64,000 nucleotides of DNA from Halopseudomonas xinjiangensis (GTDB lineage: Bacteria > Pseudomonadota > Gammaproteobacteria > Pseudomonadales > Pseudomonadaceae). The notes under the pieces are model-generated. The model was given only the letters and a program-made list of their open reading frames with translations. It ran no database searches and was not told the DNA's origin. Shown piece by piece: positions 1 through 64,000 of this stretch (position 1 is its first letter; each line of letters opens with the position of its first letter). The DNA is taken from NCBI GenBank assembly GCA_011050525.1, contig DRFO01000026.1, forward strand, positions 124,001 to 188,000, in the 5' to 3' direction. A program made the translations under genes and the position numbers.

Positions 1-50
1 AGGGTGTGACTTTGGTCGCGGGTCAGCAGTCTGAGCTTACATCATTAGCG

Positions 51-65
51 CCCCGACACTCGGGG
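51..65. promoter_or_regulatory. Short hairpin in the fabA leader
   Basis: A perfect 6-bp inverted repeat (CCCCGA / TCGGGG) with a 3-base loop lies about 16 bases before the fabA start. It could be the stem of an upstream terminator, a leader structure or part of an operator; it has no T-tract. The fabA ribosome site is the AGGAG just downstream. Confidence 0.35.
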
Positions 66-81
66 ATGAGCAGGAGCCTAT

Positions 82-597
82 ATGTCTAGACAAAACGCGT
101 ACAACCGGGAAGAGCTGCTTAAATGCAGCCGTGGCGAGCTGTTTGGCCCCGGCAACGCGCAATTGCCCGCCCCCAATATGCTGATGATTGACCGGATCAC
201 GCACATCAGCGAAACCGGCGGACGTTTCGGCAAGGGCGAGATAGTCGCCGAGCTGGATATACATCCTGATCTCTGGTTTTTTGCCTGCCATTTCGAAGGC
301 GATCCGGTCATGCCCGGTTGCCTGGGCCTTGATGCCATGTGGCAGCTGGTTGGCTTCCACCTGGGATGGCTTGGATTCGAAGGGCGCGGCCGGGCACTCG
401 GCTCAGGCGAGGTCAAGTTCTTTGGCCAGGTTCTGCCAACCGCCAAAACCGTTACCTATACTATTCATATCAAACGCACCATCAACCGCTCGCTGACCCT
501 CGGCATTGCCGACGGCACCATGGCGGTCGATGGACGCGAGATCTACACGGCCGAAGGTTTGCGTGTGGGTCTGTTTACTTCTACTGACAGTTTCTGA
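82..597 (+). CDS. fabA: 3-hydroxydecanoyl-ACP dehydratase/isomerase FabA
   Basis: FabA dehydrates 3-hydroxydecanoyl-ACP and isomerises the trans-2 product to cis-3-decenoyl-ACP, the branch point of anaerobic unsaturated fatty acid synthesis in the cytosol. At 171 residues it has the normal family length. The catalytic histidine is visible in [12 protein letters not shown] (His70) and the partner aspartate in GLDA (Asp84). The start is ATG with AGGAG eight bases upstream. It is followed 11 bases later by fabB, the usual gammaproteobacterial pair, so both are very likely cotranscribed. Identification is secure. Confidence 0.98.
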
Positions 598-608
598 GGA
601 TCATCACT

Positions 609-1826
609 ATGCGTCGCGTCGTGATTACCGGTATGGGCATCGTCTCCTGCCTTGGCCAGGATCTTGAAAGCGTGGCTGCCAGCCTCAAGGCGGGCAAGTC
701 AGGCATCAAATTCAAACCTGAATATGCCGAAATGGGTCTGCGCAGTCAGGTGGCAGGCAGCGTCGACATCAATCTCGAAGAAGTGATTGACCGCAAGGTC
801 AAGCGTTTCATGGGCGATGCGGCGGCTTTCGCCTACCTGTCCATGCAGCAGGCCATTGCTGATGCAGGTCTGAGCGAAGAACAGGTCAGCAACTACCGTA
901 CCGGCCTGGTGGCTGGCAGTGGCGGTGCTTCGACCCTGAATCAGATGGAATCCGTCGATATTCTGCGCGAAAAAGGCGTCAAGAAAATCGGGCCGTATCG
1001 CGTGCCGCGTACCATGGGCAGCACCGTGTCCGCCTGCCTTGCGACTCCATTCAAGATCAAGGGCAACAACTACTCGATCTCTTCTGCCTGTGCCACCAGC
1101 GCCCATTGCATCGGCCACGCTGCAGAGTTGATCCAGCTGGGCAAGCAGGACATCGTCTTCGCTGGCGGCGGTGAGGAAGAGCATTGGTCCCAGTCCATGT
1201 TGTTTGACGCCATGGGCGCCCTCTCCACCCAGTATAACGACGCACCGGAAAAGGCCTCCCGCGCCTATGATTCCAAGCGCGACGGCTTTGTCATTGCCGG
1301 CGGTGGCGGAATGGTCGTTGTCGAAGAACTGGAGCACGCGCTTGCTCGCGGTGCGAAAATCTATGCCGAAGTGGTTGGCTACGGCGCTACCTCCGATGGT
1401 TATGACATGGTGGCACCAAGCGGCGAAGGCGCGGTACGCTGCATGCAGCAGGCGCTGGCAACGGTTGACGGCACCATCGAGTACCTGAACACCCACGGTA
1501 CTTCTACGCCAGTTGGCGACGTGGCTGAATTGAAGGCCATTCGTGAAGTTTTCGGCGACAAGGCTCCAAAAATCAGTTCAACCAAGAGCCTGTCCGGTCA
1601 CTCCCTGGGCGCTGCCGGTGTACAGGAAGCGATCTACTGCCTGCTGATGCTGCGCGACAATTTCCTGGTGGCCTCGGCCAATATCGATGAGCTGGATGAA
1701 AACGCGGGTGATCTACCGATCCTGCGCGAGCGTCTGGACCAGGCCGTTGATCTGGTGATGTCGAACAGCTTCGGCTTTGGCGGTACCAATGCCACGCTGA
1801 TCCTCAAGCGCTGGTCCGGCGCCTGA
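609..1826 (+). CDS. fabB: Beta-ketoacyl-ACP synthase I FabB
   Basis: KAS I condenses malonyl-ACP with acyl-ACP and is needed to elongate the cis-3-decenoyl-ACP made by FabA. The 405-residue length is typical. The thiolase-fold Cys-His-His triad is visible: Cys161 in SSACATS, His296 in [11 protein letters not shown] and His331 in SGHSLGAAG. The ATG follows TGAGGATCATCACT at the end of fabA, giving a close ribosome site. A strong terminator follows, so fabAB forms a closed transcription unit. Confidence 0.98.
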
Positions 1827-1864
1827 TTCGACCAGTTGACGGGCCGTAAAGGGCTCGTCATGCC

Positions 1865-1894
1865 AAAAGGGCACCAATTCTGGTGCCCTTTTTT
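1865..1894. terminator. Rho-independent terminator after fabB
   Basis: An 8-bp perfect stem GGGCACCA / TGGTGCCC with loop ATTC is flanked by AAAA on the left and TTTTTT on the right. It sits 38 bases after the fabB stop and separates fabAB from the selenoprotein operon. Confidence 0.93.
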
Positions 1895-2017
1895 GTTGCG
1901 CTGAGTTTCGTGGCCGTCCATGGCCACCCCTTATGTCTCGATATGCGACACCGGGCTCAGCGTATCAAAAGTGATGATAGTGCTTGCCTCCTAGCCCCAA
2001 GCTGCTAAAACACAGGT

Positions 2018-3454
2018 ATGCAAAATATCCCTGATGGTCTCATCGTCATTGTAAAGCGCGCCTGTCCCACCTGTGCGCTGATCGAGCCGATACTTGCCGA
2101 ACTGGCAAATAGCGGCCTTTCCCTTACCGTCATTGCCCAGGATACCGCTGATTTCGATGTCGGCAGTGGCCAGCAGATCGCCGATGCCGATCTCGGCTGG
2201 TCCTGGCGGCTGGATTGCGAAATCGTCCCTACGCTTATCCGCCGTGACCAGGGTGCCGAAGTTGATCGGACCTACGGCTGGTTCCGTGACGATTGGGAAC
2301 GCGTAAGTGGCTGCGATAGCCTGGGCAGCGATTTGCCCGCCTCCCGCCCTGGCTGTGGGTCCAAGACCCAGGATCCGGGAATGGCCGAAAAGCTCGCCAT
2401 TCGGTTCGGAGCGGTCACCTTCGCTTCGCGGGAAGTCGAGATCGGTGACAGCGAAGACCCCATAGAGGCCTGCTACGACCGGGGCTGGAGCGATGGCCTG
2501 CCGGTTATCCCGCCAACGCCGGAGCGGGTGTACCGCATGCTTCTTGGCACCACGCGCAAGGCAAACGAGGTGCTCGGGCTCATGCCGCCGGACCTGGTGC
2601 CCTGCACCGTCGAAAAAGTCGCCATCAATGCTGTGATGGCCGGATGCAAACCTGAATATATGCCAGTGGTCCTGGCTGCCATCGAGGCGGCCCTGATCGA
2701 CGAATTCGGCATGCATGGCCTGCTGTGTACCACCATGTTTGCTGGCCCCCTGGTTCTGGTAAACGGACCCGCGGCCAAGAGCATCGGCATGAATTCGGGG
2801 GTAAACGCGCTGGGCCAGGGCAATCGCGCCAATGCCAGTATCGGCCGGGCGCTACAGTTGGTAGTTCGCAACGTGGGCGGCGGCCGTCCCGGTGAAATTG
2901 ATCGCGCCACCATGGGCACGCCGGGAAAATATACCTTCTGTTTTGCCGAAGCCGAGGACAGCGAGTGGGAGCCCTTGTCCGTCGTTCGCGGCTTCGAGAA
3001 AGGCCAATCGGTAGTGACGCTGTTTGCCGCAGAAGGTGTGCAGGCAATTGTCGATCAAAAATCGCGCACACCCGAATCGCTCGCGCGCAGCTTTGCGTTG
3101 TCGCTGCGCGCGGTGGACCATTACAAACTGGTCATGCATGGGGACGCCATGCTGGTCGTTTCTCCGGAACATGCCCGGCTGTTTATCGAAGCCGGCTGGA
3201 GCAAGACCCGCCTGCTTCAGGAGCTGGAAACCCTGCTGACCTTACCCGGCAGCGAGCTGGTTACCGGTGCTGGCGGCATCACCGAAGGCATGCCCGCCAA
3301 CATGGCCGAGGCCAACCTGCCAAAATTCAGACCTGGCGGACTGATGATAGTACGGGCTGGTGGCCCGGCTGGTCTTTTTTCCGCTGTTATCGCTGGCTGG
3401 GCCGCTTCCGGTCCGACTGGCTCCACCCCGGTAAGCAAGGAGGTATTGGCATGA
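2018..3454 (+). CDS. CPTC thioredoxin-like protein, partner of the UGSC selenoprotein
   Basis: A 478-residue protein with no signal peptide. Residues 1-90 look like a thioredoxin/glutaredoxin fold with a CPTC redox motif (Cys16, Cys19) and a cis-Pro region EIVPTLI. The larger C-terminal part begins near a DRGWSDGLPVIPPTPERV stretch (about residue 153), contains AINAVMAGCKPEYMPVV and GNRANASIGRAL, and is Gly-rich at the end. I recognise this second domain as one usually found next to UGSC-family proteins, but know no enzymatic assignment. Its stop overlaps the start of the selenoprotein (ATGA), which implies translational coupling and a joint role, plausibly a redox or reductase reaction. The ribosome site before the ATG is weak (ACAGGT). 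Function is inferred only. Confidence 0.7.
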   Translation: MQNIPDGLIVIVKRACPTCALIEPILAELANSGLSLTVIAQDTADFDVGSGQQIADADLGWSWRLDCEIVPTLIRRDQGAEVDRTYGWFRDDWERVSGCDSLGSDLPASRPGCGSKTQDPGMAEKLAIRFGAVTFASREVEIGDSEDPIEACYDRGWSDGLPVIPPTPERVYRMLLGTTRKANEVLGLMPPDLVPCTVEKVAINAVMAGCKPEYMPVVLAAIEAALIDEFGMHGLLCTTMFAGPLVLVNGPAAKSIGMNSGVNALGQGNRANASIGRALQLVVRNVGGGRPGEIDRATMGTPGKYTFCFAEAEDSEWEPLSVVRGFEKGQSVVTLFAAEGVQAIVDQKSRTPESLARSFALSLRAVDHYKLVMHGDAMLVVSPEHARLFIEAGWSKTRLLQELETLLTLPGSELVTGAGGITEGMPANMAEANLPKFRPGGLMIVRAGGPAGLFSAVIAGWAASGPTGSTPVSKEVLA

Positions 3455-3972
3455 ATGCGCCAACCGTACTGCTAGACCCGACCGCCGAGCGTTCCCCGGC
3501 CAGCCGCAGCCTTACGGCCAGACCGGCAGGACTGGATGGCCTTACTGTCGGTTTGCTGGACATATCCAAGGCGCGCGGAAACGTGTTGCTGGATCGCCTG
3601 GATGAGTTGCTGAGTGAGCGCGGCATCGCGGTAAAACGATATCGCAAACCGACCTTCGCGCGCATCGCCCCTACTGAGCTGAAGCAACAGATAGCCAGCG
3701 AGTGCGATGTGCTGGTGGAAGGCTTGGCTGACTGAGGCTCCTGTACCTCGTGCTGTATGCATGATATAGGCGACCTTGAAAGCCGTAGCATCCCCGGAGT
3801 AGGAATTGCTTCGAGTGAATTCATCGAGGCAGCAGCATTGCAGTCCCGGTCTTTGGGAGTCGAACCCCGAATGGTGTTCGTACCTCACCCGATCCAGGAT
3901 CGTACTGACGAAGAACTGCGCAAGCTGGCCGATGAGGCCTTCGAGCAGATCGTCAAATCGCTTACCTCCTGA
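3451..3972 (+). CDS. UGSC-family selenoprotein (in-frame UGA = Sec95)
   Basis: Read through the UGA at 3733-3735, this frame gives a 173-residue protein. The context is VEGLAD-U-GSCTSCCMHDIGDLE, matching the UGSC motif in which cysteine homologues carry CGSC. The N-terminal half contains LLDPT, GLLDISK and the P-T-F-A segment of this family, and the C-terminal half continues without a break to IPGVGI, SSEFIEAA, VFVPHP and the TGA at 3970-3972. So the UGA interrupts a conserved domain. The ATG at 3451 has AAGGAGG seven bases upstream and overlaps the previous stop. Genes for SelA and SelB follow directly, and a stem-loop sits just after the UGA. Cys98, Cys101 and Cys102 could pair with Sec95 in a redox centre. 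The substrate is unknown. The alternative, a broken cysteine gene, is less likely because flanking codons and motifs are intact. Confidence 0.9.
3746..3770 (+). promoter_or_regulatory. Candidate bacterial SECIS stem-loop
   Basis: Directly after the UGA (10 bases on), CCT-CGTGC pairs with GCATG-ATAT-AGG around the loop TGTAT (3754-3758), one G-U pair and an ATAT bulge on the 3' side. The apical loop begins 18 bases after the UGA, within the spacing seen for bacterial SECIS elements, which SelB reads inside the coding sequence. The fold was drawn by eye. Confidence 0.6.
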
Positions 3973-4060
3973 CAGGCCGCAATCGCCATGTCGCCAGGAG
4001 TGTGGGCGGCGTGGCGGTTAATCTTCATAATCGTACCTGATCCGGTGACCAGGACTGACG

Positions 4061-5488
4061 ATGACAAGTACTCATCGACAACTGGATCAACTGATGACAC
4101 ACACCGACACCCGGCGCAGCCTGCCGTCCGTTGACCAGATTCTGGCCTGGCCGCTGGTGCGGGGAATGCAAGCGCACCACGGCCAGCCCTTGGTCAAACA
4201 GGCCGTCAGCGATCTGCTCAGCGCGTTGCGTCAAAACAACCTGCCCTGCCACCCCGACACCTTTGCTGCCTCGGTCGAGACGTACCTGCATGAATTGCTC
4301 AGCCCTTCCCTGCGCAAGGTCTTCAATCTCACTGGCACCGTATTGCATACCAATCTGGGCCGTGCGCCATTGCCGGAAGAGGCTATTCAGGCCATGTGCG
4401 ACGTCGCACGGGGCGCGAGCAACCTCGAGTTCGATCTGCACAAGGGCAAGCGCGGGGACCGTGACAGCCACATCGAAGACTGGCTCTGCCGCCTCACCGG
4501 CGCCGAGGCAGCAACCGTGGTAAACAACAATGCCGCCGCCGTACTGCTTGCCCTCAACACCCTGGCCAAGGGCAAGGAGGTGCTGGTATCACGCGGCGAA
4601 CTGGTGGAGATTGGCGGGTCCTTCAGGGTTCCCGATATCATGTTGCGCGCCCAGTGCAAGCTGCGTGAAGTCGGTACAACCAATCGCACCCACCTGCGTG
4701 ACTACACCGAGGCCGCAGGTAGCCGAACCGGTCTGTTGATGACCATCCACGCCAGCAACTACGTTATCCAGGGATTCACCGCCAGCGTGCCTGAAGCTCA
4801 ACTGGCAGAAGCCGCCCGCACGCTGGGTCTACCTTATGTGATCGACCTGGGCAGCGGGAGTCTGGTTGATCTGAGGCGTTTCGGCCTGCCCTACGAACCC
4901 ACACCCATGGACAGTCTCAAGAACGGTGCCGATCTGGTCACCTTCAGCGGCGACAAGCTTCTCGGCGGGCCACAGGCTGGCATCATCGTCGGCAGGCGCG
5001 AGCTGATAGAGCGGATCAAGAAGAACCCCCTCAAGCGTGCGCTGCGCTGTGACAAGCTCACGCTTGCGGCGCTGGAGGCAGTGCTGAAACTCTATGCCGA
5101 TCCTGATCGGCTTGCCGAGAAGCTACCGAGTCTGCGCTGGCTCAGCCGCACGCAGGAGCACATAGCTGCTCAGGCTCAGCGCCTACTGCCTGTATTCGAA
5201 TCCTGGGCAGGCAGCCGCTTTGCCGTCAGCTCCTTACCTTCCATGGGCCAGATCGGCAGCGGCGCCCTGCCAATAGAGCAGTTGCACAGCCAGGCCCTGG
5301 CGTTCGCACCACAGTGCAGCAAGCGTGAAATCAATCGCAGCCTGCAAGCGCTGCAAAGGAGTCTGAGAACGTTGCCGATCCCGGTCATAGGACGGGTCAG
5401 CGACAATCGCCTGTTGCTCGATCTACGTTGTCTTGATCAGGAAGCTGAACTGGTTGAACAACTTCAACGCCATCCACTGCAATGCTGA
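4061..5488 (+). CDS. selA: L-seryl-tRNA(Sec) selenium transferase SelA
   Basis: SelA is a PLP enzyme that converts seryl-tRNA(Sec) to selenocysteinyl-tRNA(Sec) using selenophosphate. The 475-residue length is close to the usual 460-470. The N-terminal LPSVDQIL helix region, NLTGTVLHTNLGR, the VVNNNAAAVLL segment and the PLP lysine in TFSGDKLLGGPQAG (Lys299) are all present. The ATG at 4061 has AGGA about 10 bases upstream; a second ATG at 4094 is possible and would give 464 residues. It lies 88 bases after the UGSC gene and overlaps selB by 7 bases, so selA-selB is translationally coupled and probably shares the selenoprotein transcript. Confidence 0.97.
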   Translation: MTSTHRQLDQLMTHTDTRRSLPSVDQILAWPLVRGMQAHHGQPLVKQAVSDLLSALRQNNLPCHPDTFAASVETYLHELLSPSLRKVFNLTGTVLHTNLGRAPLPEEAIQAMCDVARGASNLEFDLHKGKRGDRDSHIEDWLCRLTGAEAATVVNNNAAAVLLALNTLAKGKEVLVSRGELVEIGGSFRVPDIMLRAQCKLREVGTTNRTHLRDYTEAAGSRTGLLMTIHASNYVIQGFTASVPEAQLAEAARTLGLPYVIDLGSGSLVDLRRFGLPYEPTPMDSLKNGADLVTFSGDKLLGGPQAGIIVGRRELIERIKKNPLKRALRCDKLTLAALEAVLKLYADPDRLAEKLPSLRWLSRTQEHIAAQAQRLLPVFESWAGSRFAVSSLPSMGQIGSGALPIEQLHSQALAFAPQCSKREINRSLQALQRSLRTLPIPVIGRVSDNRLLLDLRCLDQEAELVEQLQRHPLQC

Positions 5489-7356
5489 TTGCCACCGCTG
5501 GGCATGTTGACCATGGCAAAACCGCGTTGATCAAAGCGCTTACCGGCCAGGTCACTGACCAGACGCCGGAAGAAAAGCGGCGCGGCATGAGTATCGAACT
5601 GGGTTATGCGTATCTGGTTAGCCCTTCCGGCCGCCGCGCCGATCTGATTGATGTACCTGGCCACGCCAAATTCATGCGGACGCTGATCGCCGGGATCAGC
5701 CGCGTCGAAACCGTGTTGCTGGTCATCGCAGCGGACGATGGACCAATGCCACAGACGCTGGAACATATAGCCCTGGTCCAGCTGTTGGGTATCAGGCAAG
5801 TTGCTCTGGTGGTCAGCAAATGCGACCGGGTGGACGAGGACCGGTACAGGGCAGTGGCCAGCCAGGGACTGGCGCTGCTGGCCGAAGCGGGACTGAACGA
5901 CATCCCTGCGTTCACTGTATCCAGCCTGACGGGCGCAGGAATGGAATCGCTACAGAGCTGGCTGCATCAAGTGGTGGACGACCGCACCCCGCCATCCTCG
6001 GATAGCGAACCCAGGTTCAGCATTGATCGGCACTTTCAGCAACCAGGCGCTGGGCTGATCCTTACCGGCACAGTACTCAACGGTCAGATCCGCGTTGGAG
6101 ACGCGCTATGCCTGTCGGAACGGGGTCAGCCAATCCGGGTGCGCCACATACAAATTCACGGGGAACCTGCCAACCAGGCCATCGCCGGGCAACGCTGCGC
6201 CTTGAACGTTGCCGGTGAGATAGAACCCGATGCGGTTATGCGCGGCAGCCTGTTACTGCCGAAGCGCTGCTGGCAGCCCACCCAGCGCGTCGATAGCGCC
6301 GTCTCGCTGATCGCATCGGTACGGGGAAAGGTCCAACTGCATATCGGCAACGCCACCGTTGGCGCCCGTCTCGTCCCGTTGAAAGGGCTTTTGCCTGATA
6401 ACGACGATCTATACGGCCAGTGGGTGCTTGATCAGCCGATATGCTGCCAGCAGGGTGAGCGCTTTGTCATTCGCGATCCGGCGGCCAGAGCGCTGCTAGG
6501 CGCTGGCCGGGTGGTCGATCCCTTCGCTCCTCAACGTGGCCGTCAGCAGGCAGCGCGTCTGGCCGTGCTGGCGGCGATGGACAGCGGATCGGCCGCAGAT
6601 ACTCTGCAGGCCTTGCTCGATCTGTTACCGGATGGCGTCGACTTGGCACGCTGGGCGCTGGTCCACAACCTGGCGCAGCATCAACAGGAGACTATTCTGG
6701 GGCAACTGGGCAACCGCGCCCACCGTTACAACAACTGGATGATCTGGCAGACACGGCTGGATCGAATGTGTGGACAGCTGTGCGAAACGCTTGAAACCCA
6801 CCACCAAGAGCACCCTGAACAACCGGGGCCTACCCTACCCCAAATGGCCCGCAGCCTGGGCTGCAACCTGTACAGCAAGCTTCTAAGCCGTGCGCTGCGT
6901 CAGTTGCTCACCGAGGGAACCCTGCATCAAAGCGGGCCCTGCCTACACCTGCCCGCGCACAAACCCACACCGGACCCACACAGTCTTGCATTCCTCGAAC
7001 AGGTCTCCGATATTTTTCATGCCTGCGCGCCGAGACCGCCCGTGATAGGTGAAATAATGCAGCGGTTGCAGATTGAGCGTGACGCCCTGATAGCTGAGCT
7101 CGACAACCTGAGCAGGCTGAATCTTCTGGTGTTCGTCAGCCGCAATCGCTATCTGCTCCCAGAGTCGGTGGGTGCACTGTATCGCGTACTGTGCGACACG
7201 GCATCCGGCGACGGGACAATAAATACCGCGACCTTCCGTGATCGCTCGGGAATTGGCCGCAACCACAGCGTGGCGGTACTCGAATATTTCGACCGCGCTG
7301 GTTTCACCCGCCTCAGGCTCGGACAACGCTGGCTTTGCGCGCCTGCCGCGCCATGA
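5482..7356 (+). CDS. selB: Selenocysteine-specific elongation factor SelB
   Basis: SelB is the EF-Tu-like GTPase that carries Sec-tRNA(Sec) to the ribosome and binds the SECIS hairpin with its C-terminal winged helices. G1 is GHVDHGKT (7-14), G3 is DVPGH (57-61) and G4 is SKCD (112-115). The EF-Tu-like domains 2 and 3 follow, and about residues 370-620 form the winged-helix region. The 624-residue length matches the family. The start overlaps the selA stop. Its 3' end overlaps the convergent Bcr-type transporter by 44 bases. Confidence 0.97.
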   Translation: MLIATAGHVDHGKTALIKALTGQVTDQTPEEKRRGMSIELGYAYLVSPSGRRADLIDVPGHAKFMRTLIAGISRVETVLLVIAADDGPMPQTLEHIALVQLLGIRQVALVVSKCDRVDEDRYRAVASQGLALLAEAGLNDIPAFTVSSLTGAGMESLQSWLHQVVDDRTPPSSDSEPRFSIDRHFQQPGAGLILTGTVLNGQIRVGDALCLSERGQPIRVRHIQIHGEPANQAIAGQRCALNVAGEIEPDAVMRGSLLLPKRCWQPTQRVDSAVSLIASVRGKVQLHIGNATVGARLVPLKGLLPDNDDLYGQWVLDQPICCQQGERFVIRDPAARALLGAGRVVDPFAPQRGRQQAARLAVLAAMDSGSAADTLQALLDLLPDGVDLARWALVHNLAQHQQETILGQLGNRAHRYNNWMIWQTRLDRMCGQLCETLETHHQEHPEQPGPTLPQMARSLGCNLYSKLLSRALRQLLTEGTLHQSGPCLHLPAHKPTPDPHSLAFLEQVSDIFHACAPRPPVIGEIMQRLQIERDALIAELDNLSRLNLLVFVSRNRYLLPESVGALYRVLCDTASGDGTINTATFRDRSGIGRNHSVAVLEYFDRAGFTRLRLGQRWLCAPAAP

Positions 7357-8491
7357 TCACCACTATCACGCCGCAGGTCGCCATGATCGCAGCCATGGGC
7401 ACCGCCGTGCCGTTATGCAGAATGCCTACCAGTGCCGAAGTAATACCCGCGATCACGAACTGCATCGTGCCCATCAGGGCAGACGCGACGCCCGCCTGGT
7501 GACCATGCCCGGCCATGGCACTGGCCGAGGAATTGGGTATGACCAGAGCAATAACCGCAACGCTGCCAAATAGCGGCAGCATTAGCGGCCATAGGGAAGC
7601 CGGCTGCCATGCCGCCACCGCCAGCAGGGATACGGTGAAAAACAGGTAGATGAAAGAAGTCGCCTTCAACAGCTTGATCGGCGGGCGGCGGCGCAGCAAC
7701 CGGCTGTTGAACTGCGCAAACAGGATGAAACCAGCCGCATTGGCGCCGAAGAACCAGCCAAAGTGTTCAGCGGCGACACCATACATTTCCATGATGATGA
7801 ATGGAGAGCCCGCTATATAGGCGAACATTCCTGCCATGGCCACCCCGCCAGTGAGCGCGTGGAACATGAACACCGGCTCTCGCAGCAATCTGAAATACCG
7901 ACCCAGGGCGCTCGACAGGGGCGCCCTGGGCGCATCGTAGGGAAGGGTTTCCTGGAGCCCAAAGAACACCGCGAAGATGTAGATGCCGGAGAATACCGCG
8001 AGAAACAGAAAGATCAGCGGCCAGCCGCCGAGCGTCAGCAGCAGCCCTCCCCCGAGGGGAGCCAGTATCGGCGCCACGCCCATCACCAGCATCAGTTGCG
8101 AGAACGCCTTGGCAGCCTCGATGGGCGTGCACAGATCGCGAACCACCGCGCGGTTGACCACGATACCAGCGCAGCCGCCCAACGCCTGTGCGAACCGGGC
8201 CGCCATCAGCCACTCCAGCGTCGGCGCCATGGCACAGGCGAAGGACGCCAGGCAGAACAGGACTATCCCGAACAACAGTGGCTTGCGGCGACCGAAGCGG
8301 TCTGCAATGGGGCCGTAGAACAACTGGCCCGAAGCCAGGCCGATGAAATACGCCGACAAGCTGAGCTGTATATGCTCACTATCGGTGCCAAAGTCCAGCG
8401 CCATTGACGGAAAGGCCGGTAGATAAAGATCAATCGCGAGCGGGCCAAAGGCACTTAGACCGCCCAGAATGAGCAGCAGTTTTAAAGGCAT
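7313..8491 (-). CDS. Bcr/CflA-type MFS drug efflux transporter
   Basis: A 392-residue major facilitator with about twelve hydrophobic segments. The start is taken at the ATG at 8491 (MPLKLLLILGGLSAF), which aligns with the first helix and has GGAAG upstream; the frame extends 36 residues further but without a plausible leader. The LAIDLYLPAFP motif of the Bcr/CflA (DHA1) subfamily and GPIADRFGRRKPLL between helices 2 and 3 are clear. It likely exports drugs or small metabolites across the inner membrane by proton antiport; the substrate cannot be told. It converges on selB, overlapping its last 44 bases. Confidence 0.9.
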   Translation of the reverse strand: MPLKLLLILGGLSAFGPLAIDLYLPAFPSMALDFGTDSEHIQLSLSAYFIGLASGQLFYGPIADRFGRRKPLLFGIVLFCLASFACAMAPTLEWLMAARFAQALGGCAGIVVNRAVVRDLCTPIEAAKAFSQLMLVMGVAPILAPLGGGLLLTLGGWPLIFLFLAVFSGIYIFAVFFGLQETLPYDAPRAPLSSALGRYFRLLREPVFMFHALTGGVAMAGMFAYIAGSPFIIMEMYGVAAEHFGWFFGANAAGFILFAQFNSRLLRRRPPIKLLKATSFIYLFFTVSLLAVAAWQPASLWPLMLPLFGSVAVIALVIPNSSASAMAGHGHQAGVASALMGTMQFVIAGITSALVGILHNGTAVPMAAIMATCGVIVVIMARQARKASVVRA

Positions 8492-8680
8492 GAATACTTC
8501 CGGAAGAGGTAGTTCGAACAATCCAGCCGTCCGGTTTCGAACCGGCATGATGACAGAAACGCCAAGGTAATGCTGGCAAAAGACTGTTGTCAGGATCATT
8601 GAACAGCGCTCGATAATGGAAACCTATTATCGTTGCGCCAGTCAACATGGCAGGCTGAACACCCATTCGAGGAGATCTTC

Positions 8681-9220
8681 ATGAGCGAACAACTGGACGA
8701 CGAAACGCTGGCCTTTGCCGAACGGGTCTTCAATCTGGTGCGAGCTGGCGATACCGAACAGATAGGCCCGGTGCTTGAAGCAGGCCTGCCAGCCAATATG
8801 CGTAACAGTGCCGGCGACAGTCTGTTGATGCTGGCGAGCTATCACGGTCATCTGCAAACCACCCGTCTTCTATTGCAAAACGGCGCGGACCCCGAACTAG
8901 CCAATGACCGGGGTCAAACGCCCCTTTCGGGTGTCGTCTTCAAGGGCAACAATGCGCTGGTGGATCTGTTACTGGAACATGGCGCGGCAGTGGATGGACG
9001 ACCGGAAGGAGGCAAGACACCGCTGATGTTCGCCGCCATGTTCAACCGCTGCGACCTGGTGAAGCGATTGCTCGACGCCGGTGCCGACATCAATGCCCTC
9101 GATCATCAGGGCAACAGGCCCCGTGACCTGGCCGTGGCGATGGGCGCCGATGACGCCGCCGTCCTTCTGGAAAAGCTTGGCCAGGAATACACTGCTGGCA
9201 GCGAGACAAAGGCGCAGTAA
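8681..9220 (+). CDS. Ankyrin repeat protein
   Basis: A 179-residue soluble protein with about four ankyrin repeats: GDSLLMLASYHGHLQTTRLL, GQTPLSGVVFKGN...LVDLLLEHGA, GKTPLMFAAMFNR...VKRLLDAGADIN and a last half repeat. No signal peptide or membrane segment is seen, so it is probably a cytoplasmic protein-binding scaffold. The start at 8681 is fixed by CGAGGAGAT just upstream; an ATG 48 bases earlier has no ribosome site. It is divergent from the Bcr transporter and converges on the symporter, with a shared hairpin between. The partner is unknown. Confidence 0.88.
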   Translation: MSEQLDDETLAFAERVFNLVRAGDTEQIGPVLEAGLPANMRNSAGDSLLMLASYHGHLQTTRLLLQNGADPELANDRGQTPLSGVVFKGNNALVDLLLEHGAAVDGRPEGGKTPLMFAAMFNRCDLVKRLLDAGADINALDHQGNRPRDLAVAMGADDAAVLLEKLGQEYTAGSETKAQ

Positions 9221-9244
9221 AGCGGCTGCCCTGCGCAGCCGCTT
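9220..9244. terminator. Hairpin terminator between convergent genes
   Basis: A perfect 10-bp stem AAGCGGCTGC / GCAGCCGCTT with a 5-base loop lies between the convergent ankyrin and symporter genes. It has no long T-tract but its position suits a bidirectional terminator. Confidence 0.65.
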
Positions 9245-9254
9245 GTAGCGTCAT

Positions 9255-10688
9255 CTAGCGGCGAGCGAGCATGGCGCGTCCAATGGTGAATCCGCCGATG
9301 ATCGCGACCGCGCCCACAGTCGGAATCAAATAGCCCTCCACCTGCGGAATGGTCCGCAGGAACACGAAGGCGACAGCGGTCGGCGCGACGAACCTCACAA
9401 GGAACTGCCACACCGCGAACCAGCTGCTGGTGGTTGCCATCTCACGCAGCACCTCCTGTCGGCTCAGCGACCAGCCGACAAACAATGCAATCAGCAACCC
9501 GCCTATCGGCATCAGAATGTTGGTAATGAATTCCAATACATCAAAGGGCGAGCGATTAAACCAGGCCTGGGTAAAGGTGCCTTCTGACCAGATATTGAAA
9601 CTGAATACTGTCACCAGACCAAGCGCCCAGCAGGCTGCCACCATGATGCCTACTGACAAGGGCCGCGACAGTCCAAAGCGCTCGATCAGCCACGCCGCTA
9701 TGGGTTCGATAAGGGAAATGGCTGATGTCAGTGCGGCGCCGATCACCAGGATGAAGAAAATACCGCCCAGAATCGAGCCGCCAGGCAATTGCGCAAAGGC
9801 GATCGGCAAGGTGACGAACATCAGCCCAGGACCCTGCCCGGCTTCCAGTCCGCTACCAAATACCAGGGCAAATATCGCCACGCCAGCCATCAAGGCGATA
9901 AGCGTATCGACACAGGCAATCCAGATGGCCGTTCTGGTCAGTGATGCTTCGCTGGACATGTAGGCGCCGTAGGCCATGATGGCGCCCATCCCCAGACTTA
10001 GAGTGAAAAACGACTGCCCCATCGCCTCGAGCCAGCCTTCAAGGCTCAAATCTTCCAAATTGAAGGTGAACAGAAACGCCATCGCGGCCCCGGCATCGCC
10101 AACCACGACCGCATAACCCAGCACAATCAACAGAATCAGAAACAGTGCGGGCATCATGAAGCGCAGCCCGCTCTCGATGCCCTTGTGAATGCCCATCCCG
10201 ACAATCAGTCCAGACACCAGGATGAACGCCGTGTGGTAGGCAAGCAGCAGGTTGGGTGACGCCAGCAATGTATCGAAGGATGCTGCAATCTGCTCCGAAT
10301 CCGCTCCTGCCAGGGAACCTGAAAACATCAAACCGGAGTAGTGAACAGCCCAACCCGCAATGACTGAGTAGAAGCTCAGGATGATGAAAGCGGCCACCGC
10401 GCCCATCCAGCCAATGACGCGCCAGCCACGGCTGGCTCCATGGGTCTCGGTGAGGTGCTTCAGACCCATAATCGGGCTGCGGCGACTGGATCGGCCCATC
10501 AGGCTTTCCGCAATCAGAATCGGAACGCCGACCATGGCGATGGTCGCTATGTAGATAAGAATGAAGGCCCCGCCACCGTTCTCGCCGGCCAGATAAGGAA
10601 AACGCCAGAGATTGCCGAGGCCTACCGCCGAGCCGACTGCAGCGAGTAGAAAGGTGCCCTTGTGGGTCCAGATTTGGTTTGAACTCAT
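9255..10688 (-). CDS. Sodium-dependent symporter, NSS family
   Basis: A 477-residue inner-membrane protein of the neurotransmitter:sodium symporter family (LeuT fold, 11-12 helices). The first helix motif AAVGSAVGLGNLWRFPYL (about residues 14-31) carries the unwound G-N-L-W-R-F substrate/sodium site, and GVPILIAESLMGR follows. Bacterial members import amino acids with Na+. The start at 10688 (MSSNQIWTHKG) is chosen because it begins just before helix 1; the longer frame has an improbable leader. It is divergent from the ABC exporter across an 87-base gap. The substrate is not predictable. Confidence 0.92.
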   Translation of the reverse strand: MSSNQIWTHKGTFLLAAVGSAVGLGNLWRFPYLAGENGGGAFILIYIATIAMVGVPILIAESLMGRSSRRSPIMGLKHLTETHGASRGWRVIGWMGAVAAFIILSFYSVIAGWAVHYSGLMFSGSLAGADSEQIAASFDTLLASPNLLLAYHTAFILVSGLIVGMGIHKGIESGLRFMMPALFLILLIVLGYAVVVGDAGAAMAFLFTFNLEDLSLEGWLEAMGQSFFTLSLGMGAIMAYGAYMSSEASLTRTAIWIACVDTLIALMAGVAIFALVFGSGLEAGQGPGLMFVTLPIAFAQLPGGSILGGIFFILVIGAALTSAISLIEPIAAWLIERFGLSRPLSVGIMVAACWALGLVTVFSFNIWSEGTFTQAWFNRSPFDVLEFITNILMPIGGLLIALFVGWSLSRQEVLREMATTSSWFAVWQFLVRFVAPTAVAFVFLRTIPQVEGYLIPTVGAVAIIGGFTIGRAMLARR

Positions 10689-10775
10689 CGGATCAAGAAT
10701 TCCAGGTAACAATTGATAGGGGAAGATTAGCCAGTAAGGGTAGCATAGGTCACCCACTCAGCCTCTCGGATAACC

Positions 10776-12539
10776 ATGCCAGCATCATCGACCCAGAACA
10801 GGCAAGCGTTCGGTCTCGCGCTGCGTTTTATCGCTCCTTATCGCGGGCAGGTGATTGGAGCCTTGCTCGCGCTGACGTTTACCGCAGGCATCACCCTGTC
10901 CCTTGGCCAGGGGCTGCGGCTGTTGGTAGATCAGGGATTCGCTACCCGCTCGCCGGATTTGCTCAACCAGTCGGTCGGGTTGTTCTTCATTCTGGTCGTG
11001 GCGCTCGCAATTGGCACCTTTGCGCGCTTCTATCTGGTGTCGTGGATCGGCGAGCGGGTCGTAGCGGATATTCGCAAGCAGGTCTTCGACCACCTCATCG
11101 ACCTGCATCCTGGCTTCTACGAAAGCAACCGGGGCCTGGAGATCCAGTCCCGCTTGACGGCAGACACGACCGTACTGCAATCGGTCATAGGCACCACCGT
11201 CTCGATTGCACTGCGCAATGCACTGATGCTGCTGGGCGGGGTCATTCTGTTGTTCGTCACCAACCCCAAGTTGACCAGCATCGTCATGATCGCGATCCCC
11301 CTGGTGATTGCTCCCATTGTCTTTTTCGGTCGCAGAGTGCGAAAGCTGTCGCGCCTGAGCCAGGACAGGGTCGCGGATGTGGGTAGCTATGTCGGCGAAA
11401 TACTTGGCCAGATCAAGACTGTGCAGGCGTATAACCATCAATCCCAGGACCGCATGCAGTTTGCCCAGGTGGTGGAAGACACCTTTGAAGTCGCCCGCCA
11501 ACGCATTCGCCAGCGCGCCTGGCTGACCTGCATCGTCATAATGCTGGTGCTGGGTGCCATTGGAGCGATGTTGTGGGTCGGCGGCATGGACGTGATAGCC
11601 GGCCGGATAAGCGGTGGCGAACTCGCCGCCTTCGTCTTTTACAGCCTGATCGTGGGGGTATCTGCCGGGGCGCTGAGCGAGGTTATAGGTGAATTGCAAC
11701 GGGCCGCCGGAGCGGGCGCTCGGATAGTTGAACTGCTGCGGACTGAACGCGAGATTCGCCCTCCAGCAACGGACCTTCGCCACCTGCCGGCAACCATAAG
11801 CGGCAATATCGCCTTCGACCAGGTTCAATTCGCCTATCCGACCCGGCCTGATGCGCCCGTCATCAGCGATTTTTCGCTGACCGTTCGTGCAGGTGAAACC
11901 CTGGCGCTCGTTGGCCCGTCGGGTGCGGGCAAGTCCACCCTGTTCGACCTGCTGCTGCGATTTTTTGATATTTCCAGTGGCCAGATCAGCGTCGAGGGCT
12001 GCGACATATGCCAGCTTGACCCGGATGAGCTGAGGCGCAGCTTCGCTATCGTATCGCAGAATCCGGCGCTGTTTTTTGGCACAGTGGCGGACAATATTCG
12101 CTACGGACGCCCCGACGCGAGCATGGAAGAGGTCCGAGCCGCAGCCCGGGCAGCCCATGCCGATGAGTTTGTTGCCGCCATGCCGCAAGGCTATGAGACC
12201 CGGCTGGGCGACGCAGGCCTGGGCTTGTCGGGTGGGCAGAAGCAACGGTTGGCGATAGCCCGGGCGTTGTTGGTGGATGCGCCCATATTGCTACTGGACG
12301 AAGCCACCAGCGCACTGGACGCTGAGAGCGAGCATCTCATTCAGCAGGCCCTGCCTCGCCTGATGGAAGGCCGCACCACGCTGGTTATCGCCCACCGGCT
12401 GGCAACCGTCAAACATGCAGACCGCATCGCCGTGATCGATGGGGGACGCCTGGTTGCACTCGGCACGCACACCGAGCTCATTCAGAACAATGACCTATAT
12501 GCACGGCTGGCCGAGTTGCAGTTTGGGGTGACGACGTAA
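10776..12539 (+). CDS. ABC exporter, fused membrane and ATPase domains (MsbA-like)
   Basis: A 587-residue half-transporter. Residues about 15-320 hold six transmembrane helices; about 340-587 form the nucleotide-binding domain with Walker A GPSGAGKST (380-388), signature LSGGQKQR (484-491), Walker B ILLLDEATSALD and the switch histidine in IAHRLAT. It would act as a homodimer exporting a lipid or hydrophobic compound. Family resemblance to MsbA/ABCB proteins is clear, but msbA itself normally sits next to lpxK, which is absent here, so no symbol is given. The ATG has only a weak CGGA upstream. Confidence 0.92.
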   Translation: MPASSTQNRQAFGLALRFIAPYRGQVIGALLALTFTAGITLSLGQGLRLLVDQGFATRSPDLLNQSVGLFFILVVALAIGTFARFYLVSWIGERVVADIRKQVFDHLIDLHPGFYESNRGLEIQSRLTADTTVLQSVIGTTVSIALRNALMLLGGVILLFVTNPKLTSIVMIAIPLVIAPIVFFGRRVRKLSRLSQDRVADVGSYVGEILGQIKTVQAYNHQSQDRMQFAQVVEDTFEVARQRIRQRAWLTCIVIMLVLGAIGAMLWVGGMDVIAGRISGGELAAFVFYSLIVGVSAGALSEVIGELQRAAGAGARIVELLRTEREIRPPATDLRHLPATISGNIAFDQVQFAYPTRPDAPVISDFSLTVRAGETLALVGPSGAGKSTLFDLLLRFFDISSGQISVEGCDICQLDPDELRRSFAIVSQNPALFFGTVADNIRYGRPDASMEEVRAAARAAHADEFVAAMPQGYETRLGDAGLGLSGGQKQRLAIARALLVDAPILLLDEATSALDAESEHLIQQALPRLMEGRTTLVIAHRLATVKHADRIAVIDGGRLVALGTHTELIQNNDLYARLAELQFGVTT

Positions 12540-12558
12540 TGGCAACCTGACGTAAACC

Positions 12559-13737
12559 TCAGCGTGGTGACAGGTTGCGCACTGCCTTTTCGATCTGGCC
12601 TAGCGCCTGCTCCAGCCCGGCACGACGGGTGCCGATATTCAACCGCATGAAACCGCCACCCTCGGCGCCAAAGCTGATGCCCGGATTAAGGCCAACGCCC
12701 GCCTGCTTGACGAAAAACGTCTTTAGTTCAGTATCCGACAATCCGAGAGCCCGGCAATCCAGCCACATCAGATAGGTGCCCTCAGGCTTGCAGGTGGTGA
12801 TTCCAGGAACCCGTTGGCGCAGATAGCTTTCCACGAAGTCGACATTGCCCTGCAGGTAAGTCATGAGTTCATCCAGCCACTCGCCACCGTGCCGGTAGGC
12901 CGCCTCGAAGGCCGTCAGGCTGAAGGGATTGGCCTGTTCCATATGGGCTGAGTCAAACACCTGCTTGAATGCCCGGCGGTGCGCTGCGTCAGGGACCACA
13001 AGCGCGGAAAGTCCCAGCCCCGGAACATTGAAGGTCTTGCTGGGAGCGACCGCAGTAATGATGCGGTCCTCATCTGTTGCCAACTGCGCCAACATGGTGT
13101 GGCGATGGCCGGGATAGGTCAGATCACAATGGATATCGTCGGAAACGATGATCAACTGGTGCCGTCTGGCTATGCTCAGCAGCGCCTCGAGCTCCTCCTC
13201 CCGCCATACCCTTCCCACTGGATTGTGCGGCGAACAGAGCAATAAAAGCCTTGCCCCGTCCCTGGCGCACTCGTCGAGATGCTGCAAGTCCATCTGATAC
13301 TGGCCATTGTGCAGCCGTAGCGGATTTTCGATTACCCGGCGATCGGTCTGCCTGATCGAGCTGAAGAATGGGGGATATACCGGGGGCTGGATGATTATGC
13401 CCTCCCCCTCCCGGGCAAAGGCCAGCACCGCTGCGTGGAGAGAGGGAACAACCCCGGGCGCCAGCATTATCCACTCGCGCTCGACGCGCCAATGATGACG
13501 AACCTGGAACCAGTCGATCATCGACTGGTAAAGGCTTTCGGGAAAAAGACTGTAGCCATAAACCGGATGCTGGGCGCGCTCAACGAGCGCCTGGGTAACA
13601 GCCGGCGGTGCGGCAAAGTCCATGTCTGCCACCCAGAGCGGCACCACCTCATCAGTGCCGAATACCGCCCGTCGGGCATCGAACTTGACGGACTGAGTCT
13701 GTTCCCGGACGACCTTTTGATCAAAATCGGTGTTCAA
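12559..13737 (-). CDS. PatB/MalY-type C-S lyase (cystathionine beta-lyase-like)
   Basis: A PLP-dependent fold-type I enzyme of 392 residues. The PatB/MalY signatures are visible: PLWVADMDFAAPPAV near residue 33, SPHNPVGRVW, SDDIHCDLTYPGH and the PLP lysine in VAPSKTFNVPGLG. These enzymes cleave the C-S bond of cystathionine or S-cysteine conjugates to pyruvate, ammonia and a thiol. The start is TTG at 13737; an upstream in-frame stop leaves no ATG option. It lies 15 bases after the LysE-type exporter on the same strand, suggesting an operon handling sulfur amino acids. Confidence 0.9.
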   Translation of the reverse strand: MNTDFDQKVVREQTQSVKFDARRAVFGTDEVVPLWVADMDFAAPPAVTQALVERAQHPVYGYSLFPESLYQSMIDWFQVRHHWRVEREWIMLAPGVVPSLHAAVLAFAREGEGIIIQPPVYPPFFSSIRQTDRRVIENPLRLHNGQYQMDLQHLDECARDGARLLLLCSPHNPVGRVWREEELEALLSIARRHQLIIVSDDIHCDLTYPGHRHTMLAQLATDEDRIITAVAPSKTFNVPGLGLSALVVPDAAHRRAFKQVFDSAHMEQANPFSLTAFEAAYRHGGEWLDELMTYLQGNVDFVESYLRQRVPGITTCKPEGTYLMWLDCRALGLSDTELKTFFVKQAGVGLNPGISFGAEGGGFMRLNIGTRRAGLEQALGQIEKAVRNLSPR

Positions 13738-13752
13738 TTTAATCTGCTCATT

Positions 13753-14385
13753 TCATGCGGAGGCTCTGGTCACCATCGCCAGCAAACCCGCTGCGCCGGC
13801 AAAGAGCCCAGCGAAAGCTCTGTTCAGCAGCTTTTGCTGGCGAGGGGAACGCAACAGCCGTAGCACCCTGGCTGCAAGCCCGGTGTAGCCGGCCATGACG
13901 ATCAGATCGACCACCACCATAGTTGCCGCCATGATCGCATACTGCCCCAGCATGGGCCGCGACAGATCGAGAAACTGGGGCAGCACGGCAAGCACGAACA
14001 CCACCGCCTTGGGATTGCTGGCGTTGATAAGAAAGCCGCGCAGCATCAGATTCAGCGGTTTCCCGACCGGCCTTGGCTTGATATCCGTGTCAACGGGAAC
14101 CGCAGGCGCCTGCCACTGCCGCAGGGCCAGATAGAGCAGGTAGCCTACGCCGAACCATTTGATCAAATTGAAGGCAAACTCCGATGCCGCCAGCACGGCA
14201 CCAACCCCTGCGGCCACCACGGCAATCTGGATCAACAGACCACCTTGCAGGCCCAGCGCCGTCCAGTAACCGCGCGCAAAACCGTAGTTGAGCCCGCTCG
14301 ACATCGAAGCGATGGCTCCCGCGCCAGGCGAGAGGCTGATGATCCAGCAGGCCAGCAGGAACGCCAGCCAGGTTTCCAGGCTCAT
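13753..14385 (-). CDS. LysE/RhtB-family amino acid exporter
   Basis: A 210-residue membrane protein, the standard RhtB length, with about six helices. The N-terminal LSPGAGAIASMSSGLNYGFARG matches the LysE family SPGP-GxxxG signature, with an Ala where many members have Pro. The start at 14385 follows TTTGGAAGC and matches the family; the frame reads 58 residues further upstream without merit. It is the first gene of a two-gene unit with the C-S lyase and is divergent from gabD across about 175 bases. Likely exports an amino acid or derivative. Confidence 0.9.
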   Translation of the reverse strand: MSLETWLAFLLACWIISLSPGAGAIASMSSGLNYGFARGYWTALGLQGGLLIQIAVVAAGVGAVLAASEFAFNLIKWFGVGYLLYLALRQWQAPAVPVDTDIKPRPVGKPLNLMLRGFLINASNPKAVVFVLAVLPQFLDLSRPMLGQYAIMAATMVVVDLIVMAGYTGLAARVLRLLRSPRQQKLLNRAFAGLFAGAAGLLAMVTRASA

Positions 14386-14560
14386 GCTTCCAAACTCATA
14401 GCTATCCCCAGCCAAGTCGCGATTGAGCTGCGATGCTACCAGTATCCTCGCGCCAGAACGATACCCTTTGCAACACCGGTCACGTGGGGTTTGCATCCGC
14501 TCAGGATCGTGCCTACGCTGGGGGAAAACGTCGTTCATCCGCGCGCCAACCGGAGGCAAA

Positions 14561-16021
14561 ATGCCACTTTCTCGCCTGAATTCGCAACGTCTGTTCCGTC
14601 AACAGTGCTACGTCGGCGGAAAATGGCTGGATGCGCGGGATGGCAAGACGATTTCAGTGGATAATCCCGCCACCGGAGAAGTGATTGGCAGCATTCCTTC
14701 ATTGAGCGCGGAGGAAACCGACTCCGTTATAGACATCGCCCAGACCGCCTTCGAACAATGGCGAAGCAAGACGGCGCTGGAGCGCTCCGACTTGCTCATG
14801 CGCTGGTATCAACTGATGCTTGAGCACAAGGAAGACATCGCCACCTTGATGACCCTGGAACAGGGCAAGCCCATGACCGAATCGCGCGCAGAGGTCGGTT
14901 ACGCCGCCTCCTTCATACGCTGGTATGCCGAAGAAGCTCCACGGATGTATGGCGAAACCATTCCCGGCGCGAAACCCGGACAGCATATTGTCGTCACCCG
15001 CCAGCCCGCAGGTGTCGCTGCCGCCATCACGCCGTGGAATTTCCCTGCGGCAATGATCACCCGCAAGGCGGGCGCGGCGCTGGCTGCCGGCTGCTCCTTC
15101 ATCGTCAAGCCTTCTGAATCGACTCCCTTCACCGCATTGGCCATGGCCGAGCTTGCCCATGAAGCGGGCATCCCGCCAGGCGTGTTCAACGTGATAACCG
15201 GCGCCTCCAAGATAATCGGCAAGCAACTCACAGGCAGCCCGATAGTTCGCAAGTTCAGCTTTACCGGCTCGACCGGCGTGGGCAGCGAGCTGATGGCGCA
15301 ATCCGCCGAGCATATCCAGAAGGTCTCGCTGGAGCTCGGCGGCAATGCGCCCTTTATCGTCTTCGATGATGCCGATCTGGAGCGGGCCGTCGAAGGGGCC
15401 ATGGTCTGCAAGTTCCGCAACACCGGGCAAACCTGCGTGTGCGCCAACCGCATCCTGGTGCAGGCCAGCGTGCATGAGAAATTCGTCTCTCTGTTAGCCA
15501 AAGCCATGGGCGACCTGAAACTGGGGGACGGCTTCGAAGAAGGGGTCAGTCAGTCAGCACTGATCAATCATGCGGCGGTGGAAAAGGTGCAGCGACATTA
15601 TCAGGACGCAATGGACAAGGGCGCGACCCATGTCTATGGCATTACTCCAGACAAGGCCCAGGGGAACTTCGTCAATCCGGTGCTGATTACCGATGTGACT
15701 ACCGATATGCAGCTGTGCCACGAGGAAACCTTCGGTCCGCTGGCTGCAATCATCAAGTTCGACACAGAAGCAGAAGCCATCAAGATCGCCAACGGCACCC
15801 CGTTTGGATTGGCAGCGTATTTCTACAGTCGGGATATCCACCGATGCTGGCGGGTCGCCGATGCGCTGGAAGCCGGCATCATCGGCATGAACGAAGGCGC
15901 TATATCCAACCCCATGGCGCCATTCGGCGGCGTCAAAGCCTCGGGGCTGGGCCGTGAGGGGTCGCGCCATGGGCTCGAAGAGTATACCGAGCTCAAATAC
16001 ATCTGTATGGGAGCAGAGTAA
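14561..16021 (+). CDS. gabD: NAD(P)-dependent succinate-semialdehyde dehydrogenase
   Basis: A 486-residue aldehyde dehydrogenase oxidising succinate semialdehyde (or a related aldehyde) to the acid. The catalytic Glu258 (LELGGNAPF) and Cys292 (NTGQTCVC) are present, as is the coenzyme site ITPWNFPAAMITRK; the second cysteine at 294 matches GabD enzymes. The start at 14561 follows CGGAGGC at the right distance; the frame extends 46 residues upstream with non-protein-like sequence. It opens a five-gene same-strand operon, only 3 bases before the next start. The substrate could be another semialdehyde. Confidence 0.9.
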   Translation: MPLSRLNSQRLFRQQCYVGGKWLDARDGKTISVDNPATGEVIGSIPSLSAEETDSVIDIAQTAFEQWRSKTALERSDLLMRWYQLMLEHKEDIATLMTLEQGKPMTESRAEVGYAASFIRWYAEEAPRMYGETIPGAKPGQHIVVTRQPAGVAAAITPWNFPAAMITRKAGAALAAGCSFIVKPSESTPFTALAMAELAHEAGIPPGVFNVITGASKIIGKQLTGSPIVRKFSFTGSTGVGSELMAQSAEHIQKVSLELGGNAPFIVFDDADLERAVEGAMVCKFRNTGQTCVCANRILVQASVHEKFVSLLAKAMGDLKLGDGFEEGVSQSALINHAAVEKVQRHYQDAMDKGATHVYGITPDKAQGNFVNPVLITDVTTDMQLCHEETFGPLAAIIKFDTEAEAIKIANGTPFGLAAYFYSRDIHRCWRVADALEAGIIGMNEGAISNPMAPFGGVKASGLGREGSRHGLEEYTELKYICMGAE

Positions 16022-16024
16022 CCG

Positions 16025-17164
16025 GTGGCGGCCAATCTGACCGGCTTCTCCATCGCTCTGATGCCAGGCGATGGCATCGGCGGTGAAGTGATGGCGGCGG
16101 CGCAATCGGCGCTTGAGGTGTTGCGTACCCGATACGACCTACCCTTGGCCTGGGAGGTGCTGGAATGGCCGAGTACCGCCTGGCATCAGCAACATGGCGA
16201 GATGATGCCCGCCGATGCCCTGGCGCGAGTCTGCGCCTACGATGCGCTGCTGATGGGCGCACTGGGAGATCCCGGTCCCCTCAATGATCCTGCGCGCTAC
16301 AAGCTTACCGACTCCGTATCACTGGCTCCCCTGTTAACCTTCCGCAAGGGCCTGGATTTGTGGGCCTGCGAACGCCCGGCGAGACTATTGCCTGGTGCGC
16401 CGCGCTATCTGGCCGATCCGCGGGCGGCAGACGTCGATATGCTGGTTATCCGGGAAAACAGCGAAGGTGAATATGTCAATCAGGGCGGCCGCTTGCATCG
16501 TGGCACGCCTTATGAGATCGCAACACAGCTGGAAGTCTTCACCCGCCGGGGTACCGAACGCCTGGTGCGCCATGCCTTTCGCCGCGCCCAACAACGGCAG
16601 CAACGGCGCGGAACAACGCGCAGCTACTATTGCGCCGAGAAAGGTAGCGCACCGGCCCAGGTGTGCCTGATAACCAAGCGCAACGCCCAGCCTGTGTGGG
16701 GGGAGTTATACACCGAAGTGTTTGAACAAATAGCCCAGGAGTTTCCCGAGATCGGCGTAACCCACCAGTTGGTGGACGCCGCCTGCATGAAGTTCGTCCA
16801 GAGCCCCTGGGACTTTGACGTAGTGGTGGCGAGCAACCTGCATGGGGACATACTGACTGACCTGGCAGCGGTGCTGTCGGGCGGACTTGGCCTGGCGCCT
16901 TCCTGCAATATCAATCCCGACAGCCGCGAGCTGCCGGCCCTGTTCGAACCTACCCACGGCAGCGCGCCGGACATTGCCGGACAGGGCAAGGCCAATCCCG
17001 CCGCCATGCTTCTGACCACCGCCATGATGCTTGAGTGGCTAGGATTTTCCGACCCGGCCGAGCATCTGCGTCAAGCCGTGGCCGAAGACCTGGCCAACAA
17101 TCCTGACCAGACACGCAATTGCCAGACCATCACCGATAGCGTGATAGATCGTCTGCACAGATAA
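16025..17164 (+). CDS. Tartrate/isopropylmalate-type decarboxylating dehydrogenase
   Basis: A 379-residue member of the isocitrate/isopropylmalate dehydrogenase family, which oxidises and decarboxylates 2-hydroxy acids with NAD(P) and a divalent metal. The LMPGDGIGGEVM N-terminus, VIRENSEGEYVNQGG, the active-site lysine in ITKRNAQ, DAACMKFVQSPWDFDVVVASNLHGDILTD and EPTHGSAPDIAGQGKANPAAM are clear. The length and the NSEGEY loop resemble tartrate/D-malate dehydrogenases more than LeuB. Translation starts at GTG 16025 with GGGAG upstream, three bases after gabD, so the two are cotranscribed. The exact substrate is inferred. Confidence 0.85.
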   Translation: MAANLTGFSIALMPGDGIGGEVMAAAQSALEVLRTRYDLPLAWEVLEWPSTAWHQQHGEMMPADALARVCAYDALLMGALGDPGPLNDPARYKLTDSVSLAPLLTFRKGLDLWACERPARLLPGAPRYLADPRAADVDMLVIRENSEGEYVNQGGRLHRGTPYEIATQLEVFTRRGTERLVRHAFRRAQQRQQRRGTTRSYYCAEKGSAPAQVCLITKRNAQPVWGELYTEVFEQIAQEFPEIGVTHQLVDAACMKFVQSPWDFDVVVASNLHGDILTDLAAVLSGGLGLAPSCNINPDSRELPALFEPTHGSAPDIAGQGKANPAAMLLTTAMMLEWLGFSDPAEHLRQAVAEDLANNPDQTRNCQTITDSVIDRLHR

Positions 17165-17281
17165 CGCTCAGGGCCGATGCCGGTTGATTGCCAGCCGAAC
17201 GCACTAGTACATTGTCCTGTATCGACCAGCACTATGCGGGACGGCAAAAGCAACCCGCGCCAACTGACAGGAGTCGCAGCC

Positions 17282-17374
17282 ATGACGCATCGCCTTACTC
17301 TTTCTAAACGGCCCGATTGCGATTGCTGCCGCAATCTGTGCTATCAGCAGGCGCCGGTGGAGACCATTGCATGA
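17282..17374 (+). CDS. Possible 30-residue Cys-rich coupled small protein
   Basis: A 30-codon frame beginning at ATG 17282 with AGGAG (17269-17273) eight bases upstream, and ending in TGA that overlaps the ATG of the next gene (ATGA at 17371). It holds a CDCCRNLC cluster (four Cys in eight residues) and basic residues. It may be a real small metal- or thiol-binding protein, or a leader whose translation feeds ribosomes to the dehydrogenase. No homologue is known to me. Confidence 0.45.
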   Translation: MTHRLTLSKRPDCDCCRNLCYQQAPVETIA

Positions 17375-18315
17375 CTCAGATATTGATCCTGGTTGCGCCT
17401 GGTGACAGCGGACTGCCAGGTCTTGAAGCGCTGCCAACGGACGTAACCGTGCGCACCGTCAGCACGGAACAGGAGCTGACCAACGCGCTACCGCAAACAG
17501 ACGTCCTGGTGGTCACTGATTTTCGCACCGGCATGCTTGAGCGCTGCTGGCCAGAATCAGGCGGTGTTAAATGGGTCCACGCCACCAGCGCCGGGGTAGA
17601 TGCGCTGATGTTCCCCCGGTTGGTGGACAGCAACATCCCCATTACCAATGCCCGGGGCGTCTTTGATCGAGGCATCGCGGAATACGTGCTCGGCGCCGTG
17701 TTGATGTTCGCCAAGGACACCCTCGGCAATCTCGCCCTCCAGCGTCAGCACCAGTGGCGCCATCGGGACACACAGCTCATCAGCCAGGCCCGGGCTCTGA
17801 TAGTAGGGGCCGGCTCGATTGGCGGCGAAGTAGCGCAACTGCTTTCGGCGGCAGGCATGAAGGTGACCGGCATCACCCGTAGCAAACGCCAGGACAGCCG
17901 CTTCGATGCCATGGCGACCAACGACCAATTGTTCGATCTGCTGCCCGAAGCTGACTACGTGGTGATCACCGCACCGCTTAATGCCGACACCGAAGGTCTG
18001 TTCGATCAACGCGCGTTTTGCGCCATGAAGCCTGGCGCCCGGCTGATCAATGTGGGGCGTGGACCCATCGTCAAGACAGATGACCTGATTATCGCCCTGC
18101 AACAGGGACGCATCGCTGGCGCGGCGCTGGACGTGATGGAAGAAGAGCCGCTACCCGCCGATCATCCGCTATGGGACATGCCCAACGTCATGATTTCAGC
18201 GCATATGGCGGGGGATTTCATTGGCTGGCAGCGGGCTCTTGGCGAGCAGTTTGTTAAAAACTTCGCCCGCTGGCAGCGCGGAGACGCATTGTTCAATTTG
18301 GTTGAAAAAGGCTAG
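17371..18315 (+). CDS. D-2-hydroxyacid dehydrogenase
   Basis: A 314-residue NAD(P)-dependent dehydrogenase interconverting a D-2-hydroxyacid and its 2-keto acid. The Rossmann motif GAGSIG lies at 146-151; the catalytic Arg230 (VGRGP), Glu259 (MEEEPLP) and His278 (ISAHMAG) complete the family triad. The start at 17371 is preceded by GGTGGAG; a longer frame to 17317 reads through the small upstream ORF's region and is unlikely. It is the third enzyme of the operon. Together with the tartrate-type dehydrogenase it suggests catabolism of a hydroxydicarboxylic or hydroxyamino acid. Confidence 0.9.
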   Translation: MTQILILVAPGDSGLPGLEALPTDVTVRTVSTEQELTNALPQTDVLVVTDFRTGMLERCWPESGGVKWVHATSAGVDALMFPRLVDSNIPITNARGVFDRGIAEYVLGAVLMFAKDTLGNLALQRQHQWRHRDTQLISQARALIVGAGSIGGEVAQLLSAAGMKVTGITRSKRQDSRFDAMATNDQLFDLLPEADYVVITAPLNADTEGLFDQRAFCAMKPGARLINVGRGPIVKTDDLIIALQQGRIAGAALDVMEEEPLPADHPLWDMPNVMISAHMAGDFIGWQRALGEQFVKNFARWQRGDALFNLVEKG

Positions 18316-18383
18316 CGCTGCAAAGCGCTGGGCAGACCAGCTCGAAGCGCCTGGGCCCCATGGCCACACAACGGAGAAAGTCC

Positions 18384-19793
18384 ATGTCCAAAGACATACT
18401 GCAGATGAGCGCTGTTGAACTGTTGGAGCAGTACCGCAATAGGACGCTGTCACCGGTCGAGTCAGCGAGCGCCATGCTGGACCAGATAGAACGCCTTGAT
18501 ACTCATACCAACGGCTTCTGCCTGGTGGATCGTGATACCACACTGGGATTCGCCCGCGAGGCCGAACAGCGATATCAAAATGGCAGTACTCAGGGCTTGC
18601 TCGATGGCGTGCCGGTGGCGGTGAAGGATGTGTTCCTCACGCCCATGTGGCCAACCGTGCGGGGCTCTAAAACGGTCGATCCGGCCAGCACAATGAACAA
18701 GTCCGCGCCAGCCACCGCTGCCCTCGCCCGCCACGGCTATGTGCCAATCGGCAAGACCACCACCCCGGAACTGGGCTGGAAGGGCGTTACCGACAACCCC
18801 ATCAATGGCCCTACCAACAATCCCTGGAATCCCGAGAAAACCGCTGGTGGATCCAGCGGCGGTAGCGGCGTCGCGGTGGCCCTGGGCATGGCGCCCCTGG
18901 CGCTGGGTACCGATGCTGGCGGCTCGATTCGCATCCCGGCTGCATTCTGCGGCGTGGTGGGCCTGAAGCCATCGTTTGGCGAAGTCCCGCACTGGCCAGC
19001 CAGCCCTTTCGGCACACTGGCCCATGCGGGTCCAATGACCTGGACGGTAGAGGACTGTGCGTTGATGATGAACGTCATCAGCGAGGCGGATCACCGCGAT
19101 ACCAACGCAGTGCCCCGCCGCCACATCGATTATCTGGCCAACCTCAAAAACAGTATCAAAGGGCTGAAAATTGCTTACAGCCCCAACCTTGGCTACGTCG
19201 ATGTGAATCCAGAGGTGGAGGCAGCCGTGGCTGAAGCCGCCAAAGTCTTCGAGGCGCTTGGTGCCGATGTCGCACGGGTAGACCCCGGCTTCAGCGATCC
19301 TTTAGCGGCCTTTGGTCATCTGTTCTATGGCGGAGCCGCCAATGCGATGCGAGACCTTGGGCCCAAGAAGCGGGCGTTGATGGACCCCGAGTTGGTCAAG
19401 GTCGCGGAGAAAGCCGCACGCCTGAGCATGCTCGACTACATGGGTGCGGTGAACGAGTCCATGGCGCTGCGCGAGCGCATGGCGAACTTCCATCAGAAAT
19501 ACGACCTGTTGCTGACACCCTCATTGCCATTGACCGCATTCCAGACCGGGCGCGAGGTTCCGGAAGACTGGCCGAGCACCCGCTGGCCCACCTGGACGCC
19601 CTTTACCTACCCTTTCAACATGACCGGACAACCGGGGCTGTCTGTGCCCTGCGGGTTTGATATCCAGGGGTTGCCGATAAGTCTGCAACTGGTAGGTGCA
19701 CGATATAACGACGCGCTGGTATTGCAGGCGGGCTATGCCTATCAGCAAGCCGCTCCCCTGACGGACCGCCGTCCTCCCCTCTTTGCCTCCTGA
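18384..19793 (+). CDS. Amidase (amidase signature family)
   Basis: A 469-residue cytoplasmic amidase hydrolysing an amide to an acid and ammonia. The Ser-cisSer-Lys triad is visible: Lys81 (VAVKDVF), Ser157 in GGSSGGSG and nucleophile Ser181 in GTDAGGSIRIPA. The start at 18384 has CGGAGAAAG directly upstream; the ATG 24 bases earlier lacks one. In the operon it precedes an aminotransferase by nine bases, fitting a route that frees an amino acid from an amide. The natural substrate is unknown. Confidence 0.92.
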   Translation: MSKDILQMSAVELLEQYRNRTLSPVESASAMLDQIERLDTHTNGFCLVDRDTTLGFAREAEQRYQNGSTQGLLDGVPVAVKDVFLTPMWPTVRGSKTVDPASTMNKSAPATAALARHGYVPIGKTTTPELGWKGVTDNPINGPTNNPWNPEKTAGGSSGGSGVAVALGMAPLALGTDAGGSIRIPAAFCGVVGLKPSFGEVPHWPASPFGTLAHAGPMTWTVEDCALMMNVISEADHRDTNAVPRRHIDYLANLKNSIKGLKIAYSPNLGYVDVNPEVEAAVAEAAKVFEALGADVARVDPGFSDPLAAFGHLFYGGAANAMRDLGPKKRALMDPELVKVAEKAARLSMLDYMGAVNESMALRERMANFHQKYDLLLTPSLPLTAFQTGREVPEDWPSTRWPTWTPFTYPFNMTGQPGLSVPCGFDIQGLPISLQLVGARYNDALVLQAGYAYQQAAPLTDRRPPLFAS

Positions 19794-19802
19794 GGAGAAT
19801 TT

Positions 19803-21008
19803 ATGCCTGTGAGTCGCCTGGACGTTGACCTGTACGAGTCCGAAGACCCCATCTGGAATCCGGCATTGTTGACCATTCCGATAGCTGGAATCAGGAAAAT
19901 GGTCAATATGGCAGCCAGCATGGACGACGTTATCCACTTGTCTATTGGTCAGCCGGACCTGCCCTGCCCAAAGCATATTGTCGATGCGACGGTCGAAGCC
20001 CTGCAAGCGGGACAGACTGGCTACACCATGGACGCAGGCCTGCCCGAGCTACTGGAGTCGCTCGCCGCCTATTACAGCGAGCGATACCAGCGCAAGCTGA
20101 CAAGCGAGAACTTCCTGATCACCACTGGCGCCACCGAGGCGATCTATCTTGCCCTGACAGCCGTCGCTGCACCCGGCCGGCACTTCATCATCCCCGACCC
20201 GGCCTTCATGCTCTATGCGCCGATGATCAGAATGAACGGCGGAGAGATCACCGAAATATCCACTCAAGCGGAAAACAACCATCAGCTCGATCCGCAGGAA
20301 GTGATCGATGCTATTCAGCCGAATACCTACGCTATCGTGCTCAATTCGCCCAGCAACCCGACCGGCACGGTGTATCCCAAGGAAACCCTGGAAGCGATCC
20401 TGCAGGAGGCGGCCTACCGGGGCATCCAGGTAATCAGCGATGAGGTTTACGATCACCTGATCTACGACGGCAAGGAATACCCCTCGGCGCTCGCCTGCTC
20501 CTGCGATTTCGATCACCTGATGGTAATTAGCAGTTTTTCCAAGACTTACAGCATGCCCGGTATGCGCGTCGGTTGGGTAATAGCCAGCCAGGCGGCAATC
20601 AAAAAGCTGCGCCGCTATCACATGTTTACCACCACCGTCGCGAATACGCCTTGCCAGTGGGCCGGGGTCGCCGCCTTGCGTGGCGGTGGAGACTTTATAG
20701 GGCACATGCTTGGTGAATACACCGTTCGGCGCGACCGTCTGGTGGAACTGGTAGAGCAGACGCCGCATCTCACCGGTTACAAGCCCGAGGGTGCGTTCTA
20801 TATGTTTCCCGCGCTGCCTGCAGGCGTCAACGGCACCAACGTGGCGCTGCGACTGTTGAAAGAAACCGGCGTATGCACCATCCCCGGCGAAACCTTTGGC
20901 GTCAGCTGCACCAATGCCATCCGGTTGAGCTATTCCACTTCAGTAGAAAATATTGAACGTGCTTTCGAGAGGATTATTCCATGGATGAGCAAGCAGGATC
21001 TTGACTAA
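19803..21008 (+). CDS. Class I aminotransferase (aspartate aminotransferase fold)
   Basis: A 401-residue PLP enzyme transferring an amino group between an amino acid and a 2-keto acid. NSPSNPTG (181-188), SDEVYDHL, the PLP lysine Lys247 in SSFSKTYSMPGMRVGW and the C-terminal IRLSYSTS arginine region are all present. The start ATG has GAGGAGAATTT upstream. It is the last gene of the operon and is followed by a terminator. The specific amino donor is unknown; the context points to producing keto acids for the dehydrogenases upstream. Confidence 0.92.
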   Translation: MPVSRLDVDLYESEDPIWNPALLTIPIAGIRKMVNMAASMDDVIHLSIGQPDLPCPKHIVDATVEALQAGQTGYTMDAGLPELLESLAAYYSERYQRKLTSENFLITTGATEAIYLALTAVAAPGRHFIIPDPAFMLYAPMIRMNGGEITEISTQAENNHQLDPQEVIDAIQPNTYAIVLNSPSNPTGTVYPKETLEAILQEAAYRGIQVISDEVYDHLIYDGKEYPSALACSCDFDHLMVISSFSKTYSMPGMRVGWVIASQAAIKKLRRYHMFTTTVANTPCQWAGVAALRGGGDFIGHMLGEYTVRRDRLVELVEQTPHLTGYKPEGAFYMFPALPAGVNGTNVALRLLKETGVCTIPGETFGVSCTNAIRLSYSTSVENIERAFERIIPWMSKQDLD

Positions 21009-21061
21009 GCCGTCGTTTTTAATGGGTTGCATGGCAACACCAACGGCTAGCGGGTTTTTTT
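21008..21061 (+). terminator. Terminator closing the catabolic operon
   Basis: AGCCGT (21008-21013) pairs with ACGGCT (21043-21048) around an inner GTTGC-ATG-GCAAC stem, followed after AGCGGG by a run of seven T. It begins at the aminotransferase stop codon. Confidence 0.7.
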
Positions 21062-21199
21062 GAGTAACAGAAAGGTCTGAAGGCGCTCGGCGAGCGGAAG
21101 GCGGACGGAATTTTGCCCGTTAGTAGGGGTCGATATTGGGATAGGGATGCTGAAGCCGCACGGCAGTATCGAACCAAATGCCGCCTTCAAGAGGTCGAA

Positions 21200-23683
21200 A
21201 TGAGAAGAAGGAAACCCGACCCACTTCTTGCCCGCTGGACCCTCCTCCTGGTTGCCTTCATTGCGCTGTTAATGAGCATCGGCATGGCGTTGCCAGGTGC
21301 CTGGCTGGCGGTTCTGGGGGGCTCGTTCTATTACCTGATTGCCGGCGCGGCAGGCGCCTGGGCCAGTTGGCTGATCCTGCGTGGGCGCCATGTTCTGGGC
21401 GTTCGGTTGTTCGCCGTGGTGGCCCTGGGCACACTGCTGTGGTCACTTTGGGAGATCAGCTCCAAAGCCTGGATGCATTCCTGGGGATTCGATCTCGCCG
21501 GCCGGGTCGGCGCACATACTGTCTTGCTCCTGGTCATGACAGTGTCGGTATTGCTCATGCGCCCCAGGCGCAGCGGCCGGTCAGGTCTCGGCCGTGCCGT
21601 GTTGATACTCGGTGTGCCGGTCATTCTGTTGGCAGCAGGGGTCCTCCTCTGGCTGCAGATCGGACAAAGCCCTGCGGCTACTCAGCCAACCGTGCAGAAT
21701 GAATCGCCTGCCCCCGCTGAAACCGCCGATCAACGAGACGACTCCCTCAGGCGCGCTGCAACCAGGAGAGGTCCGGAAGAATGGACGGCCTATGGCGGCT
21801 CCAATCTCGGGCAAGGATTTTCCACTGCGGCGATGATTACTCCAGACAACGTCGCGAACCTCAAAAAACGCTGGGAATTCCAGACGGGTGATGAAGCTCC
21901 CGGTGACCGCGTATTCCAGGCCTTTCAGAACACGCCGCTGAAAATCGATGACAGCCTGTACCTGTGTTCCAGCAGCAATCAGGTGTTTGCCCTGAACCCT
22001 TCCAACGGCCATCAACAATGGCATTTTGACCCTGAGGTGAGCACCGCAGCCATGGAGCTGTTATTCAGCGGCGCCTGCCGAACGTTGGGTTATCACCAAC
22101 GCGAAACAGAGACCGCAGCCCTCTGTGCGCAACGAATACTGGTCGCCACGGTAGACAGTCGACTGATCGCCCTGGATGCCCAGACCGGTGAGTTGTGCGC
22201 CGATTTCGGGGATAACGGCACGGTGGACCTGAGCCAGGGGATGGGAAGTCAGGATTCCGGCCTGTCAGTCGGCACCTCCGGGCCGGTCGTAGTCGGCGAT
22301 CTGGTCATAGTTGGCCAGCAGATCAATAACATTCAGCGCGGTGATGCGCCCTCCGGCGTAACCAGAGCTTACGACGCAACGACCGGCGAACTGGTTTGGG
22401 TCTGGGATGCCTGGCGTACCGAAGCTACCCGGCAACCACCGACGGAGGGCGAGACCTGGCCACGCGGCACACCGGCTGTGTGGACAGTGATGTCAGCCGA
22501 CGAAACACTGGGCCTGGTTTATCTGGCGACCGGAAACTCGACAAATGATCACTGGGGCGGAAACCGCGCTCCCGAGGAAGAGCAATATGCCTCAGCGGTG
22601 GTCGCACTCGATGCGCAGACGGGGGCGACGCGCTGGCATTACCGCACCGTGGATCATGACCTCTGGAACTACGATCTGGGAGCCCAGCCAACGCTGACCG
22701 ACCTGGACATAGAAGGCGAGACGCGCCGCGTAGTGATACAGGGCGCGAAGACTGGCGCGATATTCGTCCTGGATGCCCGTACCGGCGAGCCGCTGACGCC
22801 GATCGAACGCCGTGCCGCGCCTCAGGGTACGGTTGATGGTGACTGGACCGAGCTTACCCAGCCCCATTCGACCGCCTTTCCGAATTTCGCCGGCGCGCCG
22901 GGCCGCGAGGCCGAACGGATAGACGAATCACACGTCTTCGGCCTGACTCCTCTGGACGCGCTGTTTTGCAGAATCCAATTCAATCGCATGCGTTACGAAG
23001 GCATCTTCACGCCCCCCAGCGACAAGGGGGCCGGTACGCTGCTGTTTCCCGGGACGATCGGTGGCCTGAACTGGGGCGGCGTGTCGGTCAACCCAGAGCA
23101 GGCCATTCTGATAACCAACAACAGCCGATTAGCCAACCGCGTCCAGCTTTACCCGCCTTCGCAGGGATCCCCCGCTACGATAGGCGAAGGTGGCGCGCGC
23201 CCGGATCAGCCAATCAACCCACAGGCTGGAGCACCCTACACAGTAGACAGGCCCCTGTGGTTTTCCCCGCTGGGGGTGCCCTGCATAGCCCCGCCTTGGG
23301 GCTACCTGTCGGCAACGGACCTGCGCACCGGACGCCTGCTCTGGACTCACCCGCTGGGCACCGGCTATGACACAGGTCCGATGGGCATCCCTACCCGGCT
23401 CAAGCTGCGTATCGGCACGCCGAACCTCGGTGGGTCGGTCAACACCCGCAGCGGCCTGACCTTTATTGCGGCTGCACAGGACAATTTCCTGCGGGCCTTT
23501 AACACCCGCACCGGAGAGCTGTTGTGGGAGGGCCGTCTACCAGCGGGTGGCCAGGCGACCCCTATGACCTACACGCACAATGACCGCCAGTATGTTGCAG
23601 TCGCGGCTGGCGGCCATGCGCGACTTGAAACCGATCCAGGCGACAGTCTTGTCGTTTTCGCCCTTCCAGAGGAGCAACCATGA
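21200..23683 (+). CDS. gcd: Membrane-bound PQQ-dependent glucose dehydrogenase
   Basis: An 827-residue quinoprotein oxidising aldoses (classically glucose to glucono-lactone) in the periplasm and passing electrons to ubiquinone. Five hydrophobic segments lie in residues 12-153, as in Gcd. From about residue 195 a propeller domain follows with repeated W-motif blades such as ALDAQTGELCADFGDNG, LGLVYLATGNSTND, DLWNYDLGAQPTL and FIAAAQDNFLRAFNTRTGELLW. The start at 21200 has CAAGAGG upstream; the longer frame adds 29 residues without membrane character. Its stop overlaps the next start (ATGA). It could use a sugar other than glucose. Confidence 0.92.
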   Translation: MRRRKPDPLLARWTLLLVAFIALLMSIGMALPGAWLAVLGGSFYYLIAGAAGAWASWLILRGRHVLGVRLFAVVALGTLLWSLWEISSKAWMHSWGFDLAGRVGAHTVLLLVMTVSVLLMRPRRSGRSGLGRAVLILGVPVILLAAGVLLWLQIGQSPAATQPTVQNESPAPAETADQRDDSLRRAATRRGPEEWTAYGGSNLGQGFSTAAMITPDNVANLKKRWEFQTGDEAPGDRVFQAFQNTPLKIDDSLYLCSSSNQVFALNPSNGHQQWHFDPEVSTAAMELLFSGACRTLGYHQRETETAALCAQRILVATVDSRLIALDAQTGELCADFGDNGTVDLSQGMGSQDSGLSVGTSGPVVVGDLVIVGQQINNIQRGDAPSGVTRAYDATTGELVWVWDAWRTEATRQPPTEGETWPRGTPAVWTVMSADETLGLVYLATGNSTNDHWGGNRAPEEEQYASAVVALDAQTGATRWHYRTVDHDLWNYDLGAQPTLTDLDIEGETRRVVIQGAKTGAIFVLDARTGEPLTPIERRAAPQGTVDGDWTELTQPHSTAFPNFAGAPGREAERIDESHVFGLTPLDALFCRIQFNRMRYEGIFTPPSDKGAGTLLFPGTIGGLNWGGVSVNPEQAILITNNSRLANRVQLYPPSQGSPATIGEGGARPDQPINPQAGAPYTVDRPLWFSPLGVPCIAPPWGYLSATDLRTGRLLWTHPLGTGYDTGPMGIPTRLKLRIGTPNLGGSVNTRSGLTFIAAAQDNFLRAFNTRTGELLWEGRLPAGGQATPMTYTHNDRQYVAVAAGGHARLETDPGDSLVVFALPEEQP

Positions 23684-24789
23684 CCAGCGGTAAAAAAACC
23701 GGTGTCGTATTGTTACCAGGCGATCTGCTCTCCAGACATGACCTGTCTGCGCATAACGCACTGGGTATGCACATCGCCAAACTCCTCGGCATCCCCTTTC
23801 TCGGTGCGTATGCCAAGGCGCAACACGCTCAGGAACAGCTCTATTTCATCCCGTCCGACACCCTTGTGGGCCGCGCAAAACATGACGCTCTGGGAATCCA
23901 GACCGAGGACGACTTCTTCGGCGGCCTGGTAGCCGAGCCCTTCATGGGTACCAAAGCCATTTCACATCCCCTTGTCGAATCACCGACCCACCGGCCACCC
24001 GGTTGGCCCGACGCCTTTTACCGCCTCGCCAGCTCCGCCGTTCTCAGCGGATTCACGGTATTCAGTCTGGCCGATGCGAGGGTTGCGGGTGAGCTACTGC
24101 TTCGCACCGGGCCCATTCGCATCAAGCCCGTCAGGGCGCGTGCCGGCAAGGGTCAGTCTGTGGCCGACAGTCTTGACCAGTTGATAGCGTATCTAGACGA
24201 AGCAGACCCCGAAGAACTGGCCAACTGGGGATTGGTGGTGGAAGAAAACCTGCAGAATGTGGCGACCTACAGCGTGGGGCATATCAGGATCGGCGGCGCC
24301 ACGGCGACCTATTGCGGCACCCAGAATCTGACACGGGACAACAGCAATCAGACGGTCTATGGGGGGTCCGATCTGCTGGTTTCGCGCGGAAACTACAACG
24401 ATCTGCTCCAGCGCGACATTCCCGACGACATTCGTCTGGCCGTCACCCAGGCGCAACTGTACGAAAAGGCCGCGCTCGACACGCTTCCCGACATAATGAT
24501 TTCGCGGCGCAACTACGATATCGCCCAGGGCATCAACAGTGCAGGCAAACAGGTATCCGGCGTTCTCGAGCAGTCGTGGCGCATCGGCGGAGCCAGCAGT
24601 GCCGAAATCGCTGCGCTGGAGGCGTTCCAAGCCGATGGGTCCCTGCAATGCATCCGCGCCTCCTCCATCGAACTGTATGGGGAACAGGCAAAGCCACCCG
24701 TGGGCGCCATGCGGCTGTCCAGCGACAACGATGAGGAGACGGGATGTCTGACCAAGTATGTGAGGGTCGAAACCTATGACGGCCGATAG
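23680..24789 (+). CDS. DUF3182 family protein (ATP-grasp-like)
   Basis: A 369-residue cytoplasmic protein that I recognise as DUF3182. The middle part looks like an ATP-grasp core: IRIKPVRARAGKGQSVADSL (lysine and flexible Gly-rich loop, near residue 150) and WGLVVEENL about 40 residues on; the N-terminus PGDLLSRHD...ALGMHIAKLLGI resembles the pre-ATP-grasp domain. ATP-grasp enzymes join a carboxylate to an amine or thiol through an acyl phosphate, but no substrate is known here. It overlaps gcd by 4 bases and the next gene by 14, so the three are translationally coupled. Confidence 0.8.
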   Translation: MTSGKKTGVVLLPGDLLSRHDLSAHNALGMHIAKLLGIPFLGAYAKAQHAQEQLYFIPSDTLVGRAKHDALGIQTEDDFFGGLVAEPFMGTKAISHPLVESPTHRPPGWPDAFYRLASSAVLSGFTVFSLADARVAGELLLRTGPIRIKPVRARAGKGQSVADSLDQLIAYLDEADPEELANWGLVVEENLQNVATYSVGHIRIGGATATYCGTQNLTRDNSNQTVYGGSDLLVSRGNYNDLLQRDIPDDIRLAVTQAQLYEKAALDTLPDIMISRRNYDIAQGINSAGKQVSGVLEQSWRIGGASSAEIAALEAFQADGSLQCIRASSIELYGEQAKPPVGAMRLSSDNDEETGCLTKYVRVETYDGR

Positions 24790-25519
24790 AACCTCGATAG
24801 ATATTGCAGTAAATGACGAGCACATTGCCGGAACCTTTCTGGCGCCGGAAAGCAAGATGCCCGGGATCCTCTTTGTCCACGGCTGGGGCGGTAGCCAGCA
24901 GCGCGACCTCGAGCGCGCCAAGGGCATAGCCGGCCTGGGTTGCGTCTGTCTGACATTCGATATGCGCGGGCACGAAAAAACCCTGATTCAAAAGCAGACC
25001 GTCAATCGCGAACATAACCTTGCCGATCTGCTCGCCGCATACGACGAGCTGGCCAGGCACCCGGCGGTGGATTGCAACAGCATCGCTGTGATCGGCACCA
25101 GCTACGGCGGTTATCTGGCCGCCATTGTCTGTGGTCTGCGACCGGTGAAGTGGCTGGCGCTAAGAGTGCCAGCGATCTACTGGGATGAGGAATGGACCAG
25201 CCCCAAGGAACAATTGGATCGCCAACGGCTCATGGCCTACCGCATGAAGCAGTTGCGTCCGGAGGACAACCGTGCCCTCGCCGCATGCTCGACATTCGGC
25301 GGTGACGTGCTGATTGTCGAGTCGGAAAAGGATGCGTTCGTGCCGCACGAGACCATCGTAAGCTACCGATCAGCCTTTGTGTCCGCCCATTCGATGACCC
25401 ACAGACTGATTGACGGGGCGGATCACGCACTGTCGAGCGAAGAATGCCAGAAAGCCTATACGTTCCTGCTTCACAACTGGATAAGCGAGATGATTATTGG
25501 CGCACGGGTAGGCATGTAA
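24776..25519 (+). CDS. Alpha/beta hydrolase
   Basis: A 247-residue serine hydrolase of the dienelactone hydrolase/BAAT-like group. The oxyanion region FVHGWGGSQQRDL, the nucleophile elbow GTSYGGYLAA (Ser near 105), an acid in ESEKDAFVPH and the histidine in DGADHALSS are visible. No signal peptide is seen. It starts inside the last codons of the DUF3182 gene (14-base overlap), so the two proteins probably act in one pathway, perhaps making and breaking the same ester, thioester or amide. Confidence 0.88.
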   Translation: MTADRTSIDIAVNDEHIAGTFLAPESKMPGILFVHGWGGSQQRDLERAKGIAGLGCVCLTFDMRGHEKTLIQKQTVNREHNLADLLAAYDELARHPAVDCNSIAVIGTSYGGYLAAIVCGLRPVKWLALRVPAIYWDEEWTSPKEQLDRQRLMAYRMKQLRPEDNRALAACSTFGGDVLIVESEKDAFVPHETIVSYRSAFVSAHSMTHRLIDGADHALSSEECQKAYTFLLHNWISEMIIGARVGM

Positions 25520-25562
25520 GCCTCCAGGTCCGCAGTAGGAGCTCTGATCAGGCTAGCTTGTT

Positions 25563-26249
25563 TCAGGGCCTCGTTCGGACGTCGTCAACTATCTCACCGG
25601 CCTGCCTGGCTTCTTGCTCGTGACTGTCATCACGCCAGGATTCCTCCAGCGCCGCCTCGTACCATTCCTGCATGGGCGGTAGGGCCAGCAAGGTCGAAAC
25701 ATAAGCCAGGGAATTCGCTGACAGCACAAGCCCGTAGGTCTGCACTCTGAAGGCTACCGGAGCGAAGAAAGCATCCACTGCGGTAAAGCAATCGCCCGCC
25801 AGATAGGGCCCGCCAAACCGAGAGAAGCCCTCTGTCCACAGCTGATCCAGCCGGTCGAGGTCGGCGCGCAGCCCAGGCGTCACCGCGCTCAGCCTGATAC
25901 GCAGCCCGCAATTCATGGCGCAGAGGCTGCGCAGGCTGGCGAAGCCCGAATGCATCTCGGCACTGGCAGAGCGTGCCCAGGCCCGCGCGGTTGTATCCAG
26001 GGGCCACACCTGAGGATACTGCTCCGCCAGGTATTCGGTTATCGCCAGGGAATCCCAGACCACCGTTTCGCCATCAACCAGGCAGGGGACCTTGGCGCTC
26101 GGCGAAAAGCGCCGAAAAACCTCTGCGGTGGCCTCGCCCTGAAACGGCTGCAGGCGTTCATTGAAGGCAATCTGCAACTCACGCATCAATACCCATGGTC
26201 TGAGGGACCACGACGAATAGTTCTTGTTGGCGATAAAAAGATCAGGCAT
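25563..26249 (-). CDS. Glutathione S-transferase family protein
   Basis: A 228-residue protein with the N-terminal thioredoxin-like domain of GSTs: LFIANKNYSSWSLRPWVLMREL carries the S-x-W-S-x-R-P active-site serine, then VPCLVDGETVVWDSLAITEYLAE supplies the glutathione-binding E-S/D-S site. The C-terminal half is helical with YLAGDCFTAVDAFFAPV. It probably conjugates or reduces with glutathione in the cytosol. The start is ATG 26249; a GTG one codon earlier is possible. It is divergent from the GGDEF gene. Confidence 0.9.
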   Translation of the reverse strand: MPDLFIANKNYSSWSLRPWVLMRELQIAFNERLQPFQGEATAEVFRRFSPSAKVPCLVDGETVVWDSLAITEYLAEQYPQVWPLDTTARAWARSASAEMHSGFASLRSLCAMNCGLRIRLSAVTPGLRADLDRLDQLWTEGFSRFGGPYLAGDCFTAVDAFFAPVAFRVQTYGLVLSANSLAYVSTLLALPPMQEWYEAALEESWRDDSHEQEARQAGEIVDDVRTRP

Positions 26250-26436
26250 CACGCTAGTCGCTCCCGTTTATCAATAGCTTTGAGAATAAGCTGCCCGCGG
26301 TGATCTCGACAAGCCTGGACCATTGGCCCGAGGGGTTATCAAACTGGCACGTCAGGACGGGCCTGGAAGCTGTCTAGCGCTGCTATCCCAGGGGGAAATC
26401 AGCTAAAGTAGCGCAAACAAAAGGACGAGGTTTTTG

Positions 26437-27630
26437 GTGATCAACTATCTGGCTCGGCTCTGGTCACTGGGCACACAGGATGAACCCGCACGCTGGCGCC
26501 GTCAGATTGCCCTCACCAATCAGGTGGGGATTTTTGCTGCTGCCGCTACCGCGCCCTATCAGATCTTTTTCATCTTCTACGGTTTGTGGCCCTACCTCGG
26601 GCTATTCTGCGCCAACCTGATTTTCATTGCCGTGTATCTGTCAGTGGTGTACCTCAATCATCGTAAACGTCATGTTCTGGCTCGCAAGGTGATGCTTTGC
26701 AATGCGTGCAGCCATGCGTTCATCGCCACCTGGTTCGTCAGCTCCGGAGCCGGGGTGCATCTTTTCTATTTTGCCATCGGCAGCTTTATCGCACTGGTAT
26801 CCGACCGCGGAAACAACAAGCTGCAGGCCGTTCAGCCAATAGCAATAGGCGCCCTGTTCGTTACCAGCCACTTTGCCTTCGCCGGTACCAATGCACTGAC
26901 TCCCCTGCCCCAGAACGTGCTGGATGTAATGTTCGCTGTCAGCGCGCTAGGTGTCTTGACCCTGTCGGCAATCTTTTCCTTTCTGTTTCATCGAGAAATC
27001 GATCTTGCAGAACAGGAGCTGACGTTGAACAACAACCGATTGTCCGAGCTGAGCAGCACCGACACCCTTACCGGCCTGGCGAACCGCCGTCAGCTCGACA
27101 AGCTGCTCGCCCAGGCATGCACTCGATTGCAACGAAGGTTTCAGCCCCTGTCACTGGTCATGTGCGATGTGGATTTTTTCAAGGCCTATAACGATAAGCT
27201 GGGTCATATCGCCGGCGATGTCGCCCTTCAACGAGTCGCCGATGCGCTGCGCAACGCCGTATCGCGACAGGGCGACCTGGTTGCACGCTACGGTGGTGAA
27301 GAGTTCGCGGTGGTATTGCCCAATACCGATGAGCAAGGAGCGCGCCGCGTAGCCGATGCGCTGCGTTACGCGATCGCCGACCTGCACTTGCCCCGTGCCG
27401 ATGGCGATGGCTGCGACCAGCTAACCATCAGCGTCGGCGCCACCACCCTCTCTACGCCTGCGGCACAGGTGTCGCCCGAACAGTTGCTTCAGCGTGCCGA
27501 CGAAGCGCTGTATCTGGCCAAAGCCAACGGGCGCAACCGGGCCGAACATCTATATTTGGAAACCAGTTCGGTGGACATGATGCTTGTGGATACGCCCCCT
27601 TTGAAAGCAACAGATACTGCATTCAGCTGA
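26437..27630 (+). CDS. Membrane diguanylate cyclase (GGDEF)
   Basis: A 397-residue protein with about six hydrophobic segments in residues 25-185, a short coiled linker (EIDLAEQELTLNNNRLSEL) and a C-terminal GGDEF domain. The active-site loop is GGEEF (286-290), and RQGD (277-280) five residues before it is a complete product-inhibition I-site. It should make cyclic di-GMP in response to a membrane-sensed signal. The start is GTG 26437 after AAAGGACGAGG; a TTG one codon earlier is the alternative. A paralogue of identical length lies at 32220. Confidence 0.93.
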   Translation: MINYLARLWSLGTQDEPARWRRQIALTNQVGIFAAAATAPYQIFFIFYGLWPYLGLFCANLIFIAVYLSVVYLNHRKRHVLARKVMLCNACSHAFIATWFVSSGAGVHLFYFAIGSFIALVSDRGNNKLQAVQPIAIGALFVTSHFAFAGTNALTPLPQNVLDVMFAVSALGVLTLSAIFSFLFHREIDLAEQELTLNNNRLSELSSTDTLTGLANRRQLDKLLAQACTRLQRRFQPLSLVMCDVDFFKAYNDKLGHIAGDVALQRVADALRNAVSRQGDLVARYGGEEFAVVLPNTDEQGARRVADALRYAIADLHLPRADGDGCDQLTISVGATTLSTPAAQVSPEQLLQRADEALYLAKANGRNRAEHLYLETSSVDMMLVDTPPLKATDTAFS

Positions 27631-27777
27631 GCCCTCACCGCGACGAACCGAGTTGTAACAAGGAATCGGGAACGCCGCAGCGTGAAACTGGCTCCTGTGC
27701 TGCCTGTCGACATAGTCTGAATCTCCGGCGTGAAGTATCGCTTTGTGATCGACATCGCGACGCTCAGTGCCGCCTAG

Positions 27778-28761
27778 TTATACACCCCACCCGTCCTCAT
27801 GGGTGAGAGCGACAAGCCGGCGACGAAGCGGTAGATACCCATCCAGCGCCTGCTTGAACTCCTCCTCGCTCAGTACCACACCAACACTTTGCGCGGCAGC
27901 CAGTAAATTACGCGGATAGGCCCCCTCGGTCTTGGTGCCCACCACATCGGTACTGGTGAACGTAACGAAATGATCGATGCTGCTCTGAACCACCCGCGTC
28001 ACGCCCGGTGGCGGGCGGCATCTTTCCGATCCAACGCCCATCACAAAAAAGGAATCGGATAGCAAAAGAATTGCCCTCGCCGGCGATAATTCGGCGCTGG
28101 CCGCATGAAAGTATTTGAGAACCGGATAGGCCAGATGCTGCAAGGCAACATGTTCAATGTCCGACGATAGGCTCAGCACGTAGTTTTTCAGCGTGTCTTG
28201 GGGATCACCCAGACGAGCGCCGTCGATAATACCCTGGGCTGAAGTGCCCATGCTGAACACCCCTTGGGCGAGACTCCGTCTCTTGATCGCCGCGCCTAAC
28301 ACCGAGAGTACGTAGGACAGCGAGACGGTCAGAACAACCGTTGCCAACAGCGTGGATAGCGTTCCCACCAGGGTCCAGGGGAGTCCGGACGGTACCCAAT
28401 CGCCATACCCAAGACTGGAGATGGTCGTGCTGACAAAGTAAAGCTTTTCCTGGAGATTCGCTGGTAATCGGCTGGTGCCGTTCACTACCGAGCCAGGATC
28501 CGCCGCGACCGCCATGAAAATCGCCAGTCCGATCATGAAATACCAGAAAAGAATACTGGCCAGGAGCACGAATGGCCCGCCCAGAGACAACACCTGGTGA
28601 ATAGGTTTTCGCTGATGGACCGCCAGCAGGCCGGCCCACAAATGTCGCGTCCAGAAACGAGTAAAAGGCCCAGCCCCATCGGTGCTGAATACCGTTATGA
28701 AAACATCCCATAGGGTAAAAGCCAGAAGCGTTGCTGAGGCGATATAAAGGAGGATGTCCAT
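27778..28761 (-). CDS. K+-channel-like membrane protein
   Basis: A 327-residue protein with an N-terminal helix, a second helix near residues 65-90 (FVLLASILFWYFMIGLAIFMA), a pore loop TTISSLGYGDWVP (about 113-125) with the K+ selectivity sequence LGYGD, and a following helix. The C-terminal 180 residues are soluble and presumably cytoplasmic, without an RCK/TrkA nucleotide motif that I can see. It should form a tetrameric cation channel. It lies downstream of the membrane coiled-coil gene but a strong terminator separates them, so it may have its own promoter. Confidence 0.85.
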   Translation of the reverse strand: MDILLYIASATLLAFTLWDVFITVFSTDGAGPFTRFWTRHLWAGLLAVHQRKPIHQVLSLGGPFVLLASILFWYFMIGLAIFMAVAADPGSVVNGTSRLPANLQEKLYFVSTTISSLGYGDWVPSGLPWTLVGTLSTLLATVVLTVSLSYVLSVLGAAIKRRSLAQGVFSMGTSAQGIIDGARLGDPQDTLKNYVLSLSSDIEHVALQHLAYPVLKYFHAASAELSPARAILLLSDSFFVMGVGSERCRPPPGVTRVVQSSIDHFVTFTSTDVVGTKTEGAYPRNLLAAAQSVGVVLSEEEFKQALDGYLPLRRRLVALTHEDGWGV

Positions 28762-28783
28762 GTCTACCGTTAGGGCCTTTATG

Positions 28784-28816
28784 TAAAAATGGCGCGCCCA
28801 GACCGCCGGCGCGCCA
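28784..28816 (-). terminator. Terminator after the membrane/coiled-coil gene
   Basis: On the minus strand TGGCGCGCC pairs with GGCGCGCCA across a 9-base loop and is followed by ATTTTTAC. It lies just after the stop of the 353-residue membrane protein and ahead of the channel gene. Confidence 0.85.
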
Positions 28817-28831
28817 GATCATTCCAGGCTA

Positions 28832-29893
28832 TCAGTGATGTGCTTGCTCGCGCACCGCAACAGCAGGACGGTTGGAGCCGACATTCGCGCCGATAGCGGC
28901 AGCGATAGCGCTCAGCACAAGGAGAATAAACGTCCACCAGGCAGCCGTGGCAACGGCTTTCGCGGCAGTATCACCCCATTCCCGGGCCTTCTGTTCAGCG
29001 TCCTGTTGCAGCTGACCCAATTCCTCCTGGGCAGTCTGATAGGCTTCCTGGTAAGCCTGCTCCCAGTTTTGTACGGTTTCCTGTGCTTCCTGCTCACTCA
29101 TATCCGTACGTGACACCAGAACGTTGACCAACGACTCACGGTCCGCAGCGCTCATTTTCTCGCTCATCGCGCCTTGAACCCGGTCCAACACCTCCTGGAT
29201 CGCATCATTCGCGGCTTGCGGATCTCTGGCAACGCGCTCGGCCTGATTTGCGACCACATCACCGACCTGCTCGGCATCCTGCTCAATCTGGGCAGGCCGC
29301 ATCTCGGGTGTCTCGGCCTGCCGCGTCAACTGCCGGGCCTCCTGCCGGATGGAGGCGATATCCAGATCAATATTCGCTTCTTCCAGTTGCTGCTGCACCT
29401 GGTCGGTGATGGGCCCGGCAGCTGATGCCACGGCATCACCGGCCATCGAAACGCCGGACGCGACCATACTGGCAGTGCCGCCAACAACACGACCAATAGC
29501 CGTTCCCAGCAACATGAACATCAGAATCGTCACCACAGCCCAGGTTGTCAGGCCATGCAAAGTGCGGTCGCGGCGATCCTGAATCACCGCCAGCGCGCCA
29601 GCGGTAAAGCCACCGACGAACAGAGCGATAAGCGCGCTGACAACCATATAGATACCGGAGCCCATACCAAGACCGGCTACGGGATTGCCCTCCGTCAATG
29701 GATCAATGGTGCTGACGCCTATGGCCAGCCCAAGCACACCCAGGAGGATATGCACGACGATGGCCATTGCTACGCCAGCGAACACTGCGCCCCAGGAAAC
29801 ACGCTTGTGGGCAAAGGAGGCGCTGGTGACATCGGTTCTGCCAAAATCGGTTCTGGCAGTATTGGTAGTGGCAGGATCGTTTAACGTTGCCAT
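28832..29893 (-). CDS. Membrane protein with long helical extramembrane domain (PhnA/YrzE-like)
   Basis: A 353-residue protein. Three hydrophobic segments lie in about residues 30-150 (including WGAVFAGVAMAIVVHILLGV and IYMVVSALIALFVGGFTAG), one more near the C-terminus (WWTFILLVLSAIAAAIGA). Between them about 160 residues are strongly helical, Gln/Glu/Ala-rich and probably coiled coil, with an amphipathic 11/7-residue rhythm. The ATG at 29893 follows ACAGGAGAAACAAAC, a strong site. Similar proteins are annotated only as PhnA-like or hypothetical; I assign no function. It may be an envelope or osmotic stress protein. Confidence 0.75.
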   Translation of the reverse strand: MATLNDPATTNTARTDFGRTDVTSASFAHKRVSWGAVFAGVAMAIVVHILLGVLGLAIGVSTIDPLTEGNPVAGLGMGSGIYMVVSALIALFVGGFTAGALAVIQDRRDRTLHGLTTWAVVTILMFMLLGTAIGRVVGGTASMVASGVSMAGDAVASAAGPITDQVQQQLEEANIDLDIASIRQEARQLTRQAETPEMRPAQIEQDAEQVGDVVANQAERVARDPQAANDAIQEVLDRVQGAMSEKMSAADRESLVNVLVSRTDMSEQEAQETVQNWEQAYQEAYQTAQEELGQLQQDAEQKAREWGDTAAKAVATAAWWTFILLVLSAIAAAIGANVGSNRPAVAVREQAHH

Positions 29894-30118
29894 GTTTGTT
29901 TCTCCTGTGTAGCGTGCTCGGGCACGATTCAAACGGGCGTATTGACGCGAACAACATGGCGCTTCGTGGTGCAGGTGCAATAACCATATCGCGGACAATC
30001 AAAGAGTTAGTAGTCTCTTTCCTTGTAGAAGTTCACATTTTGTTACGAGAGTCTCCGGCGCCGCGCGCCTGGCACTGCGCTTATGCTGCGAAAATGACGC
30101 TGGGCGAAGCCGGCTAGA

Positions 30119-30160
30119 AATATGAACATATTGGAATCCGGCTAATCTGATGTTCAGATT
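30119..30160. promoter_or_regulatory. Two palindromes upstream of the cis-prenyltransferase
   Basis: AATATG-AA-CATATT (30119-30132) and AATCTGA-TGT-TCAGATT (30144-30160) sit in an AT-rich gap about 70-110 bases before the next start. Each is a perfect inverted repeat, the usual form of a repressor operator. A short direct repeat CCGGCTA flanks the first. No known regulator motif is recognised. Confidence 0.45.
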
Positions 30161-30231
30161 GCGACTTTCAGGATAGCCGCCCACAAAGCAACGACGCGGC
30201 TTAATGGCGACATGCAGGAGCACGATCAGCA

Positions 30232-30846
30232 ATGACAAAAAAAAACCTTCCGCGTCACGTCGGTTTCATTCCAGACGGGAATCGCCGCTGGGCGGTCGAA
30301 CACGGGATGACTAAAGAAGCAGGCTACTTCCATGGGCTCGCTCCCGGCATCACCCTTTTTGAACAATGCAAAGCACTTGGTATAGAAGAAGCGTCCATCT
30401 ATTGCTTCACCCAGGACAATACCAAGCGGCCTTCAGTGCAAAAGGAAGCATTCAGCGATGCGGCGGTGCGATTTGCCTTTGAAGTAGCACGCCGGGGCGC
30501 AGCGCTGCTGGTAGTTGGCGACGAGACATCGACGCAGTTTCCCCAGGAACTCAGGGAGTTCCGCCAGCGCCAGGGCGAAGGCATCAAGGTCAACCTGCTG
30601 GTCAACTATGGCTGGGAATGGGATCTGGCCGGCCTCAAGACCGATAAATTGCGCTCTGCCGAGGTTTCGCGTCTGGATCTGATCGTACGCTGGGGCGGTG
30701 GCCGCCGCCTTAGCGGCTTCCTTCCGGTGCAGTCGGTCTACGCGGATTTTTACGTGCGAGAAGAATACTGGCCGGATTTCGCCCCCCAGCATTTCGAGGA
30801 CGCTCTCGCCTGGTTCAGGAAACAGGATCAGACGCTGGGAGGCTAG
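30232..30846 (+). CDS. Short cis-prenyltransferase (undecaprenyl diphosphate synthase family)
   Basis: A 204-residue protein of the UppS family, which adds isopentenyl units in cis configuration. The catalytic aspartate motif HVGFIPDGNRRWA lies at residues 9-21 and the diphosphate-binding RRLSGFLPVQS...FYV near 160-175. It is about 45 residues shorter than housekeeping UppS, which normally sits with cdsA and dxr; here there is no such context, so this is likely an accessory paralogue with a shorter or different product. AGGAG lies 11 bases before the ATG. Confidence 0.82.
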   Translation: MTKKNLPRHVGFIPDGNRRWAVEHGMTKEAGYFHGLAPGITLFEQCKALGIEEASIYCFTQDNTKRPSVQKEAFSDAAVRFAFEVARRGAALLVVGDETSTQFPQELREFRQRQGEGIKVNLLVNYGWEWDLAGLKTDKLRSAEVSRLDLIVRWGGGRRLSGFLPVQSVYADFYVREEYWPDFAPQHFEDALAWFRKQDQTLGG

Positions 30847-30879
30847 CGTAGACGAGCACATCAGACTGCAAGCCAGCAA

Positions 30880-30907
30880 TGTAAAGGTCGGTAAAGATCT
30901 CTTTACA
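30880..30907. repeat. Inverted repeat TGTAAAG / CTTTACA
   Basis: A perfect 7-bp inverted repeat with a 14-base spacer lies 34 bases after the cis-prenyltransferase stop and about 100 bases before the next gene. It could be an operator for the His-rich exported protein gene or a weak hairpin. Confidence 0.35.
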
Positions 30908-31009
30908 TACGCATCTGGCTTTCCGTTCTGGCGTATGCTCGGTCATGCGCTGCAGGAATCATGGCAGCGCATCCGAGGTTCCACAGGTAGACCCGAGAGA
31001 GATCAGAAA

Positions 31010-31441
31010 ATGAAACTATTTCGTTATCTTGGTTTTGCAGGGATTGCCGCCATGCTGCTCAGCGCCTCCGCTCAGGCCGACTCCAACAATGTTGCAGCGC
31101 CAAGCTACAAATATCACAAACAGCAACCGAGGCACTCAGACCATCATCAGGCGCAGCATCACGCCTATCAACTGCGGGTGCGGGACAACCGCTACGTGCT
31201 GTCGAACGACCATTTCCGCAAGCCCTATGGGCCCCCTTCGCAGCGTTTTCAGAACCCCCATAACAGGCGTTATGGGGCCGGGCATGATAACCGCAGCCGG
31301 TGGGACCTGGGACGCAGATCAACCCTGCCCCCCAAGGTCATCGTCGTGCAGCCCAGGGCAGGCTGGAAAGACGACCACAACGCGCGCCGTTTCCCAGAAA
31401 ACCGCAGAACGAATCCCCGACGCCATGATTCCCGCCGGTAG
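31010..31441 (+). CDS. Small exported His/Arg-rich protein
   Basis: A 143-residue protein with a clear signal peptide (MKLFRYLGFAGIAAMLLSASAQA, cleavage about residue 23). The mature part is rich in His, Arg, Asn and Gln (HSDHHQAQHHAY), very basic, and likely periplasmic. The ATG follows GAGAGAGATCAG. The His runs may bind metal, but no conserved domain is recognised. A terminator follows directly. Confidence 0.65.
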   Translation: MKLFRYLGFAGIAAMLLSASAQADSNNVAAPSYKYHKQQPRHSDHHQAQHHAYQLRVRDNRYVLSNDHFRKPYGPPSQRFQNPHNRRYGAGHDNRSRWDLGRRSTLPPKVIVVQPRAGWKDDHNARRFPENRRTNPRRHDSRR

Positions 31442-31453
31442 GGTTGTCGCCTG

Positions 31454-31480
31454 AACCACTTGAACGTACCAGTGGTTTTT
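31454..31480 (+). terminator. Terminator after the His-rich protein gene
   Basis: AACCACT pairs with AGTGGTT across a 10-base loop, followed by a T-run (TTTTT). Confidence 0.7.
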
Positions 31481-31603
31481 GGGTCTATTGCTGTGCACAC
31501 CGAAAGCAACAAAGGTTGCATACGATTAACAAACGAGGCTCCTCGTCCACGGATCGATTGTTGAACGGGCGCTCCAGAGCCTCAATCAGAAGGAGATGCA
31601 AAC

Positions 31604-31945
31604 ATGCATAATCTCAAGATGCTGGCCGCTGCAGTTGCCGTCGCCTCGCTGAGCCTCGCTCCCGTCGCAATGGCCCAAAGCGCTGGCGCCGCGGGTGGGG
31701 CGTCTGGTTCAACGTCCACCTCGACGCAAACCGGGACCCAAGGCGGAATGGGCACTGGAACTGATATGGGTGCGGGCTCTGGCGCTGGAACAGGTGGTTC
31801 CTCTATGGGCAGCATGGGCAGTGAAACGTCTACCAGTGGCGAGGCTTCCGAAGAGCCCGTAGATGATTCTACGCATACCAGTCCATACAAAAAGACCTAT
31901 CCCGACGAAGAAGACGTAATGGAAACCGAGGACGAACTGGAATAA
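31604..31945 (+). CDS. Small exported Gly/Ser/Thr-rich acidic-tailed protein
   Basis: A 113-residue protein with a signal peptide ending near APVAMA (about residue 24), a low-complexity Gly/Ser/Thr middle (TSTSTQTGTQGGMG) and a strongly acidic C-terminus (PDEEDVMETEDELE) introduced by HTSPY. The ATG follows GAAGGAGATGCAAAC. A second protein with the same plan lies at 34899. It is probably periplasmic and intrinsically disordered. No function is known to me. Confidence 0.7.
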   Translation: MHNLKMLAAAVAVASLSLAPVAMAQSAGAAGGASGSTSTSTQTGTQGGMGTGTDMGAGSGAGTGGSSMGSMGSETSTSGEASEEPVDDSTHTSPYKKTYPDEEDVMETEDELE

Positions 31946-31968
31946 CAGGGCGTTTGTCGTTGCTTTCC

Positions 31969-31993
31969 AAAAGGGTCCATCGGACCCTTTTTT
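31969..31993 (+). terminator. Rho-independent terminator
   Basis: AAAA-GGGTCC-ATC-GGACCC followed by six T, 24 bases after the acidic exported protein gene. Confidence 0.92.
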
Positions 31994-32219
31994 ATGGGCC
32001 TGTTACCACCTCTTCGCCCATCCCTACCCCCTATTCTGGTGCGTCGTATTAGTGAACGAAAAATTGACGCTATTAACTTGACAGAATTTTTAGAACTATA
32101 TGGCCCTGAGCCAGTCATATCCTTCCGGAACCAATCTGAAAGCGTGGGTACTTAGACAATGCGTCATGCGCACGCTGGTAAGACTGGGAAAGAGCAGCTC
32201 CGGAATAGAGGAAATTCTG

Positions 32220-33413
32220 GTGATTATAGAACTGGCTCGGCGGCTCTGGTTATCAGGGACGCAAGGCAAAGCACCTCGTCTGCGAAGACAGATCACTCTG
32301 GCCAATCAGGTAGGCGTTCTGGTGGCCCTTGCCACTGCGCCGTACCAGGCTTTTTACAGCCTTTATGATCCGGCACAGTATCGCGACATGATCACCCTCA
32401 ACTTCCTGTTCATGGTCATTTACCTTTCGGTAGTTGTGCTCAATCATCGTGGCAACCATACAGGCGCTCGCAACGTGCTTCTAGCCAACGCGTGTGCGCA
32501 GGCATTTATCACGGCCTGGATTGTTGGTGCTGCCGCAGGGGCGCAGCTGTTTTATTTTGCCATTGGCTGTTACCTTGCGCTGGCCTTCGACCGCGCCCGA
32601 GACCGACGCCTGGTATGCCAGCTGGGTGTGATCGTAGCGCTGTTCCTGGCAAGCCATTCCCTGTTCACCCCGGCAAGAGCTCTGACCCCGCTTCCTTCGG
32701 ATATTCTGGAGGTCATGTACCTGGTCAATGCGACAGCTGTTCTGGTGCTTTGCGCAGCCATTGCCTTTCTGTTTCGCCATGAGATTGATTGTACAGAGCA
32801 GGAATTAACCCTGACCAATCGTAAACTGAGCGAACTCAGCACTACCGACATGTTGACCGGACTTGCCAACCGTCGCCGCCTCGACAGCGTATTGAGCCGC
32901 TCCTGTCGGCGGCTGAAACGACGTTTTCAGCCACTCTCGCTGATCATGTGCGATGTTGACCATTTCAAGCTTTATAACGACCGGCTCGGCCACCCAGCCG
33001 GCGACAGGTGCTTGCAGCAGGTCGCTGGCGCGCTGCGCCGTACCCTGTTCCGCAAGGAGCATCTGGTGGCGCGCTACGGTGGAGAAGAGTTCGCCATCGT
33101 GTTGGCAAATACTGACAGAAACGGCGCACTGGATATCGCCGAGCGCTTGCGAAAGGCGGTCCGCGAGCTTCGCTTGGCGCATCCAGCGTCTCCCGATCTT
33201 CCACTGCTCACTGTCAGCCTTGGCGTAACGACATTGGCTTCGCCAACGCCAGGCGTACTGCCTTGCCAACTGATACAACAGGCAGATGAAGCGCTTTACC
33301 TTGCCAAGGCGAATGGCCGGAACCGGGTCGAATACCTTGCGCTGGAGCAAGCGCTTGCCGAAGATCTCGACGAATCGGATTTGCTGCCAGAGCCTCGGGC
33401 GCTCGCCCTGTGA
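32220..33413 (+). CDS. Membrane diguanylate cyclase (GGDEF), paralogue
   Basis: A 397-residue paralogue of the protein at 26437: both have RRLW/ARLW-x-x-GTQ at the N-terminus, five to six hydrophobic segments, the linker EQELTL and a GGDEF domain with GGEEF (287-291). The frame opens at 32100, but alignment to the paralogue and the AGAGGAA site favour GTG 32220, giving exactly equal lengths. The I-site position reads RKEH instead of RxxD, so product inhibition is probably lost. It should make cyclic di-GMP; the sensed signal is unknown. Confidence 0.88.
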   Translation: MIIELARRLWLSGTQGKAPRLRRQITLANQVGVLVALATAPYQAFYSLYDPAQYRDMITLNFLFMVIYLSVVVLNHRGNHTGARNVLLANACAQAFITAWIVGAAAGAQLFYFAIGCYLALAFDRARDRRLVCQLGVIVALFLASHSLFTPARALTPLPSDILEVMYLVNATAVLVLCAAIAFLFRHEIDCTEQELTLTNRKLSELSTTDMLTGLANRRRLDSVLSRSCRRLKRRFQPLSLIMCDVDHFKLYNDRLGHPAGDRCLQQVAGALRRTLFRKEHLVARYGGEEFAIVLANTDRNGALDIAERLRKAVRELRLAHPASPDLPLLTVSLGVTTLASPTPGVLPCQLIQQADEALYLAKANGRNRVEYLALEQALAEDLDESDLLPEPRALAL

Positions 33414-33598
33414 CACGGCAATAGCCCGTCAATAGTTGGGTCAGCTCCGGCTGATATACGCCAATAAGACTGGCGGATAGACGGCGGATCACCTCTGCAA
33501 CCTTGCCTGTGACGTGCCACACTTGCATAGGCGGGGCAACAGCCCATGTGGCAAGCGTTCCAGAGAGATCATCTGCTAACTGTATGGAGGATATGAAG

Positions 33599-34774
33599 AT
33601 GTCGACCAACCGGGAATTTGGAATCATCGTATATGGCGCCACGGGCTATACCGGTCGCCTGGTATGTGAATACCTCAATAGGCAATACGGCGTTGATGGT
33701 GACGTCAGATGGGCGATGGCCGGGCGCAGCCAGGAAAAACTGCAAAGCGTACGGGACGAGATGGGCATCCCCGCCGATGTGCCGCTAGTAGTCGCCGACG
33801 TCAGCGACAATGCTTCCATCAACGCGATGGTCGGGCGCACCAAGGTATTGCTGACCACGGTTGGTCCCTATCAACTTTATGGGTCCGATGTAGTTGCCGC
33901 TTGCGCCGAGGCGGGCACCGATTACGTCGATCTATGTGGTGAGCCGGCCTGGATGCATGAAATGATCGCAGCGCACCATGACACCGCCAAAGCGAGTGGA
34001 GCGCGCATCGTATTTTCCTGCGGCTTTGATTCGGTGCCCTTCGATCTGGGCGCCTATTTCCTGCAACAGGCAGCCAAAGAACGGTTCGGCGCGCCCCTGC
34101 CTCGCATCAAGGGGCGCGTTCGTGCGATGAAGGGCACCTTCTCCGGCGGTACCCTGGCCAGCTTCAAGGCCACCATGGCCGCTGCTGCGAAAAAGCCTGA
34201 GATGCTGAAGGTGCTGACCAACCCTTTTGCCCTGACGCAGGGGTTCACCGGTGCCGAGCAGCCGTCTGGCATGGCGCCTATCTATGACGAAGAACTGAAT
34301 AGCTGGTCTGCGCCATTTGTCATGGCAACGATCAATACCAAGAATATCCACCGTTCAAACTACCTGTTGTCGCATGAATATGGCGAAAACTTTGTATATG
34401 ACGAGATGCTGCTGACAGGCCCAGGCGACAAGGGCGAAGCGACAGCCAAGGCGGTGGCAGCTGACAAATCCATGGCAAACGACCCGCGGCAACCAGGCGA
34501 AGGACCGTCCAGGGAAGAGCGAGAGAATGGATACTACGACGTGCTCTTCGCTGGGTCCGACGACCAGGGTCATTCGCTGCTGGCCAGCGTCAAGGGAGAC
34601 AAGGATCCCGGCTACGGCTCCACCTCCAAGATGATCGCCGAAAGTGCGGTGTGCCTGTTGAAGAACCCCGGCGCTGCATCGGGAGGCATTTGGACCCCTG
34701 CCTCCGCAATGGGTTCTCTGCTGATCGACCGCTTGCAGCAAAATGCGGGACTGACCTTCCAACTGGAAAGCTGA
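33599..34774 (+). CDS. Saccharopine dehydrogenase-like / trans-acting enoyl reductase family
   Basis: A 391-residue protein with an N-terminal NAD(P)-binding fold (YGATGYTGR, residues 12-20) followed by TTVGPYQLYGSDVVAACAEAGTDYVDLCGE and FSCGFDSVPFDLGAYFL, hallmarks of the saccharopine dehydrogenase/enoyl reductase family. No signal peptide. The start at 33599 lies eight bases after TATGGAGG; an ATG two codons earlier is too close. Members include mycobacterial enoyl reductases acting on lipid intermediates; in Pseudomonas-type bacteria the substrate is not known. Confidence 0.85.
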   Translation: MSTNREFGIIVYGATGYTGRLVCEYLNRQYGVDGDVRWAMAGRSQEKLQSVRDEMGIPADVPLVVADVSDNASINAMVGRTKVLLTTVGPYQLYGSDVVAACAEAGTDYVDLCGEPAWMHEMIAAHHDTAKASGARIVFSCGFDSVPFDLGAYFLQQAAKERFGAPLPRIKGRVRAMKGTFSGGTLASFKATMAAAAKKPEMLKVLTNPFALTQGFTGAEQPSGMAPIYDEELNSWSAPFVMATINTKNIHRSNYLLSHEYGENFVYDEMLLTGPGDKGEATAKAVAADKSMANDPRQPGEGPSREERENGYYDVLFAGSDDQGHSLLASVKGDKDPGYGSTSKMIAESAVCLLKNPGAASGGIWTPASAMGSLLIDRLQQNAGLTFQLES

Positions 34775-34791
34775 GCGGCTCCTCTCCACCC

Positions 34792-34820
34792 GAGGGGGAT
34801 CTGCCAGCGGCAGCCCCCTC
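34792..34820. terminator. Strong hairpin after the enoyl reductase-like gene
   Basis: GAGGGGG and CCCCCTC enclose an inner CTGCC-AGC-GGCAG stem with only a 2-base bulge, 18 bases after the stop. No T-run follows, so it is terminator-like rather than a classical terminator. Confidence 0.55.
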
Positions 34821-34898
34821 CGGTTGATCCTGAATATGAACAGCTATTTCTTTTTCCGGTCTACTGTTTTGCATCCATGCAAATCAGGAGAAAGAAAC

Positions 34899-35177
34899 AT
34901 GCCCAACATCAAACTGTTGACCGCCGCCGCAGCCTTCGCATCGATAGGGCTGACAGCTCCCTTCGCCATGGCCCACGACCACGACAAGGATGCCCCCGGT
35001 GCAATACATGAATCCCCGGCCGAAGACGCAGGCGGCACGCCTGGCGAACAGGGTGTGGGTGGTTCCGTTGAGGTGCCGGATGCCGGCCCGGGCTCAGGCC
35101 AGACCAGTCCCTATGACGAGTTTGGCGAAGACCTCGAAGTGGACGAAGAAGACCCCGAACCAGACACCGACGCCTAA
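34899..35177 (+). CDS. Small exported acidic protein, paralogue
   Basis: A 92-residue protein with a signal peptide (MPNIKLLTAAAAFASIGLTAPFAMA, about 25 residues), a HDHDKD segment and a very acidic tail after QTSPYDEFGEDLE. Organisation and the TSPY word match the protein at 31604. The ATG follows AATCAGGAGAAAGAAAC. It lies 29 bases before the next gene and is probably cotranscribed with it. Likely periplasmic and disordered, possibly binding cations; function unknown. Confidence 0.7.
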   Translation: MPNIKLLTAAAAFASIGLTAPFAMAHDHDKDAPGAIHESPAEDAGGTPGEQGVGGSVEVPDAGPGSGQTSPYDEFGEDLEVDEEDPEPDTDA

Positions 35178-35206
35178 ACATCGGATTTTCAATTGAGGAG
35201 TTTTCC

Positions 35207-35536
35207 TTGTCCATAACCAATGACTACAGTCAGGCAGAACCTATCGAACGTGGTCTTTATGTGGTTCTAATGCAGGATCAGGGCTGGAGCCTGGCTGATG
35301 GGCCTGGAACCCAACTGGCACCGCCTGATGAGCTTGAGCTGGCCGGATACCACTTGCCCGTGCGCTTTGAGTCGTACGATCAGGCGGCACAAGCCGGTAA
35401 ATCCGGCCCGCACGAATGGTTTGATATCAAACCGGGCTCGCCCTGGGTAGAGCACTGCCTCGCGGCAGGCGGGACCTATTGTCCCGATTATGAGAAAAAG
35501 CTTGGTCCGGATAACCTGGCCAGCCGCTCGGGCTAG
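35207..35536 (+). CDS. Conserved-looking small cytoplasmic protein, TTG start
   Basis: A 109-residue protein that I do not recognise. It has no signal peptide, is mildly acidic, and contains two cysteines (VEHCLAAGGTYCPDYEKK) and a GPHEWFDIKPGSPW segment. The TTG at 35207 is chosen because GAGGAG lies six bases upstream and no ATG is near the frame's start. It follows the acidic exported protein by 29 bases, so they may form one transcript. Confidence 0.6.
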   Translation: MSITNDYSQAEPIERGLYVVLMQDQGWSLADGPGTQLAPPDELELAGYHLPVRFESYDQAAQAGKSGPHEWFDIKPGSPWVEHCLAAGGTYCPDYEKKLGPDNLASRSG

Positions 35537-35744
35537 CCTCAGCCAAGCCCGAGGACCTGTGCCCGACAGTTAGCATTCAGTTGGCGATGCGTTGCGCTGC
35601 ACAAAGCAGGTAGAATCGGCGCGGGGACCACTCGCTACAGATCGGCTTGGTATAGCTGGCTCAGCCTTGGGGGGTCTGCCATAGTGATGCCTATTATATG
35701 AGCAGGGTCGGCAGGCGACCTCCCCAGGCCAGGGACGGAACATA

Positions 35745-38700
35745 GTGGATCGGGATCAAGCTACTCGGCAACGGGCCATACCGTTGCGCAATCGACTGCT
35801 GGCAATCGCTCTGGCTGGAATTCTTCCGTTGGCGTTCGTGGCTGGGCTCGGTCTGGTTTCGATTATCAACGACCAGCAGTTCCAGACCGAACGGCGGAAC
35901 CTTGAAGTAACCCGTCTGGTTGCCACCGCTGTCGAAATCAAGCTCAACCGCTCGTTCGACGTCCTGGAAGCGCTCTCCCACTCTCCCCTGCTGGATTCGG
36001 GGGATGTTGATAGCTTTTCCCGGCTAGTCCAGAGGGTCCTCCCCTCGGTGCCAGACTGGCACGCCTTGCTGCTCATCGCGCCTGATGGGCAGGTGATCCG
36101 CCGCATTTCATCCTCCTCGATGAGCAGCGCAGGTCCGCTGGCCGAAGTAAACAGCTTCACCGATGTGGTAACCAGCGAACAACGGCAGGTAGGCGATCTC
36201 GGCAAGGGTCCGGGCGGCAACTGGGGTATCCCGCTTCGTGTACCGGTCATGCGTGAAACAGAGCTTCGCTATGTCATAACCGCTGTTCTCAGACCCCGGG
36301 CAATTCTGGGGGTCATCAGCACTCGCCGGCTCCCGACGGGCTGGATGGTAACCGTACTGGACGGCACTGGCAGGCGCATCGGCAACACCCACGCCGCTGT
36401 CGAAACCACCGGTGATCCTGCACCAGCCGCCCTGGCAGAACTGCTCAGGACACACCCGACAGAGGAAGGCATGGGACAGGCAATCATGGAAGGCGTTCCC
36501 GTTCATACAGCCTTCGTGCGCCTGCAGCAGGGGGCTGAATGGACCGTGGCGACGGGCGTACCCACCAGTGAAGTCAAGGCAGGTGCGCTACAGGCCACCA
36601 TCCTGTATGGGGGCGGCCTGACGCTGTCACTTTTGCTGGCCATCGCAGCGGCTTTGATTGCCAGCCGCCGAATAAACAGGCCGATGCACCAGCTGCGACT
36701 GGCTGCCCAGGCAATCGGCGCACGCCAGACCCCCGTTGCGCCCTCCAGCGATATCGAAGAAATCCAGGAGGTAGGCCTGGCACTGCTGGCCTCCGGTCAG
36801 GCGCGAAGGGAAAGCGAAGCTGAACGGGACGCCATGCTGCAGAATCTTGAACAGGCCCAGCACGAGTTGACCCAACAGGTCAGTGATCTTGAGCAGCTAC
36901 AATCCCTGGGAAATCAATTGATTCAACTGTCAGGATTGCAAGAACAACTCGAGGCAATTCTCCAGGTGCTCTGCAGCCTGCATGGCAGCAGCCACGGTCT
37001 CGTCCTGCTCAGCGACAATAATGGTCCGCTGCAGATACGTGCCGCGCAGGGTTTTTCAGCGTTCTCCCTGGGGCAGTTGAACGCCACGGGAACCAGCGCT
37101 GAAACGCTGGGCTCTGCCATTGTTGCAGGACTCAGGGTAGTGATCGCCGATACCGAGACTGACCCACGCTTTACTCCATTCATCGAGATCGCCAGAACCG
37201 AGGGATTTCGCTCGGTACATAGCACAGCTATCAAGAGCAGCGGCGGTGCCGTGCTGGGCGCATTGATCGTGCCGATGGGCGAGCCCCGCGAGCCGACTTC
37301 ACGCGAGAAGCATCTTGCCAATCTTTGCGCGGGCCTTGCGGCGGTATTTGTTGACCGGGCCAGCATCCAGGCTGAAGCGGGCGTCTCGCAACAGCGGCTT
37401 CAGGTCGCCCTCGAGTCGTCATCGATTCCCTTCAGCATTCTTGCACCACAGCGTGACGAATCGGGCGAGGTAGTGGAGTTTCTCTGGGAGTTCATCAACC
37501 CGAAGGGTGCTGCCCTTCTGGATCATTCAGTCCAGGAACTGACCAACGCTCCCCTGGGACAGGTTCTCGGGAGCTGGCACGCATCACGTACGTTCCACAC
37601 GCTCGTGGAAGTTATAGAGCACAACGAATCACGGGAGATAGAAGCCCACAACGGCAAGAACGATACGGAGAGCTGGCTGCACATAGTCGCCACACCGTTC
37701 CAGCAGCGGGTGGCGGTCTGGTTTGCAGATATTACCCAGCGCAAGCGTCAGGAACGGCTCATCCATGAAGCAGACCGGCGCAAGGATGAGTTCCTTGCCA
37801 CCCTGGCCCATGAACTGCGCAATCCCTTGGCACCGATACGTATGGCGGCCCAGTTGTTTGGCTCGCCAACATCTTCCGACGTTCAGAAACAGCGCAGCCA
37901 GCAAATTATCGAGCGTCAGGTGATTCACATGGCGTTACTGCTTGATGATCTGTTCGATATTTCCCGCATCACACTCGGCAAGCTAGCGCTGCGCAAACAA
38001 TCGCTGGATCTCAGAGACATCGTCAGCGCAGCGCTGGAAACCGCGCGTCCCAAACTGGAAGCACGCCGTCACGCGTTTTCCCTGGACCTCACGTCGAATC
38101 CGGTGATGGTCGAAGGCGATCCCCTGCGCCTGGAACAGATCGTTACCAACCTGCTGACAAACGCCGCAAAATTCACGCCTGAGGGCGGAACCGTGCGGGT
38201 TCAGGTCTCCTACGAAAACGGGTTTGCTTCGATCGCTGTGACGGACAACGGCATGGGCATTGCGCCTGAACACCTGTCCACCATCTTCGAGAAATTCGCC
38301 CAGGTGTCGGGCCAAAGCGACGCCATAAAGTCCGGCCTGGGTATCGGCCTGGCCCTGGCTCGGGAACTGGCACAACTGCATGGTGGCCAGGTATTGGCGA
38401 GCAGTAGCGGATCGGGACAGGGCTCCACATTTGTCGTGAGACTTCCCGCCGAGGATGAGGCGCGGCCAAGATTTGAACTGGAGGCACCGCCCAGCCATGC
38501 CACAAGCAATAGCCGGATACTGGTTGCCGACGACAATCACGATATCGCCGAGACCATTGCGGATATCCTCCGCCTCGAAGGACATGAGGTGGTTCTGGCG
38601 TTTGACGGAATAGAAGCCCTGAACCTGTATAAGCGCTTTAGTCCTGACGTTGCGCTGCTGGATATCGGCATGCCAGGCATGCGCGGCGACGAGGTATCCA

Positions 38701-38876
38701 AGGCCATCCGGAGCATGCCCGACGGCGATAAAGTGCTGCTGGTTGCCATAACAGGCTGGGGGCAACCCCAGGATAAGGAAAGTGCACTCGCAGCCGGTTT
38801 CGACAACCATCTCACCAAGCCTGTGGGCTCCGAGACCATACTGGAAATCCTCAAGAGCCGCCGAACGCGACGCTGA
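35745..38876 (+). CDS. Hybrid sensor histidine kinase/response regulator
   Basis: A 1043-residue two-component hybrid. A first membrane helix at 18-41 and a second near 284-307 flank a periplasmic Cache-like sensor. HAMP-like and GAF domains (about 310-550) and a PAS-like domain (550-670) follow. The histidine kinase core has the H-box FLATLAHELRNPLAPIRMA (near 688), N-box NLLTNAAKF and G-boxes DNGMGIAP and GLGIGLAL. A C-terminal receiver has its phosphoacceptor aspartate in VALLDIGMPG (near 970) and a conserved lysine in LTKPVG. It starts at GTG. There is no adjacent regulator, so its output partner is unknown. Confidence 0.93.
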   Translation: MDRDQATRQRAIPLRNRLLAIALAGILPLAFVAGLGLVSIINDQQFQTERRNLEVTRLVATAVEIKLNRSFDVLEALSHSPLLDSGDVDSFSRLVQRVLPSVPDWHALLLIAPDGQVIRRISSSSMSSAGPLAEVNSFTDVVTSEQRQVGDLGKGPGGNWGIPLRVPVMRETELRYVITAVLRPRAILGVISTRRLPTGWMVTVLDGTGRRIGNTHAAVETTGDPAPAALAELLRTHPTEEGMGQAIMEGVPVHTAFVRLQQGAEWTVATGVPTSEVKAGALQATILYGGGLTLSLLLAIAAALIASRRINRPMHQLRLAAQAIGARQTPVAPSSDIEEIQEVGLALLASGQARRESEAERDAMLQNLEQAQHELTQQVSDLEQLQSLGNQLIQLSGLQEQLEAILQVLCSLHGSSHGLVLLSDNNGPLQIRAAQGFSAFSLGQLNATGTSAETLGSAIVAGLRVVIADTETDPRFTPFIEIARTEGFRSVHSTAIKSSGGAVLGALIVPMGEPREPTSREKHLANLCAGLAAVFVDRASIQAEAGVSQQRLQVALESSSIPFSILAPQRDESGEVVEFLWEFINPKGAALLDHSVQELTNAPLGQVLGSWHASRTFHTLVEVIEHNESREIEAHNGKNDTESWLHIVATPFQQRVAVWFADITQRKRQERLIHEADRRKDEFLATLAHELRNPLAPIRMAAQLFGSPTSSDVQKQRSQQIIERQVIHMALLLDDLFDISRITLGKLALRKQSLDLRDIVSAALETARPKLEARRHAFSLDLTSNPVMVEGDPLRLEQIVTNLLTNAAKFTPEGGTVRVQVSYENGFASIAVTDNGMGIAPEHLSTIFEKFAQVSGQSDAIKSGLGIGLALARELAQLHGGQVLASSSGSGQGSTFVVRLPAEDEARPRFELEAPPSHATSNSRILVADDNHDIAETIADILRLEGHEVVLAFDGIEALNLYKRFSPDVALLDIGMPGMRGDEVSKAIRSMPDGDKVLLVAITGWGQPQDKESALAAGFDNHLTKPVGSETILEILKSRRTRR

Positions 38877-38903
38877 GTTCCGCTATTTTCCCGCGCAGCT
38901 GCA

Positions 38904-39635
38904 CTAGCGCAGGAGCACTGTTTTGGCCTCGTTGATCAGCGCCGCAAGGTAGGTACTCCCGCCGCGATCGGGATGCATTTTCTGCATCATCTGGCGATGG
39001 GCCTGGATGATTTCTTCACGGGTGGCGCCCAGCTCCAGACCGAGGATTTCCAGCGCTTCCTGCTCGGTCAGGGGGTTGCCTCCCCCACGTGCGCCGGGTT
39101 CGGCGTGATCCGTCTGATCCTGATCGTCATTCCGCCAGGAATCACCGAAACGCCGATCAAGGTAGCTCTCAAGCAAACGCGCCGAATCCACATCGTTCTG
39201 CCGGCAATAGCGCAAAAGCTCGAGGAACTCTGCTTCACTCATATCAGCCAGGGCTTGACCGGCCAGAGGCCCCTTTAACACACGGCCGTCCATGTCGCCT
39301 GAATCATGATCCAGAGACATATCCAGGATATCGGTCGCAACCCGTGAACGATTGCCGCGGCTGGGCTTGGCTCCGCCTCCAGGTGTGCGCATGCCGCGGA
39401 ACAGACGCCCCATGAGCAAGCCGGGCAGCAAACGCCGTGCAAAAGGCAACAAACCCGCCAGCAATCCCAGCACCAGATAAAAACGCCCGGTAAGCGCCAG
39501 GAACGCCACAGCCACAACTACTGCCGCTATCAGCAGCTTGATCATCGCAGGCTTGCGCTGATGCAGCGGTTGCTGGCGTAACCAGAGCCATCCCACCCAG
39601 CCAATCACTAGCGCCAGGAAAAAGAGTGCGATCAA
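38904..39635 (-). CDS. Membrane-anchored J-domain protein
   Basis: A 243-residue protein with one or two N-terminal membrane segments (residues 1-20 and about 32-70), a linker, and a C-terminal J domain with the HPD motif in QKMHPDRGGSTYLA (near 225), needed to stimulate an Hsp70 ATPase. Gly-rich RRLLPGLLMGRL lies between. The topology recalls Pam18/TIM14-type J proteins. Translation appears to start at TTG 39635; no in-frame ATG lies upstream. It follows the VWA gene by 10 bases, so the two are cotranscribed and may act together with DnaK at the membrane. Confidence 0.85.
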   Translation of the reverse strand: MIALFFLALVIGWVGWLWLRQQPLHQRKPAMIKLLIAAVVVAVAFLALTGRFYLVLGLLAGLLPFARRLLPGLLMGRLFRGMRTPGGGAKPSRGNRSRVATDILDMSLDHDSGDMDGRVLKGPLAGQALADMSEAEFLELLRYCRQNDVDSARLLESYLDRRFGDSWRNDDQDQTDHAEPGARGGGNPLTEQEALEILGLELGATREEIIQAHRQMMQKMHPDRGGSTYLAALINEAKTVLLR

Positions 39636-39645
39636 TTGGGCTGGC

Positions 39646-40341
39646 TCATCTGATCTGCTGCGTTAGTCGCTTCACTTGCTCGGAACTCCTGCTCGAATAG
39701 TCTTTCAAGGCTTTGGCGCCACCTGATGCATAGACGGCTACCGCGGCCAACAGATCCTTCAACACCTGAGGACTGTTGCGATCAAAGGGGACATAGGCTC
39801 CACCCGACAGCTTGCTCACCTGCTGGAAAACAGCCCTGGCATGTGGTTCATCGCCCTCCTGAAACATGAAGACCGGTGTGCGGAGCATGCCCAGTTCACC
39901 CGCTGCATGGCACAGTTCGTCGACAGATTCTTCGCAGCAATCGCCAATGAATACCACAGCCTTGACCGGCGCAGAGCGCGTCTCTCGCACAGCGTGCTCC
40001 AGCACTCGACCAATCTGGGTAATTCCGCCCAGACAGCTCACCGCATTCATCAATTGCAGAAGCTGTTTGGTCTGGGTGACGAATCGCGTGGCCTTGAATT
40101 CCTTGTAACCGCGGTAATAACAAAGCTGTATGGCCAAGCCACCAAGATCCTTGGTGGCCAGGAACAACTCGCTCTGCAGATGGCTCGCCTGATCCCAGGT
40201 AGCCTCTCGGCTGGCGGTAGCATCCAGCGCAAAAACAAGTCTGCCCTGCCCGCTCGATACCGCCGGCAGAGTGCGGACGTGATTGATAAATTGGTCGATG
40301 GACTGTTTATCAGATTTTGCGGGCAATGATTTGTCTGGCAT
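39646..40341 (-). CDS. VWA-domain protein
   Basis: A 231-residue soluble protein with a von Willebrand factor A fold: LVFALDATASREATW carries a D-x-[ST]-x-[ST]-like metal site (DATAS), and AVVFIGDCCEESVDEL supplies the later conserved aspartate. These proteins usually bind partners in a metal-dependent way. The start at 40341 has CGGAG upstream; the frame runs 54 residues further without support. It is the first gene of a pair with the J-domain protein. Partner unknown. Confidence 0.8.
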   Translation of the reverse strand: MPDKSLPAKSDKQSIDQFINHVRTLPAVSSGQGRLVFALDATASREATWDQASHLQSELFLATKDLGGLAIQLCYYRGYKEFKATRFVTQTKQLLQLMNAVSCLGGITQIGRVLEHAVRETRSAPVKAVVFIGDCCEESVDELCHAAGELGMLRTPVFMFQEGDEPHARAVFQQVSKLSGGAYVPFDRNSPQVLKDLLAAVAVYASGGAKALKDYSSRSSEQVKRLTQQIR

Positions 40342-40838
40342 GAGCTCCGATTGACCTTCTGACAAGTCGCTTGATGACAATATAGTCCATACCTGGTCAG
40401 GGCAATTCGGGTGTATGAACAGATATTGCCATGGCGATTTTCCGCCGGCATGGCTTTCACCCATTGAATAGCGCTGAATACCTTTTCCGTTCGTCGGATA
40501 CAACGGACATTTTTCAAGTCGACGAGCGGTCGGTTTACGCCAGTAAACCGGCGTACAAGGCCAGGCAGATTAAATATCTGATCGAACAATCGACCTATTG
40601 AATATCGTTGATATCAAACTGCTAGTTAGTGAAGCGTCATTTTTACGGCGATCAATTCACCCTTCGCGCGTTTCAGCGAATTCAGTCGATTGACCGCTCC
40701 TCTCAATATTGGATAAGTTGCGCTCCGCAAGGTTAGTTCCAAACAGCCGAAAGGACTTCGATATGTCTGGGAGATTCCTACTGCAGATCATCCCCCGGCT
40801 TGCCGGTTAATCGAAACTCATCGAGGAGCATTGCCACA
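40342..40838. other. 497-base intergenic region before the endoglucanase
   Basis: This gap holds the divergent promoters of the VWA and endoglucanase genes. I see one perfect inverted repeat (40531-40550), an AT-rich stretch around 40590-40640, and a 15-codon frame (40763-40810) with AGGA upstream that ends just before the endoglucanase ribosome site. No gene of normal length or RNA gene is evident. Confidence 0.6.
40531..40550. repeat. Inverted repeat CGGTTTAC / GTAAACCG
   Basis: A perfect 8-bp inverted repeat with a 4-base spacer, about 300 bases upstream of the endoglucanase start and 190 bases upstream of the VWA start. It resembles a dimeric repressor operator. Confidence 0.4.
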
Positions 40839-41921
40839 ATGGCAATCAACAATACTGTAGTACGCAAATGGCTCGCGCCGATTGCGTTTGGCTTGTTGGC
40901 AGTAACTAACTTTGCAGGTGCAGCTACAACCACTAAAATACCCACCGGCACTAACGTTGTGGATCTCGTCGGCATTAACGTGTCTGGCGCCGAATTTACC
41001 CCTGGAACCTTGCCAGGCGTACATGGCAAGCACTACTTCTTCCCGCCGAAGGATTACTTCCAGAAGTGGAGCGAAAAAGGAATTCGTACTATTCGATTCC
41101 CACTTAAGTGGGAGCGTTTGCAGCCCTCTTTGAATAAAGGTTTTGATTCGACCTACGCGGGTCTTATCGACAAGATGCTGAACCAGGCTGCAGAGAACGA
41201 CATCGAGGTGATTCTTGATGTGCATAACTACGCCCGCTACCGTGGCAAGATCATCGGCAGCAAGGAAGTACCGTACAGCGCCTACCGCAACCTTACCGAG
41301 CGCATGGCCCAGCGCTGGAGCAAGCACCCTGGCCTCTACGGTTACGACATCATGAACGAGCCCTACGGCACGGCAGACAAGAACTGGCCGACCGCCGCGC
41401 AGCATGGCATCAATGGCATTCGCCGTTACGACAGAGAACATCCGATTCTGATCGAAGGAATGTCCTATTCAAGTGCAAGTCGTTGGCATTGGTACGCAGA
41501 CCGGTATCTGGCATTGAATGACCCGATTGATAACCTGATATTTTCTGCGCATGTTTATCTGGACTCGGATGGCAGCGGAACTTACAAATCAGGACCCGGC
41601 AGCAAGTTTGACATGATGGTGGGTGTAAAGCGCGTCCAGCCATTTGTTAAGTGGCTGAAGAAACACAACAAGCGCGGCCATATTGGTGAAATCGGCATAC
41701 CGGGCAATGATGCAAGATGGTTGAAAGCAATGGATAACACCATGGCTTACTTGCAGGAAAACTGCATTCCCTTGACTTACTTTGCGGCGGGCCCAGCATG
41801 GGGCACTCATAAGTTGTCCATTGAGCCAGACAAGAAGACCGGCAAGGACAAGTCACAATGGAAAGTAATGCAGAAGTATGTTGGTGAGGGTGGATGCCCA
41901 GAAATAGGCCCGACTCCGTAA
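40839..41921 (+). CDS. Exported GH5 endoglucanase
   Basis: A 360-residue glycoside hydrolase of family 5, which cleaves beta-1,4-glucans by a retaining mechanism. A signal peptide covers about residues 1-28. The acid/base Glu174 is in YDIMNEPYG and the nucleophile Glu284 in HIGEIGIPG; FPLKWERLQP, VILDVHNY and SAHVYLD provide other active-site residues. The start at 40839 follows GAGGAG. It stands alone, with lower GC (near 50% in places) than its neighbours, suggesting horizontal acquisition. It is not part of a visible cellulose-synthase operon. Confidence 0.92.
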   Translation: MAINNTVVRKWLAPIAFGLLAVTNFAGAATTTKIPTGTNVVDLVGINVSGAEFTPGTLPGVHGKHYFFPPKDYFQKWSEKGIRTIRFPLKWERLQPSLNKGFDSTYAGLIDKMLNQAAENDIEVILDVHNYARYRGKIIGSKEVPYSAYRNLTERMAQRWSKHPGLYGYDIMNEPYGTADKNWPTAAQHGINGIRRYDREHPILIEGMSYSSASRWHWYADRYLALNDPIDNLIFSAHVYLDSDGSGTYKSGPGSKFDMMVGVKRVQPFVKWLKKHNKRGHIGEIGIPGNDARWLKAMDNTMAYLQENCIPLTYFAAGPAWGTHKLSIEPDKKTGKDKSQWKVMQKYVGEGGCPEIGPTP

Positions 41922-41939
41922 ATAATCAAACCGCAAAGA

Positions 41940-41964
41940 GAAACCCGGCCTGGCGCCGGGTTTC
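41940..41964 (+). terminator. Terminator after the endoglucanase
   Basis: A perfect 10-bp stem GAAACCCGGC / GCCGGGTTTC with a 5-base loop, then TTCGTT. It lies 19 bases after the stop. Confidence 0.8.
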
Positions 41965-42108
41965 TTCGTTCAGCCATCGCGGCCGTTCATCACGTGGATC
42001 TCTGCCATTGTTCGCGTCCTGGTTTTGCCACCTAAGCGTCACGGCGATGTCATGCAGGGCGTAAATACTCATGATTCGACTTACACTCATTTATCAGGGG
42101 GAATCGTC

Positions 42109-43377
42109 ATGAATTTACGTGCGTCTGTGGTCACGCTAGTCATCGCCAGCAGTCTTGCGATTGGCAACGTCCATGCCATTGAACAAGGCTCGCAAGCCGA
42201 GAAGCCCAGGACTCTGAAGCAGCATGCGAAACGCCAGGCGACGCAATTGGGCCCGCGGCCTTTCTGGCTGGTAGAGGACATGGATGACGGCACGCTTAAA
42301 TCAACGTTGCAGGCTTGCAATGCGGGTCGGATGAAGCCCAGCGATTTCTCAATCGGCCACCGCGGCGCACCGCTACAGTTTCCTGAACACACGGCGGAAT
42401 CCTATATGGCGGCGGCGCGGATGGGCGCCGGTATTGTCGAATGCGATGTGGCATTTACCAAGGACCGGGAGCTGGTTTGCCGGCATGCCCAGAACGACCT
42501 GCACACCACCACCAATATCGTCGCTATCCCTGAGCTCAACGCAAAATGCACCCAGCCTTTCGTGCCAGCGGACCTGGCCAGTGGCACGTCCGCCCAGGCA
42601 GAGTGTCGCACCAGTGATATAACCCTGGAGGAATTCAAGACCCTTGAGGGCAAGATGGATGCGTTCAACCCCATGGCCACCACGCCAGAGGAATATCTGG
42701 GCGGCACCGCCAACTGGCGCACGGATCTTTACGCCAGCAGAGGCACCGTGTTGAGCCACCAGGAAAGCATCGAACTGTTGCAAACGCTGGGAGTGAAATT
42801 CACACCTGAACTGAAAACCCCAGTAGTGCCAATGCCGTACGAAGGCGAATACACCCAGCAGGATTACGCTCGGCAGATGATCGAGGATTACGTTCAGGCA
42901 GGGGTGCACCCGCGCGACGTGTGGCCGCAGTCCTTTTTACTCGACGATGTGCTTTTCTGGGTAAATGAGATGCCCGAGTTCGGCCAGCAGGCAGTGTTCC
43001 TGGACGAAGAGCCGCATACGCCGCAGAACACCTCACTGGCCTATATGCAAGACCTGAAGGCCCAGGGAGTGCAGGTCCTGGCGCCAGCGATATGGAAAAT
43101 GCTGACGCTGGACGGCCACCAGCAGATCGTCCCATCCGACTATGCGAAGAATGCCCAAGCGGCAGGACTCGATATGATCGCCTGGTCAATGGAGCGTAGC
43201 GGGCCTCTGGCCAGTGGTGGCGGGTGGTATCACCAGACCATCAGCGACGCCATCGACAACGACGGTGATGTATTCACCGTTATCGATGTGCTTGCCCAGA
43301 ATGTAGGCGTGATAGGCATCTTCTCTGACTGGCCGGCAACCACCACTTTCTATGCCAACTGCATGGGCTTGAAATAG
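42109..43377 (+). CDS. Exported glycerophosphodiester phosphodiesterase
   Basis: A 422-residue periplasmic or secreted enzyme hydrolysing glycerophosphodiesters to glycerol-3-phosphate and an alcohol. A signal peptide covers about residues 1-23. The GDPD motif SIGHRGAP (His84, Arg85), the metal-binding VECDV (Glu111, Asp113) and the second histidine CRHAQND (His126) are clear. The start at 42109 follows CAGGGGGAA. It stands alone on its strand between terminator-like hairpins. It may recycle phospholipid head groups under phosphate limitation. Confidence 0.92.
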
Positions 43378-43391
43378 CGTCAAGCGCTCCA

Positions 43392-43418
43392 GGCCGGGCG
43401 TTGCTCCGACGCCCGGCC
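43392..43418. terminator. Strong hairpin after the glycerophosphodiesterase
   Basis: A perfect 10-bp stem GGCCGGGCGT / ACGCCCGGCC with a 7-base loop, 14 bases after the stop. There is no T-run, so factor-dependent or processing roles are possible. Confidence 0.6.
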
Positions 43419-43536
43419 AATCAAAAAGCTTCCCGCCGTTGTACGTTTCGTCTGTGTCGGTTAGGCTTTTTCGCTTCGGGCGGGGCCAAGTCCTGTCGTT
43501 CTGCCCATTGCGGCGCATTTCAGCCTGGCGGTCCCA

Positions 43537-44418
43537 ATGGTGTTGCAGTCCCCTTATGTTCAGAAAATCCTGCCGTTCGCCTTTGTATTTTTGTGGAGTA
43601 CCGGTTTCATTGGAGCGAAGTTCGGCCTGCCCTATTCGGAGCCGCTGACGTTTCTGTTCCTGCGCTTTGTTCTGGTGGTTTTGCTTATGACGCCCATTGC
43701 GCTAGCTCTGCGCGCGCCCTGGCCTATGTCGTGGCTGCAGGCTCTGCACATAGGGGTTACGGGGCTGTTAATACACGCTGGCTATCTGGGAAGCGTATTT
43801 GTAGCTATCGACCGGGGCCTGCCTGCCGGGCCAGCCGCCTTGGTAGTAGGTCTTCAGCCCTTGATCACTGCGCTGTTCGCGGGGCTGTTGCTCGGAGAAA
43901 TGGTGAGCCGTCGCCAGTGGATAGGTTTGGTTTTGGGGCTTACCGGGGTTCTGTTGGTGCTGGGCAGCAAGCTGAGCCTGGACGGGGTGACCTTTGCGGT
44001 ACTGATGTATTGGCTCGTACCGGCGATTGTCGGTTTGTTGAGCATCACTGCCGGCACTTTGTATCAAAAGCGATTCTGCGCAGCGTTCGATCTGCTAACC
44101 GGGTCAATTATCCAGTTCCTGCCTTGTCTCTTTCTGCTCGGCGCCCTGGCGTGGCTGGTCGAGACCAACGAGGTGCAGTGGACCGGCGAGTTCATTTTCG
44201 CGCTGTTATGGTTGACCCTGGTGTTGTCGATTGGCGCGATCACCCTGCTGAATCGAATGATCCGCCACGGCAGTGCGGTAAAAGTAGCCAGCCTGTTTTA
44301 CCTGACGCCACCGACCACCGCCCTGATCGCCTGGGCCATGTTCGGTGAAACCTTGTCCCTTATGGCAATGCTCGGCCTGGTCATTTCGGTTTATGGCGTC
44401 TGGCTGGCTCGACGCTAG
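43537..44418 (+). CDS. EamA/DMT-family transporter
   Basis: A 293-residue inner-membrane protein with about ten helices in two EamA repeats. The first repeat begins FVFLWSTGFIGAKFGLPYSEPLTFLFLRF; the second has the shared LFYLTPPTTALIAWAMFGE segment. Such proteins export or import small metabolites. The ATG at 43537 has only a weak site. It converges on the chemotaxis receptor with 4 bases between stops. The substrate is unknown. Confidence 0.9.
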   Translation: MVLQSPYVQKILPFAFVFLWSTGFIGAKFGLPYSEPLTFLFLRFVLVVLLMTPIALALRAPWPMSWLQALHIGVTGLLIHAGYLGSVFVAIDRGLPAGPAALVVGLQPLITALFAGLLLGEMVSRRQWIGLVLGLTGVLLVLGSKLSLDGVTFAVLMYWLVPAIVGLLSITAGTLYQKRFCAAFDLLTGSIIQFLPCLFLLGALAWLVETNEVQWTGEFIFALLWLTLVLSIGAITLLNRMIRHGSAVKVASLFYLTPPTTALIAWAMFGETLSLMAMLGLVISVYGVWLARR

Positions 44419-44422
44419 CCGA

Positions 44423-46069
44423 TCAGGTTCTGAACCGGCCCACCTGTTGCTGGAGCCCGGCAGCCAACTTGGCCATGGACTCGCTCGCCCGTCGACTTTC
44501 CTCCGAGCTTTGCGCCGACTGGTTAGACAGATCCCGGATGCCGCTGATATTGCGCGCGATCTCTTCGGTAGTCTGGCTCTGCTCTTCACAGGCAGAGGCA
44601 ATCTGCGCTGCCATGTCGTTGATCCGCACCACCGATTGCGCCGTCTCACCCAATGAGCGCTCGGCCCCGGCTGCCTGCTCCACGCTCTGCGCCGCCAGCG
44701 CAGCACCGCGTTGCATGACGCTGACCGCTTGGCCACTGCCGGCCTGCAAGCTTTGAATCATCTGTTGAATATCGCGCGTTGACGCCTGGGTTCTTGCAGC
44801 CAGAGCCCGCACTTCATCCGCCACCACCGCAAAGCCACGTCCCTGTTCGCCGGCACGGGCGGCCTCAATGGCGGCGTTTAGCGCCAGCAGGTTGGTCTGT
44901 TCGGCTATCGCCTGAATGACGCTCAGCACGCCGCCGATCTTGTCGCTATCCCGCTCCAGCACATTGATCACGCCAGCGGCTTCTTCCACATCGGATGCCA
45001 GCCGGCGAAGCGCATTCATGGTTTCTCCTACCACTTCAGACGCAGCATGCCCCTGTTGATCAGCCTGCTTGGCTGCATCCGCAGTGCAATGAGCATTATC
45101 AGCCACTTCGTGGATCGCCGCGGTCATTTCTGTGGCCGCCGTACTGACCTGATCGATTGCGGCGTATTGCTCGTTGATCAATCGATCCTGGCGAGCCGCG
45201 ATGGCGGTCATCTGGCCAGAAGCAGCAGCTACCTGCAGGGTAGAATCAGCCACTTGTTGAATCAGCGTCTGCAACTGCCCGAGGAACTGATTGAAGCTGA
45301 TGCCCAACTGACCAATCTCATCAGTTGAAGTTACCTCGATACGCTTGGTCAGATCGCCCTCGCCATCGGCAATATCACGTATGCGGGCCAGTATGTTCTG
45401 CAATGGCTTCAGAACCAGGCCGGGGAAGATCAGGATCATCAGAACGCACACCACCAGGCCTATCAGGGCCACGCTGGTTACCATTGTGCCGTCGCTCTTC
45501 GCTGCCGCCTCGGCCGCTGCCGCTTCAACCGCCACCTGTGCGTCCACCTGCTGGGTCATCTGATCGATCAGATTACGAGCCTGGCTGAACAGCTCGAAGG
45601 ATCGACCAAAGCTCAGTTCGCGGCCACGTTGCACTTCTGCTTCAGAACCACTCCGGACCAGTTGCACCACTTCGTCGCTGGAACGTTTCCAGGTACTGAA
45701 AGCCCCGTTGAAACGCTCGGCCATTGCCTTGCCCTCCCTCGAGTCGGTCGAATCGGCGTACACGCTCACCCGATCAAGCGCCTGCTGCATATTGGCCTTG
45801 TGCTCAGCGTCCAGCTCGGCAAATTGATTCCTGGCAGCGCCTTGCACCAGTGTTCTTTCCGCAACCAGTGCCTGATAAAGATCACGATCAGCTTCCAGCA
45901 GGTTGGTGGCCTGGGGCAGCAAATTGGATGAAAACTGGTCAAGCCGCCCGGAGAGGCCGACAACAGCCATATAGGAAACAACACCTAGCGTACAGAAAAG
46001 ACCAAACAGCACGCCAAGGGGCAGGGTCAGTTTCCAACGAAAACCCAGGTTGCGGAACAGGCTGAACAT
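44423..46069 (-). CDS. Methyl-accepting chemotaxis protein
   Basis: A 548-residue receptor. A first membrane helix (about residues 13-35) and a second near 198-220 flank a periplasmic four-helix-type sensor; HAMP (about 220-275) and the signalling domain follow, with the tip [23 protein letters not shown]. No C-terminal CheR-docking pentapeptide is seen, as it ends in VGRFRT. It should pass ligand signals to CheA/CheW; no che gene is nearby. The ligand is unknown. Confidence 0.94.
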
Positions 46070-46228
46070 TTTTAGAACCCCGATAAAGGTGATGCGCTAT
46101 GGCGTTATCGATAGTTGGCATGCATCACGCCGCCTTCCAATAACAGGACGTACGCTCCGTCCCTAGCGCATACGTCCTATCTATCGGCCGAATCACGGCA
46201 TACTTTATGCGGAATCCATAATGATGGA

Positions 46229-46254
46229 GATGCCCCAGGCTGAGCTGGGGCATC
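46229..46254. terminator. Hairpin after the lemA-TPM operon
   Basis: A perfect 10-bp stem GATGCCCCAG / CTGGGGCATC with a 6-base loop, just beyond the stop of the last minus-strand gene of the operon. No T-run is visible. Confidence 0.6.
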
Positions 46255-46263
46255 TGGGCGGGA

Positions 46264-46881
46264 TCAGTCTATTACCACTAACCTGTTGGGCAATTCATTG
46301 CGCTCATGGGTCGCCGGCAAGTGTTGCTGCAGTTGGGTCCCGCAGGCGTCGATGCACGCCAGAAAGCCCTCAAGCGTCCTGCCCTGACGAACCTCGGCAG
46401 TGAAATTCGTCACGATGGAGGCCCAGACTGCATCGTTGATCCGGCTGGAAATGCCGCGGTCCACCAGAATCTCCACGTAGCGTTCGGCTTCGGAGACGAA
46501 GATCAGCATGCCTGTATCACCCTCGGTGTGATGCAGATCAAGCTCGATGAACTGGCGTCGCGCCAGATTACTGGCCCGCCAGTGCCTCACCGCACGGGGG
46601 ATGAGTCGGGTAGTTACCTTGGGGATACGAAATATCAGAGCCAGCACGATAAAGGTCACCCATTGCACCAGCAGCAATTGCCCCGCGCCCATCCAGTCGG
46701 GGTAAAAAAGCAGCGCCCCAGGTAATATCAAAGAAACCAGGCTGGCCCACAGCAAGGGAATATACTGGTAATCGTCGGCTTGGGCGGCAAGCACCGTCAC
46801 CACCTCGGCATCGGTGTCTCGCTCGATACGGTCAATCGCATCGGCTACCTGTTGCTGCTCGCTTTCAGTCAGAAGAGTCAT
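46264..46881 (-). CDS. TPM-domain membrane protein
   Basis: A 205-residue protein with an N-terminal cytoplasmic or periplasmic stretch, two hydrophobic segments (about 44-90: LWASLVSLILPGALLFY and LLLVQWVTFIVLALIF), and a TPM-like region (GDTGMLIFVSEAERYVEILVDRGISSRI). It is the third gene of the lemA operon, 19 bases after the second. The trio LemA plus two TPM proteins is common in gammaproteobacteria and thought to act in the envelope; molecular function is not settled. Confidence 0.88.
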   Translation of the reverse strand: MTLLTESEQQQVADAIDRIERDTDAEVVTVLAAQADDYQYIPLLWASLVSLILPGALLFYPDWMGAGQLLLVQWVTFIVLALIFRIPKVTTRLIPRAVRHWRASNLARRQFIELDLHHTEGDTGMLIFVSEAERYVEILVDRGISSRINDAVWASIVTNFTAEVRQGRTLEGFLACIDACGTQLQQHLPATHERNELPNRLVVID

Positions 46882-46900
46882 TGCTTATCCATAATTGAGT

Positions 46901-47656
46901 TCACCAGCCGCCCGAGGCACCGCCGCCACCAAATCCGCCGCCACCGCCGCCGAAACCGCCGCCGCCTCCCATTCCACCGCCTCGACCACCCATGCCGCCA
47001 AGCAATGCACCGGCTAGCAGAGCCCTGCCGAAACCACCACGGCCACCGCGTCGGCCTCCACCAATCAAAAACATCACAACCAGAAACAACAGGGCAAATA
47101 TACCGGCGGGGGGCTGTTCAGGTTGCTGGGCGACCGGCCTGCCAGCGGCTGTCCGCAAAGGGTCTCCACCAAGCACCTGGATCATCGCGGCCGCACCTTC
47201 GACGATTCCCTGCTCGAAGTTGCCCTGCTGAAAGGCGGGAGTGATGATCCCGTTGATGATTACCGACGACTGGGCATCGGTCAGCCGCCCTTCCAGACCA
47301 TAACCCACCTCGATGCGCAGCCTGCGGTCATCCCGGGCCACGATCAGCAGAGCGCCGTTATCTTCGCCCTCCTGGCCGATGCCCCATTCACGGCCCACCT
47401 CAACGCCGAACTCCTCAATGCTGCGCCCTTGCAAGCTGGGCACGGTAACCACTACTACCTGTTCGCTGGTTGCCTGTTCATGGCCAGCAAGCATCTGCGT
47501 CAGTTGGGCTTCGGCCTGGGTGGAAAGCATCTCGGCCTGATCGACTACACGGCCGGTCAACTCGGGTATGACTGGCCCTTCGGCGGTGTCCTCCTGAGCG
47601 GCCAGCCCAGTGGCCCAAACCAGTAATCCGAGGATCAGGGAAAGGTGCATCTTCAT
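46901..47656 (-). CDS. TPM-domain protein (YgcG family)
   Basis: A 251-residue envelope protein. Signal peptide at about 1-21 (MKMHLSLILGLLVWATGLAA), TPM domain about 30-150 (GRVVDQAEMLS, EQVVVVTVPSLQGRSIEEFG, NGALLIVARDDRRLRIEVGYGLEGRLTD), one C-terminal membrane helix near 185-200, and a low-complexity Gly tail ending GGASGGW. Its start overlaps the lemA stop by 4 bases, so it is translationally coupled. TPM domains may bind metal; the role here is inferred from the operon only. Confidence 0.93.
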   Translation of the reverse strand: MKMHLSLILGLLVWATGLAAQEDTAEGPVIPELTGRVVDQAEMLSTQAEAQLTQMLAGHEQATSEQVVVVTVPSLQGRSIEEFGVEVGREWGIGQEGEDNGALLIVARDDRRLRIEVGYGLEGRLTDAQSSVIINGIITPAFQQGNFEQGIVEGAAAMIQVLGGDPLRTAAGRPVAQQPEQPPAGIFALLFLVVMFLIGGGRRGGRGGFGRALLAGALLGGMGGRGGGMGGGGGFGGGGGGFGGGGASGGW

Positions 47657-48261
47657 TCGAACTGCACGCTAGGTGCCTGATCGGCGTTCTCGGTTGTCGC
47701 CTCAAAGTTCTCGCGCAGCGGCATGTCGCCGTACATCAGCGAGTGCCAGATACGGCCTGGGAAGGTTCGGATCTCGGTGTTGTATTGCTCTACCGCTGCA
47801 ATAAAGTCACGGCGGGCGACCGCTATGCGATTTTCGGTACCCTCCAATTGGGATTGCAAGGCGAGGAAGTTCTGGTTGGATTTCAGATCAGGATAGCGCT
47901 CCGATACCGCCATCAATCGACTCAGAGCGCCAGTCAACTGGCTCTGCGCCTGCTCGAACTGCCGCAGCTTTTCCGGATCGTTGAGATCATCAGCGGTGAT
48001 CTGGATCGAGGTCGCTCTTGAGCGCGCTTCTGTCACCGCCGTCAGGGTTTCCTGCTCCTGGCGAGCAAAGCCCTTGACCGTTTCCACCAGATTGGGGATC
48101 AAGTCGGCACGTCGCTGGTACTGGTTTTCCACCTGGGACCAGGCCGATTTGACCTGTTCGTCATAGCGGGGAATGTTATTGATCCCACAACCCGCAAGGA
48201 GCGAGGTCATCAGAAGGAGAACTGCCAGTTGCAGGGTAGATCTGTATTGCCGCGTCAGCAT
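47653..48261 (-). CDS. lemA: LemA family lipoprotein
   Basis: A 202-residue protein with a lipobox LLAGC (Cys25) and the LemA core: YDEQVKSAWSQVENQYQRRADLIPNLVETVKGFA, then three long helices (SERYPDLKSNQNFLALQSQLEGTENRIA). It is anchored on the outer face of the inner membrane or in the outer membrane. It is first of a three-gene operon with two TPM proteins. This LemA is not the Pseudomonas sensor kinase of the same name. Function is unknown beyond an envelope role. Confidence 0.93.
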   Translation of the reverse strand: MLTRQYRSTLQLAVLLLMTSLLAGCGINNIPRYDEQVKSAWSQVENQYQRRADLIPNLVETVKGFARQEQETLTAVTEARSRATSIQITADDLNDPEKLRQFEQAQSQLTGALSRLMAVSERYPDLKSNQNFLALQSQLEGTENRIAVARRDFIAAVEQYNTEIRTFPGRIWHSLMYGDMPLRENFEATTENADQAPSVQFE

Positions 48262-48551
48262 GATGTGCTCGTCCGTCCAGGTTTCCGGGTCTCATGGAAG
48301 TGACCACCGGCCGGTGCGGGAGTTCGAAACCGGCCCGATAAGGAAAACACGAAACAGCGGCGGTTGAAAGGTTTGCGAAGGCTTCGCCAACACACTGAAC
48401 ATTACCTGAGCCGATCCGTTTTCCGCTCAGACCGGGGCAGCCGCTTGGCATTGAACCCATAGCGATGAGCCTCGTCATAAAAGGATAGCGTGCTGTTCAG
48501 GCCGTTGACCCATACAGTTTTTTCCTGCCAGATTCCCCTCGGAGGTGCAGC

Positions 48552-49679
48552 ATGCAACGAAGAACCTTTCTTTCCACTGTCGCGATCAGCAGTGCCGGGC
48601 TCGCCCTGACACCCTTATTGGCGCAGGCACAAACGCAGGCAGCGCCTGCTCAAGCATCATCACCCGGTGAGCTGCCAATGAATTCTGGCGATCACAAACG
48701 CTATCGGCCGTCCCATCGCGTTGGCCTGGGCGGCGCGATCGGGCTGGGCGATTCGCGCCGGGAGATGTCGGAAAGAGAAGCACTTGGGCTGCTGCATGAG
48801 GCCTGGGATCAAGGGATTCGCTACTATGACACGTCGCCGTGGTACGGGCTGGGGCTCAGTGAGCGCCGGCACGCCATGCTGCTCTCGTCGCGTGAGCATG
48901 ATGCCTACGTGGCCTCTTCCAAGACCGGGCGCCTGCTGAAGCCCGAACCCGGCTATTCCCACGACAACTGGAAGGGCGTGAACCACTTCGCCTACGAATA
49001 TGACTACAGCGCCTCAGCCACCCGGCGATCCATTGAGGACAGCTTGCAACGGATGGGCGTTCCCAACCTGGACATGGTATTCATCCATGACCTGTCGCCA
49101 GACAATGAAGACATTAGCGACAACTGGAAAGAATATTTCGACGTGGCCGTAAAGGGCGCGATGCCCGAGCTGGTAAAAATGCGCGAGGAAGGCCTGATCA
49201 AGGGCTGGGGGATGGGAGTTAACACCCTTCCACCTGCACGCGGCGCTATTGAACAATCTGATCCGGATATCATTCTTCTGGCGACCCAGTACTCACTGCT
49301 CAAGCACGATGATGCGCTCAACAACCTGTTTCCCCTGGCTGAACAGCGTGATGTTTCCTTTGTGCTCGGCGCCCCGTTGAATTCTGGCTACCTGGCCGGC
49401 AACGAGTATTACAACTACAGCAAGGACGTACCGGACGAGATCCGCCAGAAGCGCGAGCAGTATCGCAAGCTGGCCGGCGAACACAATGTCGACCTGCGCA
49501 CCGCAGCCCTGCAATTTTGCAATGCGCCTGCTGTTGTCGCATCGGTGCTCCACGGTGCGAGCAGGCCGGAACACGTGCGCGAGAACGTAGCCTCGATGTC
49601 AGCGCGGGTACCCGGTGAGTTCTGGAATGCAGCCAAGCAGCAAGGGTTGATTGAGCAAAACGCGCCCACTCCTTCATAA
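48552..49679 (+). CDS. Exported aldo/keto reductase with Tat-type signal
   Basis: A 375-residue protein whose N-terminus, RRTFLS followed by a hydrophobic stretch and ALTPLLAQAQ, looks like a twin-arginine signal peptide. The mature part is an aldo/keto reductase of the D-threo-aldose/L-fucose dehydrogenase group: GIRYYDTSPWYGLGLSERR holds the catalytic Asp and Tyr, SSKTGR the lysine, and VFIHDLS the histidine position. Export of a nicotinamide-using enzyme would be unusual, so cofactor retention through Tat folding is possible. The ATG follows GGAGGTGCAGC. It is divergent from lemA. Confidence 0.87.
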   Translation: MQRRTFLSTVAISSAGLALTPLLAQAQTQAAPAQASSPGELPMNSGDHKRYRPSHRVGLGGAIGLGDSRREMSEREALGLLHEAWDQGIRYYDTSPWYGLGLSERRHAMLLSSREHDAYVASSKTGRLLKPEPGYSHDNWKGVNHFAYEYDYSASATRRSIEDSLQRMGVPNLDMVFIHDLSPDNEDISDNWKEYFDVAVKGAMPELVKMREEGLIKGWGMGVNTLPPARGAIEQSDPDIILLATQYSLLKHDDALNNLFPLAEQRDVSFVLGAPLNSGYLAGNEYYNYSKDVPDEIRQKREQYRKLAGEHNVDLRTAALQFCNAPAVVASVLHGASRPEHVRENVASMSARVPGEFWNAAKQQGLIEQNAPTPS

Positions 49680-49755
49680 ACAGCGGCAGCATGTTGCGGT
49701 AGCGTCAGGGCAGCCAGTCATCCATAGTAAGCAGAAAACCGACCGAGGCTGCCCA

Positions 49756-50388
49756 GTGCCCGAGATCAAGCCGAGATACAATATCGACACCCTTGAACAA
49801 TTAACCGGTTTGTTCGGGACAGTTAGCGAAGCGTCCGCCAAAAAGGAGGTGAGCTTCATTCATCCCCATTACCAGGCGATGATCGCTGCTTCCCCTTTTG
49901 CCGTTTTAGCTACCAGCGGAGCGAACGGCCTGGACGTATCGCCCAGGGGAGATGCGCCGGGTTTTGTAGTGGTGCATGACCAGCAAACCCTCCTGCTTCC
50001 CGAACGACGGGGCAATAATCGTGTAGACAGCTTGCGCAATCTGCTTTCCGATCCGCGTATCTCGTTACTGTTTCTGATCCCAGGCGTAGGCGAAACCTTG
50101 CGGGTAAAAGGTCGCGCCAGAATCAGCATCGATCCCGAGTTGATGGAGCAGTTTGCTGTGGCGGGAAAACAGCCCCAATGCGTGCTGGTCATCAGCGTCG
50201 AAACGGTATTCTTCCAATGCGCACGCGCGGTAAAGCGGTCAGGGTTATGGGGGCAGCAGCGAGCCAACCCTGCCAGGGCCGACGTCCCGACTGCGGGGGC
50301 AATACTCAGTACGCTCACCCGCGGCGAGATAGACGGCGAAAAATACGATGCCGGGCTGGCCGCTCGACAGAAAGCGACCTTATATTGA
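49756..50388 (+). CDS. PPOX-class flavin-dependent protein
   Basis: A 210-residue protein of the pyridoxamine 5'-phosphate oxidase-like split-barrel family. FAVLATSGANGLDVSPRGDAPGFV and LPERRGNNRVDSLRNLLSDPRISLLFLIPG match the FMN-binding subgroup. It probably binds FMN and reduces an unknown substrate; the two-cysteine tail is ordinary. The start is taken at GTG 49756, eight bases after GAGG; the frame opens at a TTG inside the previous gene. The family often carries a conserved RxxW-type C-terminus; here SGLWGQQRAN is seen. Confidence 0.85.
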   Translation: MPEIKPRYNIDTLEQLTGLFGTVSEASAKKEVSFIHPHYQAMIAASPFAVLATSGANGLDVSPRGDAPGFVVVHDQQTLLLPERRGNNRVDSLRNLLSDPRISLLFLIPGVGETLRVKGRARISIDPELMEQFAVAGKQPQCVLVISVETVFFQCARAVKRSGLWGQQRANPARADVPTAGAILSTLTRGEIDGEKYDAGLAARQKATLY

Positions 50389-50517
50389 GGCGAGGCGCTT
50401 ATCCAGGCTGGCCAAACTGTCCAGTCAGCGGGTAGCCATGCATTGCAGTTGCAGCCGGTTGTTCTCCCTGCGCCAACGGGTAAACTAGCGCCCACTCTTT
50501 CACATTGGTTCTCCTCC

Positions 50518-51801
50518 ATGACCTTCGCCTCCCTCGGCCTGATCGATCCGTTGCTGCGGACTCTGGATGACCTTCAATACAGCATCCCGACGCCAGTCCA
50601 GGCCCAAGCCATCCCCGCCGTGTTAAAAGGCCGCGATCTGATGGCCGCGGCCCAGACCGGCACCGGTAAAACCGCCGGCTTTGCCCTGCCGGTGCTGCAA
50701 CGACTCACGCTCGAAGGCCATGCGGTAGCGAGCAACTCGGTACGCGCGCTGATAATGGTGCCGACCCGCGAACTGGCCGAGCAGGTCCTGCAGAGTTTTC
50801 TTACCTACGGGCCAAACCTGCCGTTACGCAGCTATGCGGTGTATGGCGGCGTATCGATCAACCCACAGATGATGGCGCTGCGCAAGGGCGTCGATGTGCT
50901 TGTCGCGACCCCAGGCAGGCTGCTTGATCTGTATCGACAGAACGCCGTGAAATTCAATCAGCTGCAGGTCCTGGTGCTTGATGAGGCCGACCGCATGCTG
51001 GATCTTGGATTTGCCGATGAGCTGGACGCATTGTTCGCCGCCCTGCCGAAAAAACGCCAGACGCTGCTGTTCTCCGCGACCTTCTCCGAGGCCATTCGCG
51101 GCCTGGCTGGCGAACTCCTGCGCGATCCGCTGAGCATTGAGGTCAGTCCGCGCAACGCAGCGGCGAGCACGGTCAAGCAGTGGGTTGTCACGGTGGACAA
51201 GAAACGCAAGACCGAGCTGTTTCTGCATCTGCTATCGCAGCGGCAATGGGGCCAGGTATTGGTGTTCGTCAAAACACGCAGCGGCGTGGATCAACTGGTT
51301 GAGACGCTGGAAGCACGGGGGATCACATCTGACGCGATCCACGGCGACCGGCCACAGCCCAGCCGATTGCGCGCCCTGGCCCGCTTCAAGTCTGCCGAAG
51401 TGCAAGTGCTGGTCGCCACCGACGTCGCCGCGCGCGGTCTGGATATCGATGATTTACCCCAGGTCGTCAACTTCGATTTGCCGATTGTGGCCGAGGATTA
51501 CGTGCACCGCATCGGCCGCACCGGCCGCGCAGGCACCACGGGCGAGGCTGTTTCACTGGTCAGCGCTGACGAGGTCGACCAATTGGCCGCAATTGAAACG
51601 CTGATTCAGCAAGTATTGCCTCGGGATGACGAGCCGACCTTCATTCCGGATCACCGGGTGCCGGTCACCAAGCTTGGTGGGCAAATTATCAAGAAGCCGA
51701 AAAAACCGAAGAAGCCCAAAACCGCATCTGGCAAGGGCAAAATCCACTTGGGTAACTGGTTCGACGAGGGAAGCAAAACTCCAACCCCTAGAAAACCGTA
51801 A
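50518..51801 (+). CDS. DEAD-box RNA helicase (RhlE-like)
   Basis: A 427-residue ATP-dependent RNA helicase. Q motif FASLGLIDPLLRTL at the N-terminus, Walker A AQTGTGKT (44-52), PTREL, TPGR, DEAD (155-158), SAT, ARGLDI and HRIGRTGRAG are all present. A basic Lys/Pro tail (KKPKKPKKPKTASGKGK) suits RNA binding. The start is set by the family's MTFASLG beginning; the ribosome site is poor (TTCTCCTCC). It probably remodels rRNA or mRNA. RhlE is the nearest group but SrmB-type membership cannot be excluded. Confidence 0.92.
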   Translation: MTFASLGLIDPLLRTLDDLQYSIPTPVQAQAIPAVLKGRDLMAAAQTGTGKTAGFALPVLQRLTLEGHAVASNSVRALIMVPTRELAEQVLQSFLTYGPNLPLRSYAVYGGVSINPQMMALRKGVDVLVATPGRLLDLYRQNAVKFNQLQVLVLDEADRMLDLGFADELDALFAALPKKRQTLLFSATFSEAIRGLAGELLRDPLSIEVSPRNAAASTVKQWVVTVDKKRKTELFLHLLSQRQWGQVLVFVKTRSGVDQLVETLEARGITSDAIHGDRPQPSRLRALARFKSAEVQVLVATDVAARGLDIDDLPQVVNFDLPIVAEDYVHRIGRTGRAGTTGEAVSLVSADEVDQLAAIETLIQQVLPRDDEPTFIPDHRVPVTKLGGQIIKKPKKPKKPKTASGKGKIHLGNWFDEGSKTPTPRKP

Positions 51802-51820
51802 CGCCACTTCCAGCTCTGCT

Positions 51821-53095
51821 CTAAGGCACCAATTTCACTTCGATCCGTTGATTCTCGCGCGCTATGGCGTTCCATTCTCCGGCGAGTAGTTCCTCATCCA
51901 GCTTCGGATATTCGATGCGTGGGATCTGCTCTATTGCTGGTTCGGCCACGAGACGAATACCACTATCCTCCAGCAGAGGTGCCTGGCTGGTCAGATCGGC
52001 GAAAGCCTGGGACTGGAGCGCCTGGGCATCGTGCAAGCGAGCCATTTCCATCCCGAAGTCCTCGCATTCGGTTACAGGAAGATCGTCGGGCGCGAGTGTC
52101 ATGATGCCCTCGCCGTCCTGGATCATGCAGAATTTTCCCGCGTGGGCGGTCATATGGACTACGCCCTCGAATCCTTCACGGTCCAGGTGCAGTATCAGTT
52201 CGTTGACGAAACTCAGACGGCGATCATCGAAGGGAGTGTCGGCAAAAGCGAAACGGCCGTCCTGATTGAGCGCCCATTCCAGAGAACGCAGATCAGCCAC
52301 CTTCCCGCGTCCGCTACCCGTGCCTGGTTGCGTAACGGAGGCCAGTGACAATCCACCCTGCCCTGCACTGAAATCGGTCACTTTCAGTTCTGCAACCGGC
52401 GGCGAGACAACGTCTCTCGAGTCCGCCAGAAGCACTTTGTAGGTCCCGGTGGTCATCAGGACGCCAGCAACCAGACCAGCCAGAACGGTCGTCCAACGAC
52501 GTTGAACCGCTTTGGTTTGGGGCGGTTGAAGACTCGCAGCCAGAACGCGCAGCTCGGCCTTGAAGCTCGAGTGCAACCGCCGGGCCTGTGCGTCCAGGTG
52601 GGGCTTCAGAAGACGGATCATTGCCTCGTCTGCAGACTCGCGCGCCAGGTCGTCGAGCTCGGGCGACACCGCAGCGGGAAGCACCTGAACAGCATGGACC
52701 GGCTCGGATTCTTCGTCCGAATCCAACAGATGCATGGAATTGAGCACCGCTTCCATATCCGCCGATTCAGCGCCCTTGGGCAGAACACCTACCGCACCGA
52801 GCGCGCGAGCCTGCCCTACGTAAACTCCTCCTCCGTCCTTGGAGGTGTACATCATGATCGGGATAAGACCGGTGGCTGGATTACCCTTGATGATGCGCAG
52901 GGCTTGCAAACCGTCCAGCCCTGGCATGGTGTGGTCCATGAAAATTGCGTGCGGCTTGTTATGAAGCAAATATTGGAGCGCGTCTTCCGCTGACTCCACC
53001 TCATCTACTGCGATCCCATGCTGTTTCAGCTGGCGTTTCAAGACGAGGCGTGCCGAGCGGGAATCGTCGACTACCAGAACTCGTTTAGAACCCAT
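51821..53095 (-). CDS. Receiver domain tethered to a membrane and periplasmic domain
   Basis: A 424-residue protein of unusual layout. Residues 5-120 are a CheY-like receiver with the acidic pair Asp10/Asp11, phosphoacceptor Asp54 (FMDHTMPG), Thr84 (YTS) and Lys107 (LPKGA). A linker of about 80 residues, one membrane helix (201-223), and then about 200 residues with no DNA-binding or catalytic domain that I recognise follow; the tail EWNAIARENQRIEVKLVP resembles the end of OmpA-like peptidoglycan-binding domains. It appears to carry a phosphorylation state across the membrane. The start at 53095 fits the receiver; upstream adds 16 residues. Confidence 0.8.
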   Translation of the reverse strand: MGSKRVLVVDDSRSARLVLKRQLKQHGIAVDEVESAEDALQYLLHNKPHAIFMDHTMPGLDGLQALRIIKGNPATGLIPIMMYTSKDGGGVYVGQARALGAVGVLPKGAESADMEAVLNSMHLLDSDEESEPVHAVQVLPAAVSPELDDLARESADEAMIRLLKPHLDAQARRLHSSFKAELRVLAASLQPPQTKAVQRRWTTVLAGLVAGVLMTTGTYKVLLADSRDVVSPPVAELKVTDFSAGQGGLSLASVTQPGTGSGRGKVADLRSLEWALNQDGRFAFADTPFDDRRLSFVNELILHLDREGFEGVVHMTAHAGKFCMIQDGEGIMTLAPDDLPVTECEDFGMEMARLHDAQALQSQAFADLTSQAPLLEDSGIRLVAEPAIEQIPRIEYPKLDEELLAGEWNAIARENQRIEVKLVP

Positions 53096-53343
53096 ATCCG
53101 TTCCCGTTGTATCGCTAGCACTGCGCAGTATGCGCGGCGCCATTCCATGCGCGTCAGAATAAGGAACGCATACGCTCCAGGTACAATAATTCTGTCAATT
53201 ATGTGACGCAGTTCGCTGCAGCTGGTCGGGCGGAAATCCCACGACCGGCTTTAGGGACGGCGAAAACGGTGGAGTCGTTGTTTCTAACTGGTTAAAGTCA
53301 CAAATACTGCACGTTCCAAATACATCGCAGGCTGACAATAAAA

Positions 53344-54087
53344 ATGAAAGAGTTTTTTTGCAGACTCGACTTTCTGTGGCTCTGCTTGCTGGCAACTATA
53401 GCCCCCTGCCTGACTTACGCTGCAGACGAGCCACGTGTTCTTAATGCGGCCTATATCAGCTTTCCGCCGATTACTTACACAGACGCACAGGGCAAGCCCG
53501 CCGGAAAACTCATAGAACTGGCGAACAAGCTTGCTGCCGATAGCGGCATGGAAATCACATGGCGGGAGTATCCCGTCAAGCGCATCCACTATCTCCTTGG
53601 AACAGGCGAAATCGATCTGTGGCCAAGCTCGGCAGGAATACCGGCGGTAGGCGAATTCACACTGGAAACCAGACCGCTCGATATAAGAATCCGTCTTTCT
53701 GCGTATTACAACGGCGCCACCCGACAGCATTCCAGCCGAGCGGACCTGAACAACGCCCAGTTGATCCTCATCCGTGGATACACTTATTTGGGAGAGATTG
53801 ACAACATCCTGCGGAGTAACAGTCGGCAGCCCATCATCGCCCCAACCCATTCCGCGGGGCTGGAACTGTTGCAAAGGGACCGAGGCGACTATCTGATCAG
53901 TTTCTCCGACCCGACAACGGAGGCCCTCAAGAAAAATCCGCTGCCGGGCCTGGAATCACATCCGCTTAATGAATGGCCCCTGGCATTTATCGTCTCGAAA
54001 AAAGCCCTCGAAGCACAACGTATAGTCGATGCGCTGAATTCAGCTTATAGCCGTTACACCAGGTCTACTGCTGTGGAAGATTACTAG
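53344..54087 (+). CDS. Exported solute-binding-like protein (SBP family 3)
   Basis: A 247-residue protein with a signal peptide (about 1-27, ending LTYAA) and the type II periplasmic binding fold: FPPITYTDAQGKPAGKLIELANKLA, DLWPSSAGIPA and the late AYSRYTRS helix. Transport genes are absent, so it may be a sensor or an orphan of the transporter-substrate-binding family common in Pseudomonas. It is divergent from the receiver protein at 53095, which suggests a link. Confidence 0.82.
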   Translation: MKEFFCRLDFLWLCLLATIAPCLTYAADEPRVLNAAYISFPPITYTDAQGKPAGKLIELANKLAADSGMEITWREYPVKRIHYLLGTGEIDLWPSSAGIPAVGEFTLETRPLDIRIRLSAYYNGATRQHSSRADLNNAQLILIRGYTYLGEIDNILRSNSRQPIIAPTHSAGLELLQRDRGDYLISFSDPTTEALKKNPLPGLESHPLNEWPLAFIVSKKALEAQRIVDALNSAYSRYTRSTAVEDY

Positions 54088-54098
54088 CCTGTAACGTC

Positions 54099-54127
54099 GG
54101 CTTCACCTCTGATGACGAGGTGAAGCC
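54099..54127. terminator. Long hairpin between convergent genes
   Basis: A perfect 11-bp stem GGCTTCACCTC / GAGGTGAAGCC with a 7-base loop, 12 bases after the solute-binding gene and six before the convergent GNAT stop. It suits both directions, though no T-run is present. Confidence 0.75.
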
Positions 54128-54132
54128 CTGGG

Positions 54133-54615
54133 TCATAAACTTTTTTGCCAGAACATCGCATGCCCCATCGCCGGGTCCAACTGATACCCGGAAAACCCGC
54201 ATTTTTCATAGGCCCCCTGCGCCACCCGGTTACCTTCCAAAACCTCCAAGGTCAACTTGCAGCATCCCCGCTCTATGGCGATTCGCTCTACCTCTGCCAG
54301 CATCAACTGACTGACACCCAGCCCACGAAACGCTGGCGACACCACTACGTCATGGATATTGACAAGCGGACTGGCAACAAAAGAAGAGAAGCCTTCAAAG
54401 CAGTTCACCAGGCCCGCGGGCTGACCATCCACATAGCAGAGCACACTGAAGGCATGCGGCAAGGCAGCGAGTTTGCCAGCGAGCGTAAGCTTGACTTCTT
54501 CTGACAGTGGCTCGCCGCCACCCATAGGGTCCTGAGCGTAAGCGTCGAGTAGCCGGACGATGGCGCTGGCGTGGTCGGGGTCGTGATAGTCAGCTTGGAA
54601 ACAGGAGGTTGACAT
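54133..54615 (-). CDS. GNAT family N-acetyltransferase
   Basis: A 160-residue acetyltransferase. The acetyl-CoA binding motif is PAFRGLGVSQLMLAEVERIA (R-x-x-G-x-[GA]-like), preceded by VNIHDVVV, and followed by NRVAQGAYEKCGFSGY, all typical of GNAT fold. No signal peptide. The substrate amine is unknown. It converges on the solute-binding protein gene. Confidence 0.9.
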   Translation of the reverse strand: MSTSCFQADYHDPDHASAIVRLLDAYAQDPMGGGEPLSEEVKLTLAGKLAALPHAFSVLCYVDGQPAGLVNCFEGFSSFVASPLVNIHDVVVSPAFRGLGVSQLMLAEVERIAIERGCCKLTLEVLEGNRVAQGAYEKCGFSGYQLDPAMGHAMFWQKSL

Positions 54616-54667
54616 GGCGTGGCATCCGTAATCGTTGTATGTACAGCTTGGGTATCAGGGCCAAAAT

Positions 54668-55366
54668 CTACTTCTTTTTCACTTCCTGAACAATTGGCTC
54701 ACCAATTTCCAGCATCGCCCCGGACGAGCCGCCCAGATAAGTTCTCACCGCACCATCGGCAAAACGGGTTGCCAGTTCGACCAGCTTGTCGATGTTCTGT
54801 TGATTCGCCTGCCTATCGATTTCCGTCTTTTCAATCACGATATGTGGCTGAAAAGCCGGAATGCCGTTGACCAGCAATTGGTACAGGTAACCTACCTGCG
54901 CCTTGCTATCGTTCCACAACAGGCCATTGGATTTCTCGATCAGCACATAGGGTTTGATAGACACACCAAATGCTTTGGACTGTGACTCAAATTCCGCGCG
55001 GGCCAGTCGCTTGCCGTTATCCTCGGCTTTCTGACGCTCCTCGCTCAGTTGCTGCCGAAACTCTGCTCGCAGGTTGGTAACTTCGATCTGATGATCCTTT
55101 GCACTGATGGATTTTCCCGTCTCGATGCCCTCGTTCAGATACTTTTCTCGCTGCGCCTTCATGTTCTCGTGATTTTCCAGATCCATGGTGTTCTTCAATT
55201 GCAGAAAACGTGCTTCGTTCTCATGCAGTTGCCGATCCAGAGCCCGGAACTTGGCTTCGTTGTCGATGGCCCTGTTGTCTGCCGAACTGACGCGCTGGCG
55301 GACCAGCAGATAACCCAAGCCAGCCATCACCACCGCACCAAGCAGCGCTCCAATAATAATGTCCAC
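54668..55366 (-). CDS. Membrane-anchored coiled-coil protein
   Basis: A 232-residue protein I do not recognise. One N-terminal helix (about residues 3-22) is followed by about 100 residues of charged heptad-like sequence (LHENEARFLQLKNTMDLENHENMKAQREK) and a globular C-terminal part (FGVSIKPYVLIEKSNGLLWND). The C-terminus is basic (VQEVKKK). The start is GTG 55366 after GAGGAGACGGGAAA. The design suggests a tethered scaffold, for example in cell-envelope or nucleoid work; function unknown. Confidence 0.68.
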   Translation of the reverse strand: MDIIIGALLGAVVMAGLGYLLVRQRVSSADNRAIDNEAKFRALDRQLHENEARFLQLKNTMDLENHENMKAQREKYLNEGIETGKSISAKDHQIEVTNLRAEFRQQLSEERQKAEDNGKRLARAEFESQSKAFGVSIKPYVLIEKSNGLLWNDSKAQVGYLYQLLVNGIPAFQPHIVIEKTEIDRQANQQNIDKLVELATRFADGAVRTYLGGSSGAMLEIGEPIVQEVKKK

Positions 55367-55549
55367 TTTCCCGTCTCCTCTCGATGGTTGAAAATCGCAA
55401 ACCCAACAGGTGCCAGATTGGCTCCATGATCGTTATTCAGATGCAAGCAAAGCGTTAGACGTCACTTTAAGCTAAGCTGATAACTCTTTCCCCGGCATGC
55501 CTTATCATTCAGTTCTGCCGGGTTTGTCTATTCGTTGTAAGGAATTTCC

Positions 55550-55870
55550 ATGAAACCTCTTTCCCTGCTTGCCGCTATCAGTATTTTTGGTCTTTCCGCT
55601 GCGGCGTTTGCCAGCAGCTTCGTTGCAACCACCGACACCATCGGCGCGTCGCTGGCCAACAGTGTCGAAGCAACCAGTGATGCGACCGCATCCACATTCG
55701 GCAGCGACAAGGTCGTGCTGCAGGCGCGGGACGATGCGGCCAGCTTCGTCGGTAGCGGCGGCGATGTGCGTGGTGTCCGGCTGGAGGCTGCGCTCATCCA
55801 TATCCGTCAGAAAGCGCCACAGGTTGAAGCGAGCGACATGCAGTTGGCCGAGGCTATCCTCGCGCTTTGA
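55550..55870 (+). CDS. DUF2388 family small exported protein
   Basis: A 106-residue protein with a signal peptide (about 1-21, ending AAFA) and the DUF2388 core SFVATTDTIGASLANSVEATSDATASTF...ARDDAASFVGSGGDVRGVRLEAALIHIR. These proteins are common in Pseudomonas and of unknown function. The ATG follows AAGGAATTTCC. Its stop overlaps the TTG of the next gene (TTGA), so the two are coupled. Confidence 0.88.
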   Translation: MKPLSLLAAISIFGLSAAAFASSFVATTDTIGASLANSVEATSDATASTFGSDKVVLQARDDAASFVGSGGDVRGVRLEAALIHIRQKAPQVEASDMQLAEAILAL

Positions 55871-57906
55871 AGGAGCCGGGGCAGCTTCATGTCCGGATCG
55901 TGACATCCCATCGCCATTCGAGCACCACCCTCTCTGTAGAGGGGGTGCATCCGCGTGTCTGCCAGTTGCTGTTTTTCGTTCTGTCATTGTTGCTGGCCAG
56001 TCAGACCCATGCCGCGCTGGCGTGGCAGCTGGAGAATGACAGATTAACGGACCAGGAAAGGCGGGCCAGTTGGCAGTTGCTTGATGACGTAGCGGCGGTC
56101 CTGCCGCCGCTTTTCACGGACCGCCTGGACGGCGAGTTTCAGGTGCGCTGGAAGGACAGGCTGCCAGAGGATGTCATGGGCCGGGCTACATTCCACGGGC
56201 GGATCGAGCTCAATCGACGCTGGCTGCCTGCGCTGGTTGCGGGAACCGATGTCGACCTGCCGGCGGGACGGGCTCACAGCAGTCTACGCCGGGAGTTGCT
56301 GGCGACCCTGGTACACGAGCTGACCCATTTCTATGATCGTGGCCAACATTGGTCTCCAAGTGAGCGACGCCTTCTGCTGCATTGCCAGCGACAGCGAGCC
56401 AGCGTAGGCAAGATCGGTTTGCCACAGCTATGTAGAGGCCAGGCTGAGCGGCAGTTCACGCTCAGCGATGATCCGCGTCTGCTTGATCTTGCCGGCTGGC
56501 CGGAACAGATCGGTCAGCGTGGCCAGCGCGAAACCGTGAACCGTCAACTGGCGCGCAGCCCGGACAGCTATGAGCTGACCAATCCCCGCGAGTTCGTCGC
56601 GGTGAATCTGGAGTACTTCCTGCTCGATCCGCAATATGGCTGTCGGCGACCAGCGCTGCGGGCGTATTTCCGGAAGCATTTCGGTTGGGCGCCTGAACAG
56701 GTGGCTGACTGTCCTGACAGCTATCCCTACGTCAACGCCAGCCTGGACAAGGAGCGCCCGGCCCTGGGATCGCTCGACCCTGACCGTATCTATGAGGTGC
56801 ATTACCTGTTGGCCGAGCCGAACCAGGAATGGGCCAGCCGCTGGGGACACAGCATGCTGCGTGTGGTCATGTGCGCACCCGGAAAAGAGCCCGGCCCGGC
56901 GTGTCTTCTGGATGTGGATCATCACCTGGTGCTGTCCTTCCGCGCCTTCGTCGACGACGTGCAATTGTCCAGCTGGGACGGCCTGACCGGCGCCTATCCG
57001 TCGCGACTGTTCATACTGCCGTTGACCCAAGTGGTGGACGAATATACCAAGCTGGAGCTGCGAGGCTTGCAGTCAGTGCCGCTACGATTGAGCCGCAGGG
57101 AGCAACTGGCGCTGGTGGAGCGCGCGGCGGAGCTGCACTGGAGTTACGACGGTACCTATTATTTCCTGGCCAACAACTGCGCGGTGGAAACCCTCAAATT
57201 GCTGCGCAGCGGTAGCAACCGTGCGGATCTGCGGGGCCTGGAGAGCATCACGCCCACTGGCCTGCTTCAGGGGCTGGAGGCGCACGGGCTGGCCGATTAC
57301 TCGGTATTGCAGAACCGGCGCGAAGCCATGCGCCTGGGTTACTACTTCGACTCATTCCGCGAACGTTATCAGTTGATGTTCAATGTGGTGCGCGAGCGGT
57401 TGCAAGTGCCGCAGCAACAGGTCGAAGACTGGTTGGCGCTGACGGCGGATGAGCGCCAACCATGGTTGGAACAGTCCGATCAGCGCAGCGCAGCGGCGCT
57501 GCTGTTACTGGAGCAAGCGGCGCAGCGACGCCAGTCATTGGTGGTGCAGCAGGAACTAAAGGCGCGCTATCTTTCCGGCAGACAGAGTCAGGACGCCGAG
57601 GTTGCACAAGCAGGTGATCTGATGCGTAAGCTGCTCACCAACAGCGGCTTTCTAAGCCGACCGGCTGAATTATTGGATGAGGGCTACGGCCTGCCCCAGC
57701 ACAGCGAGCGGCGACAGCTGGCGCAAGTCAGCGGCGTGCGTCAACAGCGTCTGCTGGACCTGGCCGAATCCCTGGACCAACGGCTGCTCCGGCTGCTGAG
57801 CAATGAGCGTCAGCAAGAGCTGGAGAACGGCGAGCGCAATATCAAACAGTTGGGTGAGCATCTGCGTCGGTTGCATAAAACAGCCAATGGTCTGGTATTA
57901 CCATAA
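55867..57906 (+). CDS. Exported Lnb/DUF4105-type protein with HExxH motif
   Basis: Up to 679 residues. From about residue 30 a signal peptide runs to THAALAW. Residues 145-160 contain LVHELTHFYDRG, a zinc-protease-like HExxH helix. Further on, LLAEPNQEWASRWGHSMLRV and FLANNCAVETLKLL give the His and Cys of the Lnb/DUF4105 transferase-like fold, and a coiled C-terminus (RQQRLLDLAESL) follows. It is probably periplasmic. The start is uncertain: TTG 55867 overlaps DUF2388, but GTG 55945 would place the signal peptide first. It may process lipoproteins; that is inference. Confidence 0.82.
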   Translation: MKEPGQLHVRIVTSHRHSSTTLSVEGVHPRVCQLLFFVLSLLLASQTHAALAWQLENDRLTDQERRASWQLLDDVAAVLPPLFTDRLDGEFQVRWKDRLPEDVMGRATFHGRIELNRRWLPALVAGTDVDLPAGRAHSSLRRELLATLVHELTHFYDRGQHWSPSERRLLLHCQRQRASVGKIGLPQLCRGQAERQFTLSDDPRLLDLAGWPEQIGQRGQRETVNRQLARSPDSYELTNPREFVAVNLEYFLLDPQYGCRRPALRAYFRKHFGWAPEQVADCPDSYPYVNASLDKERPALGSLDPDRIYEVHYLLAEPNQEWASRWGHSMLRVVMCAPGKEPGPACLLDVDHHLVLSFRAFVDDVQLSSWDGLTGAYPSRLFILPLTQVVDEYTKLELRGLQSVPLRLSRREQLALVERAAELHWSYDGTYYFLANNCAVETLKLLRSGSNRADLRGLESITPTGLLQGLEAHGLADYSVLQNRREAMRLGYYFDSFRERYQLMFNVVRERLQVPQQQVEDWLALTADERQPWLEQSDQRSAAALLLLEQAAQRRQSLVVQQELKARYLSGRQSQDAEVAQAGDLMRKLLTNSGFLSRPAELLDEGYGLPQHSERRQLAQVSGVRQQRLLDLAESLDQRLLRLLSNERQQELENGERNIKQLGEHLRRLHKTANGLVLP

Positions 57907-57925
57907 GAAAGAGGCGCTGGTCTCG

Positions 57926-59167
57926 TTAGGCATTGGTGCGCGGGCGTTTATCATCCGCCAGGCAGCGCATAGTTCCCCAATCCCACGCGGCCAGCATGCG
58001 TTCACCAATGACTTTGAACTGCTCGTTGTGCTCGATATGTTCGCGTAGCTCTACGGCCGCCTTGCTGATCCCATCGGCTACCTGTTCCAGCGCAAGCGTA
58101 ACTTGCGAGTCGGTTAAACCGCACGCGATCCTGCCAAACTGATACAGCAGCTTGTGCTTTGGCCAGTTCTTCGAGCCAGCCAGGCTCAAAGCCATGATGT
58201 CGCGCTGTTTGTATGCTGTCGTGGTAATTAGATCAAACGCGGGCGCGAGATCGATATCCGCATCAGCGCCAGCATGATCATAGAGCAGGCCGAAATTCTT
58301 CAGATGGGCGTCCCCGTTTTGAATTGCAGCCGACAGCGCAATGTTAATGAACAGCTCGCGCAGCGCGTGCGCTATCTTGTGCTGCGGCAGGTATGCTTTG
58401 ACCATCCTCGCGCAGGCTTCGTAGCTTGAGTCGTACTTCTCATCCGTCACCATCCCATTGAGAACGCAAAAGTCTTCGAATCCCAAATAACCCGTCTCAC
58501 TCACGTCAAACCGTTCGACCACCAGAAAGCGACCGCCAGCGCTAAGATCAAACTTGGCGACATTAATACCGGCATGTTTAGCGGCGCGCAGACAAAAATA
58601 CTCATTGGTCGCAAGCTGTGGAAATTCGTTAGCCTGCCAGGATTTCACAATATGGGTGGCGCCCTTGTGCGTAAGCCGCTCTATGTCGCCGCCTGTCTCA
58701 TCACGCACCAGCACTTTCGGCTGAACGCCCGACACCCCGGAATACGCCGCATAGGTACTAAGCAAATCGTCGAACAGATCCTGAGCCCCATCGTGCAGTA
58801 GCAAATCCCTGACCGAGGTTTCCGGCATCGGTGGTGCACTGCTTTGGCCAGCCGTGACGCGGCCTAGCTGATAGGGTCCGATCACGTTTAGTAGCTGGAA
58901 GGCGTCGAAGCCCTTGACCGCTTTTCGGAACATACTGATCAGTGCCAACCGCAAATGTCCCTCTGGCATATTCATGTCGAAGACCGGATGCATGCCCCGC
59001 TCCCACACATAAGGGTCTGGCTGGATGGGCATCGTGAGCGACACGGCGAATTCATCGCGAATGCCTTCCTGATAAGAAAAAACACAGTCTCGTGCCTCTT
59101 CCCGAGCGCGCGTCAGCGTGCCTGTGCGCAGCTTGGAGACGTGAACTGGCAGACCGGCGTTATTCAT
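57926..59167 (-). CDS. hipA: HipA-type Ser/Thr kinase toxin
   Basis: A 413-residue toxin kinase. The N-terminal HipA domain is present (VHVSKLRTGTLTR, MPIQPDPYVW), the ATP loop SGVSGVQPKVLV holds the autophosphorylation serine, and the core has NGDAHLKNFGLL (catalytic Asp) and APAFDLITT (metal Asp). E. coli HipA phosphorylates glutamyl-tRNA synthetase and drives persistence; the target here is unknown. The ATG overlaps the end of hipB by 8 bases. GC is somewhat lower than around. It converges on the Lnb gene. Confidence 0.9.
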   Translation of the reverse strand: MNNAGLPVHVSKLRTGTLTRAREEARDCVFSYQEGIRDEFAVSLTMPIQPDPYVWERGMHPVFDMNMPEGHLRLALISMFRKAVKGFDAFQLLNVIGPYQLGRVTAGQSSAPPMPETSVRDLLLHDGAQDLFDDLLSTYAAYSGVSGVQPKVLVRDETGGDIERLTHKGATHIVKSWQANEFPQLATNEYFCLRAAKHAGINVAKFDLSAGGRFLVVERFDVSETGYLGFEDFCVLNGMVTDEKYDSSYEACARMVKAYLPQHKIAHALRELFINIALSAAIQNGDAHLKNFGLLYDHAGADADIDLAPAFDLITTTAYKQRDIMALSLAGSKNWPKHKLLYQFGRIACGLTDSQVTLALEQVADGISKAAVELREHIEHNEQFKVIGERMLAAWDWGTMRCLADDKRPRTNA

Positions 59168-59411
59168 CAAAATTCTTCTTTTTCAGTGAATTCAACGTGG
59201 GTCTGCCAGGCATCGCAGTCACAGACAGCGTGTGTCCCAGAGCGTTTAGCAACTTTTCATATTTGCGCACGCCCAGTTCGAGGACGGTATTATTCTCGAT
59301 CCCCGACAGCGTGGCCCGGCTGATGCCGATCTGGCTCGCCAGCTCATCCTGAGTGAGCTTGCGCTCCTTACGCAGTTGCTTGATGCTCTGGCCTAGCTCT
59401 TCGACGCCCAT
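59160..59411 (-). CDS. hipB: HipB-type XRE antitoxin
   Basis: An 83-residue helix-turn-helix protein: LGQSIKQLRKERKLTQDELASQ-IGISRATLSGIENN is a Cro/C1-type DNA-binding fold. It should bind HipA and repress its own operon through the inverted repeat just upstream. Starts at ATG 59411 (chosen) or at ATG 59429 or GTG 59435, which would add six or eight residues; no Shine-Dalgarno is obvious for any. It overlaps hipA by 8 bases, the normal order for this module. Confidence 0.9.
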   Translation of the reverse strand: MGVEELGQSIKQLRKERKLTQDELASQIGISRATLSGIENNTVLELGVRKYEKLLNALGHTLSVTAMPGRPTLNSLKKKNFDE

Positions 59412-59415
59412 GTAA

Positions 59416-59474
59416 AATATCCAATGCATTTTCACTTGAAATAGTGATTATGCATTGTATATTCGACATTGCAA
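59416..59474 (-). promoter_or_regulatory. hipBA promoter with overlapping operator
   Basis: On the minus strand a -35 TTGCAA (59469-59474) and -10 CATAAT (59447-59452) are 16 bases apart. A near-perfect 14-bp inverted repeat (AATATCCAATGCAT at 59416-59429; ATGCATTGTATATT at 59450-59463, one mismatch) has a 20-base spacer; its right half overlaps the -10 box, fitting autorepression by HipB. Confidence 0.75.
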
Positions 59475-59502
59475 CAATCTTGGCCCCGTCAGGAGGGAAC
59501 CC

Positions 59503-59628
59503 GTGCAAGACGCTACTCAAAAAGTCGTTATTCGAAGGATGAACCCAGCCGATCTGACAGCGGCGGCAAAGGTCCACGAAGCCGCCTTTGTCCGCCAATG
59601 CCGTTCATATGAGTCAAGGAAAAGCTAA
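59503..59628 (+). pseudogene. Truncated N-terminus of a GNAT acetyltransferase
   Basis: A GTG frame of 41 codons with AGGAGG six bases upstream. VIRRMNPADLTAAAKVHEAAF is the beginning of a GNAT enzyme, which then breaks off after VRQCRS into non-family sequence and a stop. The acetyl-CoA motif is missing. The strong ribosome site marks a formerly real gene. It may be the edge of a deletion or of the hipBA insertion. Confidence 0.6.
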
Positions 59629-59658
59629 TCCGATCCAGACTGCGGCCTCGCTGTCACC

Positions 59659-60441
59659 TCATGCCGGCGGACTGGGCTCGCGTAGGTGATCAGGTACCGA
59701 GTCTGATTGCGCAGGCGTTCGATTGACGTCACGCATCAGCAGCATATCAATGATGCGGCCAGACGGTTCAACATCGAATCCGACACGGCCGGTGAAGCTG
59801 TCCGGATTTGAGTAAGTACCGAACAGCATGTCCCATAACGGCAGCTCCGCGTAATTGCGGGCGTGAACGTTGTATTCGTGATGCAGGCCATGCATCTCGG
59901 GGCGTGGTACAAACCAGCCCAGCCAACGGGGCGTAGCGATGTTCCAGTGTTGAAACAGGCTGATAAATGCAACCGTCAGCGAGACTGTCGCCGCAGCCAG
60001 TGGCATCAGGCCCAGCAGGACCGTTCCAACCAGGATGCCCAGCGTCGACTTGACCACGACCTCCAGCGGATGCGTATAGAACGCACCCGGAATGTCGACA
60101 CGCAAGGCGCTATGGTGCAGTTGGTGAGTGACGCGCCAGAGCAGATCAAAACGATGTTCTGCCCGGTGCCACCAATAGGCGATACCCGTGGTCAGCAGCA
60201 ATCCGACTGGATAGCCCCACCACCCTAGCCCACTCAGATCGAAAACCTGCAGAGAACTCAGACCCACCTTGGCCCATACAAACGGCGTGGCACTGGCAAC
60301 AAGCATTACCCCGATAAAAAAGACGGCTCCGATCAGATGCCAGGCTTTGACCGACACATACTGGCGAGCCGGCCAGCGTGCCTCAACCAGCCACATAAAG
60401 GCAAAACTCAGCGGGATAATCAATGACAACAGCGCTTTCAT
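59659..60441 (-). CDS. Sterol desaturase/fatty acid hydroxylase family protein
   Basis: A 260-residue integral membrane di-iron enzyme. The histidine boxes are present: HRAEHRFDLLWRVTHQLHHS (HxxxH, HxxHH) and GLHHEYNVHARNYAELPLWD. About four helices span residues 2-115. Members hydroxylate or desaturate lipids using oxygen. It starts at ATG 60441. Upstream lies a repeat of the ArsR operator word, so the neighbouring ArsR regulator probably controls it. Substrate unknown. Confidence 0.88.
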   Translation of the reverse strand: MKALLSLIIPLSFAFMWLVEARWPARQYVSVKAWHLIGAVFFIGVMLVASATPFVWAKVGLSSLQVFDLSGLGWWGYPVGLLLTTGIAYWWHRAEHRFDLLWRVTHQLHHSALRVDIPGAFYTHPLEVVVKSTLGILVGTVLLGLMPLAAATVSLTVAFISLFQHWNIATPRWLGWFVPRPEMHGLHHEYNVHARNYAELPLWDMLFGTYSNPDSFTGRVGFDVEPSGRIIDMLLMRDVNRTPAQSDSVPDHLREPSPPA

Positions 60442-60471
60442 GGGAAATCCTCTTCGGTCGATTTATTTGTA

Positions 60472-60490
60472 TATATGCACCCATATGCAC
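60472..60490 (-). promoter_or_regulatory. Operator candidate upstream of the desaturase-like gene
   Basis: ATATGCAC occurs twice (60473-60480 and 60483-60490; read on the minus strand as GTGCATAT) about 30-50 bases before the desaturase start. The same word occurs in the ArsR promoter. Confidence 0.55.
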
Positions 60491-60506
60491 ATATTTATTC
60501 CAAAAA

Positions 60507-60530
60507 AAAACCGCTCGTATACACGGTTTT
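60507..60530 (-). terminator. Terminator after the ArsR gene
   Basis: On the minus strand AAAACCG and CGGTTTT form a stem followed by a run of T (the poly-A at 60502-60510 on the plus strand). It begins at the arsR-like stop codon and separates it from the desaturase-like gene. Confidence 0.7.
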
Positions 60531-60862
60531 TATTTCGTGGGGCAGCACACGGGAACAAGTTTCCTGAACAGCTCTGTCAATTCTTCCAGCTGTCTCAGCA
60601 CGCCATCACCATCAATGGAGTAAAAGGTATGTCTGCCCTCCTTCATCGAACGGACCATTCCTGCCCGCTCAAGCACCTGCAAATGCCGGGCAACCACCGA
60701 CCGATCCTGCGGAACCTTATCTGCCAGCGATCCGACGTCCAGACGCCCGTACAGCAGCAGTTCACGCACCAAGGCCGCGCGGGCAGGCTCCGTCAACGCC
60801 TTGATAAACGTGGCGTTGAACGCCTCGATGGATTGGGCAGCTGCTTGTTCGCGTGTGGTCAT
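60530..60862 (-). CDS. ArsR-family winged-helix repressor
   Basis: A 110-residue DNA-binding protein. The ArsR core is visible: ALTEPARAALVRELLLYGRLDVGSLADKV...RSVVARHLQVLERAGMVRSMKEGRHTFYSID. The C-terminus ends KLVPVCCPTK, with a Cys pair that could sense metal or thiol stress, although the classical ELCVCDL motif is missing. It should repress its own gene and the divergent-operator desaturase gene. Identity of the inducer is unknown. Confidence 0.9.
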   Translation of the reverse strand: MTTREQAAAQSIEAFNATFIKALTEPARAALVRELLLYGRLDVGSLADKVPQDRSVVARHLQVLERAGMVRSMKEGRHTFYSIDGDGVLRQLEELTELFRKLVPVCCPTK

Positions 60863-60868
60863 GACGAG

Positions 60869-60898
60869 AGATTAGGTGCATATGCATGCACACGTCAA
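60869..60898 (-). promoter_or_regulatory. ArsR promoter with operator in the spacer
   Basis: On the minus strand -35 TTGACG (60893-60898) and -10 TAATCT (60869-60874) are 18 bases apart. The spacer contains GTGCATGCATATGCAC (60876-60891), which includes the palindromes TGCATGCA and TGCATATGCA. Confidence 0.75.
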
Positions 60899-60973
60899 GT
60901 TCTTGTATCGAAGAATTTTCCCATCGCCCGAACGGGCATCCCTGCCCCTACCCACCAGCACCCAGTTATAGAA

Positions 60974-63900
60974 TCAAACTACGGCGGCGGCCCGCTGCTT
61001 GCCCTTGCCACTGACCAAAATATAGACCGCCGGCAGTACGAACAGGGTAAAGAGCGTGCCCACGGTCAGGCCACTGGCAATGACCATGCCTATATCGAAG
61101 CGGCTCACCGCCCCTGCACCCTGGGCCAGAAGCAACGGAATCATGGCGAATACCATGGCTGCGGTGGTCATCAGTACCGGACGCAGACGTATCGCTGCTG
61201 AGGCTTCGACCGCTTCGCGCACCGACATGCCCTGGTCACGCTGAAGCTGGTTGGCAAACTCGACGATCAGAATGCCGTGTTTGCTGATCAATCCAATCAG
61301 CGTAACTAGCCCCACCTGGGTATAAATATTCATGGTGGAAAGCCCCAGGAACAGTGGGATCAGCGCGCCGCAGATCGATAGCGGCACCGTCACCAGAATT
61401 ACCAGCGGATCGCGGAAACTTTCGAACTGTGCCGCGAGGACCAGATAAATCAGGGCCATCGCCAGCGCAAAGGTCAAGAACAAAGCTGCGCCTTCCTGTT
61501 TGAACTGGCGTGCTGCGCCTGCATAGTCAACGGTGAAGCCCTGCGGCAGTTCCTCAGCAGCTATCGCATCGAGAGTGGCTAACGCCTCGCCCATGCTGAC
61601 GATGGGTACGCCCTGAATGCGCGCTGCGTTGAGTTGCTGGAACTGATTCAGCTGGGTAGGTCGCGCACGTTCGTCAAGGGTGATCAGCGTGCCGAGGGGC
61701 ACCATCTCGCCGGTCTCGTTGCGCACATAGTAATGATTCAACCAGCCACTATTGTCACGATAGGCGCGCTCAACCTGGGCAATTACCTTGTAACTGCGAC
61801 CGTCGATAGTAAACCGGTTGATTTCGCCTTCACCGAGCAGCGTAGCCAGCGTTACGCCTATATCTTCCATGGCGACGCCCATTTGCGCAGCTTTTTCGCG
61901 GGCTATCTCAATTGTAACTTCCGGCTTTTCAAATGCCAGATCGATATCCAGAAAGGCGAACTTGCCGCTTTCCTGAGCCCGTTTCTTGACGCGCTCGGTC
62001 ACCTGCAGAAGACTCTCGTAATCGTTTGGCGTATTGATTACATATTGCAGCGGGAGACCTCCACCAGTTCCTGGCAAGGACGGCAGGTTAAAGGCAAAAA
62101 CCTGCAGCCCGGCAACGCTGTTGAGCGCCTTCTGCACTTCCGGAAGCATCTCCATCTGGGTGCGCTCACGCTGATCCCAGGGCTTGAGCAAAAACCCCCC
62201 GATCCCACTTTGAACACCGTCGATGCCATTGATCTGGAACTGCGATTCATACTCATCGAACCCCTTGAGCGTCTCGTTTATCTGATCGGTGTAATGAGTC
62301 AGATAATCCAGGTTGGCAGTCTTGGGGGCGTTGGCCAGCATAAACACGATGCTTTGATCTTCTTCCGGTGCCAGCTCACTGCGGGTAAACATCAACAACA
62401 GCGGAATCAGCAGTAATATCAGAGCGCCGAACGTCAGGGTCACGCCCTTGGTATCCAGACTACTGGTGAGGGTGGTCCGATAGCGTAGCTGGAGGTTATC
62501 AAACAGCTTATCCAGGCGGCTGGCAAAACCGCTCGGATTGTCTTCGTGACGCAAAAGCTTCGAACACATCATCGGCGACAGCGTCAGCGCGACAACCCCG
62601 GAGATGATCACCGCTCCCGCCAGGGTAAAGGCAAACTCCTTGAACAACGAGCCTGTCAGTCCCTCCAGGAAGCCGATTGGCGCGTAGACCGCGGCCAGGG
62701 TGACGGTCATCGCGACGACGGGCATGGCAATTTCCCTCGCGCCAATCAACGACGCGTCAAAGGGCGATTTACCTTCCTCAATGTGCCGGTGAATGTTTTC
62801 CACGACAACAATGGCGTCATCGACCACCAATCCGATGGCCAGTACCAGTGCTAGCAAGGTCAGCAGATTTATCGAATAGCCCATCAACTGCATGAAAAAC
62901 AATACGCCAATCATTGAAAGCGGAATGGTCACAATCGGAATGATGACCGAGCGCAACGACCCCAGAAACAGGAACACCACGACAATGACGATGAGTATCG
63001 CTTCGCCCAGCGTCTTGATTACTTCATCAATCGAGGACTGGATGAACAGCGTGGCATCATAGGCAATCGAGGCTTGCAGAGCCGGTGGCAGTTGGCTTTC
63101 GACGTCAGGCATGGCGGCGCGTACGCCCTTGATCACATCAAGCGGGTTGGCGCCTGGCGTGCCCTGAATGCCGATATACACCGAGGGTATGCCATCGAAA
63201 TAGCTAATCGAGTCATAGCTTTCCGCGCCCATTTCCACCCGGGCGATGTCCTTGATCAGCACCCGGGAATCACCGTCGGTCCTGACCGGTATATTGGCAA
63301 AATCTTCAGGATCCTGCAGGTCGGTAGAGGCGCTGACACTGGTGACAACGTATTCGCCCTTCGTCTCGCCGGCAGCGGCCAGATAGTTGTACTGGCGAAC
63401 CGCCTGATTCACGTCCGCTGCGGTAACACCCAGGGCGCCCATACGGACAGGATCCAGCCAGAGCCGCATGGCAAACGTCTGGCGTCCCATGATTTCCGCT
63501 TCGGCAATGCCAGGGAGCGTGGCCAGCCGTGGCTGCACGACGCGCGACAGATAATCGGTGATCTGTGGATTGCTCAGCGTTTCGCTGAAGAAGCTGATAT
63601 ACATCAGCGCCGTTGAATCGGCCGCCTGACGACTGATGACCGGCTCTTGTGCCTGGGGCGGCAGCTGATTTCGGACCTCGGCGGTTTTCGACATGATGTC
63701 GGTGAACAGGCGATCGGTGTCGGCGCCCAAGCGGGCGTAGACCTGAATCACCGAAAAGTTCTGGCGGCTGACGGAGCTTATGTAATCCACGCCGTCGGCG
63801 CTGGCCAGACTCTGCTGGATCGGCTGGGTGATATAGCCCTGGATAACCTCCGCGTTAGCCCCGGGATAGGCGGTGGTCACCGTTATCAACGCATTTTCCA

Positions 63901-64000
63901 GCTGCGGATACTGGCGGATAGTCAGGCTGCTGAAAGCTTGCAGACCGAGCAAAACGATTAACAGACTCACCACGGTCGCAAGAACCGGGCGGCGGATGAA
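60974..64000 (-). CDS. RND multidrug efflux permease (5' end beyond window)
   Basis: The reading frame stays open to the window end; FIRRPVLATV precedes the first visible internal start, matching the usual N-terminus, so only about ten residues are missing. More than 1,000 residues of an HAE-1-type proton-driven tripartite pump follow. The TM4 Asp pair is in GLVVDDAIVVVENIHRH and the TM10 lysine in LISKHGILIVEFANQL; two large periplasmic loops are evident. It should export drugs or toxic compounds with a periplasmic adaptor, expected upstream (beyond 64000). Substrate unknown. Confidence 0.93.
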   Translation of the reverse strand, partial: FIRRPVLATVVSLLIVLLGLQAFSSLTIRQYPQLENALITVTTAYPGANAEVIQGYITQPIQQSLASADGVDYISSVSRQNFSVIQVYARLGADTDRLFTDIMSKTAEVRNQLPPQAQEPVISRQAADSTALMYISFFSETLSNPQITDYLSRVVQPRLATLPGIAEAEIMGRQTFAMRLWLDPVRMGALGVTAADVNQAVRQYNYLAAAGETKGEYVVTSVSASTDLQDPEDFANIPVRTDGDSRVLIKDIARVEMGAESYDSISYFDGIPSVYIGIQGTPGANPLDVIKGVRAAMPDVESQLPPALQASIAYDATLFIQSSIDEVIKTLGEAILIVIVVVFLFLGSLRSVIIPIVTIPLSMIGVLFFMQLMGYSINLLTLLALVLAIGLVVDDAIVVVENIHRHIEEGKSPFDASLIGAREIAMPVVAMTVTLAAVYAPIGFLEGLTGSLFKEFAFTLAGAVIISGVVALTLSPMMCSKLLRHEDNPSGFASRLDKLFDNLQLRYRTTLTSSLDTKGVTLTFGALILLLIPLLLMFTRSELAPEEDQSIVFMLANAPKTANLDYLTHYTDQINETLKGFDEYESQFQINGIDGVQSGIGGFLLKPWDQRERTQMEMLPEVQKALNSVAGLQVFAFNLPSLPGTGGGLPLQYVINTPNDYESLLQVTERVKKRAQESGKFAFLDIDLAFEKPEVTIEIAREKAAQMGVAMEDIGVTLATLLGEGEINRFTIDGRSYKVIAQVERAYRDNSGWLNHYYVRNETGEMVPLGTLITLDERARPTQLNQFQQLNAARIQGVPIVSMGEALATLDAIAAEELPQGFTVDYAGAARQFKQEGAALFLTFALAMALIYLVLAAQFESFRDPLVILVTVPLSICGALIPLFLGLSTMNIYTQVGLVTLIGLISKHGILIVEFANQLQRDQGMSVREAVEASAAIRLRPVLMTTAAMVFAMIPLLLAQGAGAVSRFDIGMVIASGLTVGTLFTLFVLPAVYILVSGKGKQRAAAVV

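Follow-up and report, generated by a model that had tools for sequence, protein, structure and literature searches.

A predicted UGSC-family selenoprotein with a dedicated partner protein in Halopseudomonas xinjiangensis, and its proposed relation to selenoprotein B of glycine reductase

D-proline reductase contains, in PrdB, a small selenocysteine (Sec) subunit that works together with a second protein. In glycine reductase, selenoprotein B (GrdB) is described in a passage of a 2026 review as the substrate-binding subunit, which releases ammonia and carries a UxxCxxC motif (PMC13188914). Passages of another paper describe a nucleophilic attack near Sec and an STUG motif for glycine reductase, as well as substrate-specific B complexes, a proposed fluoroacetate reductase among them (PMC10838667). 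The UGSC family of selenoproteins has its own record. In the passages concerned, the 2008 GOS survey reported UGSC fused to "Unknown_1", a conserved domain of undescribed function, and suggested a thioredoxin-like fold (PMC2398784); a later survey gives UGSC a share of 8.2% of the selenoprotein genes (PMC9402790); and the 2026 review places it in a list ending with Trx-like-fold proteins, the functions of such selenoproteins being largely uncharacterized (PMC13188914). Already on record, then, are the family and how abundant it is, as well as its UAG variant and one fusion. The additions made here are a two-gene unit of UGSC with a partner gene, P, and a relation between UGSC and GrdB; in the UGSC passages of this literature, no mention was found of a link to GrdB or of a two-gene unit.

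The window, i.e. the whole stretch of 64,000 nucleotides of H. xinjiangensis DNA that was analysed, had been the subject of a sequence-only reading, which proposed that a UGSC-family selenoprotein is hidden in it by an in-frame UGA. The features of this gene are:

3451..3972, + strand: UGSC-family selenoprotein gene, 173 aa, ATG...TGA(3733-3735)...TGA(3970-3972), from translation, NF041046 and PF24696
3733..3735, + strand: in-frame UGA, predicted Sec codon, residue 95, first of the UGSC motif (residues 95-98)
3438..3443, + strand: likely ribosome-binding site AGGAGG of the UGSC gene, 7 nt 5' of the ATG

Translation confirmed that reading the UGA at 3733-3735 as Sec yields a 173-residue protein with the UGSC motif. 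This protein matched NF041046 with 155 bits (cut-off 125) and PF24696 with 147.7 bits (cut-off 25), in both cases over the whole profile and on both sides of the UGA, as expected from the conservation that had been claimed for the two flanks. The window gene is a full-length match to the family with Sec at residue 95, and nothing excludes membership. Ordinary gene calling had been expected to miss or split the gene, and does so: in the ORF listing the upstream half lies inside a 256-aa GTG ORF that terminates at the UGA, and the downstream half is a 71-aa ORF from 3757. Public predictions of UGSC proteins, of which 422 were found, are cut in the same way: among the 120 listed, lengths of 95-99 aa are frequent, and all five sequences of that size that were inspected end in "...EGLAD" or "...EALAD". 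Across 58 related genomes the gene was present in 28, each time with exactly one internal TGA. The mechanical ORF list and the public predictions, both ending at the UGA, are what speaks for a true stop codon in a decayed or truncated UGSC copy. The behaviour of the codon and of the sequence following it points firmly the other way.

In 15 Halopseudomonas-group copies compared codon by codon, all with TGA at the Sec site, the 60 codons after the UGA showed 0.098, 0.055 and 0.446 substitutions at codon positions 1, 2 and 3; this concentration at third positions indicates that coding constraint persists past the "stop". UGA occupies the same site in UGSC relatives from several phyla. In a set of 63 UGSC genes read codon by codon, 60 carry TGA at the motif; two others have a Cys codon there without TGA, and one has a Cys codon at the motif plus a TGA elsewhere. 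Among 130 motif-bearing genes, a few of them counted twice because they came from two collections, TGA was found in 125 and a Cys codon in five. Two Geodermatophilaceae, Blastococcus massiliensis and Geodermatophilus obscurus, have TAG at the Sec site, and both genomes contain a tRNA-Sec-family gene above the gathering score with anticodon CUA, labelled tRNA-Pyl by ARAGORN; UAG-coded UGSC in this family has been reported before, according to a passage citing earlier work (PMC5330540, citing its ref. 56). The first position of the UG[SAT]C motif is thus Sec or Cys in the homologues, encoded by UGA, UAG or a Cys codon, as the sequence-only reading had anticipated for residue 95; homologues with neither residue at this site, which it had named as counter-evidence, were looked for and did not appear.

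The UGA is directly followed by a potential recoding element:

3734..3777, + strand: SECIS-like hairpin directly after the UGA, apical loop at 3754-3758, i.e. nt 22-26 from the U of UGA

The minimum free energy of the window hairpin is -19.0, versus -10.4 for synonymous recodings (z -3.37); against dinucleotide shuffles of a 58-nt stretch the effect is smaller, 8 of 200 folding equally well (z -2.03). Over 118 distinct Sec genes, each set against 200 synonymous recodings, the mean was -18.5 versus -12.6 kcal/mol, with a mean z of -1.90, z below -1 in 91 genes; 112 of the genes have a hairpin loop at nt 21-26. For the Cys genes the mean z was -0.52, and two of the five lay below -1, a group too small for a firm contrast. 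A search of the window with Rfam gathering scores returned no match, SECIS included. 

The remaining requirement, a machinery for Sec insertion, is encoded immediately downstream:

4061..5488, + strand: selA, L-seryl-tRNA(Sec) selenium transferase, TIGR00474 581 bits, cut-off 267.9
5482..7356, + strand: selB, selenocysteine-specific elongation factor, TIGR00475 359 bits, cut-off 242.25

Elsewhere in the genome are a tRNA-Sec with anticodon UCA, which scores 73.8 bits where the gathering score is 47, and selD (442 bits). The persisting constraint, the hairpin, this machinery and the shared UGA site in several phyla leave the true-stop explanation hardly credible. The original claim of a UGA-encoded UGSC-family selenoprotein at 3451..3972 holds on all these counts, and judged from sequence the window gene very likely encodes one.

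Of 37 genomes in the genus, 27 have both UGSC and selA, and the other ten have neither. SelD is more widespread (34 of 37), being absent from two of the ten genomes without UGSC and from one 91%-complete genome in which UGSC and selA were found. The alpha subunit of formate dehydrogenase is a common Sec client; it was the only client searched for besides UGSC and was not found in this genome. It is present in five of the 37 genus genomes; its gene contains TGA in the three of these with selA, but not in the two lacking selA.

Upstream of UGSC lies the partner gene, in the order fabA, fabB, P, UGSC, selA, selB, all on the + strand:

2018..3454, + strand: partner gene P, 478 aa, its stop overlapping the UGSC start by four bases (ATGA)

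The closest named homologue of P among those listed is from Halopseudomonas salina (86% identity). The association was examined from both sides. In 61 loci found through UGSC (20, a further 40 hand-chosen from survey matches, and the window), a P profile search placed P beside 62 of 63 UGSC genes. In all 62 pairs the two profile matches lie within 300 nt of each other, with P upstream in 45 and downstream in 17. The same search found no P beside one UGSC gene; by eye, the frame upstream of that gene looks hydantoinase-B-like. Conversely, the best 80 named of at least 587 confirmed P loci, from Pseudomonadota, Actinomycetota, Acidobacteriota, Chloroflexota, Myxococcota, Hydrogenedentota and deltaproteobacteria as judged by their record titles, contained a detectable UGSC in 71 cases, 69 downstream on the same strand and two divergent; at two loci UGSC was seen only as pieces at the end of the available sequence. 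Of the nine P loci without UGSC, two have sequence that ends inside or just after P, and the other seven show no UGSC within at least 1.3 kb after P. In the genus, P accompanies UGSC in 26 of 27 genomes, the exception being 81% complete, and was detected in none of the ten without UGSC. In ten loci UGSC and P are fused as a single frame. This near-constant pairing, read from gene order and fusions, argues that P is a dedicated partner of UGSC. P homologues are far more numerous in protein databases (at least 8,000 candidates versus 422 for UGSC), at least partly because gene callers cut UGSC. "Unknown_1" of the GOS survey is possibly P, going by the passage that mentions it (PMC2398784).

UGSC itself is unevenly distributed and can be multiplied. 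PF24696 matched five of 398 genomes sampled across the phylum and 28 of 289 in the class of genome G139, and the maximum seen in one genome was eight matches, every one of them with one TGA.

The relation to selenoprotein B emerged when 106 UGSC proteins were compared with 18,950 NCBIfam models. UGSC itself was matched by all 106; next came TIGR01917 (GrdB; 71 proteins, best E 9e-6), NF040794 (GrdF; 60, best E 8e-6), TIGR01918 (31, best E 4e-4) and NF040795 (GrdH; 23, best E 1.4e-3), and the family after these four selenoprotein B models was matched by five. The D-proline reductase model TIGR04483 (PrdB) gave a weak match in only three of the 106 (best E 0.059). In Pfam, GRDB was not among the 25 of 38 families listed for these proteins. 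Eighteen of them weakly matched Pfam DUF116 (best E 9e-4). No scanned UGSC protein came near a curated GrdB or PrdB cut-off, and the window protein scored 11.8 bits against a cut-off of 602 for TIGR01917 and 11.7 against 800 for NF040794. The alignments are confined to positions 322-424 of the 431-435 in the GrdB profiles; the N-terminal part of GrdB is absent from UGSC.

A further comparison used UGA-containing TIGR01918 relatives fetched from the phylum of G717, a genome reached via a locus and titled Myxococcota (25 of 188 genomes). When the UGSC profile was run against 31 such relatives, L201, a true GrdB fragment (313.6 bits to TIGR01918), was found at E 7e-9, and all others at E 0.5 or worse. 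In this alignment Sec131 of UGTCTRC in L201 falls on the Sec column of UGSCTSC, and later IP and HP stretches follow in order. A profile-to-profile comparison of UGSC with the 31 relatives, one of which (L216) had entered the profile read on the wrong strand, gave E 7.7e-5 and a probability of 62% over a region from just before Sec to the C-terminus; on its proper strand L216 carries UPVC, as do its neighbours. In the reverse direction, the profile of the 31 relatives detected 103 of the 106 UGSC proteins at E 10 and three at E 0.01, versus eight and none for reversed UGSC sequences. Profiles of UGSC built from 22 and later 106 sequences were also compared with ten Cys-type PrdB-like proteins, giving probabilities of 0.65% and 1.3% (E 0.088 and 0.039), which is too weak alone and becomes informative only together with the UGA-containing relatives and the true GrdB fragment.

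On these alignments we take UGSC to be remotely homologous to the Sec domain of GrdB without being a GrdB itself. It shares UGxCxxC, Sec on Sec, with GrdB, GrdF and GrdH (TIGR01917, TIGR01918, NF040794, NF040795, PF07355), and PrdB and PrdB-like proteins have UxxC or CxxC at the corresponding place. Multiplication of paralogues is likewise common to GrdB and UGSC. There are also differences: UGSC falls far below the GrdB cut-offs and corresponds to no more than the C-terminal Sec domain, sequence comparison at the level used shows no relationship between P and GrdE, and the hosts of UGSC, judged by organism names, do not look like amino-acid-fermenting anaerobes. Thirty-six P cores gave no match to GrdE/PrdA-type (pyruvoyl) families at E 10, a level at which very remote similarity could escape. 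With the N-terminal GrdB part missing from UGSC, and no detectable similarity of P to GrdE, PrdA or any listed family, a pyruvoyl-type substrate site is unsupported.

Two parts can be distinguished in P:

2063..2074, + strand: CPTC motif, residues 16-19, in the N-terminal thioredoxin-like part of P (alignment A3)
2477..3448, + strand: core domain of P, residues 154-477, with Cys210 and Cys308 (alignments A3 and A6)

The N-terminal part of the window's P contains, besides CPTC, a VPT motif; both are typical of thioredoxins. In A3, all 12 partners that have the N-terminal part contain C-x-T-C, and 11 of them VPT. Direct family matches of this part are weak (thioredoxin H, E 0.15; TraF, 0.029; TXD17-like, 0.17), and database names of P homologues include "thioredoxin family protein". 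The CPTC domain thus resembles thioredoxin, its family matches being weak. Of 70 partner frames, 28 have C-x-T-C within their first 60 residues, a count in which one CCAC was set aside as outside the gene and one frame starts far upstream. Thioredoxin-reductase-like genes, all scoring below the family cut-off (TIGR01292), recur in five of 140 loci; in four of these the adjacent P lacks the CPTC part, and at the fifth, L026, it has it. In the core, Cys210 and Cys308 are present in 20 of 20 sequences in A3 and in at least 90% of the 36 in A6. For P as a whole, neither NCBIfam (searched at E 0.001) nor Pfam (at E 0.1) yielded a match, and the 36 cores gave no convincing match in either collection.

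The structure predicted for UGSC alone (pLDDT 90.8, pTM 0.83) consists of five beta-alpha units, with Sec95 between strand 87-93 (strand 3) and helix 96-111. Its structural neighbours are flavodoxin-like and Rossmann-like chains, and the fold is accordingly predicted to be flavodoxin-like; as a prediction, the five-beta-alpha model speaks against the thioredoxin fold suggested in 2008. A natural UGSC-P fusion of 555 residues was modelled with pLDDT 90.5 and pTM 0.91, only residues 191-203 falling below 50; the pTM suggests that UGSC is confidently placed against P as a whole, at a level coarser than individual interface residues. The models also bear on whether UGSC is a general thiol or peroxide redox protein, with P as an accessory protein or chaperone and no carbon-heteroatom bond cleaved. 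Such a role would suit the U-x-x-C motif, a classical redox motif, and the frequent CPTC domain of P. It is harder to reconcile with the five predicted beta-alpha units and their flavodoxin-like and Rossmann-like neighbours, or with the NCBIfam neighbours: these are GrdB models, and neither thioredoxins nor peroxiredoxins figure in the 25 families listed out of 33. Moreover, the dedicated P core of ~320 residues and the presence of as many as eight matches in one genome better suit a substrate-specific enzyme, and we regard a general redox role as unlikely.

The reading we favour, with a probability of roughly 0.55, is that UGSC and P together form a split reductase that works in the manner of selenoprotein B from glycine or D-proline reductase, with Sec attacking a carbon of a small molecule. 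The steps beyond GrdB homology are carried over by analogy from glycine reductase. P would hold the substrate and provide catalytic groups, for which Cys210 and Cys308 are candidates. Sec95 would act as nucleophile on the substrate carbon, helping to cut off the bound group, and Cys98 could then resolve the adduct as a selenenyl sulfide, which the CPTC domain of P would return to the selenol. In forms without the CPTC part, an outside thioredoxin and the neighbouring thioredoxin-reductase-like enzyme may re-reduce Sec95. On this model the multiplied UGSC genes would serve different substrates, much as separate reductases act on glycine, sarcosine, betaine, proline and fluoroacetate.

More tentatively, and at somewhat less than even odds, UGSC-P pairs may make up a large branch, so far overlooked, of the superfamily to which selenoprotein B of glycine reductase belongs. 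They would be Sec reductases, split or fused and in many cases with a thioredoxin-like domain of their own, that occur across several phyla of non-fermenting bacteria, number up to about eight in a genome and differ from pair to pair in the carbon-heteroatom bond they cut; they might also be the main reason why most Halopseudomonas genomes keep selenocysteine. If true, selenium-dependent reductive cleavage, known from fermenting anaerobes, would extend to common soil and water bacteria. With the dedicated partner, the natural fusions, the predicted joint structure and the glycine-reductase link, an "unknown redox protein" becomes testable as a class of enzyme; together they suggest which two proteins to co-express, which reductant to supply and what type of reaction should be sought.

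Across 140 loci, the neighbouring genes do not agree on one substrate. They bear on a further alternative, that the target of UGSC-P is a selenium, sulfur, metal or organometal compound, e.g. in dealkylation or detoxification, with Sec as a soft ligand and not as a carbon nucleophile. Two invariant Cys in the P core would fit such a role, and heavy-metal detoxification is discussed, in a passage of the 2026 review, for some bacterial selenoproteins without an assigned role (PMC13188914); among the ten annotated neighbour proteins, however, there is no metal-resistance gene, and we consider this explanation improbable, more so than a general redox role. Apart from selB and selA, found in 22 loci each (13 and 12 of them in the Halopseudomonas group), the recurring neighbour clusters were small. 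One neighbour cluster occurs in nine loci, in eight of them directly after UGSC, and its two annotated members are acetyl-CoA acyltransferases. Other small recurring clusters have mutY-, MBL-fold- and MscS-like representatives.

A thiolase-type gene lies close to the UGSC gene in nine loci, two of which are listed here.

L151, 6043-7287: thiolase-type gene near UGSC
L155, 5978-7159: thiolase-type gene near UGSC

In 8 of the 9 it follows UGSC immediately on the same strand, and two members are annotated as acetyl-CoA C-acyltransferase; this neighbour is a possible hint to the substrate. Paired adjacent frames of the type of P, the partner gene adjoining UGSC, were found near a single UGSC gene in L023, L085, L090, L091, L093, L096, L100, L106 and L108, which suggests that the partner consists of two chains in some branches. 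Separately, one P gene was matched as two overlapping pieces resembling a frame-change split, while the adjoining UGSC reads normally.

G431, contig C1, 740457-741874: P, in two overlapping pieces

In two species of Geodermatophilaceae the UGSC gene has TAG at the Sec site and is accompanied by a tRNA-Sec-family gene with anticodon CUA; UAG at this site is already on record for this bacterial family (PMC5330540).

L131, 5665-5667: TAG at the UGSC Sec site, Blastococcus massiliensis
L171, 5665-5667: TAG at the UGSC Sec site, Geodermatophilus obscurus

One relative carries cysteine at the motif.

L025, 4507-4800, minus strand: UGSC relative with CGSC

Approximately 30 residues past CGSC this frame contains an in-frame TGA at a position that is Trp in its relative L027; the TGA may reflect a sequence error, decay or some other cause.

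Among the ten Halopseudomonas-group genomes lacking both selA and UGSC, eight retain selD (G401, G402, G404, G405, G417, G423, G425 and G432), and selenophosphate may therefore have another role there, e.g. in tRNA selenouridine.

UGA-containing proteins resembling the D-proline reductase selenoprotein PrdB (L199, L200, L202-L229) came from 25 of 188 sampled genomes in the phylum of genome G717, with more than one match per genome in 10 of the 25; the motif is UPxC in those inspected.
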